From NCBI RefSeq assembly GCF_001625215.2, contig NC_030382.2, forward strand, positions 49,193,364 to 49,257,363: 64,000 bases of DNA, written 5' to 3'. The DNA comes from Daucus carota subsp. sativus. Its lineage: Eukaryota > Streptophyta > Magnoliopsida > Apiales > Apiaceae. The notes under the pieces were generated by a model. The model was not told the DNA's origin. It searched no databases and saw only the letters and a program-made list of their open reading frames with translations. Made by a program: the position numbers and the translations under genes. Shown here one piece after another: positions 1 to 64,000 of this stretch. The first letter of the stretch is position 1; every line of letters starts with the position of its first letter.

Positions 1-3000
1 AAACGACAAGCACCATGTAGATGCATAGATGACATGTTAGAGGTGAAAACAGAAGATATGTGGATATAAAATGGATAAGTAGGAACTTTTCATTTCACTT
101 ATAAGAGAAGTGGTATGACGGTTGTTCCACTTGAACTCTACGCAAATATAGGATATATAAAAGACTTGACCGACCAAAAAATTCCAATTAGTTTAGGTAT
201 GGGCGAAAACGAATTGAGATTTGTGAACACAAGGCTATCTAGTTGGGTGTAGTTGGCGTTACACCAAGAAACAACCCATATGGCTTATCTTCTTCCGCTC
301 CCTGGCTCTAACTTGTCCGCCAGATCTTGCCTCGTCTATCTATCTGCAAATCTATAACCTTAAGTTACTAGTACTAAATTTTTGGTTTCCTGTTCCATGT
401 ATAATTGTCTCTCATAGAGAAAAGGTATCTTAATTATAAATGATTTATTTTCTTAATCATCCGGTTATCAAATATGTGTTTAAATTAAAGAAATAACAAA
501 AATGACAATAAAAAGTATTTACTGGAAATAATATTCAAAAAATTGTTTTGACAATAGAGAAAACAATTTAGAATCTACATTATTTAACATATTCTAGCTA
601 GTTAGTAAGTACATAATGTGCATGTTTGGGCAACTCTAATAATTCCCTTTTTTATATATAATTTTTTTGAATATAAATGTTAAAAAGATGTTTCGTATTC
701 GTTATTTGACAAAAAAATAAAAATTTCTTTGAGAAGAAAGTAGAATTTTATTTACTTTTTTCTAATAATAAATCCGTCTGAGGAAAAAAATCAATTGAAG
801 AGAAATTAATGGTTAAAAACAAGATTAGACAAATAATCCAAATATCAAGTGCGAAAGAGGAAATTGATGTTTTCGACAACTGTGATCTAAAAATTTAAAT
901 TTAGATCATTCATTGTTTTGATCAGTACCAAAAGCATAATCCAAATTACTATTTATATATTATATTAAATTACTTAATCTTAAATTTAGTGTTTAATCAT
1001 CATATATTATTTTATTATATTTGATAAATTATTTAAATTAAAAATATTATTTTAATATATGTAACTGAATTAAAAACATTATTTTACTCTTCAACTGCTA
1101 AAACTTATGGTTACGGGTGAGCTAGAGCTACTATGATGTGGGCAATCGTGAAGACAGTTGAAAGGCAATATATCCAACTCGGCCGGCCTGTCGACATGTT
1201 TGGATCAATCTTAACGATATAATACTGAATGTTTTGTTATACTTACAATAATAATGATGGAATATTGAAAATCTGTAGGCTTTTGCAACAAATGCAAATC
1301 ATAAATCATTTAACCCACTCAATCAAAAACTCAAAAACATTTAATTAGTACATCATTAATCATTTAACTCACTAAACAAAAAAGCATGTTTAAGGATTAA
1401 AACTCAAAGCGAGTTAATAAAAACCCATTACGATTCACCATTCTCATAAATCAAGTAACCATTTCAGATAATTAATCCTAAACTAGGACATTCATTTTTT
1501 TATTTAAAGTGTAATTAACAAAATAAGGATAATTTTATTTCCCAACTTGCATCGTATCATATATTTTAAATAAAAACAATGCATAAAATAGAGAAAATAG
1601 AGAGGTGGCATCATAACCCTCTCACATATCTGTCCACAAAATTTTCTCAACACATGTCTCCATAGAAAAAAAAAAGATATTTCAATCCCTTCCCCTAAAT
1701 TCCTAAACAGAGCTTAAGAATTCCAATTTTGTGCCGTAATTATATAACATCACATAATAATCACAAGTCTAACATAGATTCAAACTCAAAGATGATCGAT
1801 CAAACATGAAAGAAGCATAAATAAACACAGATCGGACAGTATCATGAGTGTTGAGTCAACACATTTGTAGTGAGCAAGACAGGAACTGCTGTTTAATGCC
1901 ACAAAACAGCACGGCATAAACACACAACACCATGAGTACATAAACAAGAGAAAACATGAAAAAACTAATAATAGAGTCGCAAGTTGAGTGCATGCATGAA
2001 TGTCACTATGATATGAAAAGAGATTAGCAAGAGTATTAAAGTTAATTAGACAGACATGCGAGGACTATCATTAACGTGTGATGTGTGCAGCACCACCCAC
2101 TTTAACAATCTCTTTTTCGTCATGCTCCTCGACCTTGTCTGGGGTAGGTCTTGCACCGATTTTTTCCTCAAAGTTATGGTTTGATATTAATTACAGGGAC
2201 TATTACTTTTAGTCATCCGAATTCACATAATAATTACTTTCGTTTGTAGTTGAAAATTCTATCATTTTATTGACACAATATTTACTAATTCAACGAGGAT
2301 TTATGTTCCGGTGAGAGTATGATATACACAATCCAATTGAATACATTTTCTAGTAATTCACTGAACTTTTAGAAATAGTAACTCGAGTGCTCCTCATTGT
2401 CCTCAACTTGGGGATGGTAAGACGGTTTATCCTATATCCACTTTTATGCATTCTTTGGTATTGTTGGTGTGTTTAGCATCTACCTAATTCAAATTGTGAT
2501 AGGGCTGTTATATTGTAAAAGTTATATGGCATCTCTAATATATTTTTGTGAAGGGATTAAAACTAAAACTTTAAATAGTGGCATCAGAACTGATCATGGA
2601 GTTAAACTCCTGAACTCCCGTAAGAAAGACAAGAGATCAATCACTGTACCGATCTTTGTTGGTCACTTTTGGTCTATTGGTTAATGGTTATATGGTAAAA
2701 AGTTTTTTTTTTTTTTTTTTTCAAAGCGTGTGCTAAAAAGCTTAAATAAACGAAACCAATAGGTTTCTTTCTCCTTTATAATATTTGCTGACATATAATT
2801 ATCATTTTTTAATTTTTAAAAATTAGCCAAGGGAGAATACCATGAAAAAACCCGAGTATCCTTCCTAACTAGAGAAGAACACACTAGCAATTTTCTTTTC
2901 ATTTTAGTGTCTTTCCGTTACAGGCAAATATAAGAATATTCAAAAAATTATTAGTACAAAGAACACACTAACATTTTTTATTTTTTCTTAAATTTCATTT

Positions 3001-5309
3001 TAACATGTTTTCCCGTTACAGGTGAATATAAGATCACTTGAAAAAGATTATAATGCGTTCGCGAGGTAAGGAAGGAAGAACACCAAAAGAAAAAAATCTC
3101 ACCATAGTGTTCTCCATTGCCTGTAGCATACTGGCGAACAGTTTAAAAATTCAATTTGCATTGTTTTCCCGAATGGAGGCGTATTAAGAGCACGGTCATT
3201 TAAAATTGAGAAATAAGCACACATAAATATAAAATCATTTAAATTTTATTAAAATAGTCAGATTAAAAATTTATTCACAATATTTAATTATATATAAATG
3301 AGAAGTAATATTCAATTCCTTTGTTTTTTGTCAAAAAAGAATTTAATACTAGTTTAAAATTATGTTTCCATGACGTGTAGAGTATAATTAAGATAATTAT
3401 TATATAACAAAAAGGTACTAGATTTTACTTTCGGAACTGCTAATATAATTTTTTATGAATTGATTACAAAATTTTATATATTTATGTATATTATATATCT
3501 TTAAAATCTATATTTAAATTATATATTTATACAAAGTATTAATACTAAATTTGTAGTGATAGTTTTAACATATAAAAGAGGCCTTCCCCAAAAAAACATA
3601 CTATAAAAGAGGCCCGAAACATGAGTTCACTTTCAATAAATCAAAGAGTTACAAGTTGAAGAAGGTTTAAGGTTTCTTGTGTCTAATTAAATTATTGATG
3701 TCGTTCTTCGTCTGGTTAGTGAGTGGTGAAATTTGGGCTGGTTCGTTTTGTTCTGGGCCATTTTATCTGTTTTCTCGGACGTCTAATGTTTGAATTATAT
3801 TTGTTGATTCTGTTTCTCAATGAATTAAATGTATATATTGATCTATTAATTTTTATTAAAAAATATATGAGAAGAATTTAACTTTATAGACCTTCTTTCA
3901 TTTTTGTTCCTCTCGAATTCAACCTATTTAATAAAATTTTAACTTATGATTTAAAATAAATATTAAGTTATCTACATTAAGTCATTAACCAACAAATATG
4001 TAATTGTAATCAAATCAGAGATGATTTCTTTAAAAAAAAAAAAAAAAACAGAGATAAATATACGACTACATAGTTGTCCGCACTGATTAGTAATTCATAT
4101 CAAGTACAACCTCCCATCCCATGATAATCCACAAATTCATGATAAATATATGATTGCCTAAAGATATAATCGACCAAATTCAAATAACCTCAAGACAACC
4201 ACGAATTTCACTCGTTTACACTTGCTAAGATTTTCAAATATTTTAAAGTTTCCTTTACTCTCCTGTGAGCTGTGATGGCGATTACTGATTACAGATGACC
4301 TTCAAACTCATAGCTAATTTGGATCGCTTGTTGCACAGCTCACACAAAATCACCTTCCAGATTTCCTTGAGATCCCTTTTGAATTTTCTGCTAGAATATT
4401 TCGCTATGACCTTATATGTACATAATGTGTAGGAAGCGGATAGTAGAAGCGACCAGGTAATAGAAACCTCAACCAAAATCTCAAGACCTACAAAACTTGA
4501 TCTTTTCTTGTGCTATACCATTTACTTCAAAGGAGAAACACTTTATATGCTGCCTTCTGTTGTTGACTACTTATAACTTTCATAAAGCGTGAAGCATAAC
4601 TTACATCATTTAGTTCTTGAAGCTAATCTACTGTCCACAAGTTGCCAGGAATTAATATACCTATTGCTTCTTCGCGATTTCTTCAGTATCCTCGACTAGA
4701 ATGTCAAGTTTTTTCTGCTGAATATTTCCTCTGCATTAAACTAATTCCTCAACCTCTTTTCCCAATCCCTAAATACGGTTCTCTAATCCCGGATTTAGTT
4801 TACTCAGTTATTCCGTTTACATAAATCACAATTATCTGCAACAATTTTACGCCAAAAACCATCTAATTCTCAGTTTCAAAGAGGCCAGACATCATATAAC
4901 AGACTGCATAACTTGAGCCTTGAAAAACATCTTTTCATCCCTATTTGAAAAAAGATTCAATATATAACCACATATGTAACCTCATTGAGTAAGAAAACAC
5001 ATCAAAATAGAACTCTTGAGAATCATAATGTTAATGCAAGATAAATATCAGTACAAAGTCTTTAGATATCATGTGAATTCATAAATATATCATTGTTTCA
5101 GAACTGTGAAATCATAACTGTATCAGAACCAAGAATTAAAGAATTAATGAATGATGTATAAAGAATGAAACAATGTGTTCAGCTGAGCCGCTAATTATTC
5201 TTTTTTCCTAAGATTTAACTACGCTCTAGATGAAATCAACAATATAGTCGCTATGTAAATTTCCTGATATGCTAATGTTAAGTCACTCTGTCAGACAAAC
5301 TCCAGACTA
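1..5309. other. Gene-poor AT-rich stretch
   Basis: I find no convincing coding region here. Reading frames are short and lack domain features. The stretch is AT-rich with several A or T runs, including a long T run near 2702-2720. An imperfect direct repeat of about 85 bp lies at roughly 2876-2955 and 2961-3045. Both copies begin AGAACACACTA and contain a CCGTTACAGG motif. The last part, from about 4900, may hold the 3' untranslated region of the minus-strand phosphatase gene ending at 5310. Confidence 0.5.
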
Positions 5310-6828
5310 TCAACAAAATTGTCTCAATGGAATCAGCATAACACTGATGTCATCAAGGGAGCCTCGCGAAACAGATAGTTCTGCCAGCTTTTTACACACA
5401 GCAACTCCTTCAAGCTTATCTATGCCTTCACCATTAGAACGAACCGCATTCACTGCTTCCTGATTACTAACCTGTCAATTAAAAAATACAAGTCAGGCGC
5501 CTGCCTTCGAAAACTAAAACAACCTTATAGCAATTCCATTATATTGCAGATAATTGAGAGAAATATGATGTAATTAACATATACCTTATCCCATAAACCA
5601 TCAGAAGCAAGGATCAAGAACTCAAAATCAGGTTCAATTGCAACGATCTTCGTTTCTGGTTCAGCTGTCACCCATTGCTTTAGGTGTTGATCTCCAATTC
5701 CCCTAGACACGGCCAAAGATCCTTGAATTCTCCAAACCCCTGCGCGACCACAATCTACATAACCACCCTGCATAACCATGTAAACAATACCATGAGTTTA
5801 AAGAAAATATACAACAAAATTGACAGAACTCAAAAAGGAAGGACACGTACCAGTGCCTCGATTCTACTTTTTTCATCCTGCCTTGAAGGCCGGTGATCTG
5901 ATGTAAGTGCCTCCCCAACTCCATTTCTGCTAACAACAGCACGGCAGTCCCCGGCATTTGAAACCACAAGCTCCCCCTTCCTGATCAATGCAGTAACACA
6001 ACACGATCCCCCTTGAGAACCCTCCTTGAGAAACTCTGAATCAGTCATCAAATACCCGCGCTTGACAGCTGCCTCGATATCTTGATCAGCCATTTTCCCT
6101 ACTTGATCAATCACATTCTTATCCAAATTCGAAGCTGCAAACTCAGCAGCCTTTGCACCTCCATGTCCATCATAAATACCAAACATAGCCTACATACACA
6201 ATAACATAAACAATTTAGTAACCTTGTCAATCTAAAATACATAAATCATATCACAATCTTACTAATCTAATGCACCATAAAACAAACCCCCAAAAATCTA
6301 CTCAAAATTCAATCAAAAAAAAACACCCAAATACATTTAATTAACACAATCAAAAACAAAAAGACATATATAATATATAGTTGTAATAAATAAAAATTAT
6401 ACCTGTTTAGAATCTTCATGAATGTTGAGCTTAGCAGAGTAACGATCCTCCATGAATTCTCTCCTCCCTCGTTTACAATAAACAGAATAGCCATCTCCCT
6501 CCACCTCCACCGCCTCTCTCCTCCTCTCCTCCGCCGCCCTCGGCGTGTCCACATCAAACCCAAAGCTCAAATTCGCCACCGGAATATCCAGCTTGGCCGG
6601 CCTCTTCCGCTTCGAAAAAGTCGGCGAAGAAGTCGCTACAGACCCGCTCGAAACGGTGTCGTTAGAAGCCCTAATCAGCCCACTCGGCGGCTTCCGGAGC
6701 TTCGACGGGGAGTGAGTCAGCGTCAGCTTTTCCGGCGAGGAGGCGAGAGAAGTTGGTTTGCAGAAGTGGGCCAGGGACGAGGCTGATGACGGCGAAAAAA
6801 CCGGTGAGCGTGCAACGGTACAAGACAT
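5310..6828 (-). CDS. AP2C1: Protein phosphatase 2C, clade B (AP2C1-like)
   Basis: Four exons on the minus strand (6403-6828, 5851-6189, 5585-5767, 5310-5471) join in frame to give 369 residues. The N-terminal third is Ser/Pro-rich and looks like a plastid transit peptide. It contains a basic-hydrophobic kinase interaction motif, [11 protein letters not shown] (about residues 73-83), as in the stress-MAPK phosphatases AP2C1/AP2C2. The PP2C catalytic domain follows with the metal-binding motifs MED (126-128) and DGHGG (149-153), then [14 protein letters not shown] and a C-terminal DDIS. The known family role is dephosphorylation and inactivation of MPK4/MPK6-type MAP kinases in wound and stress signalling. 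Length is slightly below the roughly 380-396 residues of the Arabidopsis proteins. All splice sites are GT-AG. A TATA-like stretch lies upstream near 6917-6932. Nothing looks broken. Confidence 0.93.
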
Positions 6829-7539
6829 ATTACTTGTGTGTTCTAACGTTCGAATTATTTTGTGTCTCAGATGTTTTAGATTTTAGATGTTTGATGAGAT
6901 GTATGTATCGGTATGCGTGTATATATATAGGTGGACTGAGGAGGGGTTTCCTATGTGGCTATGTTGTCGTTGGGAAGCCTCTGCTGTGGGGCCATCCCTG
7001 TGACTCAATATCCGTGTTAAAGGAGTGTGTTTTTAAGATTTTACATTTTAGTACACTCTCTTGACCAATAGTTTTATTTCAAACATCTACCAGATTTTAT
7101 TTTCTTGATACTCTTATGGATATTTTATGTATCTTTTTATTATGATATCTAAATAAAATCTATAAATTACTAAATATAAAAACAGATACTCTATTATATG
7201 CATCAGATTACTTTTTTTGAACGGCTTCAAAATCCATTTAATATGTGTTGGATTTTTCTTTTAAAATTTATAATACCCCGTAGCTAACAAAATTTCTGAG
7301 TCAATGACAATTTATGGCGGATATTCTTAAATATTATGGTCACGAGGATTATAACATAAGCATTAAATTTTATTAGATGTGTACAATTTTATAAAATCTA
7401 ATAAAATTCAAACATAAACTTCTTAATATATAAATATAATAGTGTAAAAATTTTGAAGAATTACCGATTTATCATGTCAATATTGTTAAAACATAAATTA
7501 CGTTTAGTCGAAGCGGGTCGAGTTTTCCATTTCCCCATG
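6829..7539. promoter_or_regulatory. Upstream region of the PP2C gene
   Basis: This is the 5' flank of the minus-strand phosphatase. A TATATATA stretch at about 6919-6930 lies some 90-100 bp upstream of the start codon and is a candidate TATA box. No coding region is seen. The open frame on the opposite strand has no domain features. Confidence 0.35.
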
Positions 7540-7542
7540 TTA

Positions 7543-7937
7543 GAGCATCTCCAACCATCTAAAGCCCTTGGCTAAAAGGTGAGTTGGCATACTTAAAATA
7601 AAAAGATTTAGCCAACAGCTCCAAAAACTCAACTCTAACCATGATCAGCTGTTGTCTATAAATTTAGCCAACCTCCTATGGATGGCTAAATTTGTCGAAC
7701 CTCTACAGGTCTGTAAGAAAATCTGTAGGAAGATTGTACATCATTTATTACCATATTGAACTGATATATTCTATTTTAACAATTTAAAATATTAATAACA
7801 TACTATTTTTAAATTATAGCCAACCAATATAGCCAGTACCATTGAAGCAAAATGTCATACAGGTTCAACAAATTTTACATAATATTTTATAGGTCCAATT
7901 TAGCCAACGATTATAGCCAACGCCGTTGGAGATGCTC
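7543..7937. mobile_element. Tourist/PIF-Harbinger-like MITE
   Basis: The element starts GAGCATCTCCAAC and ends with the inverse GTTGGAGATGCTC. It is flanked on both sides by a TTA target-site duplication (7540-7542 and 7938-7940). At 395 bp with no coding capacity, terminal repeats of this sequence and a TTA duplication, it fits non-autonomous PIF/Harbinger elements. Confidence 0.85.
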
Positions 7938-7998
7938 TTATCCACCGTAAATTTGTACTACGGAGTACTTGTTATGATTGATTACAACTGTGGTGTGT

Positions 7999-8048
7999 AA
8001 TATTAAATAGAGTTTTTTTTTTTTTTGAAAGCAATATTAAATAGAGTT
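7999..8048 (-). mobile_element. Minimal retroposition scar (A-tail only)
   Basis: A perfect 16-bp direct repeat beginning AATATTAAAT occurs at 7999-8014 and 8033-8048. Between the copies lie only 18 bases, a T run followed by GAAAGC. Read on the minus strand this is GCTTTC plus a poly(A) tail. The arrangement is that of an extremely 5'-truncated LINE-machinery insertion. Confidence 0.5.
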
Positions 8049-9068
8049 AATTACGCTTTGTAATTCCTAAATTTGCTCCAAACGCAGTTTAGTACTTGAA
8101 CTTTAAAATCTGGTAATATGCACCATAAACTTAACATTACCGTGTAAGTTGTAACCCCTAGTCACTATTCTGTCCAAATCTGCCGTTAACTTTAACCATT
8201 TGAGAGGTAATAGTGTGTATATTAGTTTCCAACAGCTACTTTACTCCCGTGACCCCTAAAAAATTATGTATTATATTTTGAAAATATTTTTGAACACACA
8301 CAATGATGTAAAAAAATTTTAAAAAATTTTAAAAATATGCATCTAGATTTAGAATCTGAAAATTTATTTTTTTTACATAAACGATGTAACTTATTTTAAA
8401 ATTTTAAAATAAAAACATATTTTAAAAATTATTTTAACTTTTTTTGCATTGTTGTGTGTGTTCAGAATTAATTTCAAAATATAATACATAAACTTTGAGG
8501 GGTCGCATGAGGTAAAGTAGCTGTTAAAAACTAAATATACACACTGTTACCTCTCAAACAGTCAAAGTTAACGGCAAATTTGGACGGAATAGTGACCAGA
8601 GTTACAACTTGCACAAGAATATTAAGTTTAGGGTGCATATTGGCACATTTTAAAGTTCGAGTACTAAGAGCAACTCCAAAGAGCTCTCTAAACAAGCTCC
8701 TAAGTCTAAATTTTAGGAGCAAATCAAATTTTAGTGCTCCAATGGGCTCGTAGATGCTCTTTAAAAATTTAAGAGCTTACTCTATCTCCTTTCTTTTAAA
8801 GAGTATCTAGTAGCTCCTAACCCAATATTATATTAATTTCCCTTCAATCTTCTCTATCTTTTAGTTAACTTTTTCCTCTCATTTATATAAAATATGAATA
8901 AGGAGCAAGTATAAAGAGTACCATTGGAGTTCTCATGCTTTTTAGTGTATTAACTTACTAGGAGCCACATTTTATATTATTGTTTAAGGAATGATTTAGG
9001 AGCACCGTTGGAGATGCTCCAAACAGCATTTGGAGCAAATTTAGGGCTTACAAATTATAATTAACTCT
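8043..9068. mobile_element. Long inverted-repeat (foldback) element with nested MITE
   Basis: The left arm, from AGAGTTAATT at 8043, is complementary over several hundred bases to the right arm ending AATTAACTCT at 9068. The arms match through the CTCCAAA, GCCGTTAAC and TTGAACACA regions. The right arm is interrupted by the MITE at 8668-9019. No coding capacity is seen. The superfamily is uncertain. The long arms suggest a Mutator-like or foldback MITE, but I do not see a clean target-site duplication. Confidence 0.65.
8668..9019. mobile_element. Tourist-like MITE nested in a foldback element
   Basis: Terminal repeats are GAGCAACTCCAAA and GTTGGAGATGCTC. The flanking target duplication is TAA (8665-8667) and CAA (9020-9022, one change). 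It interrupts the right arm of the larger inverted-repeat element. The matching left arm gives the empty-site sequence, so this insertion is younger than its host element. Confidence 0.8.
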
Positions 9069-10552
9069 TATATTTATAACTTAATTGGTCTTCTTATAGT
9101 AAGTAAAAATCCTTACTCTCAGTGCATATGTTTAAAGGTCAAATAAAATCCAATTTTTATGTAAAATTGTCTTGATTTTTTTTACATAATTTTACATAAT
9201 ATATATACTAGAAGTTATTCTTAAGTATTGTTCTTATTTTTTGGATCCTTTGAATTGTAGAGGATTCAGGCCTTTGCGAATATTAATGATGTTCTAGCTT
9301 TTCCGGAAAAAAACACTAGAAGTTATTCTTCTCATTTTAAATAATGAAATTATATAATTAATATCCACGAAAATAATATATTTAAATATATTGTTAGAGT
9401 GCTAAAAAGTTATATATATTATATATAGTTAAAATACCTGAGAAATTATCTTCCGCATCGTTAAAAATATGTGAATATTTAGAGAAAAAAAAAGGTGTAC
9501 CATGAATTTGGGGGCGGTAGAATAAAAAGAGGAAGTGGGGTCCATAGTCAGCAAGAAAGAAAAGAAGTACAGGGTCAAACACGTAACGTAGTTTAACTAC
9601 GGGGCGATGAATGGGCTGTGGGCCCATTGTTTATTAGGGAAGGTTAGCTAAACGGGTGTTACAAATCGGATGAGTGTTGTGTTGGTATTAACTGTGTTTA
9701 AATATGAAAACGAGTTGAAGGATTTTCTTCGTCTGCTGTCTTTATATCTCTTTCCTTCGCGGTGATGTTGATAAACTATATTCATAGAATTATTATTGCG
9801 CGTTTTTTGTTTGCTTTTCTTCTGTGTTGTTTCCTTTCTGTTCCCGCTATTGATTTTTGCTTCTGTTTCCTTTTATTAGTCATTCTCTCCTATTCGATTC
9901 CCATACTATTCAATACAAATCAGGGGAGGAGCCGGAAGGCACAGTCAAGGAGTCTGAAAAATAATTTCATAAAAAAAATATTATAGATTGAACCTAAATT
10001 ACAATAATACAAATATCACAAAATTTTAAAATTGTACTTATAATTCACAATATACTCTATAAAAGATGAATACAAAATCTTTGATTTAAATTCACACAAT
10101 TTCGACATCTGAGTAATTTAATTTCTAGTCGCAACTGTTTTGGATTTAAAGCAGCTTGATAATTAAATGGGTACCAGTAGGATACGTGATTTAAACTAAG
10201 GAACGGGTTTTCGAAATGAGATAAAGAGAGTATTTTTATGCATTCGTCACTCAATGATCTCAAACTGTTGATTATAGGGTGTAATAGAAGATCCGAAAAA
10301 ATAAATTATTTGTGGATTGTGTTATAAAATCATAAAAAATTGCATGTTCCCTCTTAATTTTTTGTTAATCCAATGGAACTTAAAGCCATACTTTTCAATT
10401 TATGAAGAAAATATCTAAGTTTCTAAAACTACAATCTTAACAAATTTAGGGTGCTGTGCACCTAAAAACCTGGCCACAATTTTTAAAACAAGTCAAAAGA
10501 AAACATTTGTTATGCAAGTTCATTGCATAACAACGCAACCTACTTTTGCTGA
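9069..10552. other. Intergenic, no gene seen
   Basis: The stretch is AT-rich with no recognisable coding sequence. A GGGCCCATT motif (about 9618-9627) resembles plant site II promoter elements, but no gene can be attached to it. Confidence 0.4.
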
Positions 10553-10554
10553 TA

Positions 10555-10835
10555 CTCCCTCCGTCCCACCCATTTCTTATCAAATGGGTTGGGCACGGAG
10601 GTTAAGGAATATGTATAAAGTAATGGAAAAGAGGAAGAAAAGTGGGTAAAGTGGTGGGACCCATTGATTTTTAATGTATAAAAAGAAGATAGTGGAGTAA
10701 AAGTAGTGTGAAAAGGAAAGAAAAGTGGAGAAGTGGTGGGACCCATTGACTATTTTTGGTAAGTTTTGAAATGTAAAGAATTGGATGGGACACCCCAAAA
10801 AGGAAAGTGTAAAGAAATGGGTTGGACGGAAGGAG
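10555..10835. mobile_element. Stowaway-like (Tc1/mariner) MITE
   Basis: The termini are CTCCCTCCGTCCCACCC and a complementary GGGTTGGACGGAAGGAG. They are flanked by TA dinucleotides (10553-10554 and 10836-10837), as for Stowaway elements. It carries internal repeats of a GTGGGACCCATTGA motif and no transposase. Confidence 0.75.
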
Positions 10836-10964
10836 TATATTCTTGTCAGGGTATCTATGCAGACATTTGAGGTGCCTCATTCTCTGTTTCCGATCATTTG
10901 TGTACGTGTTTCAATTTTATTACTTCCTGTGTTTCTCTTATTTCTTTACGGTTATTATTTTGGG

Positions 10965-11216
10965 ATGTCCCTTTCATTTCTTTACATTACCATAAATATT
11001 ATCATTACACCCACTATATTCCCCCACTATCTCATATTTAACAATAAAAACTTCTATTACACCCACTACTTTCCTCCACTATCTCAAATTTATTATTAAA
11101 TATTGATGGGTCCCACCACTTTACCCACTTTTCATCTAACTTTACTCATTTTTCATACATTGTCTTGGTCTCCGTGTCCCCCCTCCAATGTAAACAATTG
11201 AGGGGGACGGAGGGAG
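10965..11216. mobile_element. Second Stowaway-like MITE, worn left end
   Basis: The right end GGGGGACGGAGGGAG is followed by TA (11217-11218). The body shares motifs with the neighbouring element at 10555-10835, such as GGGTCCCACCACTTTACCCACTTT-like text. The left terminus, near a degenerate GTCCCTTTCATTTC, is poorly preserved, so the start is approximate. Confidence 0.55.
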
Positions 11217-11390
11217 TAAAGGTTTTCTTTCTTTAATGTTTTTGAAATAAATTGAATGCAATATAAAAAATCGTACAAATTATGGGCCGACACCACATAA
11301 AACAGAACTCAACAATTACAACTCGAATTAAACTGCCACATTCAAAAATCACCTATTCACAAAAATTTATCTACAAGTGTGATTCTTTTT

Positions 11391-13059
11391 TTTTTTTTTA
11401 AGGTCTACATTCGTAGATGAATTGTATCGAAATACAATAAACTGCATCTGGGATTTCTTTCTTTCAAGAAAGTTTATCATCTATCCGAAAGTCATGCAAG
11501 CATAACTCCGGACGCTTAGACAATAAAGCTTAAATGAATTGGAAAAGAAAAACCCATAAGTCCCGTAACAGCTCGCTTCCAAAGTATCCTGAAAAAAACA
11601 AATCAAACAAAACATAAATCAATACACAAGAAAATCACGGGCATATATATAAACAAAAGATTATATATAACAAAAATAGATAGAAAATAAAATAATATAA
11701 AAATATTAATTAATTTCTAACCAAAGGATAATCCTTTGGTTAGACACATGAAAATTAAAAATTTAAGTGAAGAATAAAAACAAAGTTTAAAACGTAATTA
11801 AATATATTAAATATAATGATCTACAAAATGGTAAACAAAGCCATAAAAATCGCATCCATAAGTGGAACAAAAAGCCATCAACGGCATAATGAAGCCATTA
11901 AAGGCACAATAAAATCATTCTTAATGACTCTCATAAATGGCACTGAATATTCATAAAAAGTATTTATCCAATCACAATCATAATTTAAAATGTAGCTATT
12001 CAAATTAATGCTAATAGAGACAAATAATAAATAGTCAACAAAACGGATCCCGTAATTAAAGCCAATCCAATTTAAAAATAGAATTATAGCCTAAAAATCA
12101 AATTCATAATAATTATGAATTCAAAAACGTAACGGATTCAGCCGCCGGTACAACCACCGCTACACCACCATCACCACCACCGACCAAGATGTTACATAGT
12201 TCTAACATATTGTGATTTATAAGAAATCGAAAACATAAATCACATCTAAATGATAAATCAAAAACCTAATTCACACAAATTCACACAGACACTAAAAAAT
12301 CAATTAAAAAGAAACAAGATTTCAATTTTCTTACAAACAATACAAACAACACTAATCTGAATCAGTTAAAAAGATAGAAACAGAAATATATGATAAAAGA
12401 ATAAAGGGTTGCATCATCAGAATACAGACAAGAGATTCCATACCAAATGAAGTTGGTTTCACACAGAACAGACACAATAACACAAGTTGTAGCATAAGAA
12501 GAACAAAGAATCTGTGTGTGTGTGAGTGTGTGAATCAGTAGAGAGATTTAGTATTAGCACATATCTGCCAACATGAGAGGGGGAGGTTCGAAGAGGAAGT
12601 GAAAGACCACGAGCTTTGTCGGCAGTGTGCCTGAAATCAATCTCGGAGAGTCCGGGAGCGGCGATAACTTGAACGGGATCGCCCGAGCATGGATGAAATG
12701 ATGGGATGGATTTGAACATTTGCACCATGTTTGTTTAAAAATGCTCTAATCCGTTTCCTAGATATAATTAGGGTTATATGTATAAATATACTTAAAATTT
12801 GGAATTTTGAATAAAATTGTAATTGGCTTCTGTTGAAGATTGGTATGGAAGTCTTGAGTTTGGGTGTGGCAGGAGGGAGGGCGGAGCATCGTCCGGCGGC
12901 TAACGCCGGCGAACGCCGCGAGCGGAGTGGTGCAAGGCGGTGGTGGGCTTGAACAGTAGAGAGATGGGCTGTTCTGGTAGAGGCCGCCGGAGCGGTGTCG
13001 GTTGGCCGGCGGCACTGATGGTGATAGGTGGAAAAGATAGAGGAGAATTGAATGAATAT
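11391..13059 (-). mobile_element. 1.67-kb retroposed sequence with 15-bp TSD
   Basis: A perfect 15-bp direct repeat, AGTGTGATTCTTTTT, flanks the segment (11376-11390 and 13060-13074). On the minus strand the segment ends in a poly(A) run at its 3' end (11391-11399 on plus). Copy B contains the uninterrupted site near 15945. This is the signature of LINE-machinery retroposition. The body has no reverse transcriptase. It contains GC-rich leader-like sequence at 12840-13015 and reading frames at 12758-13015 and 12459-12728 (minus), which I do not recognise. A TTTTTTCAG acceptor-like site lies near 11590. It may be a copy of a partly spliced host transcript. Confidence 0.7.
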
Positions 13060-13225
13060 AGTGTGATTCTTTTTAGATTACAAAGAATAGCAATATGAGA
13101 AATTACTACAACCAGCAAACAAAATGCAGGCTCTTGAGGACCTGGTTAGATTGAATTTGCGCAGGACCTGTCAAATGCAAATTTAACAGTCATATTGCAA
13201 ATATTTATGTAAACCATTAATAATA

Positions 13226-13779
13226 GAGATAAATATCAAGTTGGTGACTCGTTTCGTCCAAATGTATCAATTGAGTGACTGATTTCCAAATTGACTCAAA
13301 TTAGACACTCATTAGAAAAATTTGTATTAAAAATATTACTCTATCGTTAGTCGAAATTTTGAAAATATTATATATTGAGTTTCACACATTTTTTATGAAT
13401 GATATTACATCCGAATGAAAGATTCTGAGTCCTACTATTTTTGCTAATATTTTTAGATTTTAAAATTTTTATCAACTATTTATTTTTAATTTTTTGATTG
13501 TTTTATTTGATTTAAATAAAAATAAATAGGAGATAAATTTTTAAAAATCTAAAAATATTATCTAAAATACTAGAACTCGGAATCTTTCATTTAGATGTAA
13601 TACCATTCATAAAAAATGTGCGAAACTCAATATATAGTACTTTCAAAATTTCGACTAACGATAGAGTGATATTTTTGATACAAATTTTTCTAATGCGTGA
13701 CTCATTTGAGTCAATTTAAAAATCAGTCACTCAATTGATACATTTGGACGAAACGAATCACCAACTTGATATTTATCCC
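13226..13779. mobile_element. Foldback MITE with about 260-bp arms
   Basis: The sequence from GATAAATATCAAGTTGGTGA at the left is mirrored by TCACCAACTTGATATTTATC at the right. The arms match nearly throughout, for example CTATCGTTAGTCGAAATTTT against its complement. Copy B of the duplicated segment lacks the element, confirming an insertion. AATAATA flanks both ends as a possible but low-complexity target duplication. No coding capacity. Confidence 0.8.
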
Positions 13780-13810
13780 AATAATAATAATAATATCTTA
13801 ATTGCATTTG

Positions 13811-13903
13811 AAGGGCCTCAGAGATCTTGGTGGACAGATATCATCAGATGGAGCATAAACCCCATCAAGAGTAGCAAATATCTTTCTTACATCACCAGCC
13901 CAC
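13811..13903 (-). ncRNA. U24: U24-like box C/D snoRNA, copy A
   Basis: On the minus strand: box C (GTGATGT, 13895-13889), a first guide GATATTTGCTACT before a D'-like TTGA, box C' TGATGA, a second guide CCACCAAGATCT, then box D (CTGA, 13821-13818). GGGC/GCCC sequences form a terminal stem. Both guides are fully preserved relative to copy B. Because the promoter is missing from this copy, expression is uncertain. Confidence 0.75.
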
Positions 13904-13955
13904 TTTTAATCATGAAAAAATATTCAAAAAAAATAATTTGAAATAAGGAGAGTTA

Positions 13956-14590
13956 GAGCAACTCCAACAGCTTACTTATATCATGTCCTAAATCCAATTA
14001 TAAGGAATGTGACATAAATTAGTGCTCCAGCAGTGTCTTAAGAATATCTTAAATCACTAGGATCCTCCTTCCATGCCTTATTAATGAGGCACCACTAGCC
14101 ATGCCTTATTTGATTTCTTTAATAAAAAAATCATCTCTCTCTTATTGTAACTTATTTTCTCTCTCTTCCTTCCATCTTTTATCAATCTCTTTCCAAATTT
14201 ATTATTATAATAATAATAAGAAATGAATTATAAAGATCATTGTTGGAGTTGAAATACAAAATCTTGTCCTAAATCACTAGGATTCAATATTTTATACTCC
14301 CTCCGTCTCCCTGAGTAGTATACATTGGGGGACGGGGACGCGGCACGGACTTTAATGCTCCTGCAAAGTGTAGTTGTGCAATCTATTTTTAAAATTTTTC
14401 TTTTCTGAATTAAAGTTTGGATGTTATATTTTTATACAAAAAAAGAAAATCTCAAAAATAAGTTACGAAACTATATTTTATAAGAGCATTGAAATGCGTG
14501 TCGAGCAGTTAAAAAGAAATGTATAGAATTAAATGGGACAGAGGGAGTAATATTTATAATGAAGACACTAAGACACTGCTGGAGATGCTC
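13956..14590. mobile_element. Tourist-like MITE, itself hosting a Stowaway
   Basis: Termini are GAGCAACTCCAAC and a complementary TGGAGATGCTC. The flanking TTA duplications are at 13953-13955 and 14591-14593. It carries a nested Stowaway-like element at 14297-14547. Comparison with copy B shows that it landed in the box D end of a box C/D snoRNA, between GGAGAG and the first guide-side bases. Confidence 0.85.
14297..14547. mobile_element. Stowaway-like MITE nested in a Tourist-like MITE
   Basis: Termini are CTCCCTCCGTCTCCC and a complementary GGGACAGAGGGAG, flanked by TA on both sides (14295-14296 and 14548-14549). It lies wholly inside the element at 13956-14590, so it is the youngest layer there. 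Confidence 0.8.
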
Positions 14591-14786
14591 TTAGATGGTA
14601 AACATGGATAATTCATAGGGAATAAAAATGATTTTTTCATCACACTTTTCAAGTATTTTATAAAAAACAAATCAAACAATTTTATATACCCTGTCACCAA
14701 AGAATTCTATTCAGAAAAATTCAGAGATAAAGCTAGTAGCATATACATAAATAAATACATATATGCTACATATCTTTGTCACCTAA

Positions 14787-15054
14787 GAGAATCTCCAACT
14801 CCAAAAACCCTTAGCTAAAATTATACATGTGACATCTAGGAGGCATCTAGATCACTAGATAATACTTATAAAAATTATCTAAAAATTATACAACTCCAAC
14901 CATGTTTAGTTGACTATATTTGTCGAATCAAATAAGCCCCGGAATATATTTTTATACGAGCAAATTTATAAATAATCTTTTTGAAGCCTATACATGTTCT
15001 CATAGCAAAAAATTTACATAATCCATATACCCATCAATATAACCAGAGATTCTC
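14787..15054. mobile_element. Tourist-like MITE with empty site in copy B
   Basis: Termini are GAGAATCTCCAAC and GAGATTCTC, flanked by TAA (14784-14786 and 15055-15057). The paralogous copy B has the uninterrupted sequence GCCTAACGATAG near 16540, which is the pre-insertion site. Confidence 0.85.
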
Positions 15055-15430
15055 TAACGATACTTTCGATGGAACTCGATTCAGGAATTGCAATAGTAGG
15101 CTTCGAAAATACACAAAATCTTCATACAAATCAAAAAAAAAAATGTAGTTTCCCAACGTCCAAATGAACCATTACGAGACGAGTAGCGTGAGAACAATAT
15201 TTTATAGCATCACAAGTACAAATACTTGCAATTAAATAAAAAAAAGGAATTAGTCAAGCAAATAAAGCACACAAAAGAAATATAGACTCGTCACCGTTGT
15301 CCAACATCGAATTCACTAACGTAAACACTTGTAAAAATGGATATAAGCATGTTTGTTTGTAATATATAGCTGTTTTTATGGTCTCCAAACTAAACAGACA
15401 GGGAGGATATAAAAGAAAAAACAGCACTCT

Positions 15431-15496
15431 AAATGTTGCTTCAAGGGAACGAGTCGTTAAGAAACTGATTTAATTCTTCGACCAGATAAAGAAGCC
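15431..15496 (-). ncRNA. H/ACA-like hairpin, copy A
   Basis: Counterpart of the hairpin at 17041-17106. The GCTTC/GAAGC lower stem, a shortened GGTCG/CGACT upper stem and the ACA trinucleotide three bases from the 3' end are retained. The homology to copy B ends immediately upstream, so its own promoter is missing. Confidence 0.4.
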
Positions 15497-15510
15497 TTTG
15501 CTTGTGTCTT

Positions 15511-15879
15511 GTATTTTTTATAAAAGTTTTTTTACCTTGATCTTTTTTAGTACAAATTCGGATCAATAATTTTTATATTAAAACAAAAAAGAAATAACCT
15601 CACATGTATCATATCTTTAAAGATAGACAGTAGTATTAACTCCAAATTTTCTTTCATTTCTCATTAAAGGCCACATCTTCAATAAGTACATCTACAGTCA
15701 TCTTCTACAATAATTTTTGACGAAAGAAAATAATGTCCACGGAATGGATTCATTAATTTACAAGTTATTGTAGTTTTAAATGGTATATCCATGATTTTCG
15801 AAATGACATCGAATTTATATACCAATGGTTATTTATCACCTATAAATGGATAAAATAGGCCTCATAAAACAGATCTCAT
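15511..15879. other. Spacer between snoRNA cluster copies
   Basis: No gene is seen. From about 15840 the sequence resembles 11290-11375 and belongs to the downstream end of the duplicated unit. Confidence 0.4.
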
Positions 15880-16195
15880 TACAAATTAAAGTGCCACATT
15901 CAAAAATTATCTGTTCTCAAAAGATTTAACTACAACAATATGATTCTTCAAAAAAAAAAACACTATAACAATATGAGAAATTATTACATCCAGCAAAAAA
16001 TATTCAAAAACATTAGTATTTGTTCAACTTCAATAAGCAGGCAGCAACTTAAGGACTTGGTGAATTAAGCAAGAACTTTCTAACACCAATGTAGCAGTCA
16101 GTTTCAAAGTCACTCACAAAGAAGTAAAAATTCATATAACATATATATAATACAATTCAAAAAAAAAAAAACAATTAACATATTAACTGCATTAG

Positions 16196-16287
16196 AAGGG
16201 CCTCAGAGATCTTGGTGGATAGATATCATCAGATGGAGTTTAAACTCCATCAAGAGTAGCAAATATCTTTCTTACATCACCAGCCCC
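16196..16287 (-). ncRNA. U24: U24 box C/D snoRNA (two guides to 25S rRNA)
   Basis: Minus strand: box C (GTGATGT, 16280-16274); guide GATATTTGCTACT followed by D'-like TTGA (16253-16250); box C' TGATGA (16231-16226); guide CCACCAAGATCT directly before box D (CTGA, 16206-16203). GGGGC and GCCC flanks form the terminal stem. The two guides are antisense to adjoining 25S rRNA stretches, AGATCTTGGTGG and AGTAGCAAATAT. This is the diagnostic arrangement of U24 (yeast snR24, human SNORD24), which directs 2'-O-methylation of neighbouring sites in the large-subunit rRNA. A perfect palindrome, GATGGAGTTTAAACTCCATC, lies between the two halves. Confidence 0.88.
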
Positions 16288-16331
16288 ATTTTAAATATCA
16301 AAAAAAATATTCGAAAACAATAATTTGAAAA

Positions 16332-16407
16332 GGAGAGTCAGAAGTAGCTGGTTGGTAAACATGGATAATTCATAGGGAATCCGAATGATTTTTTCATCAC
16401 ACTCTCC
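16332..16407 (-). ncRNA. Box C/D snoRNA with a 25S rRNA match
   Basis: Minus strand: a six-base terminal stem GGAGAG/CTCTCC encloses box C (GTGATGA, 16400-16394) and box D (CTGA, 16341-16338). The first antisense element, TCGGATTCCC, is complementary to GGGAATCCGA of plant 25S rRNA and precedes a degenerate D' box. The second element, ACCAACCAGCTACTT before box D, has no rRNA target I can place. In copy A the box D end has been split by a MITE. I cannot assign a family name. Confidence 0.7.
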
Positions 16408-16648
16408 AAATATTTTACACAAACACAATTCAAACAAATGTATCTACCTTGTCACCAAAGAATTCTATTGAGAATAATTCGGAGCTAAAGGTAGAAGCAC
16501 ATACATATATAAATACATACATACTACACATCTCTATCGCCTAACGATAGATCCCTTAAATCCACCCGAGTTGGAATTCGATTCAGGAATTGCAATATTA
16601 GGCTTCAAATATACAAAAAAAAAAAAAAAATCATACAAATCAAATACA

Positions 16649-16720
16649 AAAATGTAGTTTCCCAACGTCCAAATGAACCATTACGAGACGCACCGGATAG
16701 CGAGGGGAACATTTATTCTA
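16649..16720 (-). ncRNA. Conserved block, possible H/ACA snoRNA 3' hairpin
   Basis: About 42 bases are almost identical between copy B (from 16649) and copy A (from 15141), far better kept than the flanks. On the minus strand the block ends CTACATTT, placing an ACA three bases from a putative 3' end. A GTTCCC/GGGAAAC lower stem with a bulge and a CGTC/GACG upper stem can be drawn. No H box or 5' hairpin was identified, so this is tentative. Confidence 0.35.
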
Positions 16721-16820
16721 GCTTCACATGAACAAATATTTGCAATTAAATGAAATAACAGCAAATTAATCAGGAAAGTAAAGCACACAGAATAAATCAA
16801 AAAAAAAATAAAGGAGGATA

Positions 16821-16907
16821 GAACAACTCAGTCCCTTAGATGTTCATTAAAATTGCGATCATATTCGCACATCATTACAGGTCTGTATAGACTCATCACC
16901 GTTGTCC
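16821..16907 (-). ncRNA. Box C/D snoRNA with two guides to 18S rRNA
   Basis: Minus strand: a terminal stem (GGACAAC with GTTGTTC) encloses box C (GTGATGA, 16899-16893) and box D (CTGA, 16831-16828). The guide before box D, GAACATCTAAGGG, is complementary to 13 bases of 18S rRNA (CCCTTAGATGTTC). A second element after box C, ACAGACCTGT, is complementary to ACAGGTCTGT, which lies just upstream in the same 18S region. By the box D plus five rule, the first U of CCCUU would be methylated. The internal part of this snoRNA is deleted in copy A. Confidence 0.8.
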
Positions 16908-17040
16908 AACCTCGAATTCACTAACGTAAGAACTTGTAAGAACAGATATAAGCGTGTTTGTTTGTATGTATATAGCTGTTTTGATGATCTCCAAACTAAA
17001 CAGAGAGACAGGGAGAATCGAAAGAAAAAAACAGCACGCT

Positions 17041-17106
17041 AAATGTTGCTTCAAGGGAACGAGTCGGTAAGAAACTGATTAATTCTGCCGACCAGATAAA
17101 GAAGCC
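17041..17106 (-). ncRNA. H/ACA-like snoRNA hairpin, copy B
   Basis: On the minus strand a lower stem GCTTC/GAAGC, an internal loop and an upper stem GGTCGG/CCGACT form a hairpin. It is followed by AACATTT, which places the ACA box three bases from the end. The distance from the internal loop to ACA is about 14-16 bases, as required for a pseudouridylation pocket. It is conserved in copy A. A 5' hairpin and H box were not found, so it may be a half or atypical H/ACA RNA. Confidence 0.5.
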
Positions 17107-17179
17107 TTTGGAAAACCAGATCTGTGAAACAGAAGATTAGTTACATGAGAGAGATAGCGGCGAGAAGAATGAAAATATT

Positions 17180-17370
17180 AGAACCCTAACTGAGATTGTA
17201 TTGTGCGGATAGATGTGAATTCCATGTGGCGAGAGGCTTTTGTTTATATAGACCAAGCCTGTCACACCTTGGGCTAGGTTACGGTCTTTTTTCTGGTCCA
17301 TTGGGTTTGTGGTGTCTCCAGGCCCAGTTTAAGAGATTAAAGTTGTTTACCTCATGGCTCATGGGCCTGT
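17180..17370 (-). promoter_or_regulatory. snoRNA-cluster promoter (TATA, telo box, site II)
   Basis: Reading on the minus strand: site II-type TGGGCY motifs in either orientation at 17362-17367, 17321-17326 and 17270-17275, a TATATAAA TATA box at 17249-17242, and a telo-box-like TTAGGGTT at 17189-17182. The combination of telo box and site II is established for plant ribosomal-protein and snoRNA gene promoters. Position and direction fit transcription of copy B starting near 17220. The region also lies about 430-620 bp upstream of the divergent asparagine synthetase start, so a shared promoter is possible. Confidence 0.65.
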
Positions 17371-17799
17371 CTACCTTCTTCAGATAAATACGCGAGATAT
17401 TTAATTGATATAATTTATATCAATATATTATATTTAATTAAACTCTAACGCATAATATTATTTTATGAAAATTTTTACGCCAAATTCAACACTAGTATAA
17501 AATTTTCACTTGATTTTCAGAAGTCAGTTACGACTTACGACAGACATGGGAACACCGAACTGCAGCACGTATATACGTGTCAAATTCCAATAGCCCGCAG
17601 CAGACACGTGGAATTAGCTCTACTTGCGGCTGTTGTTTTTGTTATGACTCAGCTACTGGTGCCTAAATGAATATACCTTGATTGGAAAACGACAACTTTT
17701 CAACATATGGGATGTCCCAAGTTTTTGGAGCCTCGTTACTACTTTAAATGGAAACCTCAACCAGATGCATGTACAATTCTTAACTTGAACAACTTAATC

Positions 17800-20700
17800 A
17801 TGTGCGGAATTCTAGCAGTTTTGGGTTGCTCTGATGATTCTCAGGCCAAAAGGGCTCGTGTTCTTGAGCTCTCCCGCAGGTACTTTTCTACCCACAATTC
17901 ATTATTTTTTTCTAATCTCTGAAGTTTTGTTAAAAATCAGTAAAAAATTGATATTCAGTGCTGTTCAACTCTTGGCTGAACTCCAAAATTTGAATATGTA
18001 ATTTGCTGGACCAATCTTGTTTTAGCCACTGTTTGTATGAACATATGTGTACAATCATATCACATACTTCTTAATTTGTGAACTATTCAGTGTAGCTTGT
18101 AAATTTATTAGTTAGTATAGAAGAGAGTCAGAGGCAAATGTGGTTGATGCTGATTTTTAGCTTATAATCTTCATGGAGCACAGACACAATAAGTTGATTT
18201 ATGTTGCATAATCAAACAGACTGAAGCACCGTGGCCCGGATTGGAGTGGTCTTTACCAGTATGGTGACTCTTACTTGTCTCATCAAAGGCTGGCAGTTGT
18301 TGATCCTGATTCTGGTGATCAGCCTCTCTACAATGAAGATGAAAAGATTGTGGTCACCGTAAGTCTTTAAGTAAACCTGTTCAAGTATTCATTCTTCATA
18401 AAATTCAATGTCTTTATGTATATTAACGAATGTGTTCTGTTTCTGAAACCAGGTGAATGGAGAAATATACAACCACGAGGAACTACGAAAGAGTTTGCCT
18501 AATCACAAATTCAGAACGGGAAGCGATTGTGATGTTATTGCTCATCTTGTAAGTGGTGCCCCAAGGAAATTCTATAATTAGAAGTGAATGGTTGAAAAGA
18601 ATTAACAAACAACTCATTTTGCTGGACATGAATATAAATCTTTTCCTCCTAAATCGGAATAATCTTTTAATTACACTTACCTCGGATGAAATTTCAGTTT
18701 GCAATGATTTAACTAATTTATGTTAATGGAATTTGCTTGCATTAGTATGAAGAGCATGGTGAGAACTTTGTGGACATGTTAGATGGAGTGTTCTCCTTTG
18801 TGTTACTGGATACCAGCGATAATAGCTTCCTTGCTGCTCGCGATGCTATTGGGATCACTTCGCTATATATTGGTTGGGGACTTGATGGTAATCTCTTCTG
18901 GTTAAGTTAAAAATTTGAGATAATTGGAGATGAAAAATGATACTTTATAAAAAAAGAAGAAAAATTATACTTTGAATTAGTTCTATAATATGATTTTATT
19001 TCCTGTCTTTAGGATCAATATGGATTTCTTCTGAAATGAAAGGCTTAAACGATGACTGCGAACACTTTGAGGCCTTTCCGCCAGGACACTTGTATTCTAG
19101 CAAGAGAGGAGGTCTTAAAAGATGGTACAATCCCACTTGGTTCTCTGAAGCAGTTCCATCAGCTCCATATGATCCAATTGTTCTAAGAAATGCATTCGAA
19201 AATGTGAGGCTCTTTTGTATAATTATATTACAATCATGATAATATTGACGAGCATAGGCTTACAATGATAACTAATGTCATGTATACAAATATCTGCAGG
19301 CTGTGGTCAAAAGACTGATGACTGATGTACCATTTGGAGTTTTGTTATCTGGTGGTCTTGACTCATCGTTAGTTGCTTCCATTGCAGCTCGTCATTTTGC
19401 AGGCACTAAAGCTGCCAAACTATGTGAAACACAGCTTCAATCCTTCTGTGTTGGCCTTGAGGTATACCTGTTGCTTTAATGACAGATAACTGTAAATTGT
19501 TTTAAAGTACTTTAGTCTTCCCTATGCTTCACATCATTTATGGGACAGGGATCACCAGATTTGAAGGCTGGAAAGGAAGTTGCTGATTATTTGGGAACTG
19601 CTCACCATGAGTTTCATTTCACTGTCCAGGTATTTGACAAACCACTGTATATCATGCTTATTGCATCTAGGTATTATTATAATTGACGAGGTCTAGTTTT
19701 AATTAGTTCTTACTCGGCAGGATGGCATAGATGCAATTGAGGATGTTATTTATCATATTGAAACTTATGATGTAACGACAATTAGAGCCAGCACTCCTAT
19801 GTTTCTTATGTCACGTAAAATCAAGTCGCTAGGAGTGAAAATGGTCATTTCCGGTGAAGGTTCTGATGAAATTTTTGGGGGATACTTGTACTTTCACAAA
19901 GCTCCCAACAAAGAAGAATTTCACCGCGAGACATGTCAGAAGGTAATAGACTTGATTATTTTTATTATATTTTATTATTATAGAAACAGTTCTGTTTAAG
20001 AGTATAAATTCTCCACTGAAGAAATTATTGTTATTGCATTTTAATATGCAGATAAAAGCCCTCCACCAATATGATTGCTTGAGAGCAAACAAAGCAACAT
20101 CTGCTTGGGGTTTAGAAGCTCGGGTTCCGTTTCTGGATAAGGAATTCATCAATGTTGTAATGAGTATTGATCCTGAGTGGAAGATGGTAACGAACAACTT
20201 CCATCCTGCTGTCTTGTTTTCAATAACTATTGCTTGCCAAATTAGAGACTTCATTGGCGAAATAGAGAACTTCAGTTTAGATATGAATGTGTCCTCATAT
20301 TTCAGATTAAGCCGGAGGAAAAACGAATCGAGAAGTGGATACTGAGGAAGGCCTTTGATGATGAAGAACATTCTTATTTGCCTAAGGTTTGAACAAATGA
20401 CTTGCCTTTGTTTACATAACTATCTGTTGATCAGAGCAAGCTGTGATGGATGTATTATTGTGTTTCACAGCATATTCTATATAGGCAGAAAGAGCAGTTT
20501 AGTGATGGTGTTGGCTACAGTTGGATCGACGGCCTTAAAGCTCATGCTGAACTACATGTATTGCATCCTCTCTGAACTTATTAAATATTTTCATTATTGG
20601 CATCTGAAATAAGCTCATTCTGAATACCATTCAGGTCAGTGACAAAATGATGCTGAATGCTCCTAATATCTTCCCGCACAATACCCCTGCCACAAAGGAA

Positions 20701-21088
20701 GCATATTACTACAGAATGATTTTTGAGAGATTCTTTCCACAGGTGATTGAGATTAGTTACATTGTCATAAATAGTACAACGTTTCAAGTCAATTAGAAGT
20801 TCTGGTAACCTATTCGTCTATGTATTTAATTTGTTGAAGCAGAAATCAGCAATATTGACCGTCCCTGGTGGAGCAAGCATAGCTTGCAGTACAGCAAGGG
20901 CTGTTGAGTGGGATGCTTCATGGTCAAGTAACCTTGATCCGTCTGGTCGGGCTGCACTTGGGATCCATGATTCAGCATATGAGACAAAATTGTCATCCAC
21001 TGTGAACACTAATTTGGCTACAAAGATTGTTGACACTGTGCCTCAGATGATGGAACGAAGCTCAACCCAAGTCACGATTCAAAGCTAG
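17800..21088 (+). CDS. ASN: Asparagine synthetase (glutamine-hydrolysing)
   Basis: Thirteen GT-AG exons (17800-17879, 18220-18358, 18453-18548, 18746-18887, 19013-19203, 19300-19461, 19549-19629, 19721-19942, 20052-20186, 20306-20386, 20471-20557, 20635-20742, 20843-21088) give 589 residues, the usual plant length. The start is set by MCGILAV, because Cys2 becomes the N-terminal nucleophile of the class II glutaminase domain. NGEIYNH and GSDCD belong to that domain. The synthetase half has the ATP-pyrophosphatase motif SGGLDSS and SGEGSDE. The enzyme transfers glutamine amide nitrogen to aspartate using ATP, making asparagine for nitrogen transport. An in-frame ATG at 17707 would add 31 residues and bury Cys2, so it is rejected as the functional start. 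Confidence 0.96.
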
Positions 21089-21924
21089 TTCTCCCATTTC
21101 GGGGAATCCACTTATGTGATAGAGTTGATCTATCTGCATAGAAGTTGAAGCAAGTATCTAATATATGCAGCTATGTGAACTATGCAGGCGCCATGCAGAG
21201 TGAATAAACTACCTATTTTTGGTAATGCTCGTTCTATAGGTAAGACTCTGGTGGTGCGCGCGTTATTCTTCAAGCAGTATGTTCTTTGTAAGTTGTGCAT
21301 CTTGTTCAAGCCTCACCTACAAATCTTGGACCTTTGATGTTTATATTTTCCTGTTGGATCAATCTAGTATGTTTGGTGGTTCTATCAGACTCTGGTCCTG
21401 TAAGTTGTAATGGCAGTTTACACTTTGTTAGTGCCCAAGCCTGAAGCCTGGTTTGTATCTTTACTGCTTTGCATTATTATATTCCTGAGAAATATCTTAC
21501 AACTTGTGACAATAGTGCAGTTGATTACTCTCTATAAATTTTTGGTTCTTATCTTAAACTCTCCCCACATGAAAAATGTTTAATTTTATTAAAATACCGA
21601 AAGTGATACTTCCATAACATGCAAATGTTACTGCTTGCCAGTTGCAAGTCATTTTCATTGATAGTCACTTATATTGACCAAGCCTCTGGCATAATATAAA
21701 CAAGACACGAGTCCGTGAACAACACAGCTTCTTAGAAGTTATTTCTTTAGATTATGAAAATAATACATCTCCAGATTTCTTTTTCTTGGAGAAACAGAGT
21801 GAACATTACAGCTATATAAACAGATATATTTTTATGTAAACAGCCTCTATTTTAGATCATATGATATTTAGAAAAATTAATGAGAAAACATGACTAGATA
21901 CAAATGGTAATATAGTGAGCTAAA
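21089..21924. other. Convergent 3' flanks of ASN and TBL genes
   Basis: The 3' untranslated region of asparagine synthetase and the 3' end of the minus-strand TBL gene meet here. No further gene is seen. Confidence 0.4.
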
Positions 21925-24900
21925 TCATTGATAAAACAGTGCAGTATAGAAGAGCTGATTCCAAGTATCAGGTAATCCAGGGAGGCACCAGTGACTACAA
22001 TCAGCAGAATGGTCAGGATTGGCTCTCTGTTCCGGGCTCAAATCGCCACTGTAAATAGACGGATGCGCGTCTTTACGCATAGCAGAGAGCATAGTTATGT
22101 CAAGTATATAAGCTGGGTTACTCATGTTCCTTATCACTGCATCAAGGACCTTCATTTGGCCTGGATACGCGCCTGGGTAAGCTGTGCCACTCATTGGTGT
22201 TTTCTCACCGTAGCAACTTTTGGCCACTGAGGTTGCGCCTGCACTCCACTCTGACGGGCTGCAAATTCAATCAAATCACGATCATTATCTTGTATAAATG
22301 GCCGTTCTTACAATCAGTTGTGATCAAGGGACTAAGCTTAAACTCAATCACGGTTATGCAAACAACAAAATGTTCAACAGAAAATGCCTAGTAGATCAAG
22401 TCAATCTCAATTAAATGTATATAAAAAGATAAATTCGAATCAAACTAGGTCAATAAAAGAAAGGATCGGAACAAATGCATTTGGGTGAATATTGTATTGG
22501 CTGTACAATTTATTTGTCACTATCAGGCAAGTTCACATGTGAGTATATCACCGACGAAACAAGTGGTTAAAAATAGGACTAAATAACAGAGCAAAAAGAG
22601 CGGCTCCATTTTCTTTTTCGATGGAGACAGATTTAACAGCAAGTGATCACTGCCCCCATAATCTGTACAATTATACATATCATCTCTGATATGCAAGGTC
22701 GACTTCATATTTTACTTTACTATATGAGGACATAAATCCAAAGACTTTGGTGATGCCTCTCCAAAGTCCTATTTATTTTTCACTAGTAGGTGATAAGTGA
22801 GTATAACATTAAGGGGGCGTATTCAACTGGAATTTCGGGTTTGATCATCGTAACTTTGCATTATCTTTATTTAAGTTTCCCACCTAATGGGATTTGAATT
22901 TAGAAAAGATGGCGAACTGGAGACAGGCTGCAATGTAGGGAAAGCAATGAATAAGGAAAGTTATGGACTAGTCAGTTGAGAAAGTGGATTAGGTAATAAT
23001 CATAGGCCCGGCCATTGGCAAGTTGCATTCTAATTAGTGATTACAGCTACGATGTTGGACCCTGCAATCCCCAGTTGGTCCTTTTTGTTTTTTATCTCCT
23101 TGTCTGTGTGTTGTGTAGGGATGACAATCCTGATCCGAGCTAGACCCCTTTATCAAGAGTAACAAAATCCGAAAATGACGCGAAGATAACTTGAGTAGTA
23201 ACGGAATGACACATTTATGTAATAATTATTACTTCGAACTAATAGCACAAGTTCATCATCAAGTTTAAAAATATCAGAAGAACGAGAATTTAACACATTT
23301 ACGACCAAGAACACGACCTGAAAGTTAAAACTGACGCATCTAAGTTTATGTGCGTTATATGCAGGATTTAAAGATAAAGAGGTGAGTAGGGATAAAGGAA
23401 AAAGTATATATCTATGAACATACTTGTAGTGTGTGGGAGAGATGGATTGAAAGAAAACTCTGGTTTTGCTTTTGTCAACATTTGCATCAACCCATTTTGC
23501 CCATGTCCTCAGTCCTCTTTCTAAGGCAACCAATCGTTCCATATCTTGGTACAACTGCCCCTCCGCTTCCATATAGTCCCACCTGCATATTTAACATGGC
23601 ACACTTTTACCCCCTCTTCTCTATAAAATCGCAATTCTAACTTCATTTACAGAAACAATCAAACAGCAAGTCGTTTACAAAATTGTTAAAACTTAGAGCT
23701 ATAACTATGATGGCCCAACCAAATAATGTTCATGTCCAAAGGGTCATTTATTTATTTAAATGCTTCTGTGCTCTTAAAACGAACTCAATTCCACCAAGGC
23801 AAACTTAATGTGTCCATATAATTTGATCACCTAACAAGTTCTCGATTTCTCCTAGCTGTCTACATTAAAGTTTTCCCAGTACGTGAAGCTCCAGCATGCC
23901 AACTAAAGAGACATATATACTAGCAAGGCTTAAAACTCCTTTATAACAATTTGATTAGGGAAGAATTATCTGTGTCAACAATTTACACAAGTTTTTATGT
24001 ACCATGAACATGCTTCTATAAGGTCCACAATTAAGGTCTGTGTGAATATTTAAATTTCCGTAAATTCATCCAAAACCAAAAAAGACTAAATTAGCAAGGA
24101 ATAATTTGTTGGCACACAAGGTAGGCTATAACTTGCTCACCCTTGAAGAGATCCTTTGTGTGTCCACCAGTGACCCGTATTAAACGACAGCACATCTGCA
24201 TTTTTCCAGGCACCTCCATTTTTCGACATATCTTCCAATTTCAATATTCTTTTTCCTTGCACTAAATCAATATCCACCAAATAGGGTGCTCTGTAAAACT
24301 GAACTGCCACACCATACTCCTGCAACATACCATAACAAAACCCCAATTATCCCCTGTTTGGATGGCTCCATTATTCCAACCAATCATCATGATCAAGTCG
24401 ACCAAATAAATAAAGCAAATGCATAGTAATTAGTATAGCATGCTTTTGTAGAAACTTACAATAAACTTAAAGCTTGAGAAAGGATCTCCCCTAATGAACT
24501 GAGTTGGTGAACGAGGCACACTCGCTGATATCATACATATCAGTGATTCCCATTGGTTTCGGCCTAATGAATCACCCACAAACATTATATTCTTCCCTCT
24601 CATTTTTATCAAAAACTCCTCCCCGTCAAACCTGCTTATACAAACACGTCAGAATAATATACGATCCTGATAAGCCCCGTAACTTAACAATATCCATAAA
24701 ATATTTTTAAAACAATTGTAAGAAAAACAAACCAAACACAACATTAACATGTTATGACAATGCTACCATACCTAGGTAGCTCACAGTTGACTGGCTTCCA
24801 CCGGTATTTCAAGTAATCTGTATCGGGTCGGCCGAACATTTGACAATTGAATTCCGGGTCAATAATGGAGCAAGCAGAGGACTGATAAACCGGGTAAGTA

Positions 24901-25100
24901 TCATCATAGACCCAAGTGCCTATAAACAAAGCACAGCTTGTTTGGTTGGCCTGGATCATTGGGCTCCGTTTGTAAAAAGTGTTGTGGTGCCTGCTCTTCG
25001 CTATCATAACCGATGAAGCTATCTGTATTTGGAGCATATATATTACTAAACCTGCAAACATCTTAGTAATATAACACGGCCCTGAACATGTAACAGCCAT
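21925..25100 (-). CDS. TBL45: Trichome birefringence-like (PMR5/TBL) protein
   Basis: Five exons on the minus strand (24772-25100, 24460-24631, 24141-24319, 23424-23582, 21925-22258) give 390 residues. A hydrophobic segment near the N-terminus (around residues 14-30) is a signal anchor. A Cys-rich PMR5N domain follows with WVYDDTYPVY and a FNC...GRPD...YRWKP pattern. The PC-esterase domain then has GDSL (129-132) and the C-terminal DxxH motif (DCSH, 366-369). Known TBL proteins are Golgi polysaccharide O-acetyltransferases acting on cell-wall xylan, mannan, xyloglucan or pectin. The substrate cannot be read from sequence. The symbol is inferred from the conserved neighbourhood with PP2C and PHF5A genes. 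The intron at 22259-23423 is the largest. A GA run lies in the leader at about 25118-25140. Confidence 0.92.
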
Positions 25101-25497
25101 TGTACAAGTTTGTTCAGCGAGAGAGAGAGAGAGAGAGAGATGGCAAGGTTTAAAAGGTGGGGGTGTCTGTGTAACTGTGTATATTATATACAAAGAGAGA
25201 ATTGTAGAACACTAGTACAGTAGAATGTTTTTAAACATAAAATGCATTTTATGCGTGTTTTAGTATGTATATGTGTAGGCTGGTTTATTTATCTAAGTAA
25301 ACAATGGATGATATGTAAAACATTTTTCTTGAAATGGAGCAATCAATTAAAAGCCCTGCGTCTCCGAGTGGACTAATTAATATACGAGTTTAGTTGGTAA
25401 ATTATATTCCCCCGTCCCATAATATATGTCTTTTTTAAAAAATTACGCACATTAAGAAAACATTAATTAGATAAAATTTTCACATTTATACCCCTAA

Positions 25498-25880
25498 GAG
25501 CATCTCCAACAGGTTCTTCATTTGGGCTCCTAACTTGAAATTTGAGGAGGACAAGGAAATAAATTGCTCCAGAAAACTTTTAGTGGCTCCTTAAATTACT
25601 AATAGCTTCTTATTTTTCTCTTCTCTCTCCTCAAAGTTAAGAGCCACCACATAACTATTAACTTAATTTTGCACAACAAAAAATTCCTTCACTCCAAATC
25701 ACTTCCACTTTCCCTCCCTTTTTGTTTTATAATGGAGCCCAATACGAATAAAATATGAAATAGATTAGAGATACAAAGAGTATTGTTGGAGTTTACACTC
25801 TTAAATTTGTAATAAATTGCTAAAAGTCACATTATTTATATTATATTTAAGAGACAACTAAGAGGCTCTTGGAGATGCTC
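25498..25880. mobile_element. Tourist-like MITE
   Basis: Termini are GAGCATCTCCAACAG and a complementary CTTGGAGATGCTC. The flanking TAA duplications are at 25495-25497 and 25881-25883. It belongs to the same family as the element at 7543-7937. Confidence 0.85.
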
Positions 25881-25982
25881 TAATAAATGAATGTAAACTC
25901 TTATTCAACCTTCATTAATTGTTATACAAGCTCTAATAAATGAATGTAAACTCTTATTCAACCTTCATTAATTGTTATACAA
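25877..25982. repeat. 53-bp perfect tandem duplication
   Basis: The unit at 25877-25929 is repeated exactly at 25930-25982. It begins with the last four bases of the adjacent MITE (GCTC) and its TAA target duplication, so the duplication happened after the MITE inserted. Confidence 0.9.
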
Positions 25983-28052
25983 CTTTTAAGAAGGGTAATT
26001 TTGCAATAATGTCAATATATTTACATTTGAAATTAAAAGCAGACAAATATTATGAGATAAAAATTTCTTCCAAAAGAGATATGTATTGTGGGACGGTGGG
26101 AGTGCTACATGCGTACATGTGTATAATTGTGTTTGCAGATGTATGCTACGAAATTAAAGGAGGGGGATTTGATGTTTTGTGTTGTGTGTAAAACTGTGCA
26201 TGTGAAGATGGACAAGGATAAAAAAAGGTTCACGTGTGTGTATATACTCCCTACTTGACGGTGGACCTGTCTTGTTAATTATTGAACAACAACTATTTAT
26301 TCGATCAATTAAAAGTAATTAAATTTATAGTTTTCCTAATTTTTTATATTAAGCCGAATAAAACAATTGGAGTAGCAATTATTTTCGGTCAGAAGTTGTC
26401 TTCTCATTTTTCTTGGTTTTACTCGATTTTAAGTTAAATATTGCATATGCCCTTTATGTTGGGCATTTTCTATGCAAATTCATGATACTCAAAAAAGACA
26501 AGATATAACAAATCATCGTTGAAAACTACGGAACATCATTTGGGCAATCATAGTTACCATCTCATCTCATGCATGTCCAAAATAGTCAACAATTCTGAAT
26601 AAGTGTAATTATATTATCAATAAGTTTGATTTAAACTTAAACGCAAAGCTAAGACTTGCCACTAATTTCTCACGAAATCATTTATACTATTATGATTGCA
26701 CTTGGTATATACAGAGGGATGAGCAAGAAAGCTACTGGGAATGGCAAGGCGTAGAGGGCAGCCGTACGTGCAATGTTATTGAAAGGTCACCCCCGGACGA
26801 CGTCGTCGCCCTCCCTCAACTTGGCGGGGATGGACCCCATTAATTTCAGGGATAATGCTTCATATCCAAAAAAAAATTCCAAATTTATTTACGGTAATTG
26901 TGATTGGGTGAAGAGTCTCGTTATTTTTGTAGTAAATGTAACTAATCAGACTTGAACACGTCATTTGAGAAAAAAATTCGAGATAATTAAAAATGGATAA
27001 TCTTTTGGGCTACCTGACAGTTTCCTTTCAGCGTAATTTCATGCCAATGTTGTCTTGGACTCTTGGTTCTGTGTTAGGATAGGGTGGGCAGCCTCAAAGT
27101 TGATTCCTTTCTAAATTTGTGATCAAACCCAAACTATAAGGTCCTCTGATCCATCAATATTCGTGTATCAGATGTGCAACGAATCACCACTTTTTCTTTT
27201 CTTTTCACCAAACACTAAGCTTATCTTACTTTGTAGGCGTATGCATGTTCTTTGCTTCACTACCACGCATGCCATAATTTAAACATTTTAACCATAACAG
27301 AAAGATGAGAGAAATAAGTCAAAAGCTTAAAATTTGGTCAATAATAATGGCATGCAAGTCGGCGATCTCATTGATACTCCATACGGTTTCCGTTGCTAAA
27401 AACACAAATCATATGTGTATTTGACCCATGTCGAATATATGACCATGCCATAGATAAGATCATAAGAATACTGCCATGCAACATAAATGTGGCAATATCA
27501 AGTGCTCAATTTTGCCACAAATTTCACCCAACCACTACGATTATGAAAATACTGTACAATAAGTGCATACAATTCCCAGATGTTGACAGTTAGTATGCAT
27601 AATATTAGCAATATAGATGTAGAAATATATGCATCCTATCCGGTATATATGTGTATGGGGGTTTGGTTCGCGTGCATTCATTTGATCATTGAGAGTGATT
27701 AATTGTATTATTAATTGATATTAATTTAATTTAATATAATATTATTATGATATAATTATATATATATATATATATATATATTTTTTTATATTTTTTCCCC
27801 AAAAAGTTTCCAAAATTTGATATTATGACCAATTTTTAACTAATTAATTCGATTTTTGATGACTGAATTTCAATATCAACCGATTTTTGCAAATCATATC
27901 AGAATCCATCCTGACTAATTATTAAATGGGCCAATTTTCAGAATCCTGGATAATAGAAAGGAAGGGGGCTTACTTGTGAAAGGGCTCTGGGGGGTAGAGT
28001 TAGGAGTTGCCATTCACACTGTCCACAAATAACACAATCTTCCGCTCCGTTA

Positions 28053-28384
28053 AATAGATTACCTATCTCATTACCTATTAATAATATAAAATAATGAATC
28101 TTACTAAGTATTAGTGATTTAGGTAATCTACTTTTAGTATCAACTCCAATAGCAATCCATATATTTGTTCCCCTATTATTATTTTAATAATAAATTTGAG
28201 AGAGAGAAAGGGGAAAAGGAGGAAAAAAACAAAAAAAAGCACCTAGAAATAGATAATGGTTAAGAGAATTGAGGATGTACAAGTGATTTAGGTAATCACT
28301 GGCATAATGTTGGAGCACCTTTTTTTGATACATTAACTAAATATAAGTTTAGGAGCTCATTTAGGTAATCTATTGCACTTGCTC
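28053..28384. mobile_element. Harbinger-like MITE, 5' terminus incomplete
   Basis: The right end GCACTTGCTC is followed by TTA, and the left end begins at ATAGATTACC after TTA. The interior closely matches the element at 53179-53583, which keeps the left terminus GAGCAAGTCCAAC. About a dozen terminal bases are therefore missing here. Confidence 0.65.
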
Positions 28385-30039
28385 TTATACATCTGTACCC
28401 ATGCAATGGACACTTATCTATTCCATGAAAACAAACAAATGCACAAACAACATTGTATGCTAGCTTAACAAGGAGACCTCATTATCTCTTATTGCCTATT
28501 TCAGTCTGCCCAAAACTCTGTTAGCATACATTGACAAGCAAACTATGAAGAAGTACCGCGAAGGCTGGAGAAGAAGTGGAAGACTCCCCATGCCATTCCT
28601 ATTCTCTGTTTAGGATCTCTCACCCTGTAAATAGCAGGAGTAAATGAAACTTGAAACATTTAGCTCCACACGCAGGGGGGGAATTTTCAAAATGAAATAT
28701 AGACTAGAAATAAGAGAGTAGAGTTCTCCTCCTCCTCTGCACTTTCCTATTCTTTCCATTTATGTATCAGTTTGACAACATAAATGACAAAGTTGTAGTG
28801 TTCTAGTTACACAACAAAAATTTAATAAATAAATTAAAATGAGAAGGTGTAAGACATACATGCCGATAACAAGCTCTTTTGGAGACTCACAATATTTAGA
28901 TCAGATAGAAAAAACCTCTTAAATATAATATGATCCAATTAAACCCTCCTTCGAACATTTTATGGTTCAAGGAGAACTGGTTACTAACATATGATATAAA
29001 AGATTATCCGTTTGGTGCTGCATGTTTCATGTGTAAGGGAAAATGTTAAATATAATATGATCCAATTGAGGTCTCCGCTCAACACCTTTAGGTTTTAAAA
29101 GAGTTGATTACTTAACAAAAGCCACTAATGAACTTTATCCTGGCTTTCATGCAAATAGACTAATAAAACTAATCTTCAAAATTCCGCCGCTGAACAGCGG
29201 AGCAACAAGAGAATGTAAGGTAAGAAGAAAGACCCTTCACTAACTACACATGTGTAATACTATAATTCAAATCATTTAGTTTTTGGTGCATAATCCTCAA
29301 GTTAAGCCTCTATATAGAACTTGTAAAAAGCATGGACGTCACTTGAAACTGCTACTCCATCTTAAAGAAGTTGCAATATTGCTGCCTATCATATATGACC
29401 AATCTGGATATCAATATTGTAGGCGGTTTAGTGAAATGAGAAAGCGATGAAGGTAAAATCCGTGACATGCTCATCAGGATGCATGCAATAAATGTCTAAA
29501 TACTATGATTACATTTATGTAAAGAACTAGACCTATTATTTGTATTCCTGGTGAAACATGTCAACGGAGTAGTTTTATCTGTAATTATACTGCTGTATAA
29601 AGTAGAAAGAAGAAGATAAACTGAGCTTCATCTTTATCTACAACTACTTCTCAACTTGTGAACAAGCCTACAAGGCTGAGCCAAAACTCTCCTGGTTCGC
29701 TCCTATATAAGTTTCTGGCAAAGGAAGAATACGCACTAATTTCTACATAAAACTTAAGGCCCACAATTATCATACTCTATTATTAATTTAGCTGATTAGC
29801 CACCTGAATGAAATTAAATATGTTACAAAAAAGCACCTAACTTGCACTAACCTCAGCTGCAACAGGCTTTAAAATCCTTCTCTAATAGTATACAGTTTGA
29901 TCAGTTTGATCAGTTCCGTTGCTCTTACTTTTATATTAGTCAGACCCCTTGCCTGAGCTCTGGAGACCCATCTCACCATTTTGGCAAGGTACGTATTCAA
30001 AACCAGTTGGTTGACTCACCTGATATGAGAATTTCTTGA

Positions 30040-33000
30040 TCACATAATTTTTGTAGAGATTGAAAAAAGATATGCGTATACCAACAAACATAGTAAGTGG
30101 CTGATGGCCAGTACCCAATAATCTGAACAAGATTTGTCCTCGCCACCAACACCACCACCAAGACTGGAATAAATCACAAAAGTAACCACTAATTAGCTTA
30201 ATATTCCAACTATATTATCAAAAAAAAAAGACCACAACTTTACAAATTAGTAATTACTTATAATCAGATAGATAAACTCAACGAGACTGATCACATCACA
30301 GGTAACAACTGCGACTCGATGTGCTACTCTGAGCTCGATAAAAAGTTATAGCCACTTCAATGAATTACAAAATCCCCAATAACAATATATATGCATGTGA
30401 TTGTGTATACACATGTATATTCTCATGTAGTTTAACCTTTGTAGGCCACTATAATATTATCTCATGCTCCTGTGTCTTGTATATTACAGCTCTATTGTAC
30501 AAGATGCGGTGGATTGTGTATTTTGAGAACCAAACTGTCAACTCAAAGCTATGATTGGAAATTATACAGAAAGAAAGACAAGATAGAAAAGAGAACATAC
30601 TTTATACAGGTTTGGCCTACAGCTCCATTGTCGTCGACTCGTTCTGTTTGAAGTATTTCAGAACCACCACTGCTCCCTTCAATATCATCTCCACTAATGA
30701 CATCAGAATGTTGCTTAACAAGACCTGTACAAGGATGATTAGAGAGGTAGTGCTTAAATTAAATAACTATTATACTATTGAACAAGCAACCAGAAGGAAG
30801 TGAAGCATACTTGGGGGATTTGATTTTATGCGTGGGGTCATCAACAAGAGTTTTTGGCACATTGTGGTGCCCTTGAAACTGAGGAAAGTATAATCCAACA
30901 ATTCTAATCTCTCTGATGGCGACATCCTAGAAAATCCAAATGAAGAGATCCAAGTATTGAGCATACTTGGAATAGCAGGCAAAACTAGCCTCTCCACTCC
31001 TAATTTCACAAGTACCTATGGGCAAAAAAAATCAACTATATATCAACTTAAAAGTTGTGAAAACAATCGATCTTTCTCCTCTGCCAATATGAGTCATGTC
31101 ATACCTAGACCGAGTTATGTATATATTTTACATCCACTACTGTAACAGATTTTCAACTGACAAAATTATGAAAAAAACATATTGAATACTAACAAAATCA
31201 AAATAAAAATCACCAAATAAAATCTTAAATAATATTTACTCAAGGTCCTTTCTTAAAAACATCTTTCAAGCACAAGAATACAAATTATAAGTACATCATA
31301 AAATAAGAGACTTATAGCCTTAGACTTTTGATATGTCACATTTTGTGGTTTAGAGATGAAGAGACTTGAAATTCATAATTTAATTGTTTGAAGGTAGTAT
31401 AAGAACTCATTTATTCATATATGACTATATCATTCATTTACCAATACAGGCAAATAAGAATATCAAAGCTTTAGAATCACTAAATTAAGAAAAAAATGAG
31501 TTGCTGGGATTGGATTACCTTTTCAAGCTCATCCATCAAAACATGACACATTCCACGCCTACGATAATGAGAACGCGTAGCAACAAGAGGAATTTCTGCC
31601 ACCTTTTCGCCATGAACTCTATATTTATTAAAGAGAAAACAAGTATTTTTAGATCATTGTAATGGGTCAAACTACAGTTGACAATAATAGGCGATTGAAG
31701 ATACCTTAAAATCGCAGTAGTAATTAGCTCATCATTTTTCTCCAAAAGAACTGTATAGAACCCATGAAAGTTCAAACGTTGCAATTTGGACCTGAAATTG
31801 TGAACCATTTGGATAAATAAGTAGCATACATTCTTTCAGTAATATAATATAATAATTCCAAATTTTAACATAAATTATCAAAATTTAGCTTCAAATTCAT
31901 AAATAAAACATGTACTTCTGTGTACTTTTTGTTTTCATTTAGTGAAAAATCTTGCATCCATCACAAATTACTCGAATAACAATATGTAGAATGTTATTAT
32001 AGTTACTACTCGAATAGCGATATGTGGACATCTAATAAATAAAATAAGAGCAACAAACTTCATAAATTACCATTGCAAATACAAGTAACTCACCACCCCA
32101 CTCCTCATTTTTACAAAAAGAGTTCACTGGTTGAGCCAATATAAAATAAACAAAAATCTTTTCTAGCCTTTAGGTGCATTGTAAGACTAAAGTACAATTG
32201 CGCTTTATAGCTATGGTCTTCGTACTTGAGAGACACTTTATATACATAGATAGAGTTTTAATTCTCAGAAATCTTTAAAACGATAGATGCAAGATTTTGA
32301 GACTTTTTTAGGTTCCGTCCATTCAAAAAATTAGACAAAATACATTATTTGTCTGGCATATACACAAAATGATTATATTTCATAACTCATTGACATTTAA
32401 TTTGAAATAAAGTAAAATATATATTATATGGCACTTACAGGCAATATAACAGAATATAGAAACTTAGTCATACCGTCTGTTGAATATAACATCTTCAACA
32501 AGATCCCTCCTGGTTCGAGGTTCATTGAGAGGTTCGAAACACTCATGCATCACACCAAGAGCAATATTAAGTTTGCTATAAATCTCCGTCGAATCCACAA
32601 TATCAGATTGATTATGATAGTGTTTATCAGGTTTTATGTACTTGAGTAAAGTCCAAGTCATATGATCTCTCCCAAGTTGAACTGGTTTCCCTAGGAGCGT
32701 TTGGAGTCCTACTGAAATCTACAAAATCATAATCAACATATAAAATCAGCTTTTGGAGTCCAACTGATATCTAAATAATAATAATCACTATACAAAATCA
32801 GAATAAGTAATACACAAGAATGAAACGTTTACCAGAAAATGTACAACAGTAGACATATGTACATATCTTACCGCTTTATGATGTTTTTGATGTCTTAAAC
32901 GAAATTATATAAAACTTAAAGACAATTTATAGCCAAGACAATCAACTTCCAACCAATTTGACAACCATTCTTCGTGCATTATATACAGAAAAATTTCATT

Positions 33001-36000
33001 TTTGCATAAATAATTTGTCTTTACAGGAAGCCAAATGCCTATTATAGTGGCATTCTCCACTTGCATGAATATTGAATATAAAGTGATGTAGAAAAAATAA
33101 ATTTGCATATAACTGGATTATGTCCGTATTGGTTCAAATCACAACTATAGTCTCAACGATTTCATATAAAAGAGTTACCTGTTTGCATTTAAAATTGCAG
33201 AACCAGTATTTTTTGGGATAACTTTCAAGCACATGACCTTTCATCCTTAGGCAACTGATGTGATCTGTATCATAAAAGTTATGTATTATAAGAGATGTTA
33301 ACATAATGAAGACAAATATAATATATTGAATGGAATATAAATCATCACTTAATTATTTAGCTAACACACATTGCCGTGCACACTGATCACAGTTGATAAC
33401 ACTACTATTTGTGAATACTTCTATGTTCCCACTGTTTTTGCTCTGGCCACAAATTTTGCAACAACATGATGGGCAGAACCAGTTACCAGTTGGAACCCCC
33501 TGCATATTAACCAAATGCAGTAAAATATCAATTTCTAGACAGAAGTAATTTATTCATGTATACGTTGTAGAAAGTGAAACTGGGAAAGGAAAAACTAGAA
33601 AATTATAAACGGGATATATGACTTTCAAAAAGACATACCTTCAAACCAAGGCAACGAGTATGAAATGTAGATGGACATCCATCACACAATAATAAATTAC
33701 CCCCAGAATGACAGACAGAACATAAAACTAGAAAATTATAAACGGGATATATGACTTTCAAAAAGACATACCTTCAAACCAAGGCAACGAGTATGAAATG
33801 TAGATGGACATCCATCACACAATAATAAATTACCCCCAGAATGACAGACAGAACATATGGAGTCTGTCTTATTGTCATTCGGTTTACCCTTCACCTCCAG
33901 CCTCCCTCTATTGGAACCTCTTGTATTTAAATCTCGCCTCAGTTGTAACTGGCACTCCAGCAGGGACCTACCATTCTCCAAAAATATATTGGCTGATGGC
34001 TGATGGCAAGTACTGTTTGCATGAACTTCAAAATTATGCAGAGTAAAAGTTTCTTGGCAGCAATTGCACTTGATTCCGTCACGAGTCACCCTACCTTCTG
34101 CCATCATCTTGCAATCCTTTCCGATGCGATATTGCACTTTCTCACTAGGTAAAACAACTTGATTGTCCATTAACCAAGATAATATAGTACAAGGATTTCT
34201 GTGTGATGAAGATGCATCCACCACCTCGCGAGCTCTTTTGCTTGACCGCAACACACGGTCTGAAACAGAGACTGGCCTGTTAATATTATCTTTAGACTTG
34301 ATAGCTTGAATTTTCTTTGACTTATTTTCCTTCGTAACGGAATTTGAGGACAGAGAGGCAAGATGTAGGGAACTACTCTTTCTTTTCTTCTTGTTTTCGC
34401 AATGAATCTCTTTCCGAACCTCCTCACTTGCTGAAGGTGAATATCGAGCCTCTCTAGGAAGTTGTACTTCTGCTAGCTTCCCAACATGTATTTCTTCATC
34501 TATATAGCCCTTGCATGCTGATCGGAGTGAATCGTACATCTTCCTGCTAGGTGAAATGTACCTGTACCTCAACTTTTTTTTGGTTCGGTAGTGATATAAT
34601 TTCCACCCAACAGCGAACAGGTGCTTCTTTACTTTCAATTGCATATCCTTAAGCATGCTACCTGTTTTCCATTTACTATGGTCACCCTTTTCCTTGGTAA
34701 CATGAGTATGATAGTTCATAACAGCTTGAGGACAATATTCAGGTTCAAATATAAGTTCCTCATCAGGTGAAGGTCCTATGAGTACACTTTTGCGTTCTTG
34801 TGAGTGCTCAGTTGGAAATAAGGTGGCATCAGCTGCATAAGATAGACAATTTTGCACATCTTGGGGAAACATAGAAACAATGTCAGAAGATGATGTTTCC
34901 ATATACTGACAAACTTCGAAAAGTGATCGAAATTCTTTTTCACTGCCACCATCCTTAGGCATGATAAAACGGTATCTCCATGTTTCTTTAGTGTATTCAA
35001 CTTTCCATCCCAAAAACGAGAGATGTTTCAAGACATTTAATATATGTTCCTCTGACGGTTGACGCCCACACTTACTAATATTGATATATTCAGTAACAGC
35101 ATCTTCGTAAAATTCAGGTTCTGGGAGGCAAAATGGCACCCAATTGTCTTGTGCTTTCTCTTTTGGTATTTTAAGGTCTGTAAAGGAACACAATTCTTTA
35201 GATGCTCCTGCCTTCAAATACTCACACACGTCAACAAGTGATACAAAATACTTCTCAGGAGAACCAGGTTCAATGTACCGTAGTTGTTGCATACCATTAA
35301 TTCTTTCATTGTTCCTGTACTCAATTTTCCAGCCCATAAATAAAAGATGTTTCCAGACATTATTTTGAACCTTAAGATATCGCTTATTCCCAGACTTGAA
35401 CAATCTGCAGTATTCATCAACTGCTTCAGGGCAATAGTCAGGATCAGAAACAATGTTGGGGCCAGCAGGATGCCAAACATTGTTCTTAGTAATTTTGGAC
35501 ACTTCAAGACTAGCGTTAAATGATTCTTCATGGTTGGTACAGGAATTAACCTTGGACACCTCACCAGTCATAGAAGGTGCAATTGCCATTGTTCGAGAAC
35601 TCGCACATGCTATTTCTTCATCTATGGTTTTGACTGAACTAGACAGCGGCATCTTCCCCAACCTATCAAATGTCGTAACAGTGGCCAATTTGTCCCGATT
35701 GATCTCATCACAAGGCTGACGATATTCTCCCTTTTCATCAACATGCAAGAACTCACTTCTATTTAAGAAGCCATTGCTGCCGGGTACAACAGCAAGAGAG
35801 TCAACAAAGCATTCCTTATTCTTCAATACAGCATCCAAAATAGGTCCACTTAGTTCCATTAAATGACCACAATCATGCAATGTATTCCCCGAGGAGCTCG
35901 AGCTCAGAGTCGGAAAAAAATCTTTCAAAAAGAGCTTAATGTTATCCACAATTACCTCTAACAACAATTCTCTCCAGATATCAGTCAAGCAAGAAGTCCA

Positions 36001-37698
36001 CTCCTTTAAATTGTCAAATCCGCTTCTGGCCCTCACATCATACCAAATTTGCTTAACAGAAACTAGAATGGGCCAATCTTTCTCTATTTCCTCAATCAAT
36101 TCAAGGAAGATCCAGTTCCCCCGAGGCTTCCAAAGTTCAGTTTGTTCATCCCAGTCCTGACTAATTCTCAAATTATCCTTGTGAGCTGCCATTTCATCAC
36201 CAATATCTGGAAAGAAAACATTCCGCTCTGCTGAACCATCTTGATGGTCTAAAATCACTCCTTCCCACCATGCATCCGAATAATACACATCAACACATTG
36301 TCCATAGTGGAGAAACCATATACTAAAATAACATGGAGGTGACAACGGCCGTATCCACCCACGATAATTAGACATTGATTTGTTGTTGATTTCAATGCCA
36401 TCAACGATAGAAGGAACCTCTATACGTTCAACAAGTTTGGTTGAACTGTATTCATCTAATAAAAGATGATCATACTGGACCCATCTAGCTGAACTTTCGG
36501 TAGCAATGACAGTTCCACTGTGCCATGAACCTAGAAATCCCTCGTCGGTACAGCTCCTGACCTTCATGAAAGTTCAAAAAGTATTTAGAGAACATACTAC
36601 ATTTAACTTGAGAAATAACAGTTCTGAAAAATATATATAAATGGGTTTTGATGCAAAAATTTCAGACTGCCAAAAAAAAAAGAGGTAAAATTAAAGAAAG
36701 CCCTCCAATCAAATCACTATAGAATCATTTTTTTTAACGTAGGAACCCGAAGCCGCTACCCTTTGGGTGCGCACGGGGTAAACTTAATTTCTAATCTGAT
36801 ACCCCCAGATTCATCATCAGGTTGCTACAACATGCATGTAGTCATAAATATACAGACTTAGAAACTATATAATCCAACAAAATGCATGTAAATTTTAAGC
36901 AAAATTGCAAGAGAAAGAGAAATTCTCAGCCAAAAACAAGAAGATAAATGAAAAATCTCAATAAAAAATATGAATATAGAAACCTAAAACCCTATACTCC
37001 ACGTAGATCATGTTATAGAAAGTCAGTACCTAAACTTACGAACCTCAAATTCATCATCGATTTGTTATGCATACTTGAAAACAAAATCATACAAGTACAG
37101 ACCTAAGCATTGAGAGACTAACGAGATGCATGTAAATAAAATCAAGATTACTCCTAAAAATATACTTTATCTTAAAACCCATTCACAGCCAGAACAAGGA
37201 GAGGACATAACAATAACAAGAAACAGAAAGGGTAAGAGAGAGATCACAATAAAAAATAGAAAAGGGCCAACTTAAATTATAAAAAGAAACTAAAAGGAAG
37301 CACTGCAACTACGTCAGAATATAAAAAGTCTTTACCAAAGCCATGAATACCAAATTGAACATAGAATTGTTACAACTTACAACATGCATACACAAAAACA
37401 CACTGTCATCATAAATAAACACGCCTCAGTATTGTATAACCATGCATTATGATGCGTAGATATTAAATCGAATTCAGATTTACCCTCTCCCTCTTGGGAA
37501 CAAGATGGGTCGAGAATTTCAGTGGTATACTCCAGATTCTCACGGGATGAAATTAATTATTAATTTCTGCAAATTGAGGGTTAAAAGAGATTAAATATGT
37601 ACCTCAACTTTCTGATGCTCTAAAAGCTTTCTTCGATTCACTGTTGTCATAGCTTCTCTTCTCCTTTGTTCATCTTCATCTTCAGGATCAAAAGCCAT
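30040..37698 (-). CDS. Agenet/PHD-finger/GNAT chromatin protein (IDM1-like)
   Basis: Exons on the minus strand: 37603-37698, 33772-36561, 33370-33499, 33179-33264, 32474-32718, 31705-31791, 31519-31618, 30811-31015, 30601-30724 and, less surely, 30040-30163. The model gives about 1328 residues. The N-terminus is acidic then basic. An Agenet/Tudor-like region follows (about 35-170), then three repeats of a roughly 110-residue module containing W-K-x-x-Y and RYI (about 410-720). Next comes a Jas/TDBD-like Cys patch, a PHD finger (ICSVC...CDGC...HTRC...CPSC, about 934-974), a second Cys-rich finger and a GNAT domain with RRRGMC. The family includes IDM1, a histone H3 acetyltransferase of active DNA demethylation. 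A 133-bp duplication affects the PHD exon-intron junction. The C-terminal end is uncertain. Confidence 0.85.
33591..33856. repeat. Perfect 133-bp tandem duplication across an exon end
   Basis: Bases 33591-33723 and 33724-33856 are identical. The unit contains the last 85 bases of the PHD-finger exon, its GT donor, and the first part of the intron of the PHD/GNAT gene. The second set of exon sequence and donor thus lies inside the intron. Confidence 0.95.
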
Positions 37699-38071
37699 TA
37701 ATATTGTTTCTGTGAATTTTTCCTGAAAGAGTAAGAGAAGGGCTTATTACCATGTATTATATTTATGAAGGCTTAAACCCTGTGAAAGTGAGAGGTGTAA
37801 AAGTACTTATTTTAGAAGATCTACAAAAGTGATCACTTCACCTGAGTTATTAAATACTGCCTATGCGGCTAACCCTGTTTCTAGGGGTTAATTGCTTTTT
37901 TTTTTAAAATTTGATTTGAGTTTTTTTTTTGAAGTAGTTAATCTTTAATTATACCCCTAGTTTATTACAAAATATTTTCATATTAGTTAACAGCTATCCC
38001 TTAAATTATATGAACATAGGGATCTGATATTCAATAAAAAAGAAATTTATTATTATTATTATTATTATTTA

Positions 38072-38323
38072 CTCCATCTGTCCCAAATATTTGTAATACA
38101 ACCGCGGCTAATGTAGTAATGTGACTTGTCCCGGATATAATAGTGATTTTTGAATTTTATATTAAGTGTAAAAAAATACTCATATATTTTAATTTTCAAT
38201 TTTTTCTAATACCAAAATTTATATTTTAATTTAAAAATAAAATTTAAAATAATATGTACAAAATATATTTTTTTTCGTCTGCAAAACAGTCAAAGATCGA
38301 TTATTATTTTGAGACATAGAAAG
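38072..38323. mobile_element. Degenerate Stowaway-like MITE
   Basis: The left end CTCCATCTGTCCC and right end GAGACATAGAAAG are inverse repeats with changes. TA flanks both sides (38070-38071 and 38324-38325). Confidence 0.6.
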
Positions 38324-39155
38324 TAACATAATCTGATTTATTATTAAAATAATAAAGTAATTTAATAAAATCATTAAGGAATCTAAAAAAATTGCTATGA
38401 ATACATATGAAAAATTAACAAAAAGTGTTACAATTTTATCAAAAAAACAAAAAGTTCTACAAAATATAATACAATGCTAGTGCTGTACATGAGTTAAGCA
38501 TGAACATACAAACCACTATAGATATCCATGACCATGTCAAAGGAAAAAAATTATTTGACTGGCAAATGTAGCAGTAACCAAATGTTTTGTATATCTCCAT
38601 GCAAATATTTGTCCGCAGCAAGCTCTATGTAATTAGAACGGTCCGATTTAATTTTATCGTCTGCTCACTTCCTGATTTCTATGCGTTTCAAAGTTTACCA
38701 CGTACTCAAAGACTCAATACGTGGCTTGCATGCAATAACGATTTAAATTAACAGGAGTACACCAGATGGGAAAGAAAGTCTATGACATCTTGTGATCCAC
38801 GGACACTTGTTTTATAAAGTCGATTGCCTTTTTGATATATAATTATAAATTCTAATTATAAAAAATTATTACTGCCTTTATAATATTTTTTATAAATTTT
38901 AATTGTAAAAAATTATTATTACCTTTTATAAATATTTTTGATATATAATTATAAATTTTATTCAGCCTAATTGATTTCTTTCATGTGTAGTTGATTTGTT
39001 TAGGGTCTATAATTGAGCTCATTCAACAAAACATTGGACCCTATGGTACCCATCAATAATCATCACAGTGCTAATCAATAATCATTATAGCATGAACATT
39101 AATTTACCAGATCCTATTGTCTATAAGTAGGAGAAATATGGCCCGGTGATTTTTG

Positions 39156-39636
39156 TTCCTCCCTCTATCCTAAATTAGATGAGCTAGTTGACTTTGGACA
39201 CGTAACTTAAGATGCATTGACCGTCTAGTTCCGAAATTAGTTTTTTTAATTTTTCTTTTGCAAACGAAAATTTCAACCGTTTGGGTGAGCTTAAAATAAG
39301 TGTTTTTTGCTTAAAATAAAAAAGTGAAGTAGGATGCAGAAGCAAGTTAAGACTTATAAGTGATTAAACTGTTTGGGAAATAAGCAGAAGTCCTGAAACA
39401 AAAACTAGTAATCATAACTTCTTTTAAGTGCTTCTTATTTTTTGCACAAACGGTACAAATAAGTGCTTATAACTTATAAACCCGGAAGTCAGCTTATTGT
39501 GGTCAGCCAAACACCACCCATATTTAAATTTTTATTTACAAAAATAAAATTTTAAAAATAAGTAGCTATGCAGTCAATGGACCTTAAAGTGAGTGACCGA
39601 AGTTAACGAAATCAATCTAATTTGGGATGGAGGGAC
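39156..39636. mobile_element. Stowaway-like MITE interrupted by another element
   Basis: Arms beginning TCCTCCCTCTATCC and ending GGGATGGAGGGAC are complementary over about 110 bases each. The right flank is TA. The centre (39277-39515) is a different, hAT-like sequence. Confidence 0.6.
39277..39515. mobile_element. hAT-like MITE nested in a Stowaway
   Basis: The left end CCGTTTGGGTGAGCTTA and right end TCAGCCAAACACC are imperfect inverse repeats. The interior shares text such as GACTTATAAGTGATTAAA with 53040-53178, so it is a repeated family. I cannot see a clean 8-bp target duplication. Confidence 0.5.
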
Positions 39637-39969
39637 TACAACAATGAGTTGAATTTCTGAAGCCATGCCAACTATGCATCCCAAGAATAATTGTGGGAGT
39701 CCATGATAAACAACTAACTGCCAAAAGTTCCAAATTGATAGTATTCATTTCAATCCACCAATCTTTGCAATACTTTTAAGAGCACTTTGATGATGCATCT
39801 TATATTGCCTTGTGAAGTTAACCATAGCCAGTGCTGCAAGTTATTTGTGTGTTTGGAAGAAGACTAGTAAAACAAACTAAAATTAATATCAGCTCCCATT
39901 GTAAGTTGCAAGAAAGATTTGATTTACAATTTAAGAGTACAGTTCTATCTTTGGGCTGTCACGCGTGAT

Positions 39970-42153
39970 TTATCCGCGTCTTCTAAATCTCTGGAGTCCA
40001 ACTTTGTAGCCAACAGTTTTGAGGTCTTCTTGAACTTGAGCTCGGAAATCAGAATAAGAAAAGGGCATATAACTCGGGCTCTGGATTAATGTATCATCTT
40101 CTGGGAATACAAAGTAGCCCATTGATAGTCGTTCTCTGTATCTGTTCAACTTCACTCTGTGTTTCACACTCTTGTACTTGTCATCACTTATGGCCTGCTC
40201 AACATACACCAAGTCAAATAATGCATCATGACTATATAAATCTAGTTCGTCACATTAACAAAAGCACATGAGCTAAATCTTATTTTCAAGTAATGTTACA
40301 GGTTTTGATGCGTGTGTTCTACAGGAGGCAGAGGCGGGGTTTGAATTTATTGATTGTATGTCCGATGGGACAAATGTAACATTTAAGGGAGCAGAGATTA
40401 GAAATACCTGCATCATATCACCAAGATTGACAATGAGAGTGTTGGGAACAGGATGAACATGATGCCAATGACCATGTCTATAGAATTCAAGGCCACCAAC
40501 TAAATCTTGATTCAATATTGAAATGATTGAGCTATCCGTGTGGACATCCATGCCCCATGATGTTTCATTGGGTTGCACCAATGCAGGGTATCTATAGACA
40601 CGTATGAAGCCCGTTGATAGCGAAAGGTAAGATGAACATCTTCTGGAATCATCCAGCTTCCCCTGATCTAGCCTATCTGTAATTGCTTTATAAATCGCTT
40701 CTGCAAGTCTGGACTGGTGACTCCCGTATTCTTGAATCAAATATCTATGAACACAGAGACATAAACACATGCAATTCATTTCATGTCACTACATGACAAA
40801 CGTAACAAACTACCACTTGCTCATACTGCACACACAGTTTGGTGTTTTTATTCGACTTTGAACACATTCGCAAACATACAGGCTATCAGCACATGTTGCC
40901 TGGAACTATATTAAGGTCTTCCAAAAAATCCGATTTGAATGTAAATAATCTGAGAGATATAATTCTGACTTTGTAATTGGCAGACAGGAATAAAATTTCC
41001 AGGGAGGCAAGGCAATATCAGATTGTCACTGCATCATATAGTGACATTTAATCCCAGTCTTTCCTCTGGCTAAATATCAAGGCAAGTAGTTTTTACCACA
41101 GTGATTACATGCTCCATTAGCAGCCACGCAATAATGCTTATCTATAATGCGAGCTCACGTGGCTAGTTATAATAAGTTAAAAACATATCGTCATTACCTT
41201 AACCAAAGATCAATAAGCAAACAAAAAGAACAATAAAGTAACAGAGATCCAACGACCCCTCAATTATTGTTGGAAATAGTTACCTTTTGGTTGAGTGATA
41301 TGAACTCAAATATATCTCCTACTAATAATCCACCGTTACTGATTTAGTATGTACTTAATGAACGGAGTATCTGATTTCACAAACTCCGTTCATGTTTATG
41401 ACATCACTTTGGACAAAATGTCCTCTGGATCTTCAGACCAGACCAGAGTGAGATTCTTTTATTTGAAGTTAAATGAAGACTCCCAGTCATGTAACCATGC
41501 CTTGCACGTACAAGGCACCATGTGTATTGTTTTTTAGTGGCACTTACAGTGATACTCTACTGATACTCGAAAGCCAATCTCTTGTTATACATAAAGCTAT
41601 AATGCTAATGCTAGGTTACCACAAAAGGATTCAAATTCATGTGCCAAGCTACAAAAGAGAGAAAAAAGAAGATGTACCTCAAAGAAGTAGACAGTGGATC
41701 ATCATCCTTGTCCTCTTTATAGGCATGAGAACGCGACGAAAGTTGAGAAAGAGGAACATTGAAGCCTTCCATCCAGTTAACATTCTGCGGTTTCTGCAAA
41801 GCCAGGCCGTTTGAGTTAAGGGCAGGAGTGCCCCAGAAATATGTTACAGGAGTACTGCTAAATAGTCTCTGTTTAGTTTCAAAGCTAAAATTGAACACTT
41901 TTTTAGAAATATCATCAAGTTGGCTCAAGAGACTAGCTGGAATCCCATGGTTAACCAAACGAAACACTCCCCATTCCGCGCAAGCTTCATGTAGCTGCTC
42001 TTGATCAATGCATTGGAAATCTATAACAGGAAGAGTGTCTGAACCAATCAGAGCTTGATCATTACAAACATCTTCTTTTGGCTCAGGGCATAAGGGGTTT
42101 TTGGGCTGGCGAAATATGGGAGGATAGGATTCAGAGAAATACAAGGGAGACAT
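39970..42153 (-). CDS. 2-oxoglutarate/Fe(II) dioxygenase, GA2ox8-like
   Basis: Three exons on the minus strand (41678-42153, 40408-40744, 39970-40194) give 345 residues. The N-terminal DIOX_N domain has LPVIDF and WGVFRLVNHGIP. The jelly-roll core has the iron ligands HTD and a later H in VKHRV, and an R-x-S-type 2-oxoglutarate site in RERLSMGYF. The motifs YFWGTP, NWMEGFNVP and the C-terminal QVQEDLKTVGYKVGL match the gibberellin 2-oxidase 7/8 (C20-GA) clade and related GA-oxidase-like proteins. If it acts as GA2ox, it would inactivate gibberellin precursors. Substrate is an inference from similarity. Exons are intact with GT-AG borders. Confidence 0.88.
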
Positions 42154-43180
42154 GGTCTTGATTTAGCAAGGAACAAAGAGTAGACTTGGTACTATTATAA
42201 GTTGTTTGTGCAAGGGGAGAGTGACAAACTGATAGGTTGGTTTTTGTTTTAATGTCTGTTTGTTTCTCTATGGAATATTTGTAGGTTAATACAGAATAGT
42301 GGACCACCTCTCTGTCTAAATCTCTCGTTACGTCCATATTCGAATCTCGGTAATCAAATTTGGCACCTCTTAAGACTGTCAATGGACATTGTCTAGAAAA
42401 AAAATAGAAAATGGGTGCATGTATATCATTGCTAAATTACACACTTGCATAAGATTAACAAATGACGAGTAAAGAATCTGTCTCGCAATAAAAAATATTC
42501 GCTAAACAATGCATCACCCCTATTCTTATTCTTCTAACTCTCGAGTAGTCGAGTGAAATTTCTAGAAAACGCAACATTCTTTGCATGCCACAAATATGAA
42601 AACCGTTAAGTAATGAGCACCTTTGCCACACATGTACCCCAAAATTTGGAAATTTGTAAAATTTTCCGTACTTTCAATTTGATTTTCAAAAATACCGGTA
42701 AGTGTCAAAATATACAAAATTAAAATAATATTATATTTTAAAAAAAATTTATTCAAATATTTTATTTGTGAAAAAAGTAATTTTAATTTGAATTTCTTCC
42801 CACAATTACAAATATTAATTGATAATATATTCATTGTTAAAGTCAATCTTAAGCCAATTTTTTGACCACTTTTAATCAGTGTGGAAAACACGGACAAGAT
42901 TTAACCAGCGTGCAAATATTAAATATTAATAGATTAATTAATATAAATATATTAATAATTAAAAATTTAATTAATTTGATGAGTTATGAAATAATAAAAA
43001 ATTATTGAAATTAATTCTCAATTTTCAAAACAATATTTTTAATATAACAATTTGCTAAATTTTTATTTTACTATTCAAATCATATTTAAAAATTCGGCAA
43101 ATAAAATATTTCAGGACTCCAAAAGAAAAACAAAACCCAAAGCTTGCAGCTAACCGCCTTGGAGAAAAAGAACGAAAAAT
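42154..43180. promoter_or_regulatory. Divergent intergenic region, dioxygenase / PHF5A
   Basis: AT-rich spacer between the divergently transcribed dioxygenase gene and the first PHF5A leader exon. It must hold promoters of both. I see no clear element and no gene. Confidence 0.3.
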
Positions 43181-45230
43181 ATACTCTTTTGCGTGTCCGC
43201 TCTCTGTTTTTCATCCCCGACGCCCTATTCTCAATCAAAGGTTAGTTAGTTTCTGCTTTGCTTTGAACTTCAATTAGAACCAATACTAGTTTGATGCTTC
43301 TGTGTTATGTAATTAAGTGTTTTTGTCTTAATTTGAATTGTTAATAACTTGATATCCTGCGATTTGTTTTTATCTATGTTATGCGATTTGTTTACGCCGT
43401 AACATCCGCGTCTATCAGATAAAAGGGTATTTGTGGTTTTTGTAATCTCAGTTGTGGGGTGGAGATGTTATATAAGTTGTTGCTAATTTCACAACTTGTT
43501 TTTTTGTTTTCCAAAAGTTTAGGGTTTGATATTCGTGTTTTTTGATATAGAGGGTTTGTAATTTGTCAATTTATGATTGGAGATACTTGTGAACTATGTT
43601 GCTCCTATTTTGTTAGTTGGTTAATGTATGAGCTTTTGTGATGATAAAATGCCCCAGATAAATAGGTAGGTTATTTCCGCAATTAGTTGCAACTTGCTTT
43701 GTTAGCATAGTGTTTATGAGATCATTATGCTTCTTGGATCAGTAATCAAATAGTGAACTTGTTTTTATGAAATGTTAGGGCTTGATATCGGGTTTTTAAA
43801 TGTAGGTTTGTTATCTTACTGATGGATAACTGTAGACACGTGCGAGGAAGGTTAGTTCCTATAATACATATGTTTTGAATTGTGATGATGACATACTGTA
43901 CTGAAACAAGATCCGTTATTCGTAATCAGTTGCAAATTGCTCTTCTTCTATCTTTCTTTTTGCAGTTTAATTGCGGTAATACGAGCTCATTATGCTTATT
44001 GGATTATTATTTAAAAGTGGAATTTCATGTTCTACCTTGATATGGAATATATTTATGTATGATGTCAATATGGCTCTGGTTTCTTGAAGTAGCCGACTAT
44101 GACTCCAATCGGAACACATTGACCCATTAAAGATCATATATGAGATCAAATTAAGACGCAAAAATAGAAAAACGTGTGAAAAAGGACACACACACACACA
44201 ACCACACATATAAACTTTCTACTTCTGAAATATATGGTGTAGCTACAAGTCTATAGCAATTGCCTTCGAATATGCATAATGCATTTATGAGGACGTGATT
44301 ATGCATTTTCTCTAAGTTTTGTATCAACATTAATAACTTATAGGCTTTATGTCTTATAGGAAGAAGGAAAGAAGGGGGATTCATTTTAACCCTGTCACGG
44401 TTTGCATTCATTACCATCCTTATATTCTTGTATTGGGTCTATCATATAAGTTTAGTCACTGCTCACTAGCAGTGGTGTGTCTCGGATTTGAGCTCTGTTG
44501 TGCGCAAAGATATGATATTCCAAGAAATTTTGGTTATTGTTTTACTTATCTTTAAAATACATCTAATATATATTGTTAAATTATACTGTAGACTATACCA
44601 AACTATGATTACAATACAAAAAGTACAAATATTTGATAACATTTTGTAGTTCTAAACTCACAAAATAGAAAGGAATTAAAAAGAAGATATGAATAATCAA
44701 GTAAAGTACATTTCGTAAGATGGAAAGAAATAAAATGGGTTGAGAAAAGTGGCAGGAAACTAGAGTTGTAAACTATTACTTAACTTGAACAAATAAGCTT
44801 TATCTCTTGTTTATACTCTTTGTATTCAGACCGTATGGACAAATTTATACCACATTAGATGAGCAATTTAGTAGTATTATACAAAAAGTCTGGGTACTCG
44901 GCGGAACCGTATGCATCTGCCACTGCCCACAAGAGCACCACAAGAGCTGATGTTGACTGCTTGACTCTCTTTTCTTTTATTCTGCTTGTCTAGCATTATT
45001 ATTTTGCAGCTTTCCCCTTCTATCTTTTGTTTGAAAACTTTAATGAACTAGATTATGTGCATCAATTCTTCATTGTTGAATGTGGCAAGTAATCAAGGAT
45101 TCGAGGTTTAGCTAAATTGTTCCCTGCAGTTCAAATATTTAACTCTGTAAACATCCTTGATTTTTTTCTCTCAACTGTTCAGGTTTGCTACTTGGGAGTT
45201 ATTTTTTGAAGACATCTTGTTGCAAGAAGT

Positions 45231-45563
45231 ATGGCCAAACATCATCCTGATTTAGTTATGTGTCGCAAGCAGCCAGGCATTGCTATTGGCCGACTTTGTG
45301 AAAAAGATGATGGTAAGTGTGTAATATGTGATTCGTATGTGCGTCCATGCACACTTGTGCGGGTCTGCGATGAATGCAACTATGGGTCCTTCCAAGGTCG
45401 ATGTGTTATCTGTGGCGGAGTTGGAATTTCTGATGCATATTACTGCAAGGAATGTACGCAGCAAGAGAAAGATCGGGATGGGTGTCCTAAGATTGTGAAT
45501 TTGGGGAGTGCAAAGACAGATCTTTTCTATGAAAGAAAAAAATATGGTTTCAAAAAAAGATGA
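45231..45563 (+). CDS. PHF5A: PHF5A / SF3b14b splicing factor, copy 1 (Cys26 lost)
   Basis: A single coding exon of 110 residues, the exact family length, runs from MAKHHPDL to YGFKKR. A leader exon (about 43190-43240, donor at 43241) and an acceptor at 45181-45182 imply a roughly 1.9-kb 5'UTR intron. PHF5A (yeast Rds3) is a subunit of the U2 snRNP SF3b complex and helps bind the branch-point adenosine. It folds as a three-zinc knot made of conserved Cys pairs. Here the invariant CEKCDGKC reads CEKDDGKC, so Cys26, a zinc ligand, is Asp. The rest is nearly identical to copy 2, apart from V9/I9 and I/V after GKCV. Impaired or altered function is an inference. Confidence 0.93.
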
Positions 45564-46370
45564 TAAAGTAATCGGGCAATTGTATGCCAAAGTCTCTGTT
45601 CCGAATATTTCGTGCTTCCCAAATATAGCATTTGGTCATTTCAATGCTTGTAATCAATATGTTTTGCTTTAATATTTGTGTTACTGTCTACATTAAAGAT
45701 TTGAGTCTTAATTGTGGTTTATGGTTTTAAGCCATGATCTATACTCTATAGTCTATACAGCAATGTTATCTGAAGTACTGTAAGTATGTTCCTTCTGCGG
45801 CATTAATTTTTCATTGAAATAGTTATTTGCTCCTCAGCGTTCGTCTGGAAGGAAAATATATTCACAATGTTTTTGTTTTTTCTAAACATATTTTTATATA
45901 CACTTCCTGTTTATTTTCCGAAGATGGAAATTTGTGTTCTAAAGATATGAGGAATACTGTGATATCTAAATCGCGGTAAATGTATACAGTAAGACAAATA
46001 ATTGAGTATATTTTATCTTATATTCTTTATTTTTTCTGGAAAATACCACAAAATATATTTTTCTGGAAAATACCACAAAATATATATAATATATAATTTT
46101 TTTGCATAACCTCAATATATAACAAAAATAACTGAAGTTCAACCATTTAACCAAAATCAAACTAAACTATATAACCTTAAAGATGTATTCGATTGAGATT
46201 TTAAATAATTTTATTTATATTTATTTACGAAATCTGAAGATATTCGAGAATGTTTAAAAACTCATTGATAAAAAATTATTCATTAAAATCCTAATCCTAA
46301 TTGTATACTTAATGGGCTCAAGCCCGTGCTAAAGCCCAGATTCTTAACCGACCGCCATACGATCAATATT
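45564..46370. other. Spacer between PHF5A copies
   Basis: Contains the 3' untranslated region of copy 1 and AT-rich sequence. A 27-bp unit (TTTTCTGGAAAATACCACAA...) is repeated twice at about 46030-46085. No other gene is seen. Confidence 0.4.
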
Positions 46371-47567
46371 ACTTCGTTCTACGGCCTGCCTGCCTGCCCT
46401 TCTATCGTGCCTGCTCTCTCTCTCTCTCTCTCTCTCTGGCTCAGGTGTGTGTATTTTCTTCTCAAACTTCAATTCTGTTTACGCACTAATAATTCATCTC
46501 GTTTTAGCTTTTTATTTAAATTAATTACTAGTCTTGCGATTAAGTTTGGCTACAATTATTGGCGGTGTTTTAAATTTTAGGGTTTAATATTAGGGTTTAT
46601 TAATGCAGGTTTAGCTTTCAATGAGTGATATATGCGCATACTTGTGAAGAAGATTACTTGCTTTAGTATGTGTTTTGTATTATGAATTCATCATATACAG
46701 TAGAAAAATCAGAGCGGTTAGTTTTGTAATTATGAGCTCAATTTGCTTCTTTGATGACTAATTGGGTTTGCTAACTTAATATTGATTTTAGCCTTTGGGA
46801 CGAATGTGAGCAATTACTTAAACAGAGTAGTATTTATTTTTTGTGAACGTGTGTTTGATAGATATTCCTTATTGTTTGATAACTATTGTTTGTTTTTTGT
46901 GAATATGTGTTAGGAGATTCATTACTTCTACATATATTAATATTTTGATGATGCTTATTATCGGAGCTCTTAAAGTTCAGTTGTTTATTGTTCATTGAGA
47001 CTCGTATTCTATAGGCACTTCTTACTTTTGAATTCTACAAGTACAATGTATCTGTAGTGTTGGACTATTATGCATTTGTTGGTGTTGTGTACTTGTGTTT
47101 TATTTGTATCGTACTATTAGTAGTGGACGGTCTGATTGGATTTCATTAGATACAGTTTGATTCATTTAATTGTAGGACATTAATAACTATAATTACCATC
47201 CTTATGTTCTCGTATTGTTTCCTGCATATATAAGTTGAAAGTCATTGAGTCTGATGCTGACTTGTCCCCTCTATATGGCTTCTCAGCATTAGGATTTATT
47301 TGCTTAAATCTTAGCTTCCGTAACTTTGTTTAAGGCATGGCTGTTTTACAAGAAAGAATACTTAATGTTGTAACTTTTACGTTTTACCCCTCATGTCTTT
47401 TGTTTGGAAAGATAAATAAACTGAATGAGATGTTTAAGCTTCCCTATTACGTTATTTGGCAAGCAATTAAGAAAGTCAGATTTTATATTTTGTCGTCCCT
47501 GATTGTTCGTCGTGACTTTGCAGGTTGCCACTTGATTATTTTCTGAAGAGATCTTTTTGCGTGAAGA

Positions 47568-47900
47568 ATGGCCAAGCATCACCCCGATTTGATAATGTGT
47601 CGAAAGCAGCCGGGTATTGCTATTGGACGACTTTGTGAAAAATGTGATGGAAAGTGTGTAGTATGTGATTCATATGTTCGTCCATGCACACTTGTGAGGG
47701 TCTGTGATGAATGCAACTATGGGTCCTTCCAAGGTCGATGTGTTATCTGTGGTGGAGTTGGAATTTCTGATGCATATTACTGCAAGGAATGTACTCAGCA
47801 AGAGAAAGATCGGGATGGGTGTCCCAAGATAGTGAATTTGGGAAGCGCAAAAACAGATCTTTTCTACGAACGGAAAAAATATGGTTTTAAAAAGCGATGA
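47568..47900 (+). CDS. PHF5A: PHF5A / SF3b14b splicing factor, copy 2 (canonical)
   Basis: A single coding exon of 110 residues with all family cysteines, including CEKCDGKC. The 5' leader exon lies near 46370-46444 and contains a CT run (about 46412-46437) followed by CTCAG and a GT donor. The acceptor at 47522-47523 closes a 1.08-kb leader intron, paralleling copy 1. This gene is the likely provider of normal SF3b function. The coding sequences of the two copies are near-identical in protein but differ at many third positions, so the duplication is not very recent or codons have been under strong selection. Confidence 0.96.
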
Positions 47901-50900
47901 TAACGTATGCAACTGTTTATTGAACGTACTGGCTTTCTTATTGGCTCCATAAATACAGATGGCTTATTTCAGAACTATGTTTGGCTGCTTGTGTACTTCT
48001 ATTATGTAGACATTTCAAATTATGAACCATGAATGAGACGCCAATTAGTTGATTATAGATTACTAGTTGGTTTCGGTTAAACTACCTCTTTGGAAAGCAA
48101 CTATATTTCTAATTTTCTTTAGTCCGTTGCGTTTCCCAGAATTGTTTCATCTACATCTTTTTTTTCGGTTATGCTCCTAGCCTCCTACCCTGTTGCAAAG
48201 CTTTATAAGCAGTTTTCATTTCAATACTTATATAGTATGTAAAATAATTTGATTTGTGTTTATGGTATTGTTGTATGCTCATGCCTACTAGTAAGATTGT
48301 TAAATATTCATGAACTGAGATTTGATAGCTGGAATAACCAGCAACAAGCCAGTGTGAAGATTATTTTTTTAATTGTCTTCCATATAACCTGAAGTGTGAC
48401 ACTGTAGCGGCTCCTATTGGGAGGAAAATAACCCAAACTCCTCCCAAACAAATTGTTGCAGAACTGCATATTATATAAGTCTTCAGGTTTCTTCTAACGG
48501 GTTCATTATTATCTGAAAATACAACTCAGGTGTATCTTTGTATTGCTTTGCGATAGCATTTTTATGAATCATACTTGTTTCTTATTCTATCATGTTTCGC
48601 TGACTTTTTATCCATGCTATTCCTCTGCTCTGTAATTTTATTGATCTATTCATTTTAACTTGGAAAGATCAGTCCATGTAATTTAATTTACTATAGAGCA
48701 TTCTAAGCAGAGTTAGTAGATTTGAATATTTTCTGTTTGTCATTCCTTATTAGAGCTGTGGACTTGTACAACTAGAGAGTAATATAGTACAATTCATAGT
48801 TTAGGATAGAGCTGAAAAAAAAGACCGGTCCTAAAAAGCTTATCTGGATAAGCCCGATAAAAAGCCCGGATAAAACCTGGATATGAAAAGCCCGGACCGG
48901 TCCAGGTCTGGCCTGCAAGTCCTTACAAGACCTTAATTTTAAAGAAAAAATCGGCACAGCCCGGCCCGATTATAGCCCAGATAAAAGCCTGGCAAGTAAA
49001 AGCCCGTTTAACGACAAAAGTCTAGTAAAAGCCCGGATATTTCTGAAAAAACCCCTTTTTCATGTGTTGCAGACGACATAGTATCTTGGCTGAAATGGGG
49101 CTATTATATTTCTATATAGATGTATGGGCAGAATGCCATAGCTGTCAATGATTGACACTAGTCACTATATAAGGATCATTACGGAAACTTAATAAGCAGC
49201 CCAATACAGACACATCACACAAGGATATATCAACCAACGAAAGGTTTTCTGGCAAGCAGAGGGATATTTCTAGATGGATATATGTAGCGGATAAAAGCCC
49301 GGTTAGCCTGGGCTGGTCCACCAGGCTAATGGTAGTCCTTCATTTTTCAGAAATTATCAGGCCCGACCCGGCCCGGTAACAAGAAAAGCCTAGTCCAGGT
49401 TTATTTAAAAAAGCCCGGGCTTTTTAAGGACCGGTCCTGGGCCTAGCAGGCCGGTCCTTTTGTTCAGCTCTAGTTTAGGATGGATTACAAGGGTCGAGAA
49501 CATAAGCACAGGATGATATTTGATTGTTTGTACTTCGCTGCAATGAGAAAGCCGCAAAAATCAGTACAAGGTAATTGTACATGTCACATGCATACCTGTC
49601 GGTCCATAATTGTTAGCAAATTAGTATATATTAGTTGTTTGTAATTTGTATAAAGGACTCAAATATCGATTGAATTCACACACAAATTTATGAAACCCGG
49701 ACACCGAATAGTGCCTTTACACTTCTGACTTCTGAGCGATGGAGCTCTCATAGCATTTATAACATTTCAAGCCCACAACTGAATACATTACCGGACACAA
49801 GTCCCAAAGTACTAGCAAATTGGTGTACTTAGAAATTTATGATGCTCAAGCGTGCATGCAAAGAATGTGCCACAACAGCTTTTTGGAACTAATTAGCATT
49901 TTCTCATAATTTTTTGAGTGATGCTAGTACACTATATAATCATGAATTATCCGTATCTGTTCCTAAGAAATCTTCCTAGCCGACGGCTTTACACCCTCCA
50001 AATGCAAACAACAAATTGGTCAAATACACTGCTTGTCATCAGAGCGTCTTATCTTAAATCTTGTGTACATAAAAGGAGATTAGTGCTTTAGTGGTGGATT
50101 AAGCCATGATCGATACAGAAATGGTAGGTACTATGAACGTTCCCAATGTCAAGTTGAAAGCTTTTTAAATTTTATTACGAAATGTGCAATTGTTGGCTTG
50201 TGTAAAACTATCTCCTAATTTCATCTAGTGGAAGATGCACATGTTTGTGTCACATACCATATTTGGTAGTTCCACTGTGTAAGAACCTTTCAGGTCACTT
50301 TTACAGTACAACATCATTGAACTTTTGAATCACCCGGTCTTGCGTTTATTCTCACATTACACATTAAATTGATCTAAAACTGTTGGCATTAGGTCAAAGT
50401 GCTTGATTCGGTGTTCTCTTGAGCACCGTTTTACTTTGGAAATTTAATGCAGAAGGATGAGAAGCATGAAGAAGCAGGAGTAGTTGCGATTTTGCACCAT
50501 AGCCAGTGGATGCACTGTTTCTGAATGCGCTTTAATGGACGTTTCTCATTGCTGGAACAGAGGAAACCTCATTGATTGTGTGCAATTTTAGGAGGCATTA
50601 AAAATGCAGATACCATGTAATGCATGTATGGGTGTTTGACCTATACAAGGTGATAAGTGCAGCTTGCTTACATCACACTAGTGCAATTCCACTTGTTCCG
50701 TTGGAAATCAAAGTCGATAAGCTTTGTGCATTCCCCGGAACAGGGTTCTAGGCATGGGGTGCAATAGTCATCCGGAATTTTCATGTCCTTGTGCTCCATT
50801 TTCTGGATACAACTAAATTTTCTCTTTTCAGTCGCGTAAAAATTTCAAGGACTCTGTCCCGAACAATGAAGGCTCGTTAGATAGGCGTTGGTCTAATTCA

Positions 50901-51472
50901 GTGCATACCTGAGCTCTGATAACATGTTAAGTGACCAATTCTCCCACAATCTCAAGATGTTAGGAGAAGGGCTTATTAGTATCATATAAAATTCTAACAA
51001 TACGGTTATTTGAAAGGCGAGGTATTGGTTATGGATATTTTGGCTGTTGTGATCATAAGATGGTAAGAGGAAGTATGATATCAAGAGAGAAAGCTCTGTT
51101 AAGCTATGTTGATTAGTAGTATGAGTTCCCCTTTTTGAGTAAAGCAAGTGACAGCAACAAGCCCTCAAATGCGTTCAGAACTACATATTATTTTAATAAT
51201 AAGATGAATTTTCAAGAATATTTTTGTATAATTTCAAGTTGCACCCGCATAAGACGAAGTAAAACAGTACGTGAGGGAAGAGAGAGGGAGAGTTTGTTGA
51301 ATGTCAAAGCATGATGTTTGTAGTTGCAATAACATGTTGCCACGTGCCGCACTATCCAATACCAGCAAAGTGGACTAATTGCCCTTGTTTACTTGTATAA
51401 ATACAACAAGACATGAGATGGTCTGTCATACAATATCACTTGCATTTCTTCTGTTCTCAAAGATCAACCAAG
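47901..51472. other. Intergenic, PHF5A to PSY gene
   Basis: No protein gene is supported. A 666-bp hAT-type element sits at 48807-49472. The remainder, including 49500-51400, shows no clear feature. The last few hundred bases are the PSY promoter. Confidence 0.4.
48807..49472. mobile_element. Non-autonomous hAT element, 666 bp
   Basis: The terminal inverted repeats start TAGAGCTGAA on the left and end CAGCTCTA on the right, extending to a shared AAGGACCGG-like block. A perfect 8-bp target duplication GTTTAGGA flanks it (48799-48806 and 49473-49480), the hAT hallmark. AAGCCCGG-type motifs recur many times near both ends, like the subterminal transposase-binding repeats of hAT elements. No transposase is encoded. 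Confidence 0.88.
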
Positions 51473-52510
51473 ATGGCGATTCGAGCTCAGTTGTTATTTC
51501 TGTGCCTCTTCTTAGTGTTTGCCTCATCATGTTATGCCCGCAACACCATGTTTCTCTCAGGTATGTTCTGCATCCCTCTCTATCGCTTTATTCTCAAAAT
51601 CACTTCTCGAAAGCACACGACACGACACAACAGTAGTACTACTTACTGGTCATGCAAAATCTCTTGTGTGGACGGAGATCTCTGTATGTTGTTTAACTTG
51701 ACATTACTAAACTGCGATAGCCAATTGGGAACTCGGTTGCATTTCAGTGATTTATTATGCGGAGAATATGGTAATATCTTATGATTAACATTGATTAACG
51801 TGTTAAGAGCTACTAGCAGTGCTAGTTTAATAGGCATGTCTGGTTAACAAAGCTTATAGATTAGGAACTGAACATGTACGGGACATTGATTAGTGTGTGA
51901 GTTTAGAGCGTTGTTTGCGTTCAACTCCGTAACGTGATACTTCACGTGCGCCATGCTTAGTGGAAAAACCGTGTCTTTATCGATCTGTCTACAGCACTTA
52001 AAGAAAAGAGAAGAGTGTGATCACGTGAATGGCAGTTGTACCAAGTTAATTAAGAGTACTAATTGAAGAGATTAGGATAAAGCCTCTGTCACATACAAAA
52101 GTTCATCATCTGTAACTTATGAGCCTGCGAGGGTATCATATTCCTTTCCAGATCGCGTTTTTGATAGGAGGAATATTCCTAATCAAGTGCAATCTTGTTA
52201 TGGGTTGAGAGTAGCTCAGTGGTAGAGCTATCTGTTTGTCGTCCCCAAGGTCTTGTTTTCGATAACGAGTATCCTTGGACTTTATCAAAAAAAAAAGTGC
52301 GATCTTGTTTGTGTATCCTTTAATTAGCAAAATTGAAAAATCTGATGGGTATGTTTATGTATAGCAGGGGAGGAAGTGAAAGTAGGAAGGTCTCTGAAGA
52401 TGATTGGTGTTGATGACTACAGTGACGCCACAGCTAACCACGGTCACGATCCCAGAAACAAACCTGGAGGCGGCAATGGCAATGGCCACAGGACCCATGA
52501 CATCCCGTAG
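51473..52510 (+). CDS. PSY3: PSY-type tyrosine-sulfated peptide precursor
   Basis: Two exons (51473-51560 and 52368-52510) give a 76-residue preproprotein. A signal peptide (hydrophobic residues about 6-20, ending SCYA) is followed by a short propeptide and the core VDDYSDATANHGHDP. This matches the PSY family pattern DY-x-D-x-x-AN-x-x-HDP, in which the Tyr after Asp is sulfated by TPST and flanking prolines can be hydroxylated. Secreted PSY peptides promote cell expansion through LRR receptor kinases. Length fits PSY1 (75 residues). The tail after HDP is Gly/Asn-rich (PGGGNGNG). Between PHF5A and NDA it sits where PSY3 lies in Arabidopsis. The intron (51561-52367) contains a SINE. Confidence 0.87.
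52200..52294 (+). mobile_element. tRNA-derived SINE in the PSY intron
   Basis: The body has a tRNA-like A box (TAGCTCAGTGG) and a degraded B box (TTTCGATAAC), and ends in a run of ten A. A 15-bp target duplication (AAGTGCAATCTTGTT, with one mismatch in the right copy) flanks it at 52185-52199 and 52295-52309. It is about 95 bp, a short SINE in the same orientation as the gene. Confidence 0.75.
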
Positions 52511-54538
52511 CCTAATCATTTGTTTCTCTAGCTACATCTATCTATCTAGCTACATATATGACTCCTCGTAGAATTCATTTGTCGAATAAATGTTTCCTTG
52601 AACTAAAAGAGACTATTATTGTACTTTAAGTACTTGTGTAACCAATAAAAATCGTAGTTACTGCAATGTGCGGTAATGATTAAATGTTCACAACCCAGAG
52701 TTTATATTGCAACTTTACTCAACACGTCTTCGTTGAGCGATGATGGTGGAATGTGGATGCATGCATGCAGCTGCTGCCGATCTCTGCACGTTTTGGAACT
52801 TCACTAATTTTTGCTTGACTTTAGTTATTAAATTGAACAAGGCTGAGATTTGTATCAAGTCAATGTAATGTAATCTATAAGTTTTGGTTGTAGTTGTCAA
52901 CGGATAACCCAAGAAAACTCAAATTCAAGTTTATTTATTAATCTTTTTGTACATTACTCAACTCATATATGTTGGTATTATATAGTTACGGACCCAACCC
53001 TAATGAAAATTTTGAAACAACACACAATTAGAAGATATAACGGGTCGTTTGAGTGAATTTAAACTAAGTGTTTTTTTGCTTAAAATAAAGAAGTGAATTA
53101 AAAATTAGAAGCAAGTTAAGACTTATAAGTGATTAAAATATTTGAAAAAAAAATTAAAAGTCATGAAATAAAAGCTAAGAGCAAGTCCAACAGGTTACCT
53201 ATCTCATTATTTATTAATAATATAAAATAATGAATCCTAGTGAGTGTTAGTGATTTAGGTAATCTATTTTTAGTGTCAACTCCAATAACAATCCCTATAT
53301 TTGTTCTCCTAGAATTATTTTAATAATAAATTTGAGAGAGAGAAGGGAAAAGAGAGGGAAAAGACAAAGAGAGAAGGAGAGAGATGATTATTTTATTCAT
53401 AAATATTAAATAGATAATGACTGGGGGTTACTCATAAATAGGTAATATCTGTCTAGAAGATTTGAGGTTGTGCTAGTGATTTAAGTAACTACCAGGAGAG
53501 TGTTGGAGTGCTTTTTTTTAGTACATTACCTAAATGCGAGTTTAGGAGCAAGTTTAGGTAACCATAAAACTGTTTGGCTGAGCTTTCTTTATCGTCAAAA
53601 ATAAAATAAAATAATATGACAAAATCTTACGAGTAGTCGACTCATTCACTCTTTGATAAATAACGGTATAAATTTTGTATGACGTTAAGTAATTAAGAAA
53701 AAGTATTCTTTATCTGTGGTCTTTGGACGAGTTTGGGGCCAACCAATTTTAAAAGACTAACATAAACAGATATGACCTACGAGAAGTCGAGAACAACATA
53801 TTCTTCGATAGATGTTGTGTTCATTAACAATAAAATAGAGTGGGAGAGTAGAATAAAATGTTGATAAGAAAATAATATCATAAATTTATGATTACGTTTA
53901 TGCTTAAAAAAAACACCTTGTAAAAAGACTTTTTCAACATAAGAAGCTGAATTCCTGCTCAAAACTCGATTCATTCAACACCTGGACATAGCAGTAGCCC
54001 AGCCAAGAAAATATAAAATGTCCAGAATGTTGACCACATAGTCAAACTACTATACGATTGCTATTACGTATCATGATAATATCACCATTATTTCGCATTC
54101 GGTATTGTTTTATTCACTTGAATAATCTAATTTCGGTACTTCCCCTCCTCTTCAACAGAAACCCTTTTAACTCAAAATTTAGATTTGTTTTGTAAAAATA
54201 ATGTGCCACATTTTTCATTTTCATACGATATACTAAAATATTATTATGCTCCATGAGTTTTTGAACAATAACATACTTATCGAAGCCGCCATGGCCTACA
54301 CATGCACACACAATAATTCAGTAGGTGTCCCCTGCAGACTCTGATCATCCCCCTTACTCCTTTAGTTCCGGTCAATATTCACACACAACACAATACTTGT
54401 TTCTTACAGAACAAAAACTAAACAAACTCATACTAGTACCATACGTATGATTCGCTTAAACCCTCGTTTCTTGTTATAAACCCTTTTCTGTAGGTTTATT
54501 AATATATACATACACTCCTCCAATTTTCTTGATCCGCC
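52511..54538. other. Intergenic, PSY to NDA
   Basis: PSY 3' flank and NDA promoter. Contains an hAT-like fragment (53040-53178) and a Harbinger-like MITE. No gene is seen. Confidence 0.4.
53179..53583. mobile_element. Harbinger-like MITE inside an hAT-like fragment
   Basis: Begins GAGCAAGTCCAACAGGTTACC after TAA (53176-53178) and matches 28053-28384 through most of its length. The right end is less clear, so the end coordinate is approximate. The flanking sequence at 53040-53178 resembles the hAT-like element at 39277-39515. Confidence 0.6.
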
Positions 54539-57500
54539 ATGTATAGATTCAAGAAGCTCCTTCATGTCCCCACCATCAAACACACACTGGCCCACCATCA
54601 AACACCCGCACTCTCTCTCCTCGCCCGCCACCTCAGCACCGCCGCGCCGCCCGCACTGGGCCCCACGAAGCCGGACCAGAAGCCGAGGATGGTGGTGTTG
54701 GGATCAGGGTGGGGGGCGTGTAGGTTAATGAAAGAGATCGACACTAAACAATACGACATCGTTTGTGTGTCTCCCAGGAATCACATGGTGTTTACTCCTC
54801 TTTTGGCTTCTACTTGTGTGGGCACTCTTGAGTTTCGGTCGGTTGCTGAGCCCATTGGTCGGATCCAACCCGCCATTTCTAGAGAACCCGGCTCGTTCTT
54901 TTTTCTCGCCAATTGTTCTGCTGTTGATACTCAGAAACATGAGGTTTTACTTTATCTTTTTTTGATAATTTTTTGGTCTTTTAATTGCTGTTGATATCGA
55001 TGCATGATCTTTGAGAGTTAATTATCAATTAGGTCAGTTGCTAATATCGAATTTCGAATTAGATAACAAAATTTTGGTCTCATTTGCATCATTTATATCA
55101 AATTAAGTTATATCTTGGTCAATTTGTGTGAAGTTATGTCAAAATAAGCTTTTCTTTTGTTATATTATATGACATGAACTTGACGTGAACTTGTACACAG
55201 GGCAATTTGATGATAAGATAATAAAAAATCAAAAAGAAAAGATTAGAGAAATTTACAAAAATAGAGATTGAATTCAATGAAAAAGGAAGATGAGTACGTG
55301 TTTAGTCAGAAAAACTGATGTAGTCACAAAAATGGGTTATGCTTATTCAGGAAAATTTTAATTGTCAATTTTTTCATTTGAAGAAAATTTTAAAATTAAT
55401 ACAATGTAACTTTATTTAACGAATTGATGCAGAAGAAACGGAAAATTTGTCGATGATCCACTTGATATATTTAAACAAAAAAAGTGATATATTTGATAAT
55501 TAACCCTAATCTTTGATGTGGAGTGCACAACAGTGATGCATACTATTAATATACTCTGTATTTTCGAACTTGTTTGGTTATTTTTTTATGAAATATATGT
55601 TTCTTGGATCAAATATAATGTTAAGGATTTTTTATGCGGTTACTTATTGATAAATGGCTTGTATCTGGGGATGAATAATATAAGAAGGAAAATCGTGGAG
55701 TCGTTATTAGTACTTGTGTATATAATAAAAGATTGTCTCTTGAACTTGCGCAACTTAGTTTTTAGGGAATATATATTAGAATTTTTTATCCTCTTTTTTA
55801 AAATCAGAATATTTTGATACTACAAATCTACAATTACTAAATGATAAGTGGCTATGTTTCTATTAATTAGGTGTATTCTTTGTAGCATAATTGTAAGAAC
55901 ATGAGAACTTTGGGTAATTTTTAATGCGCGTGACAAGATATATTACTCCAACTGTTAGGGGCTGTTTTTTTGTTGGGTTGGAAATTTGGATGTAATGAGG
56001 GTGATGTTATTGTAGGTGCATTGCCGAACTGTGACAGATGGAGTACAGAACCTTGATCCATGGGACTTTAAAGTTTCATATGATAAGTTGGTCATAGCAT
56101 CCGGATCAGAGGCATCTACTTTTGGAATAAAGGGTGTAAAAGAGCATGCAATATTCCTTCGTGAAGTTCATCATGCTCAGGAAATCAGGAGGAAGTTACT
56201 ACTTAACTTGATGTTGTCCGATGTACCTGGTAAGTTGTTGACAACTAAAAAATATTTACGAGTTTAATGTGATGTCCATTTGCAAGTTCATATGCCGATG
56301 TGTATACTGGAGCTGGACTTGGTATTATAGATCCTTCAGAAAAAAATGCAAAAGTTAGCATCAAGATACATCTAGTGTCTCTTGACCCTATATCCAAATC
56401 AATGACATGAATTCTTGCTAACTGTTCCTGACAATAGTAGCATGAATCCCTCAACTTTCATTTACCGATGTGTTATAATGCAGGTGTTAGTGAAGAAGAA
56501 AAGTGTAGGCTTTTACATGTTGTTGTTGTTGGAGGTGGTCCTACTGGAGTTGAGTTTAGTGGTGAACTTAGTGATTTTATCATGAGAGATGTTCGTCAAG
56601 GATATGCTCATGTGAAAGACTATATCCATGTTACACTGATTGAGGTTTGCTGATACTTCTATTTTATCGACATCTTAGTAGTCGTCTTAAATTAACTTAG
56701 TCTGAAAATGCTCTCCATTATCCTCTACTTCTTTGTGAAAATTACTGTTGGCCGATTGCAGTTAGTAATCTGTTCTATATATCTGTGCAAAAAATCTATA
56801 AATCTTAAAAAATTATTCACTTTTCAGGCAAATGAGATACTGTCGTCTTTTGATGATCGTCTTCGGACATACGCAACTAGTCACTTGACCAAGGTGAGTT
56901 AAGCGTCACTCTAAAGAAACCCCAAGGGTCTGTTTGCTAACTTTGGTGTCTAAAGGCTGTTAGAAAATAGACACTTACCGAAGCCATTTAACATGTGTTT
57001 TGTTATTTTGTGTACAAGAGAAAAGTAAAAGCAATGAACTATATACTGTTAAATTGTTTTGCATGCGGAGTTTGACAGTGAATCTTAGAGGCTGATATAC
57101 TTATTTCAACTTATAGAGCCCGCAATGATCTTTTAGTTCCTCTGCAAATGAAGAAAATGCAACTATCACATTGTTGTGCATATTATGGCTAGTATTAGTT
57201 ACTAACCGTTTTCAGATAAAACAACTCTTAAGTTTAGCTTCCTTTTGATGCATTCCTTAACATTTTGCTCTTCTTAAATTTTCAATTTATATGTTTTTGC
57301 ATCTTAGTAATGTAGGGGTTGCATCATTTGCGCCTTAATATATTTTATATTTTGCTTTTTAAATAAGTTCATTTGTTCCAGGCTGGAGTTCGTCTTGTTC
57401 GTGGAATTGTGAAAGAGGTTCATCCTCAGAAAATAGTGCTTACTGACGGAACTGATGTTCCTTATGGTCTGTTAGTATGGTCTACTGGTGTTGGTCCTTC

Positions 57501-58959
57501 GCCATTCGTGCAAGCACTTGATCTTCCAAAGGCTCCTGGTGGGAGGCAAGTTTTTAATTTTGTATCAAATGTATGCTTGGTGCAAGTTTGAGTGTGAACA
57601 CAATTTTAAAAATGCACGTTCAGCAATAAGGCTTTCTAATTTGCTTATTGCTGTATCAAGATGTAGTATCTTCTTTTGGCATTAAATTGGTTAATTAAAT
57701 TCTGTAGCCCGGTTTCTGCCTTTTAGGTTTCCATAAACATTAATGTCCGAGATTTTCAAAATTATGCGGGGGTTGATAAATGTAATTTACCCTTCTTTAC
57801 TCACTCTTGACAAGAAGTGCACAGATTTCTGGAGAATGTATTCAGCCTGGTCCCCTATCTATGTTTTTGCATTTGTGTTTGCTAAAAAAGAATGTTATCA
57901 TAGTGCACAGTCGGTGGTAAAGGTGCTCTTACATATAGCAACTTTAAAAAAAAGGGAACTTATCATAGTGTATTATTCTTTAGAATTGGAGTTGATGAAT
58001 GGCTGCGCGTGCCCTCCGTGCCAGATGTGTTCTCAGTTGGCGATTGCTGCGGGTATCTTGAAAGTACAGGAAAGCATGTTCTTCCATCTTTGGCTCAGGC
58101 AAGTTCATAGAACTGTTTGATTGGAGTAATGGAGATCGATATATGTGTGCCATTTAAGGGTTGTCTGATTTGTGGTTTTCTTGAAGGAAAAATATTCTAT
58201 TATTCAGCCTATTGAACCAGAAGTCTAAAACCTTATGGCACCCCTCTGAATATGTTTGCATATTTGCCTTTATAGTATATAAATGTAAACATACGTGTGT
58301 TTTCATGTTAAATCGAATAATCAATATTTGTCTGCAGTATATTGAAGTTCAATTCATATGCAAGAGACAGTTTAGTTTATTAATCACCTTACTGGATATT
58401 CTTGTAAAGTTCAATAGTTGGCTGGTTGGTCAATCTGCCAGAACTCTACTGTGGTTGCTATTTAATGTGCTTTTAGTAACCTTTATTCTATTGGCTAATT
58501 AGTTAGCAGTTGTTTCTTTGCAATCTGACATGTGTGAGCTGATTTGAAAAGGTCGCTGAACGACAAGGGAAATATATGGCCCATTTGCTGAACGTTATTG
58601 GCAAAGCTGGAGGAGGTCGTGCAAATGCTGCACAGCAGATTGAACTAGGGGAGCCTTTTGTGTATAAACATTTGGGAAGCATGGCAACAGTTGGCAGCTA
58701 TAAAGCTCTTGTTGACCTTAGGCAGAGCAAGGTAATGGATACCTTGTAAATTAATCTGTTCTTTTCTGCTACTAACTTTGTGTGGATCCCATGTGTATGT
58801 CTATAGGAAGCAAAAGGAGTATCAATGGCAGGGTTTGTTAGCTGGTTTATTTGGCGTTCAGCATATCTCACACGACTTGTAAGCTGGAGGAACAGATTGT
58901 ACGTTGCAGTGAACTGGGGTACAACATTTATCTTTGGACGTGATATTAACCGAATATAG
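54539..58959 (+). CDS. NDA: Internal alternative NAD(P)H-ubiquinone oxidoreductase
   Basis: Eight exons (54539-54943, 56016-56229, 56484-56644, 56828-56893, 57382-57545, 57984-58098, 58552-58731, 58807-58959) give 485 residues. The first 35 residues are basic and Ser/Ala-rich, a mitochondrial presequence. Two Rossmann motifs are visible: GSGWGA (55-60) for FAD and GGGPTGVE for NAD(P)H. The enzyme is a rotenone-insensitive type II dehydrogenase on the matrix side of the inner membrane. It passes electrons to ubiquinone without proton pumping. The introns after exons 5 and 6 both have GC-AG borders (AG|GCAAGT at 57546 and CAG|GCAAGT at 58099). GT sites nearby would break the frame. The C-terminus is DINRI, where Arabidopsis NDA ends in an SRI peroxisomal signal. 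Confidence 0.93.
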
Positions 58960-60466
58960 AGGTATATTCAAATAACCCATCTCCATGCATCTATTTGGCT
59001 TTTTTCTTGTCTCTTCTCTATTTGTCAATCATCCTGGCCAAAGGGAACCATTTCCCTTTTATCCGTGTTCCTTCCATACAGAAGATTATCAAAGCACACC
59101 TTTTAAACCTGGATCATGAATCTTGTAAATTTCATAATCATTTCTTGCTCCAGAACCATAAATTTCTTTTTTCACAATGCTTATCCTATCTGAGCAGTTG
59201 AAGGCTGTGCTGATGTCTGGAATGTTTCATTGTTTTGCTTAAAGTAGATGGAGCTTCATCGGCAAAAACGAAAATAAGATGGGTGACAAACAGCACATGC
59301 TAAGATGGAAATAAAACAAGAAGCGGATGTTGCTGTAAACATGTTGTCTTTCAACTATCTTCAATGCTGCTTTAGCTCATTTTTCATTCTGAATTAGGCT
59401 TCCTACGCTTTTAATTGTGTTATAACAGAGGTTTTGGTAAATAGTGATTTTTTGGTTGTAAGCGGAAAGATTGTAACTGTTGAGTTTTTAATATTATATC
59501 ACGAGAAATAAAAGTTCAAGTTCAACTTGTAGCATAGAAATACGTGATTATTATTTTCTGCTGTGCTTGTTTGGGCTAAGCGTAAACTAGATTTTCTTTG
59601 TGATGAGGAGCACCAACATCCCCCGTCTTCTGGAGGAGGTTGGACATCAAAAGAGTGGAAGTTATGATTCCATCCACTGTCGCCCCTGTGACACTATAGA
59701 CTTATATCGACTGTACTCGTAAACATGCCCTGATTTTTTACAATTTTGTGTATTGCTCGTTGATAATTTTAAGTGATTCAATTTAATATATATCCCTTCA
59801 CTATAATTGTCTTGTTTTACCTTTTAATAATCAAATTAACCAATTTTAGTTGTAAATAAAAATTATTCTTTATAACTTTTAAAAACTAAAATACATATTT
59901 TAGAGTAAATCAAAAATACTTTTTAATGATAAAATTTCAAAATATTACACACACACACATATATATATATATATATGCGCGCGCGTAGAAATATATAAGT
60001 ATTGGTCAAAATTTGGTCAATTTATTAAATGACATCAAAACCAGGTTATTTTGTGGAGGGAATAGATGATATATTAAAATAAATTTAATAATCCGGAAAA
60101 GCATTCCAATTCGGTCAATACAGTAACTGAAATCCTGTAGTTAAGCAATTGAGTCGGTAAAAACAAGAATAAGAATTGAACAATTAATTAAATTAAATAA
60201 TTAAATAAATAATCAAACATCTAACCACAAATCATGAAATAACGAACAAATTTTGTCCTAAAATATTTTTCTCAAATTAGACCAAATAAGCCAGGCACAG
60301 AAGGAGTCGCCATGATTGACTTGCCTAGTAGCCTTTACTTATTTTATTATTCATCGTTAATATCTAAAAATGTTGTAATACATTAATTTCAAGCACATCT
60401 TTTTTGACTATCTTTTTGTTATTTTGTTGTTTTTTAAACCAGCGATTCTTGAATGTCCAAGCGCTA
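58960..60466. other. NDA 3' flank and FAD3 promoter region
   Basis: No gene is seen. It contains an alternating purine-pyrimidine tract made of AC, AT and GC repeats at about 59946-59987. A possible leader intron acceptor (TTTTTTAAACCAG) lies at about 60431-60441, just upstream of the FAD3 start. Confidence 0.4.
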
Positions 60467-62739
60467 ATGAAAATGGATGGCGATGCTGCTCTAGCTCCAC
60501 CAGCAAATCCTCCATTCAAAATAGCAGACATTCGAGCCGCCATTCCCAAACACTGTTGGATCAAGAACCCATGGCGATCACTCAGTTATGTCTTCAGAGA
60601 CTTCTTTCTAGCTTTTGTATTGATGACAATGGCAGTTTATTTTGATAGCTGGCTGTTCTGGCCACTTTATTGGACTGCTCAAGGTTCTGTTTTCATGGGA
60701 TTGTTTGTCATTGGCCATGACTGGTAATAATTCATTACCTTAACATGTTTGTCTCATCATGCACCTTCACTACTTCTGTAACTTTTCTAGTTATGATCAA
60801 ATGTAGCGGCCATGGGAGTTTTTCGGATAATCGTATGTTGAATTATGTGATGGGGCATGTTCTGCTTACGTTTGTTCTTACACCCTTTCACGGCTTGTAA
60901 GTAAATTTATCCGAGTTCTAGCATTTTTTTTTTTGTCAGCCTTTGCTTATAAAATGTTGGTATTTGATGTATTGTCTCTAACTAGTTATACACTGGAATA
61001 AACAACAGTAGAATAGGCCATAGAGCCCATCATCAGAATCATGGGCATGCCGACAAGGATGAAGCTTGGGTGCCGGTACTTAAAATTCCTCTAATAAGCT
61101 CGACTTGAGTTCATTCTCAAGTTCATGTCACTTCTTGTTTCTCTGTTTTCTCCTTTGGTTATAGACTTATAGTTTGATGATACTTGAAGCGATTTAGCAG
61201 GTGATCACTTAAACCAGCTGAAACCTAATTCTCTTTCATGTGTTTCAGTTGTCTGAGAAGATATACAAAAATTTAGACTCCTCTACCAAATTCTTGAGAT
61301 TCACACTTCCTTTTCCGTTGCTTGCACATCCTCTGTATTTGGTGAGGAGTCGCCTGTTTATGCCTTATGTTCAGTTTCCGTGTTCTTGAACTATTTTGTG
61401 AATAAAGTATAAGCATAATTGCATAAATGATTAGTTAAAGATATTGGGCAAGTTTTGCTATCTAGTCTTGTTTAATTGATTCAACTTGGTGATGGATTGT
61501 GTAACAGCTGTATAGGTCTCCCGGGAAGGATGGTTCTCACTTCGACCCTAACAGTGAAATATTTCCTCCAAGTGAGAGAAAAAATGTGTTCTTTTCAACT
61601 GTGTGTTGGACTCTCATGTTTTTTCTGTTACTCGTCTTATCTTTTGTCATCGGTCCAGTCCTAACCATAAAGCTATACTGGATTCCCTACTGGGTGAGTT
61701 ATATAGTTGTTGTTGTAGTCTTCAAGAACCATTTTTTAGGCTGCAGTATTTCTGACTTGATTATTTAAGAATAAGCAGTGAATACATAGCAGTGGTACTT
61801 GAGATGCTTATTTGTAAGGTTAACATCTGCAGATTTTTGTATTGTGGATTAGCTCCGTTACTTATCTTAATCACCATGGACATGATCACAAGGTTCCTTG
61901 GTATCGTGGCGAGGTAACAATTGTGTTTTTCTACAATTGTGCTAAAAATTCCCGCTGTAATACATTAAAACAAGAGGGTTTGTAAAAAATAATTATGTTA
62001 GGCAATCAACTAACTCCCTAACCAACTTTTGAAACAGGAGTGGAATTATCTGAAAGGAGCACTTACAACAGTTGATCGTGATTACGGACGGTTCAGTCAT
62101 ATTCATCACCACCTGGGCACCCATGTTATACATCATCTCTTCCCGCAAATTCCACATTATCATCTATTAGAAGCAGTAAGTCGTTATTGTATTACTGTAA
62201 AAATACATCATGGACATTTTCTCCAAAGCATATAATAAAAAAAATGGTAGGAACCACTCATATTCCAAAACTTGAAAATATTTCAGGTTCACTAAACACT
62301 TAAACATCTGCAGTTATATTAAAATTAAAATTAAATTATGAAGTCATGTTGTTCTTTGACTACATGTACAATGTTGAATAATTTACTCCTAAATAGCTCT
62401 CATTTAGGATTTGTTCATTGAACTATGAGATTTTATTATTACTTTCTCAGATATTAATATGCATTACATATTATGCACTCTGGTATCATATAATGGTTTT
62501 GATATGAAATGGAGCAGACTTGTGCAGTAAAGCCAGTGCTCGGAAACTATTACAAAGAACCACAAAAATCAGGCCCTATTCCAATTCATTTGATAAGTGA
62601 TCTTATAAGAAGCTTGGAGGAAGATCACTATGTTAGTGATACAGGAAATGTTGTATATTATCAAACAGATGTCGAGCTGCATAAATCTTCTTGGAACAAG
62701 TTCATACATCGGGCTATTTGCAGAAAGCTAGAAGGGTGA
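60467..62739 (+). CDS. FAD3: Microsomal omega-3 fatty-acid desaturase
   Basis: Eight exons (60467-60723, 60807-60896, 61009-61075, 61249-61341, 61508-61693, 61833-61913, 62038-62175, 62518-62739) give 377 residues. The three diiron histidine boxes are HDCGH (84-88), HRAHH (120-124) and HVIHH (287-291). There are hydrophobic membrane segments around 45-82, 95-115 and 190-230. The [15 protein letters not shown] start and PIPIHL...DHYVSDTG end are typical of FAD3. It desaturates linoleate to alpha-linolenate on phosphatidylcholine in the ER. The lack of a long transit peptide argues against plastid FAD7/8. The residue before RIGHRAHHQ is Phe across a splice junction, where Arabidopsis FAD3 has Trp. 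The start ATG at 60467 is chosen over 60473 because it is the first after a likely leader acceptor. Confidence 0.94.
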
Positions 62740-64000
62740 AAGTTTCACTGCAAGCTTTCAGAGTCCTCAAAGGATGGAAGGTAGATACATATTCCATGTA
62801 ATGGTCTGACGGTTTTTAGATGTTATCACCACAAGTGTACAACATAAATCATGATTTAAATTATAAATAAACTAATTATATGGGAAGATTTTTTGTGTTG
62901 TTGCTAGTTAGTATTCATTCACACATGCACACTGCTTTCTTATCTTCAGTTGTCCAATCTTATATTTCTATATTAATTAATTTATAGAGTATAATTTTCT
63001 TAAATATAGGGAGCAGCTTATACCATAAAAAGAAAGTTTTAACAAATTTTATTACTGCTATAGATTTACGTACTACAGATAAACCATAGAATCATCTCTT
63101 CCGAAGGGTTAAAAGCATGGCAAGATTACTGAAAAGTTGAAGGATCAGAACCCGCTGTACACGCTTCCTGGAACGTGTAATGACTTCTCAGACTTCCTAA
63201 GCTCTCATTGCTAGGGCCTCCTAAGATTTGGCTTCCGCACTTTGTTAATGTAAATGTTGAATTTCCTGAAAGAGTGGATGCATAGTATAATAGATAGCTA
63301 TCTTCATCAGTGATGGTTACTGCAAATGAAAGCTTCTCCAATTTTAGTGAAAATGTTCCTCCAATTGTACTAGTATAACAAGAGATACCATCATAAAATG
63401 AGCTACTAAGTTACTAGATTTCCACCAGTCTGCAGTAACATGTCTGTAAATATTTATATATGTATAATTACTGTTTGAGAAAAATGAGTAATATTGAGAT
63501 ATTAATTTTATAGCACAACCCATTGGCATGTGATATGCATGGACTGCTGATATACCAGAACAGTTGGTATTAAATATCAGAGTCTTGTGAGGCTATGTAG
63601 AGGCCAACAGAGACATAATAAGATAACAAATAAGAGCCACCCAGAGCTCCTCCAAGGTTGGAGGACCCATTCTACATTATTTTACATTTGGATGAAGAAT
63701 TGCTTTCAACCTAGAACCAGGAATCTTTCCTATTCATCTGGAAATACATGTTTCATTTGTATTATGATTAACAGTGATAAACTTATTCTTTTATTACACA
63801 ATCGGGGAGTTACTCATCTAGTTCGGTTAATTTTTGGCTTATTACACTTCAAGTAGCATTCTGACAGACTGTACTCATTCAAAAAAAATATGTCGAATAT
63901 CCACGCTTAATATAGGTCACTCATATGAACAGGTAAACTCCAAAATGCACATGTAAGTGGGCTTGAATATTCGATATGAGTTATAAGATGGTATTGGTAT
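62740..64000. other. FAD3 3' flank, AT-rich
   Basis: FAD3 3' untranslated region and spacer. Apart from the possible minus-strand exon below, nothing is recognised. Short plus-strand frames near 63590-63850 have no domain features. Confidence 0.35.
63126..63312 (-). CDS. Possible terminal exon of an unknown minus-strand gene
   Basis: On the minus strand a TTTCATTTGCAG acceptor-like site is followed by an open frame of about 62 codons ending at 63126. It has Ser/Thr-rich, codon-like composition (ITDEDSYLLYYASTLSGN near the start). I do not recognise the protein, and the upstream exons cannot be found with confidence. It could also be chance. Confidence 0.25.

Follow-up and report, generated by a model that had tools for sequence, protein, structure and literature searches.

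Several plant systems described earlier resemble the locus examined here. The snoR12-U24 pair is a conserved angiosperm cluster, known from rice (cluster 19, PMC5122169), Arabidopsis (U24.2/snoR12.2), and tomato (SlsnoR12-SlU24a, PMC7762058). Experiments in Arabidopsis have confirmed a U24 with two guides, together with its sites; there, the target positions 25S C1447 and A1459 lie 12 nt apart and loss of U24.2 lowers methylation at both and also at G1460, an extra site at position 6 (PMC8053127). The same study lists 18S G1434 and U1448 as the sites of snoR19 and 25S A945 and A2127 as those of snoR12. The plant RNA snoR19 is the counterpart of U25 and snR56 (PMC2780460). Promoters that combine Site II, TATA, and telo-box elements are common to plant snoRNA clusters and ribosomal-protein genes (PMC4660826).

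We analyzed a 64,000-nucleotide stretch of the Daucus carota subsp. sativus genome (contig NC_030382.2), referred to as the window. Scanning the whole window gave five Rfam matches that exceeded the curated cut-offs, each of them on the minus strand (Table 1). Four distinct snoRNA families lie within 710 bases of a single strand, in what we call copy A, at 1.5–1.8 times their Rfam cut-offs. Since the E-values of these matches range from 1e-8 to 1e-13, on one strand and within so short an interval, chance matches are no concern. The fifth match is a second U24, in a partly duplicated cluster that we call copy B. We conclude that the locus is almost certainly an ordinary plant polycistronic snoRNA gene running leftward from a Site II/TATA/telo-box promoter, with a promoterless tandem copy downstream that has decayed except for its U24. 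Because the linkage of snoR12 with U24, the two-guide U24, the polycistronic layout, and the promoter type have all been described for plants, this is a cluster of a known kind, and its linkage, U24 type, and promoter are already in the literature. A preliminary description of this DNA had proposed a polycistronic cluster of snoRNAs that share one strand and include a two-guide U24, and the Rfam calls, guide pairing, and promoter motifs bear this out. It had also held that no protein explains the conservation. We found no Pfam domain between 8.4 and 13.8 kb, and the flanking protein genes lie from 17800 (plus strand) and beyond. The analysis thus provides accurate coordinates for four non-coding genes, or five with copy B, that gene finding based on proteins would miss.

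Table 1. Features of the snoRNA locus, with positions counted from the first base of the window
Feature	Positions	Strand	Basis or remark
Core promoter, Site II and TATA elements	17250–17362	minus	motif scan, definitions from PMC4660826
Telo-box-like AACCCTA (TTAGGGTTC on the transcribed strand)	17182–17188	plus	motif scan
Candidate H/ACA hairpin L1, ACA-like end	17046–17105	minus	folds; no Rfam match
Possible 3' hairpin of leader RNA (GCTGTTTT/AAAACAGC), ACA at ~16968	16963–17040	minus	folds
SNORD25 (plant snoR19, yeast snR56 family; box C/D)	16822–16906	minus	Rfam RF00054, 71 bits
snoR136 (box H/ACA)	16650–16786	minus	Rfam RF02410, 64 bits
Second candidate H/ACA-type hairpin (CTACCTT...AAGGTAG-AT-ACA)	16426–16506	minus	fold z -3.0
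snoR12 (box C/D)	16333–16406	minus	Rfam RF00204, 66.1 bits
U24 copy A (SNORD24; box C/D, two guides)	16199–16285	minus	Rfam RF00069, 62.9 bits
Copy B, tandem partial duplicate of the cluster	13780–15500	minus	~74–88% identity to copy A
MITE-like insertion in copy B snoR12, 635 bases	13956–14590		inverted repeats; TAA on both sides
U24 copy B (SNORD24)	13814–13900	minus	Rfam RF00069, 60.6 bits

U24 had been placed at 16196–16287 on the minus strand from the letters alone, and a search with the Rfam SNORD24 covariance model, proposed at the same time, recovered it at 16199–16285 (E-value 9e-9; cut-off, 41 bits) and found a second match above the same cut-off in copy B. Boxes C, D', C', and D and the terminal stem were all present in the model alignment and the sequence, and box C (TGATGTA) is the same as in the Rfam consensus. 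As in the SNORD24/U24 family (RF00069), the two guides are antisense to adjoining segments of the large-subunit (LSU) rRNA, which had likewise been claimed beforehand. The guide before box D forms 12 bp (CCACCAAGATCT/AGATCTTGGTGG) and the guide before D' forms 13 bp with one G-U pair (GATATTTGCTACT/AGTAGCAAATATT), both with an LSU fragment designated L001. By the D+5 rule, the guides select a C and an A on this fragment that are 12 nt apart, the spacing known from Arabidopsis. The RNA differs from the RF00069 consensus in its D'-C' interval, which is 12 nt longer and forms a perfect small hairpin (GATGGAG/CTCCATC in copy A). U24 would guide fibrillarin methylation of 25S C1447 and A1459, and probably of G1460.

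We note that the rRNA references used for target pairing were of two kinds. For 18S and for most of 25S, pairing was read on Arabidopsis working sequences, and only the L001 segment and a second one, L002, are independent of these. L001 scored 324.6 bits against the Rfam eukaryotic LSU rRNA model, while L002, the first 120 bases of which we read as LSU, had no Rfam rRNA match at the cut-off. Both are RNA-phage contigs of a viral collection that begin or end in eukaryotic-type 28S rRNA sequence, and they are probably chimeric assemblies. Searches of public contigs, in collections without plants, returned neither 18S nor full LSU rDNA and no relatives of U24.

The other two box C/D RNAs also have targets known from Arabidopsis. 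The 18S guides that the preliminary description saw at 16821–16907 are those of SNORD25, and its 25S match at 16332–16407 is snoR12. On the 18S working sequence, the D+5 position of the SNORD25 D' guide is G1434 and that of the D guide is U1448. SNORD25 here thus shares both guides and both targets with the SNORD25/snoR19/snR56 family (RF00054), with no notable differences. The snoR12 D guide forms 11 bp, with its D+5 position at the equivalent of 25S A945, both on L002 and on the 25S working sequence, and its D' guide points to the equivalent of A2127, within the offset of that working sequence. All seven targets implied for the box C/D RNAs are in accord with the Arabidopsis RiboMeth-seq table for U24, snoR12, and snoR19 (PMC8053127). 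These matching guides suggest that the RNAs methylate the same sites as in Arabidopsis, with snoR19 directing fibrillarin to 18S G1434 and U1448 and snoR12 directing it to 25S A945 and A2127. The H/ACA-like hairpins reported on this strand include snoR136, which scored well beyond its cut-off of 43 bits and has an H box (AGAATA) and an ACA tail (ACATTT).

In its arrangement, the cluster is like the angiosperm snoR12-U24 clusters in gene order, strand, short spacer, and polycistronic layout, as well as in having a TATA box and promoter boxes upstream. Here SNORD25/snoR19 and snoR136 precede snoR12, a difference from the clusters of other species that may be one of description only. More than one snoRNA lies on one strand behind a single TeloSII/TATA promoter, which is the criterion for a polycistronic gene, and a single precursor is predicted. 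Judging from the promoter type, RNA polymerase II would transcribe the cluster leftward from ~17.2–17.4 kb. The precursor would then be cut into SNORD25/snoR19, snoR136, snoR12, and U24. One or two unnamed H/ACA RNAs might also be released from it.

In the motif scan, Site II elements (TGGGCY) begin at 17362 (plus), 17326 (minus), and 17270 (plus), and TATATAAA begins at 17250 (minus). The AACCCTA motif lies downstream of the TATA box and lacks one base of the strict telo box (AAACCCTA). A telo box/Site II/TATA promoter upstream of the cluster had been claimed earlier; the Site II and TATA elements were found as described, and the telo box is present in this imperfect form. As in TeloSII promoters (PMC4660826), the Site II, TATA, and telo-like elements are no more than 200 bases apart and just upstream of the cluster, and the single base in the telo box is the difference from the strict TeloSII consensus. 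With these elements present and all four copy A RNAs well above cut-off with boxes and guides intact, we regard it as very improbable that the entire locus, copy A included, is a silent relic and that the working snoR12-U24 cluster of the species lies elsewhere. This is despite the fact that snoR12-U24 paralogues are the rule (Arabidopsis U24.1/U24.2, PMC8053127; tomato chromosomes 3 and 6, PMC7762058) and that copy B demonstrates decay at this very locus.

Copy B was missed by the preliminary description, although the range of 13.8–17.2 kb in which it suggested searching covers it. The duplicate starts at the leader hairpin, ~0.7 kb downstream of copy A, and a motif scan of copy B upstream of its U24 found no promoter elements. 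Nothing of its SNORD25 is left beyond box C and the first guide bases, its snoR136 falls short of the 43-bit cut-off at 23 bits, and a MITE-like insertion has cost its snoR12 the D guide and box D. This element is flanked by a TAA target duplication and has the ends GAGCATCTCCA, and a Stowaway-like element with the ends CTCCCTCYGTCYC is nested within it at 14295–14549. U24 alone has been kept, and copy B thus shows a duplicated snoRNA cluster partway through decay. Its U24 has every box and the two guides intact, and rRNA pairing is as in copy A. The two U24 copies differ by four substitutions in 87 nt, none of them in a box or guide, compared with 15 in 89 nt in the adjoining aligned flanks (Fisher p = 0.013), although this is one comparison only and the p value is modest. 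The lower number of changes could reflect selection on a working second U24 gene, whose expression would come from copy A read-through or from an unrecognized promoter. We hold this reading tentatively, as a serious possibility but not the favored one: promoter elements are absent upstream, and the gene lies ~2.4 kb downstream of the copy A U24 with the MITE-like insertion in between.

Beyond the Rfam-matched RNAs, the leader of the cluster (~17108–16963) folds as two H/ACA-shaped hairpins in both copy A and copy B. The first of these, L1, has a lower stem (GCTTC/GAAGC), a pocket (TTTATCTG / TCGTTCCCTT), and an upper stem (GTCGG/CCGAC). Besides the two hairpins, the leader has an ACA, but the hinge (AACATTTAGCGT) has no canonical H box (ANANNA). 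A sensitive Rfam scan of the leader gave chance matches only. The L1 pocket can form 4+7 bp, without gaps, flanking the uridine of U6 snRNA in GGAACGA-U-A-CAGA, at a pocket-to-box distance of 16 (criterion, 14–16 nt). In mammals, this position is pseudouridine 40 (PMC1276797, PMC7960923), and the U6 segment printed for plants is identical to that printed for humans. The 4+7 bp level was reached by 7 of 2000 shuffled guides anywhere in the rRNA and snRNA set. When wobbles and mismatches were allowed, a 25S site scored 31.0 and U6 30.0, with the 95% shuffle level at 29.5, so that U6 is singled out for L1 only by the gap-free Watson-Crick measure. For the second leader hairpin, no target scored above shuffled guides, and no relatives of the leader RNA were found in public contigs from collections without plants. 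It is conceivable, but on balance doubtful, that the leader is an undescribed plant H/ACA RNA that pseudouridylates U6 at the equivalent of the mammalian position 40, under a ribosome-biogenesis promoter. If true, this would identify the guide of a spliceosomal pseudouridine in plants.

The second candidate hairpin (16426–16506) folds well in copy A but is decayed in copy B, where its fold z is -0.5 and the ACA is lost. Its target search gave nothing above shuffled guides. A mir-297 match at 16425–16518 was rejected, as its score of 21.9 bits is below the 90-bit cut-off and it arises from TATG repeats. In the middle spacer and the tail (15560–16195), sensitive Rfam scans likewise yielded chance matches only, and the tail folded no better than its shuffles. 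Overall, we consider it somewhat more probable than not that the leader hairpins and the second candidate are transcribed spacer that folds by chance, and not H/ACA RNAs. Similar hairpins occur at 87 of 1389 minus-strand ACA sites, the leader (z -1.3) is not significantly beyond its shuffles, and an Rfam match and a canonical H box are both absent. On the other hand, the annotated and accepted snoR136 folds no better (z -1.26), and the gap-free L1 pocket around the mammalian U6 pseudouridine position, together with L1 guides that are identical in copy B, argues against chance folding for that hairpin.

An asparagine synthetase gene identified by Pfam (17800–20700, plus strand, ATG at 17800) is divergent from the cluster at a distance of ~550 bases, so that the cluster does not lie within its introns. 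An intronic host gene was rejected on the same grounds, as this nearest upstream gene is oppositely oriented. The Site II boxes might act in both directions, on the cluster and on the asparagine synthetase gene. Farther along the window, we observed a PMR5N/PC-esterase (trichome birefringence-like) gene of several exons at 21000–25211 (minus) and a large open frame at 33736–36573 (minus) with Agenet, DUF7028, TDBD, and PHD domains, which corresponds to a plant chromatin-type protein.
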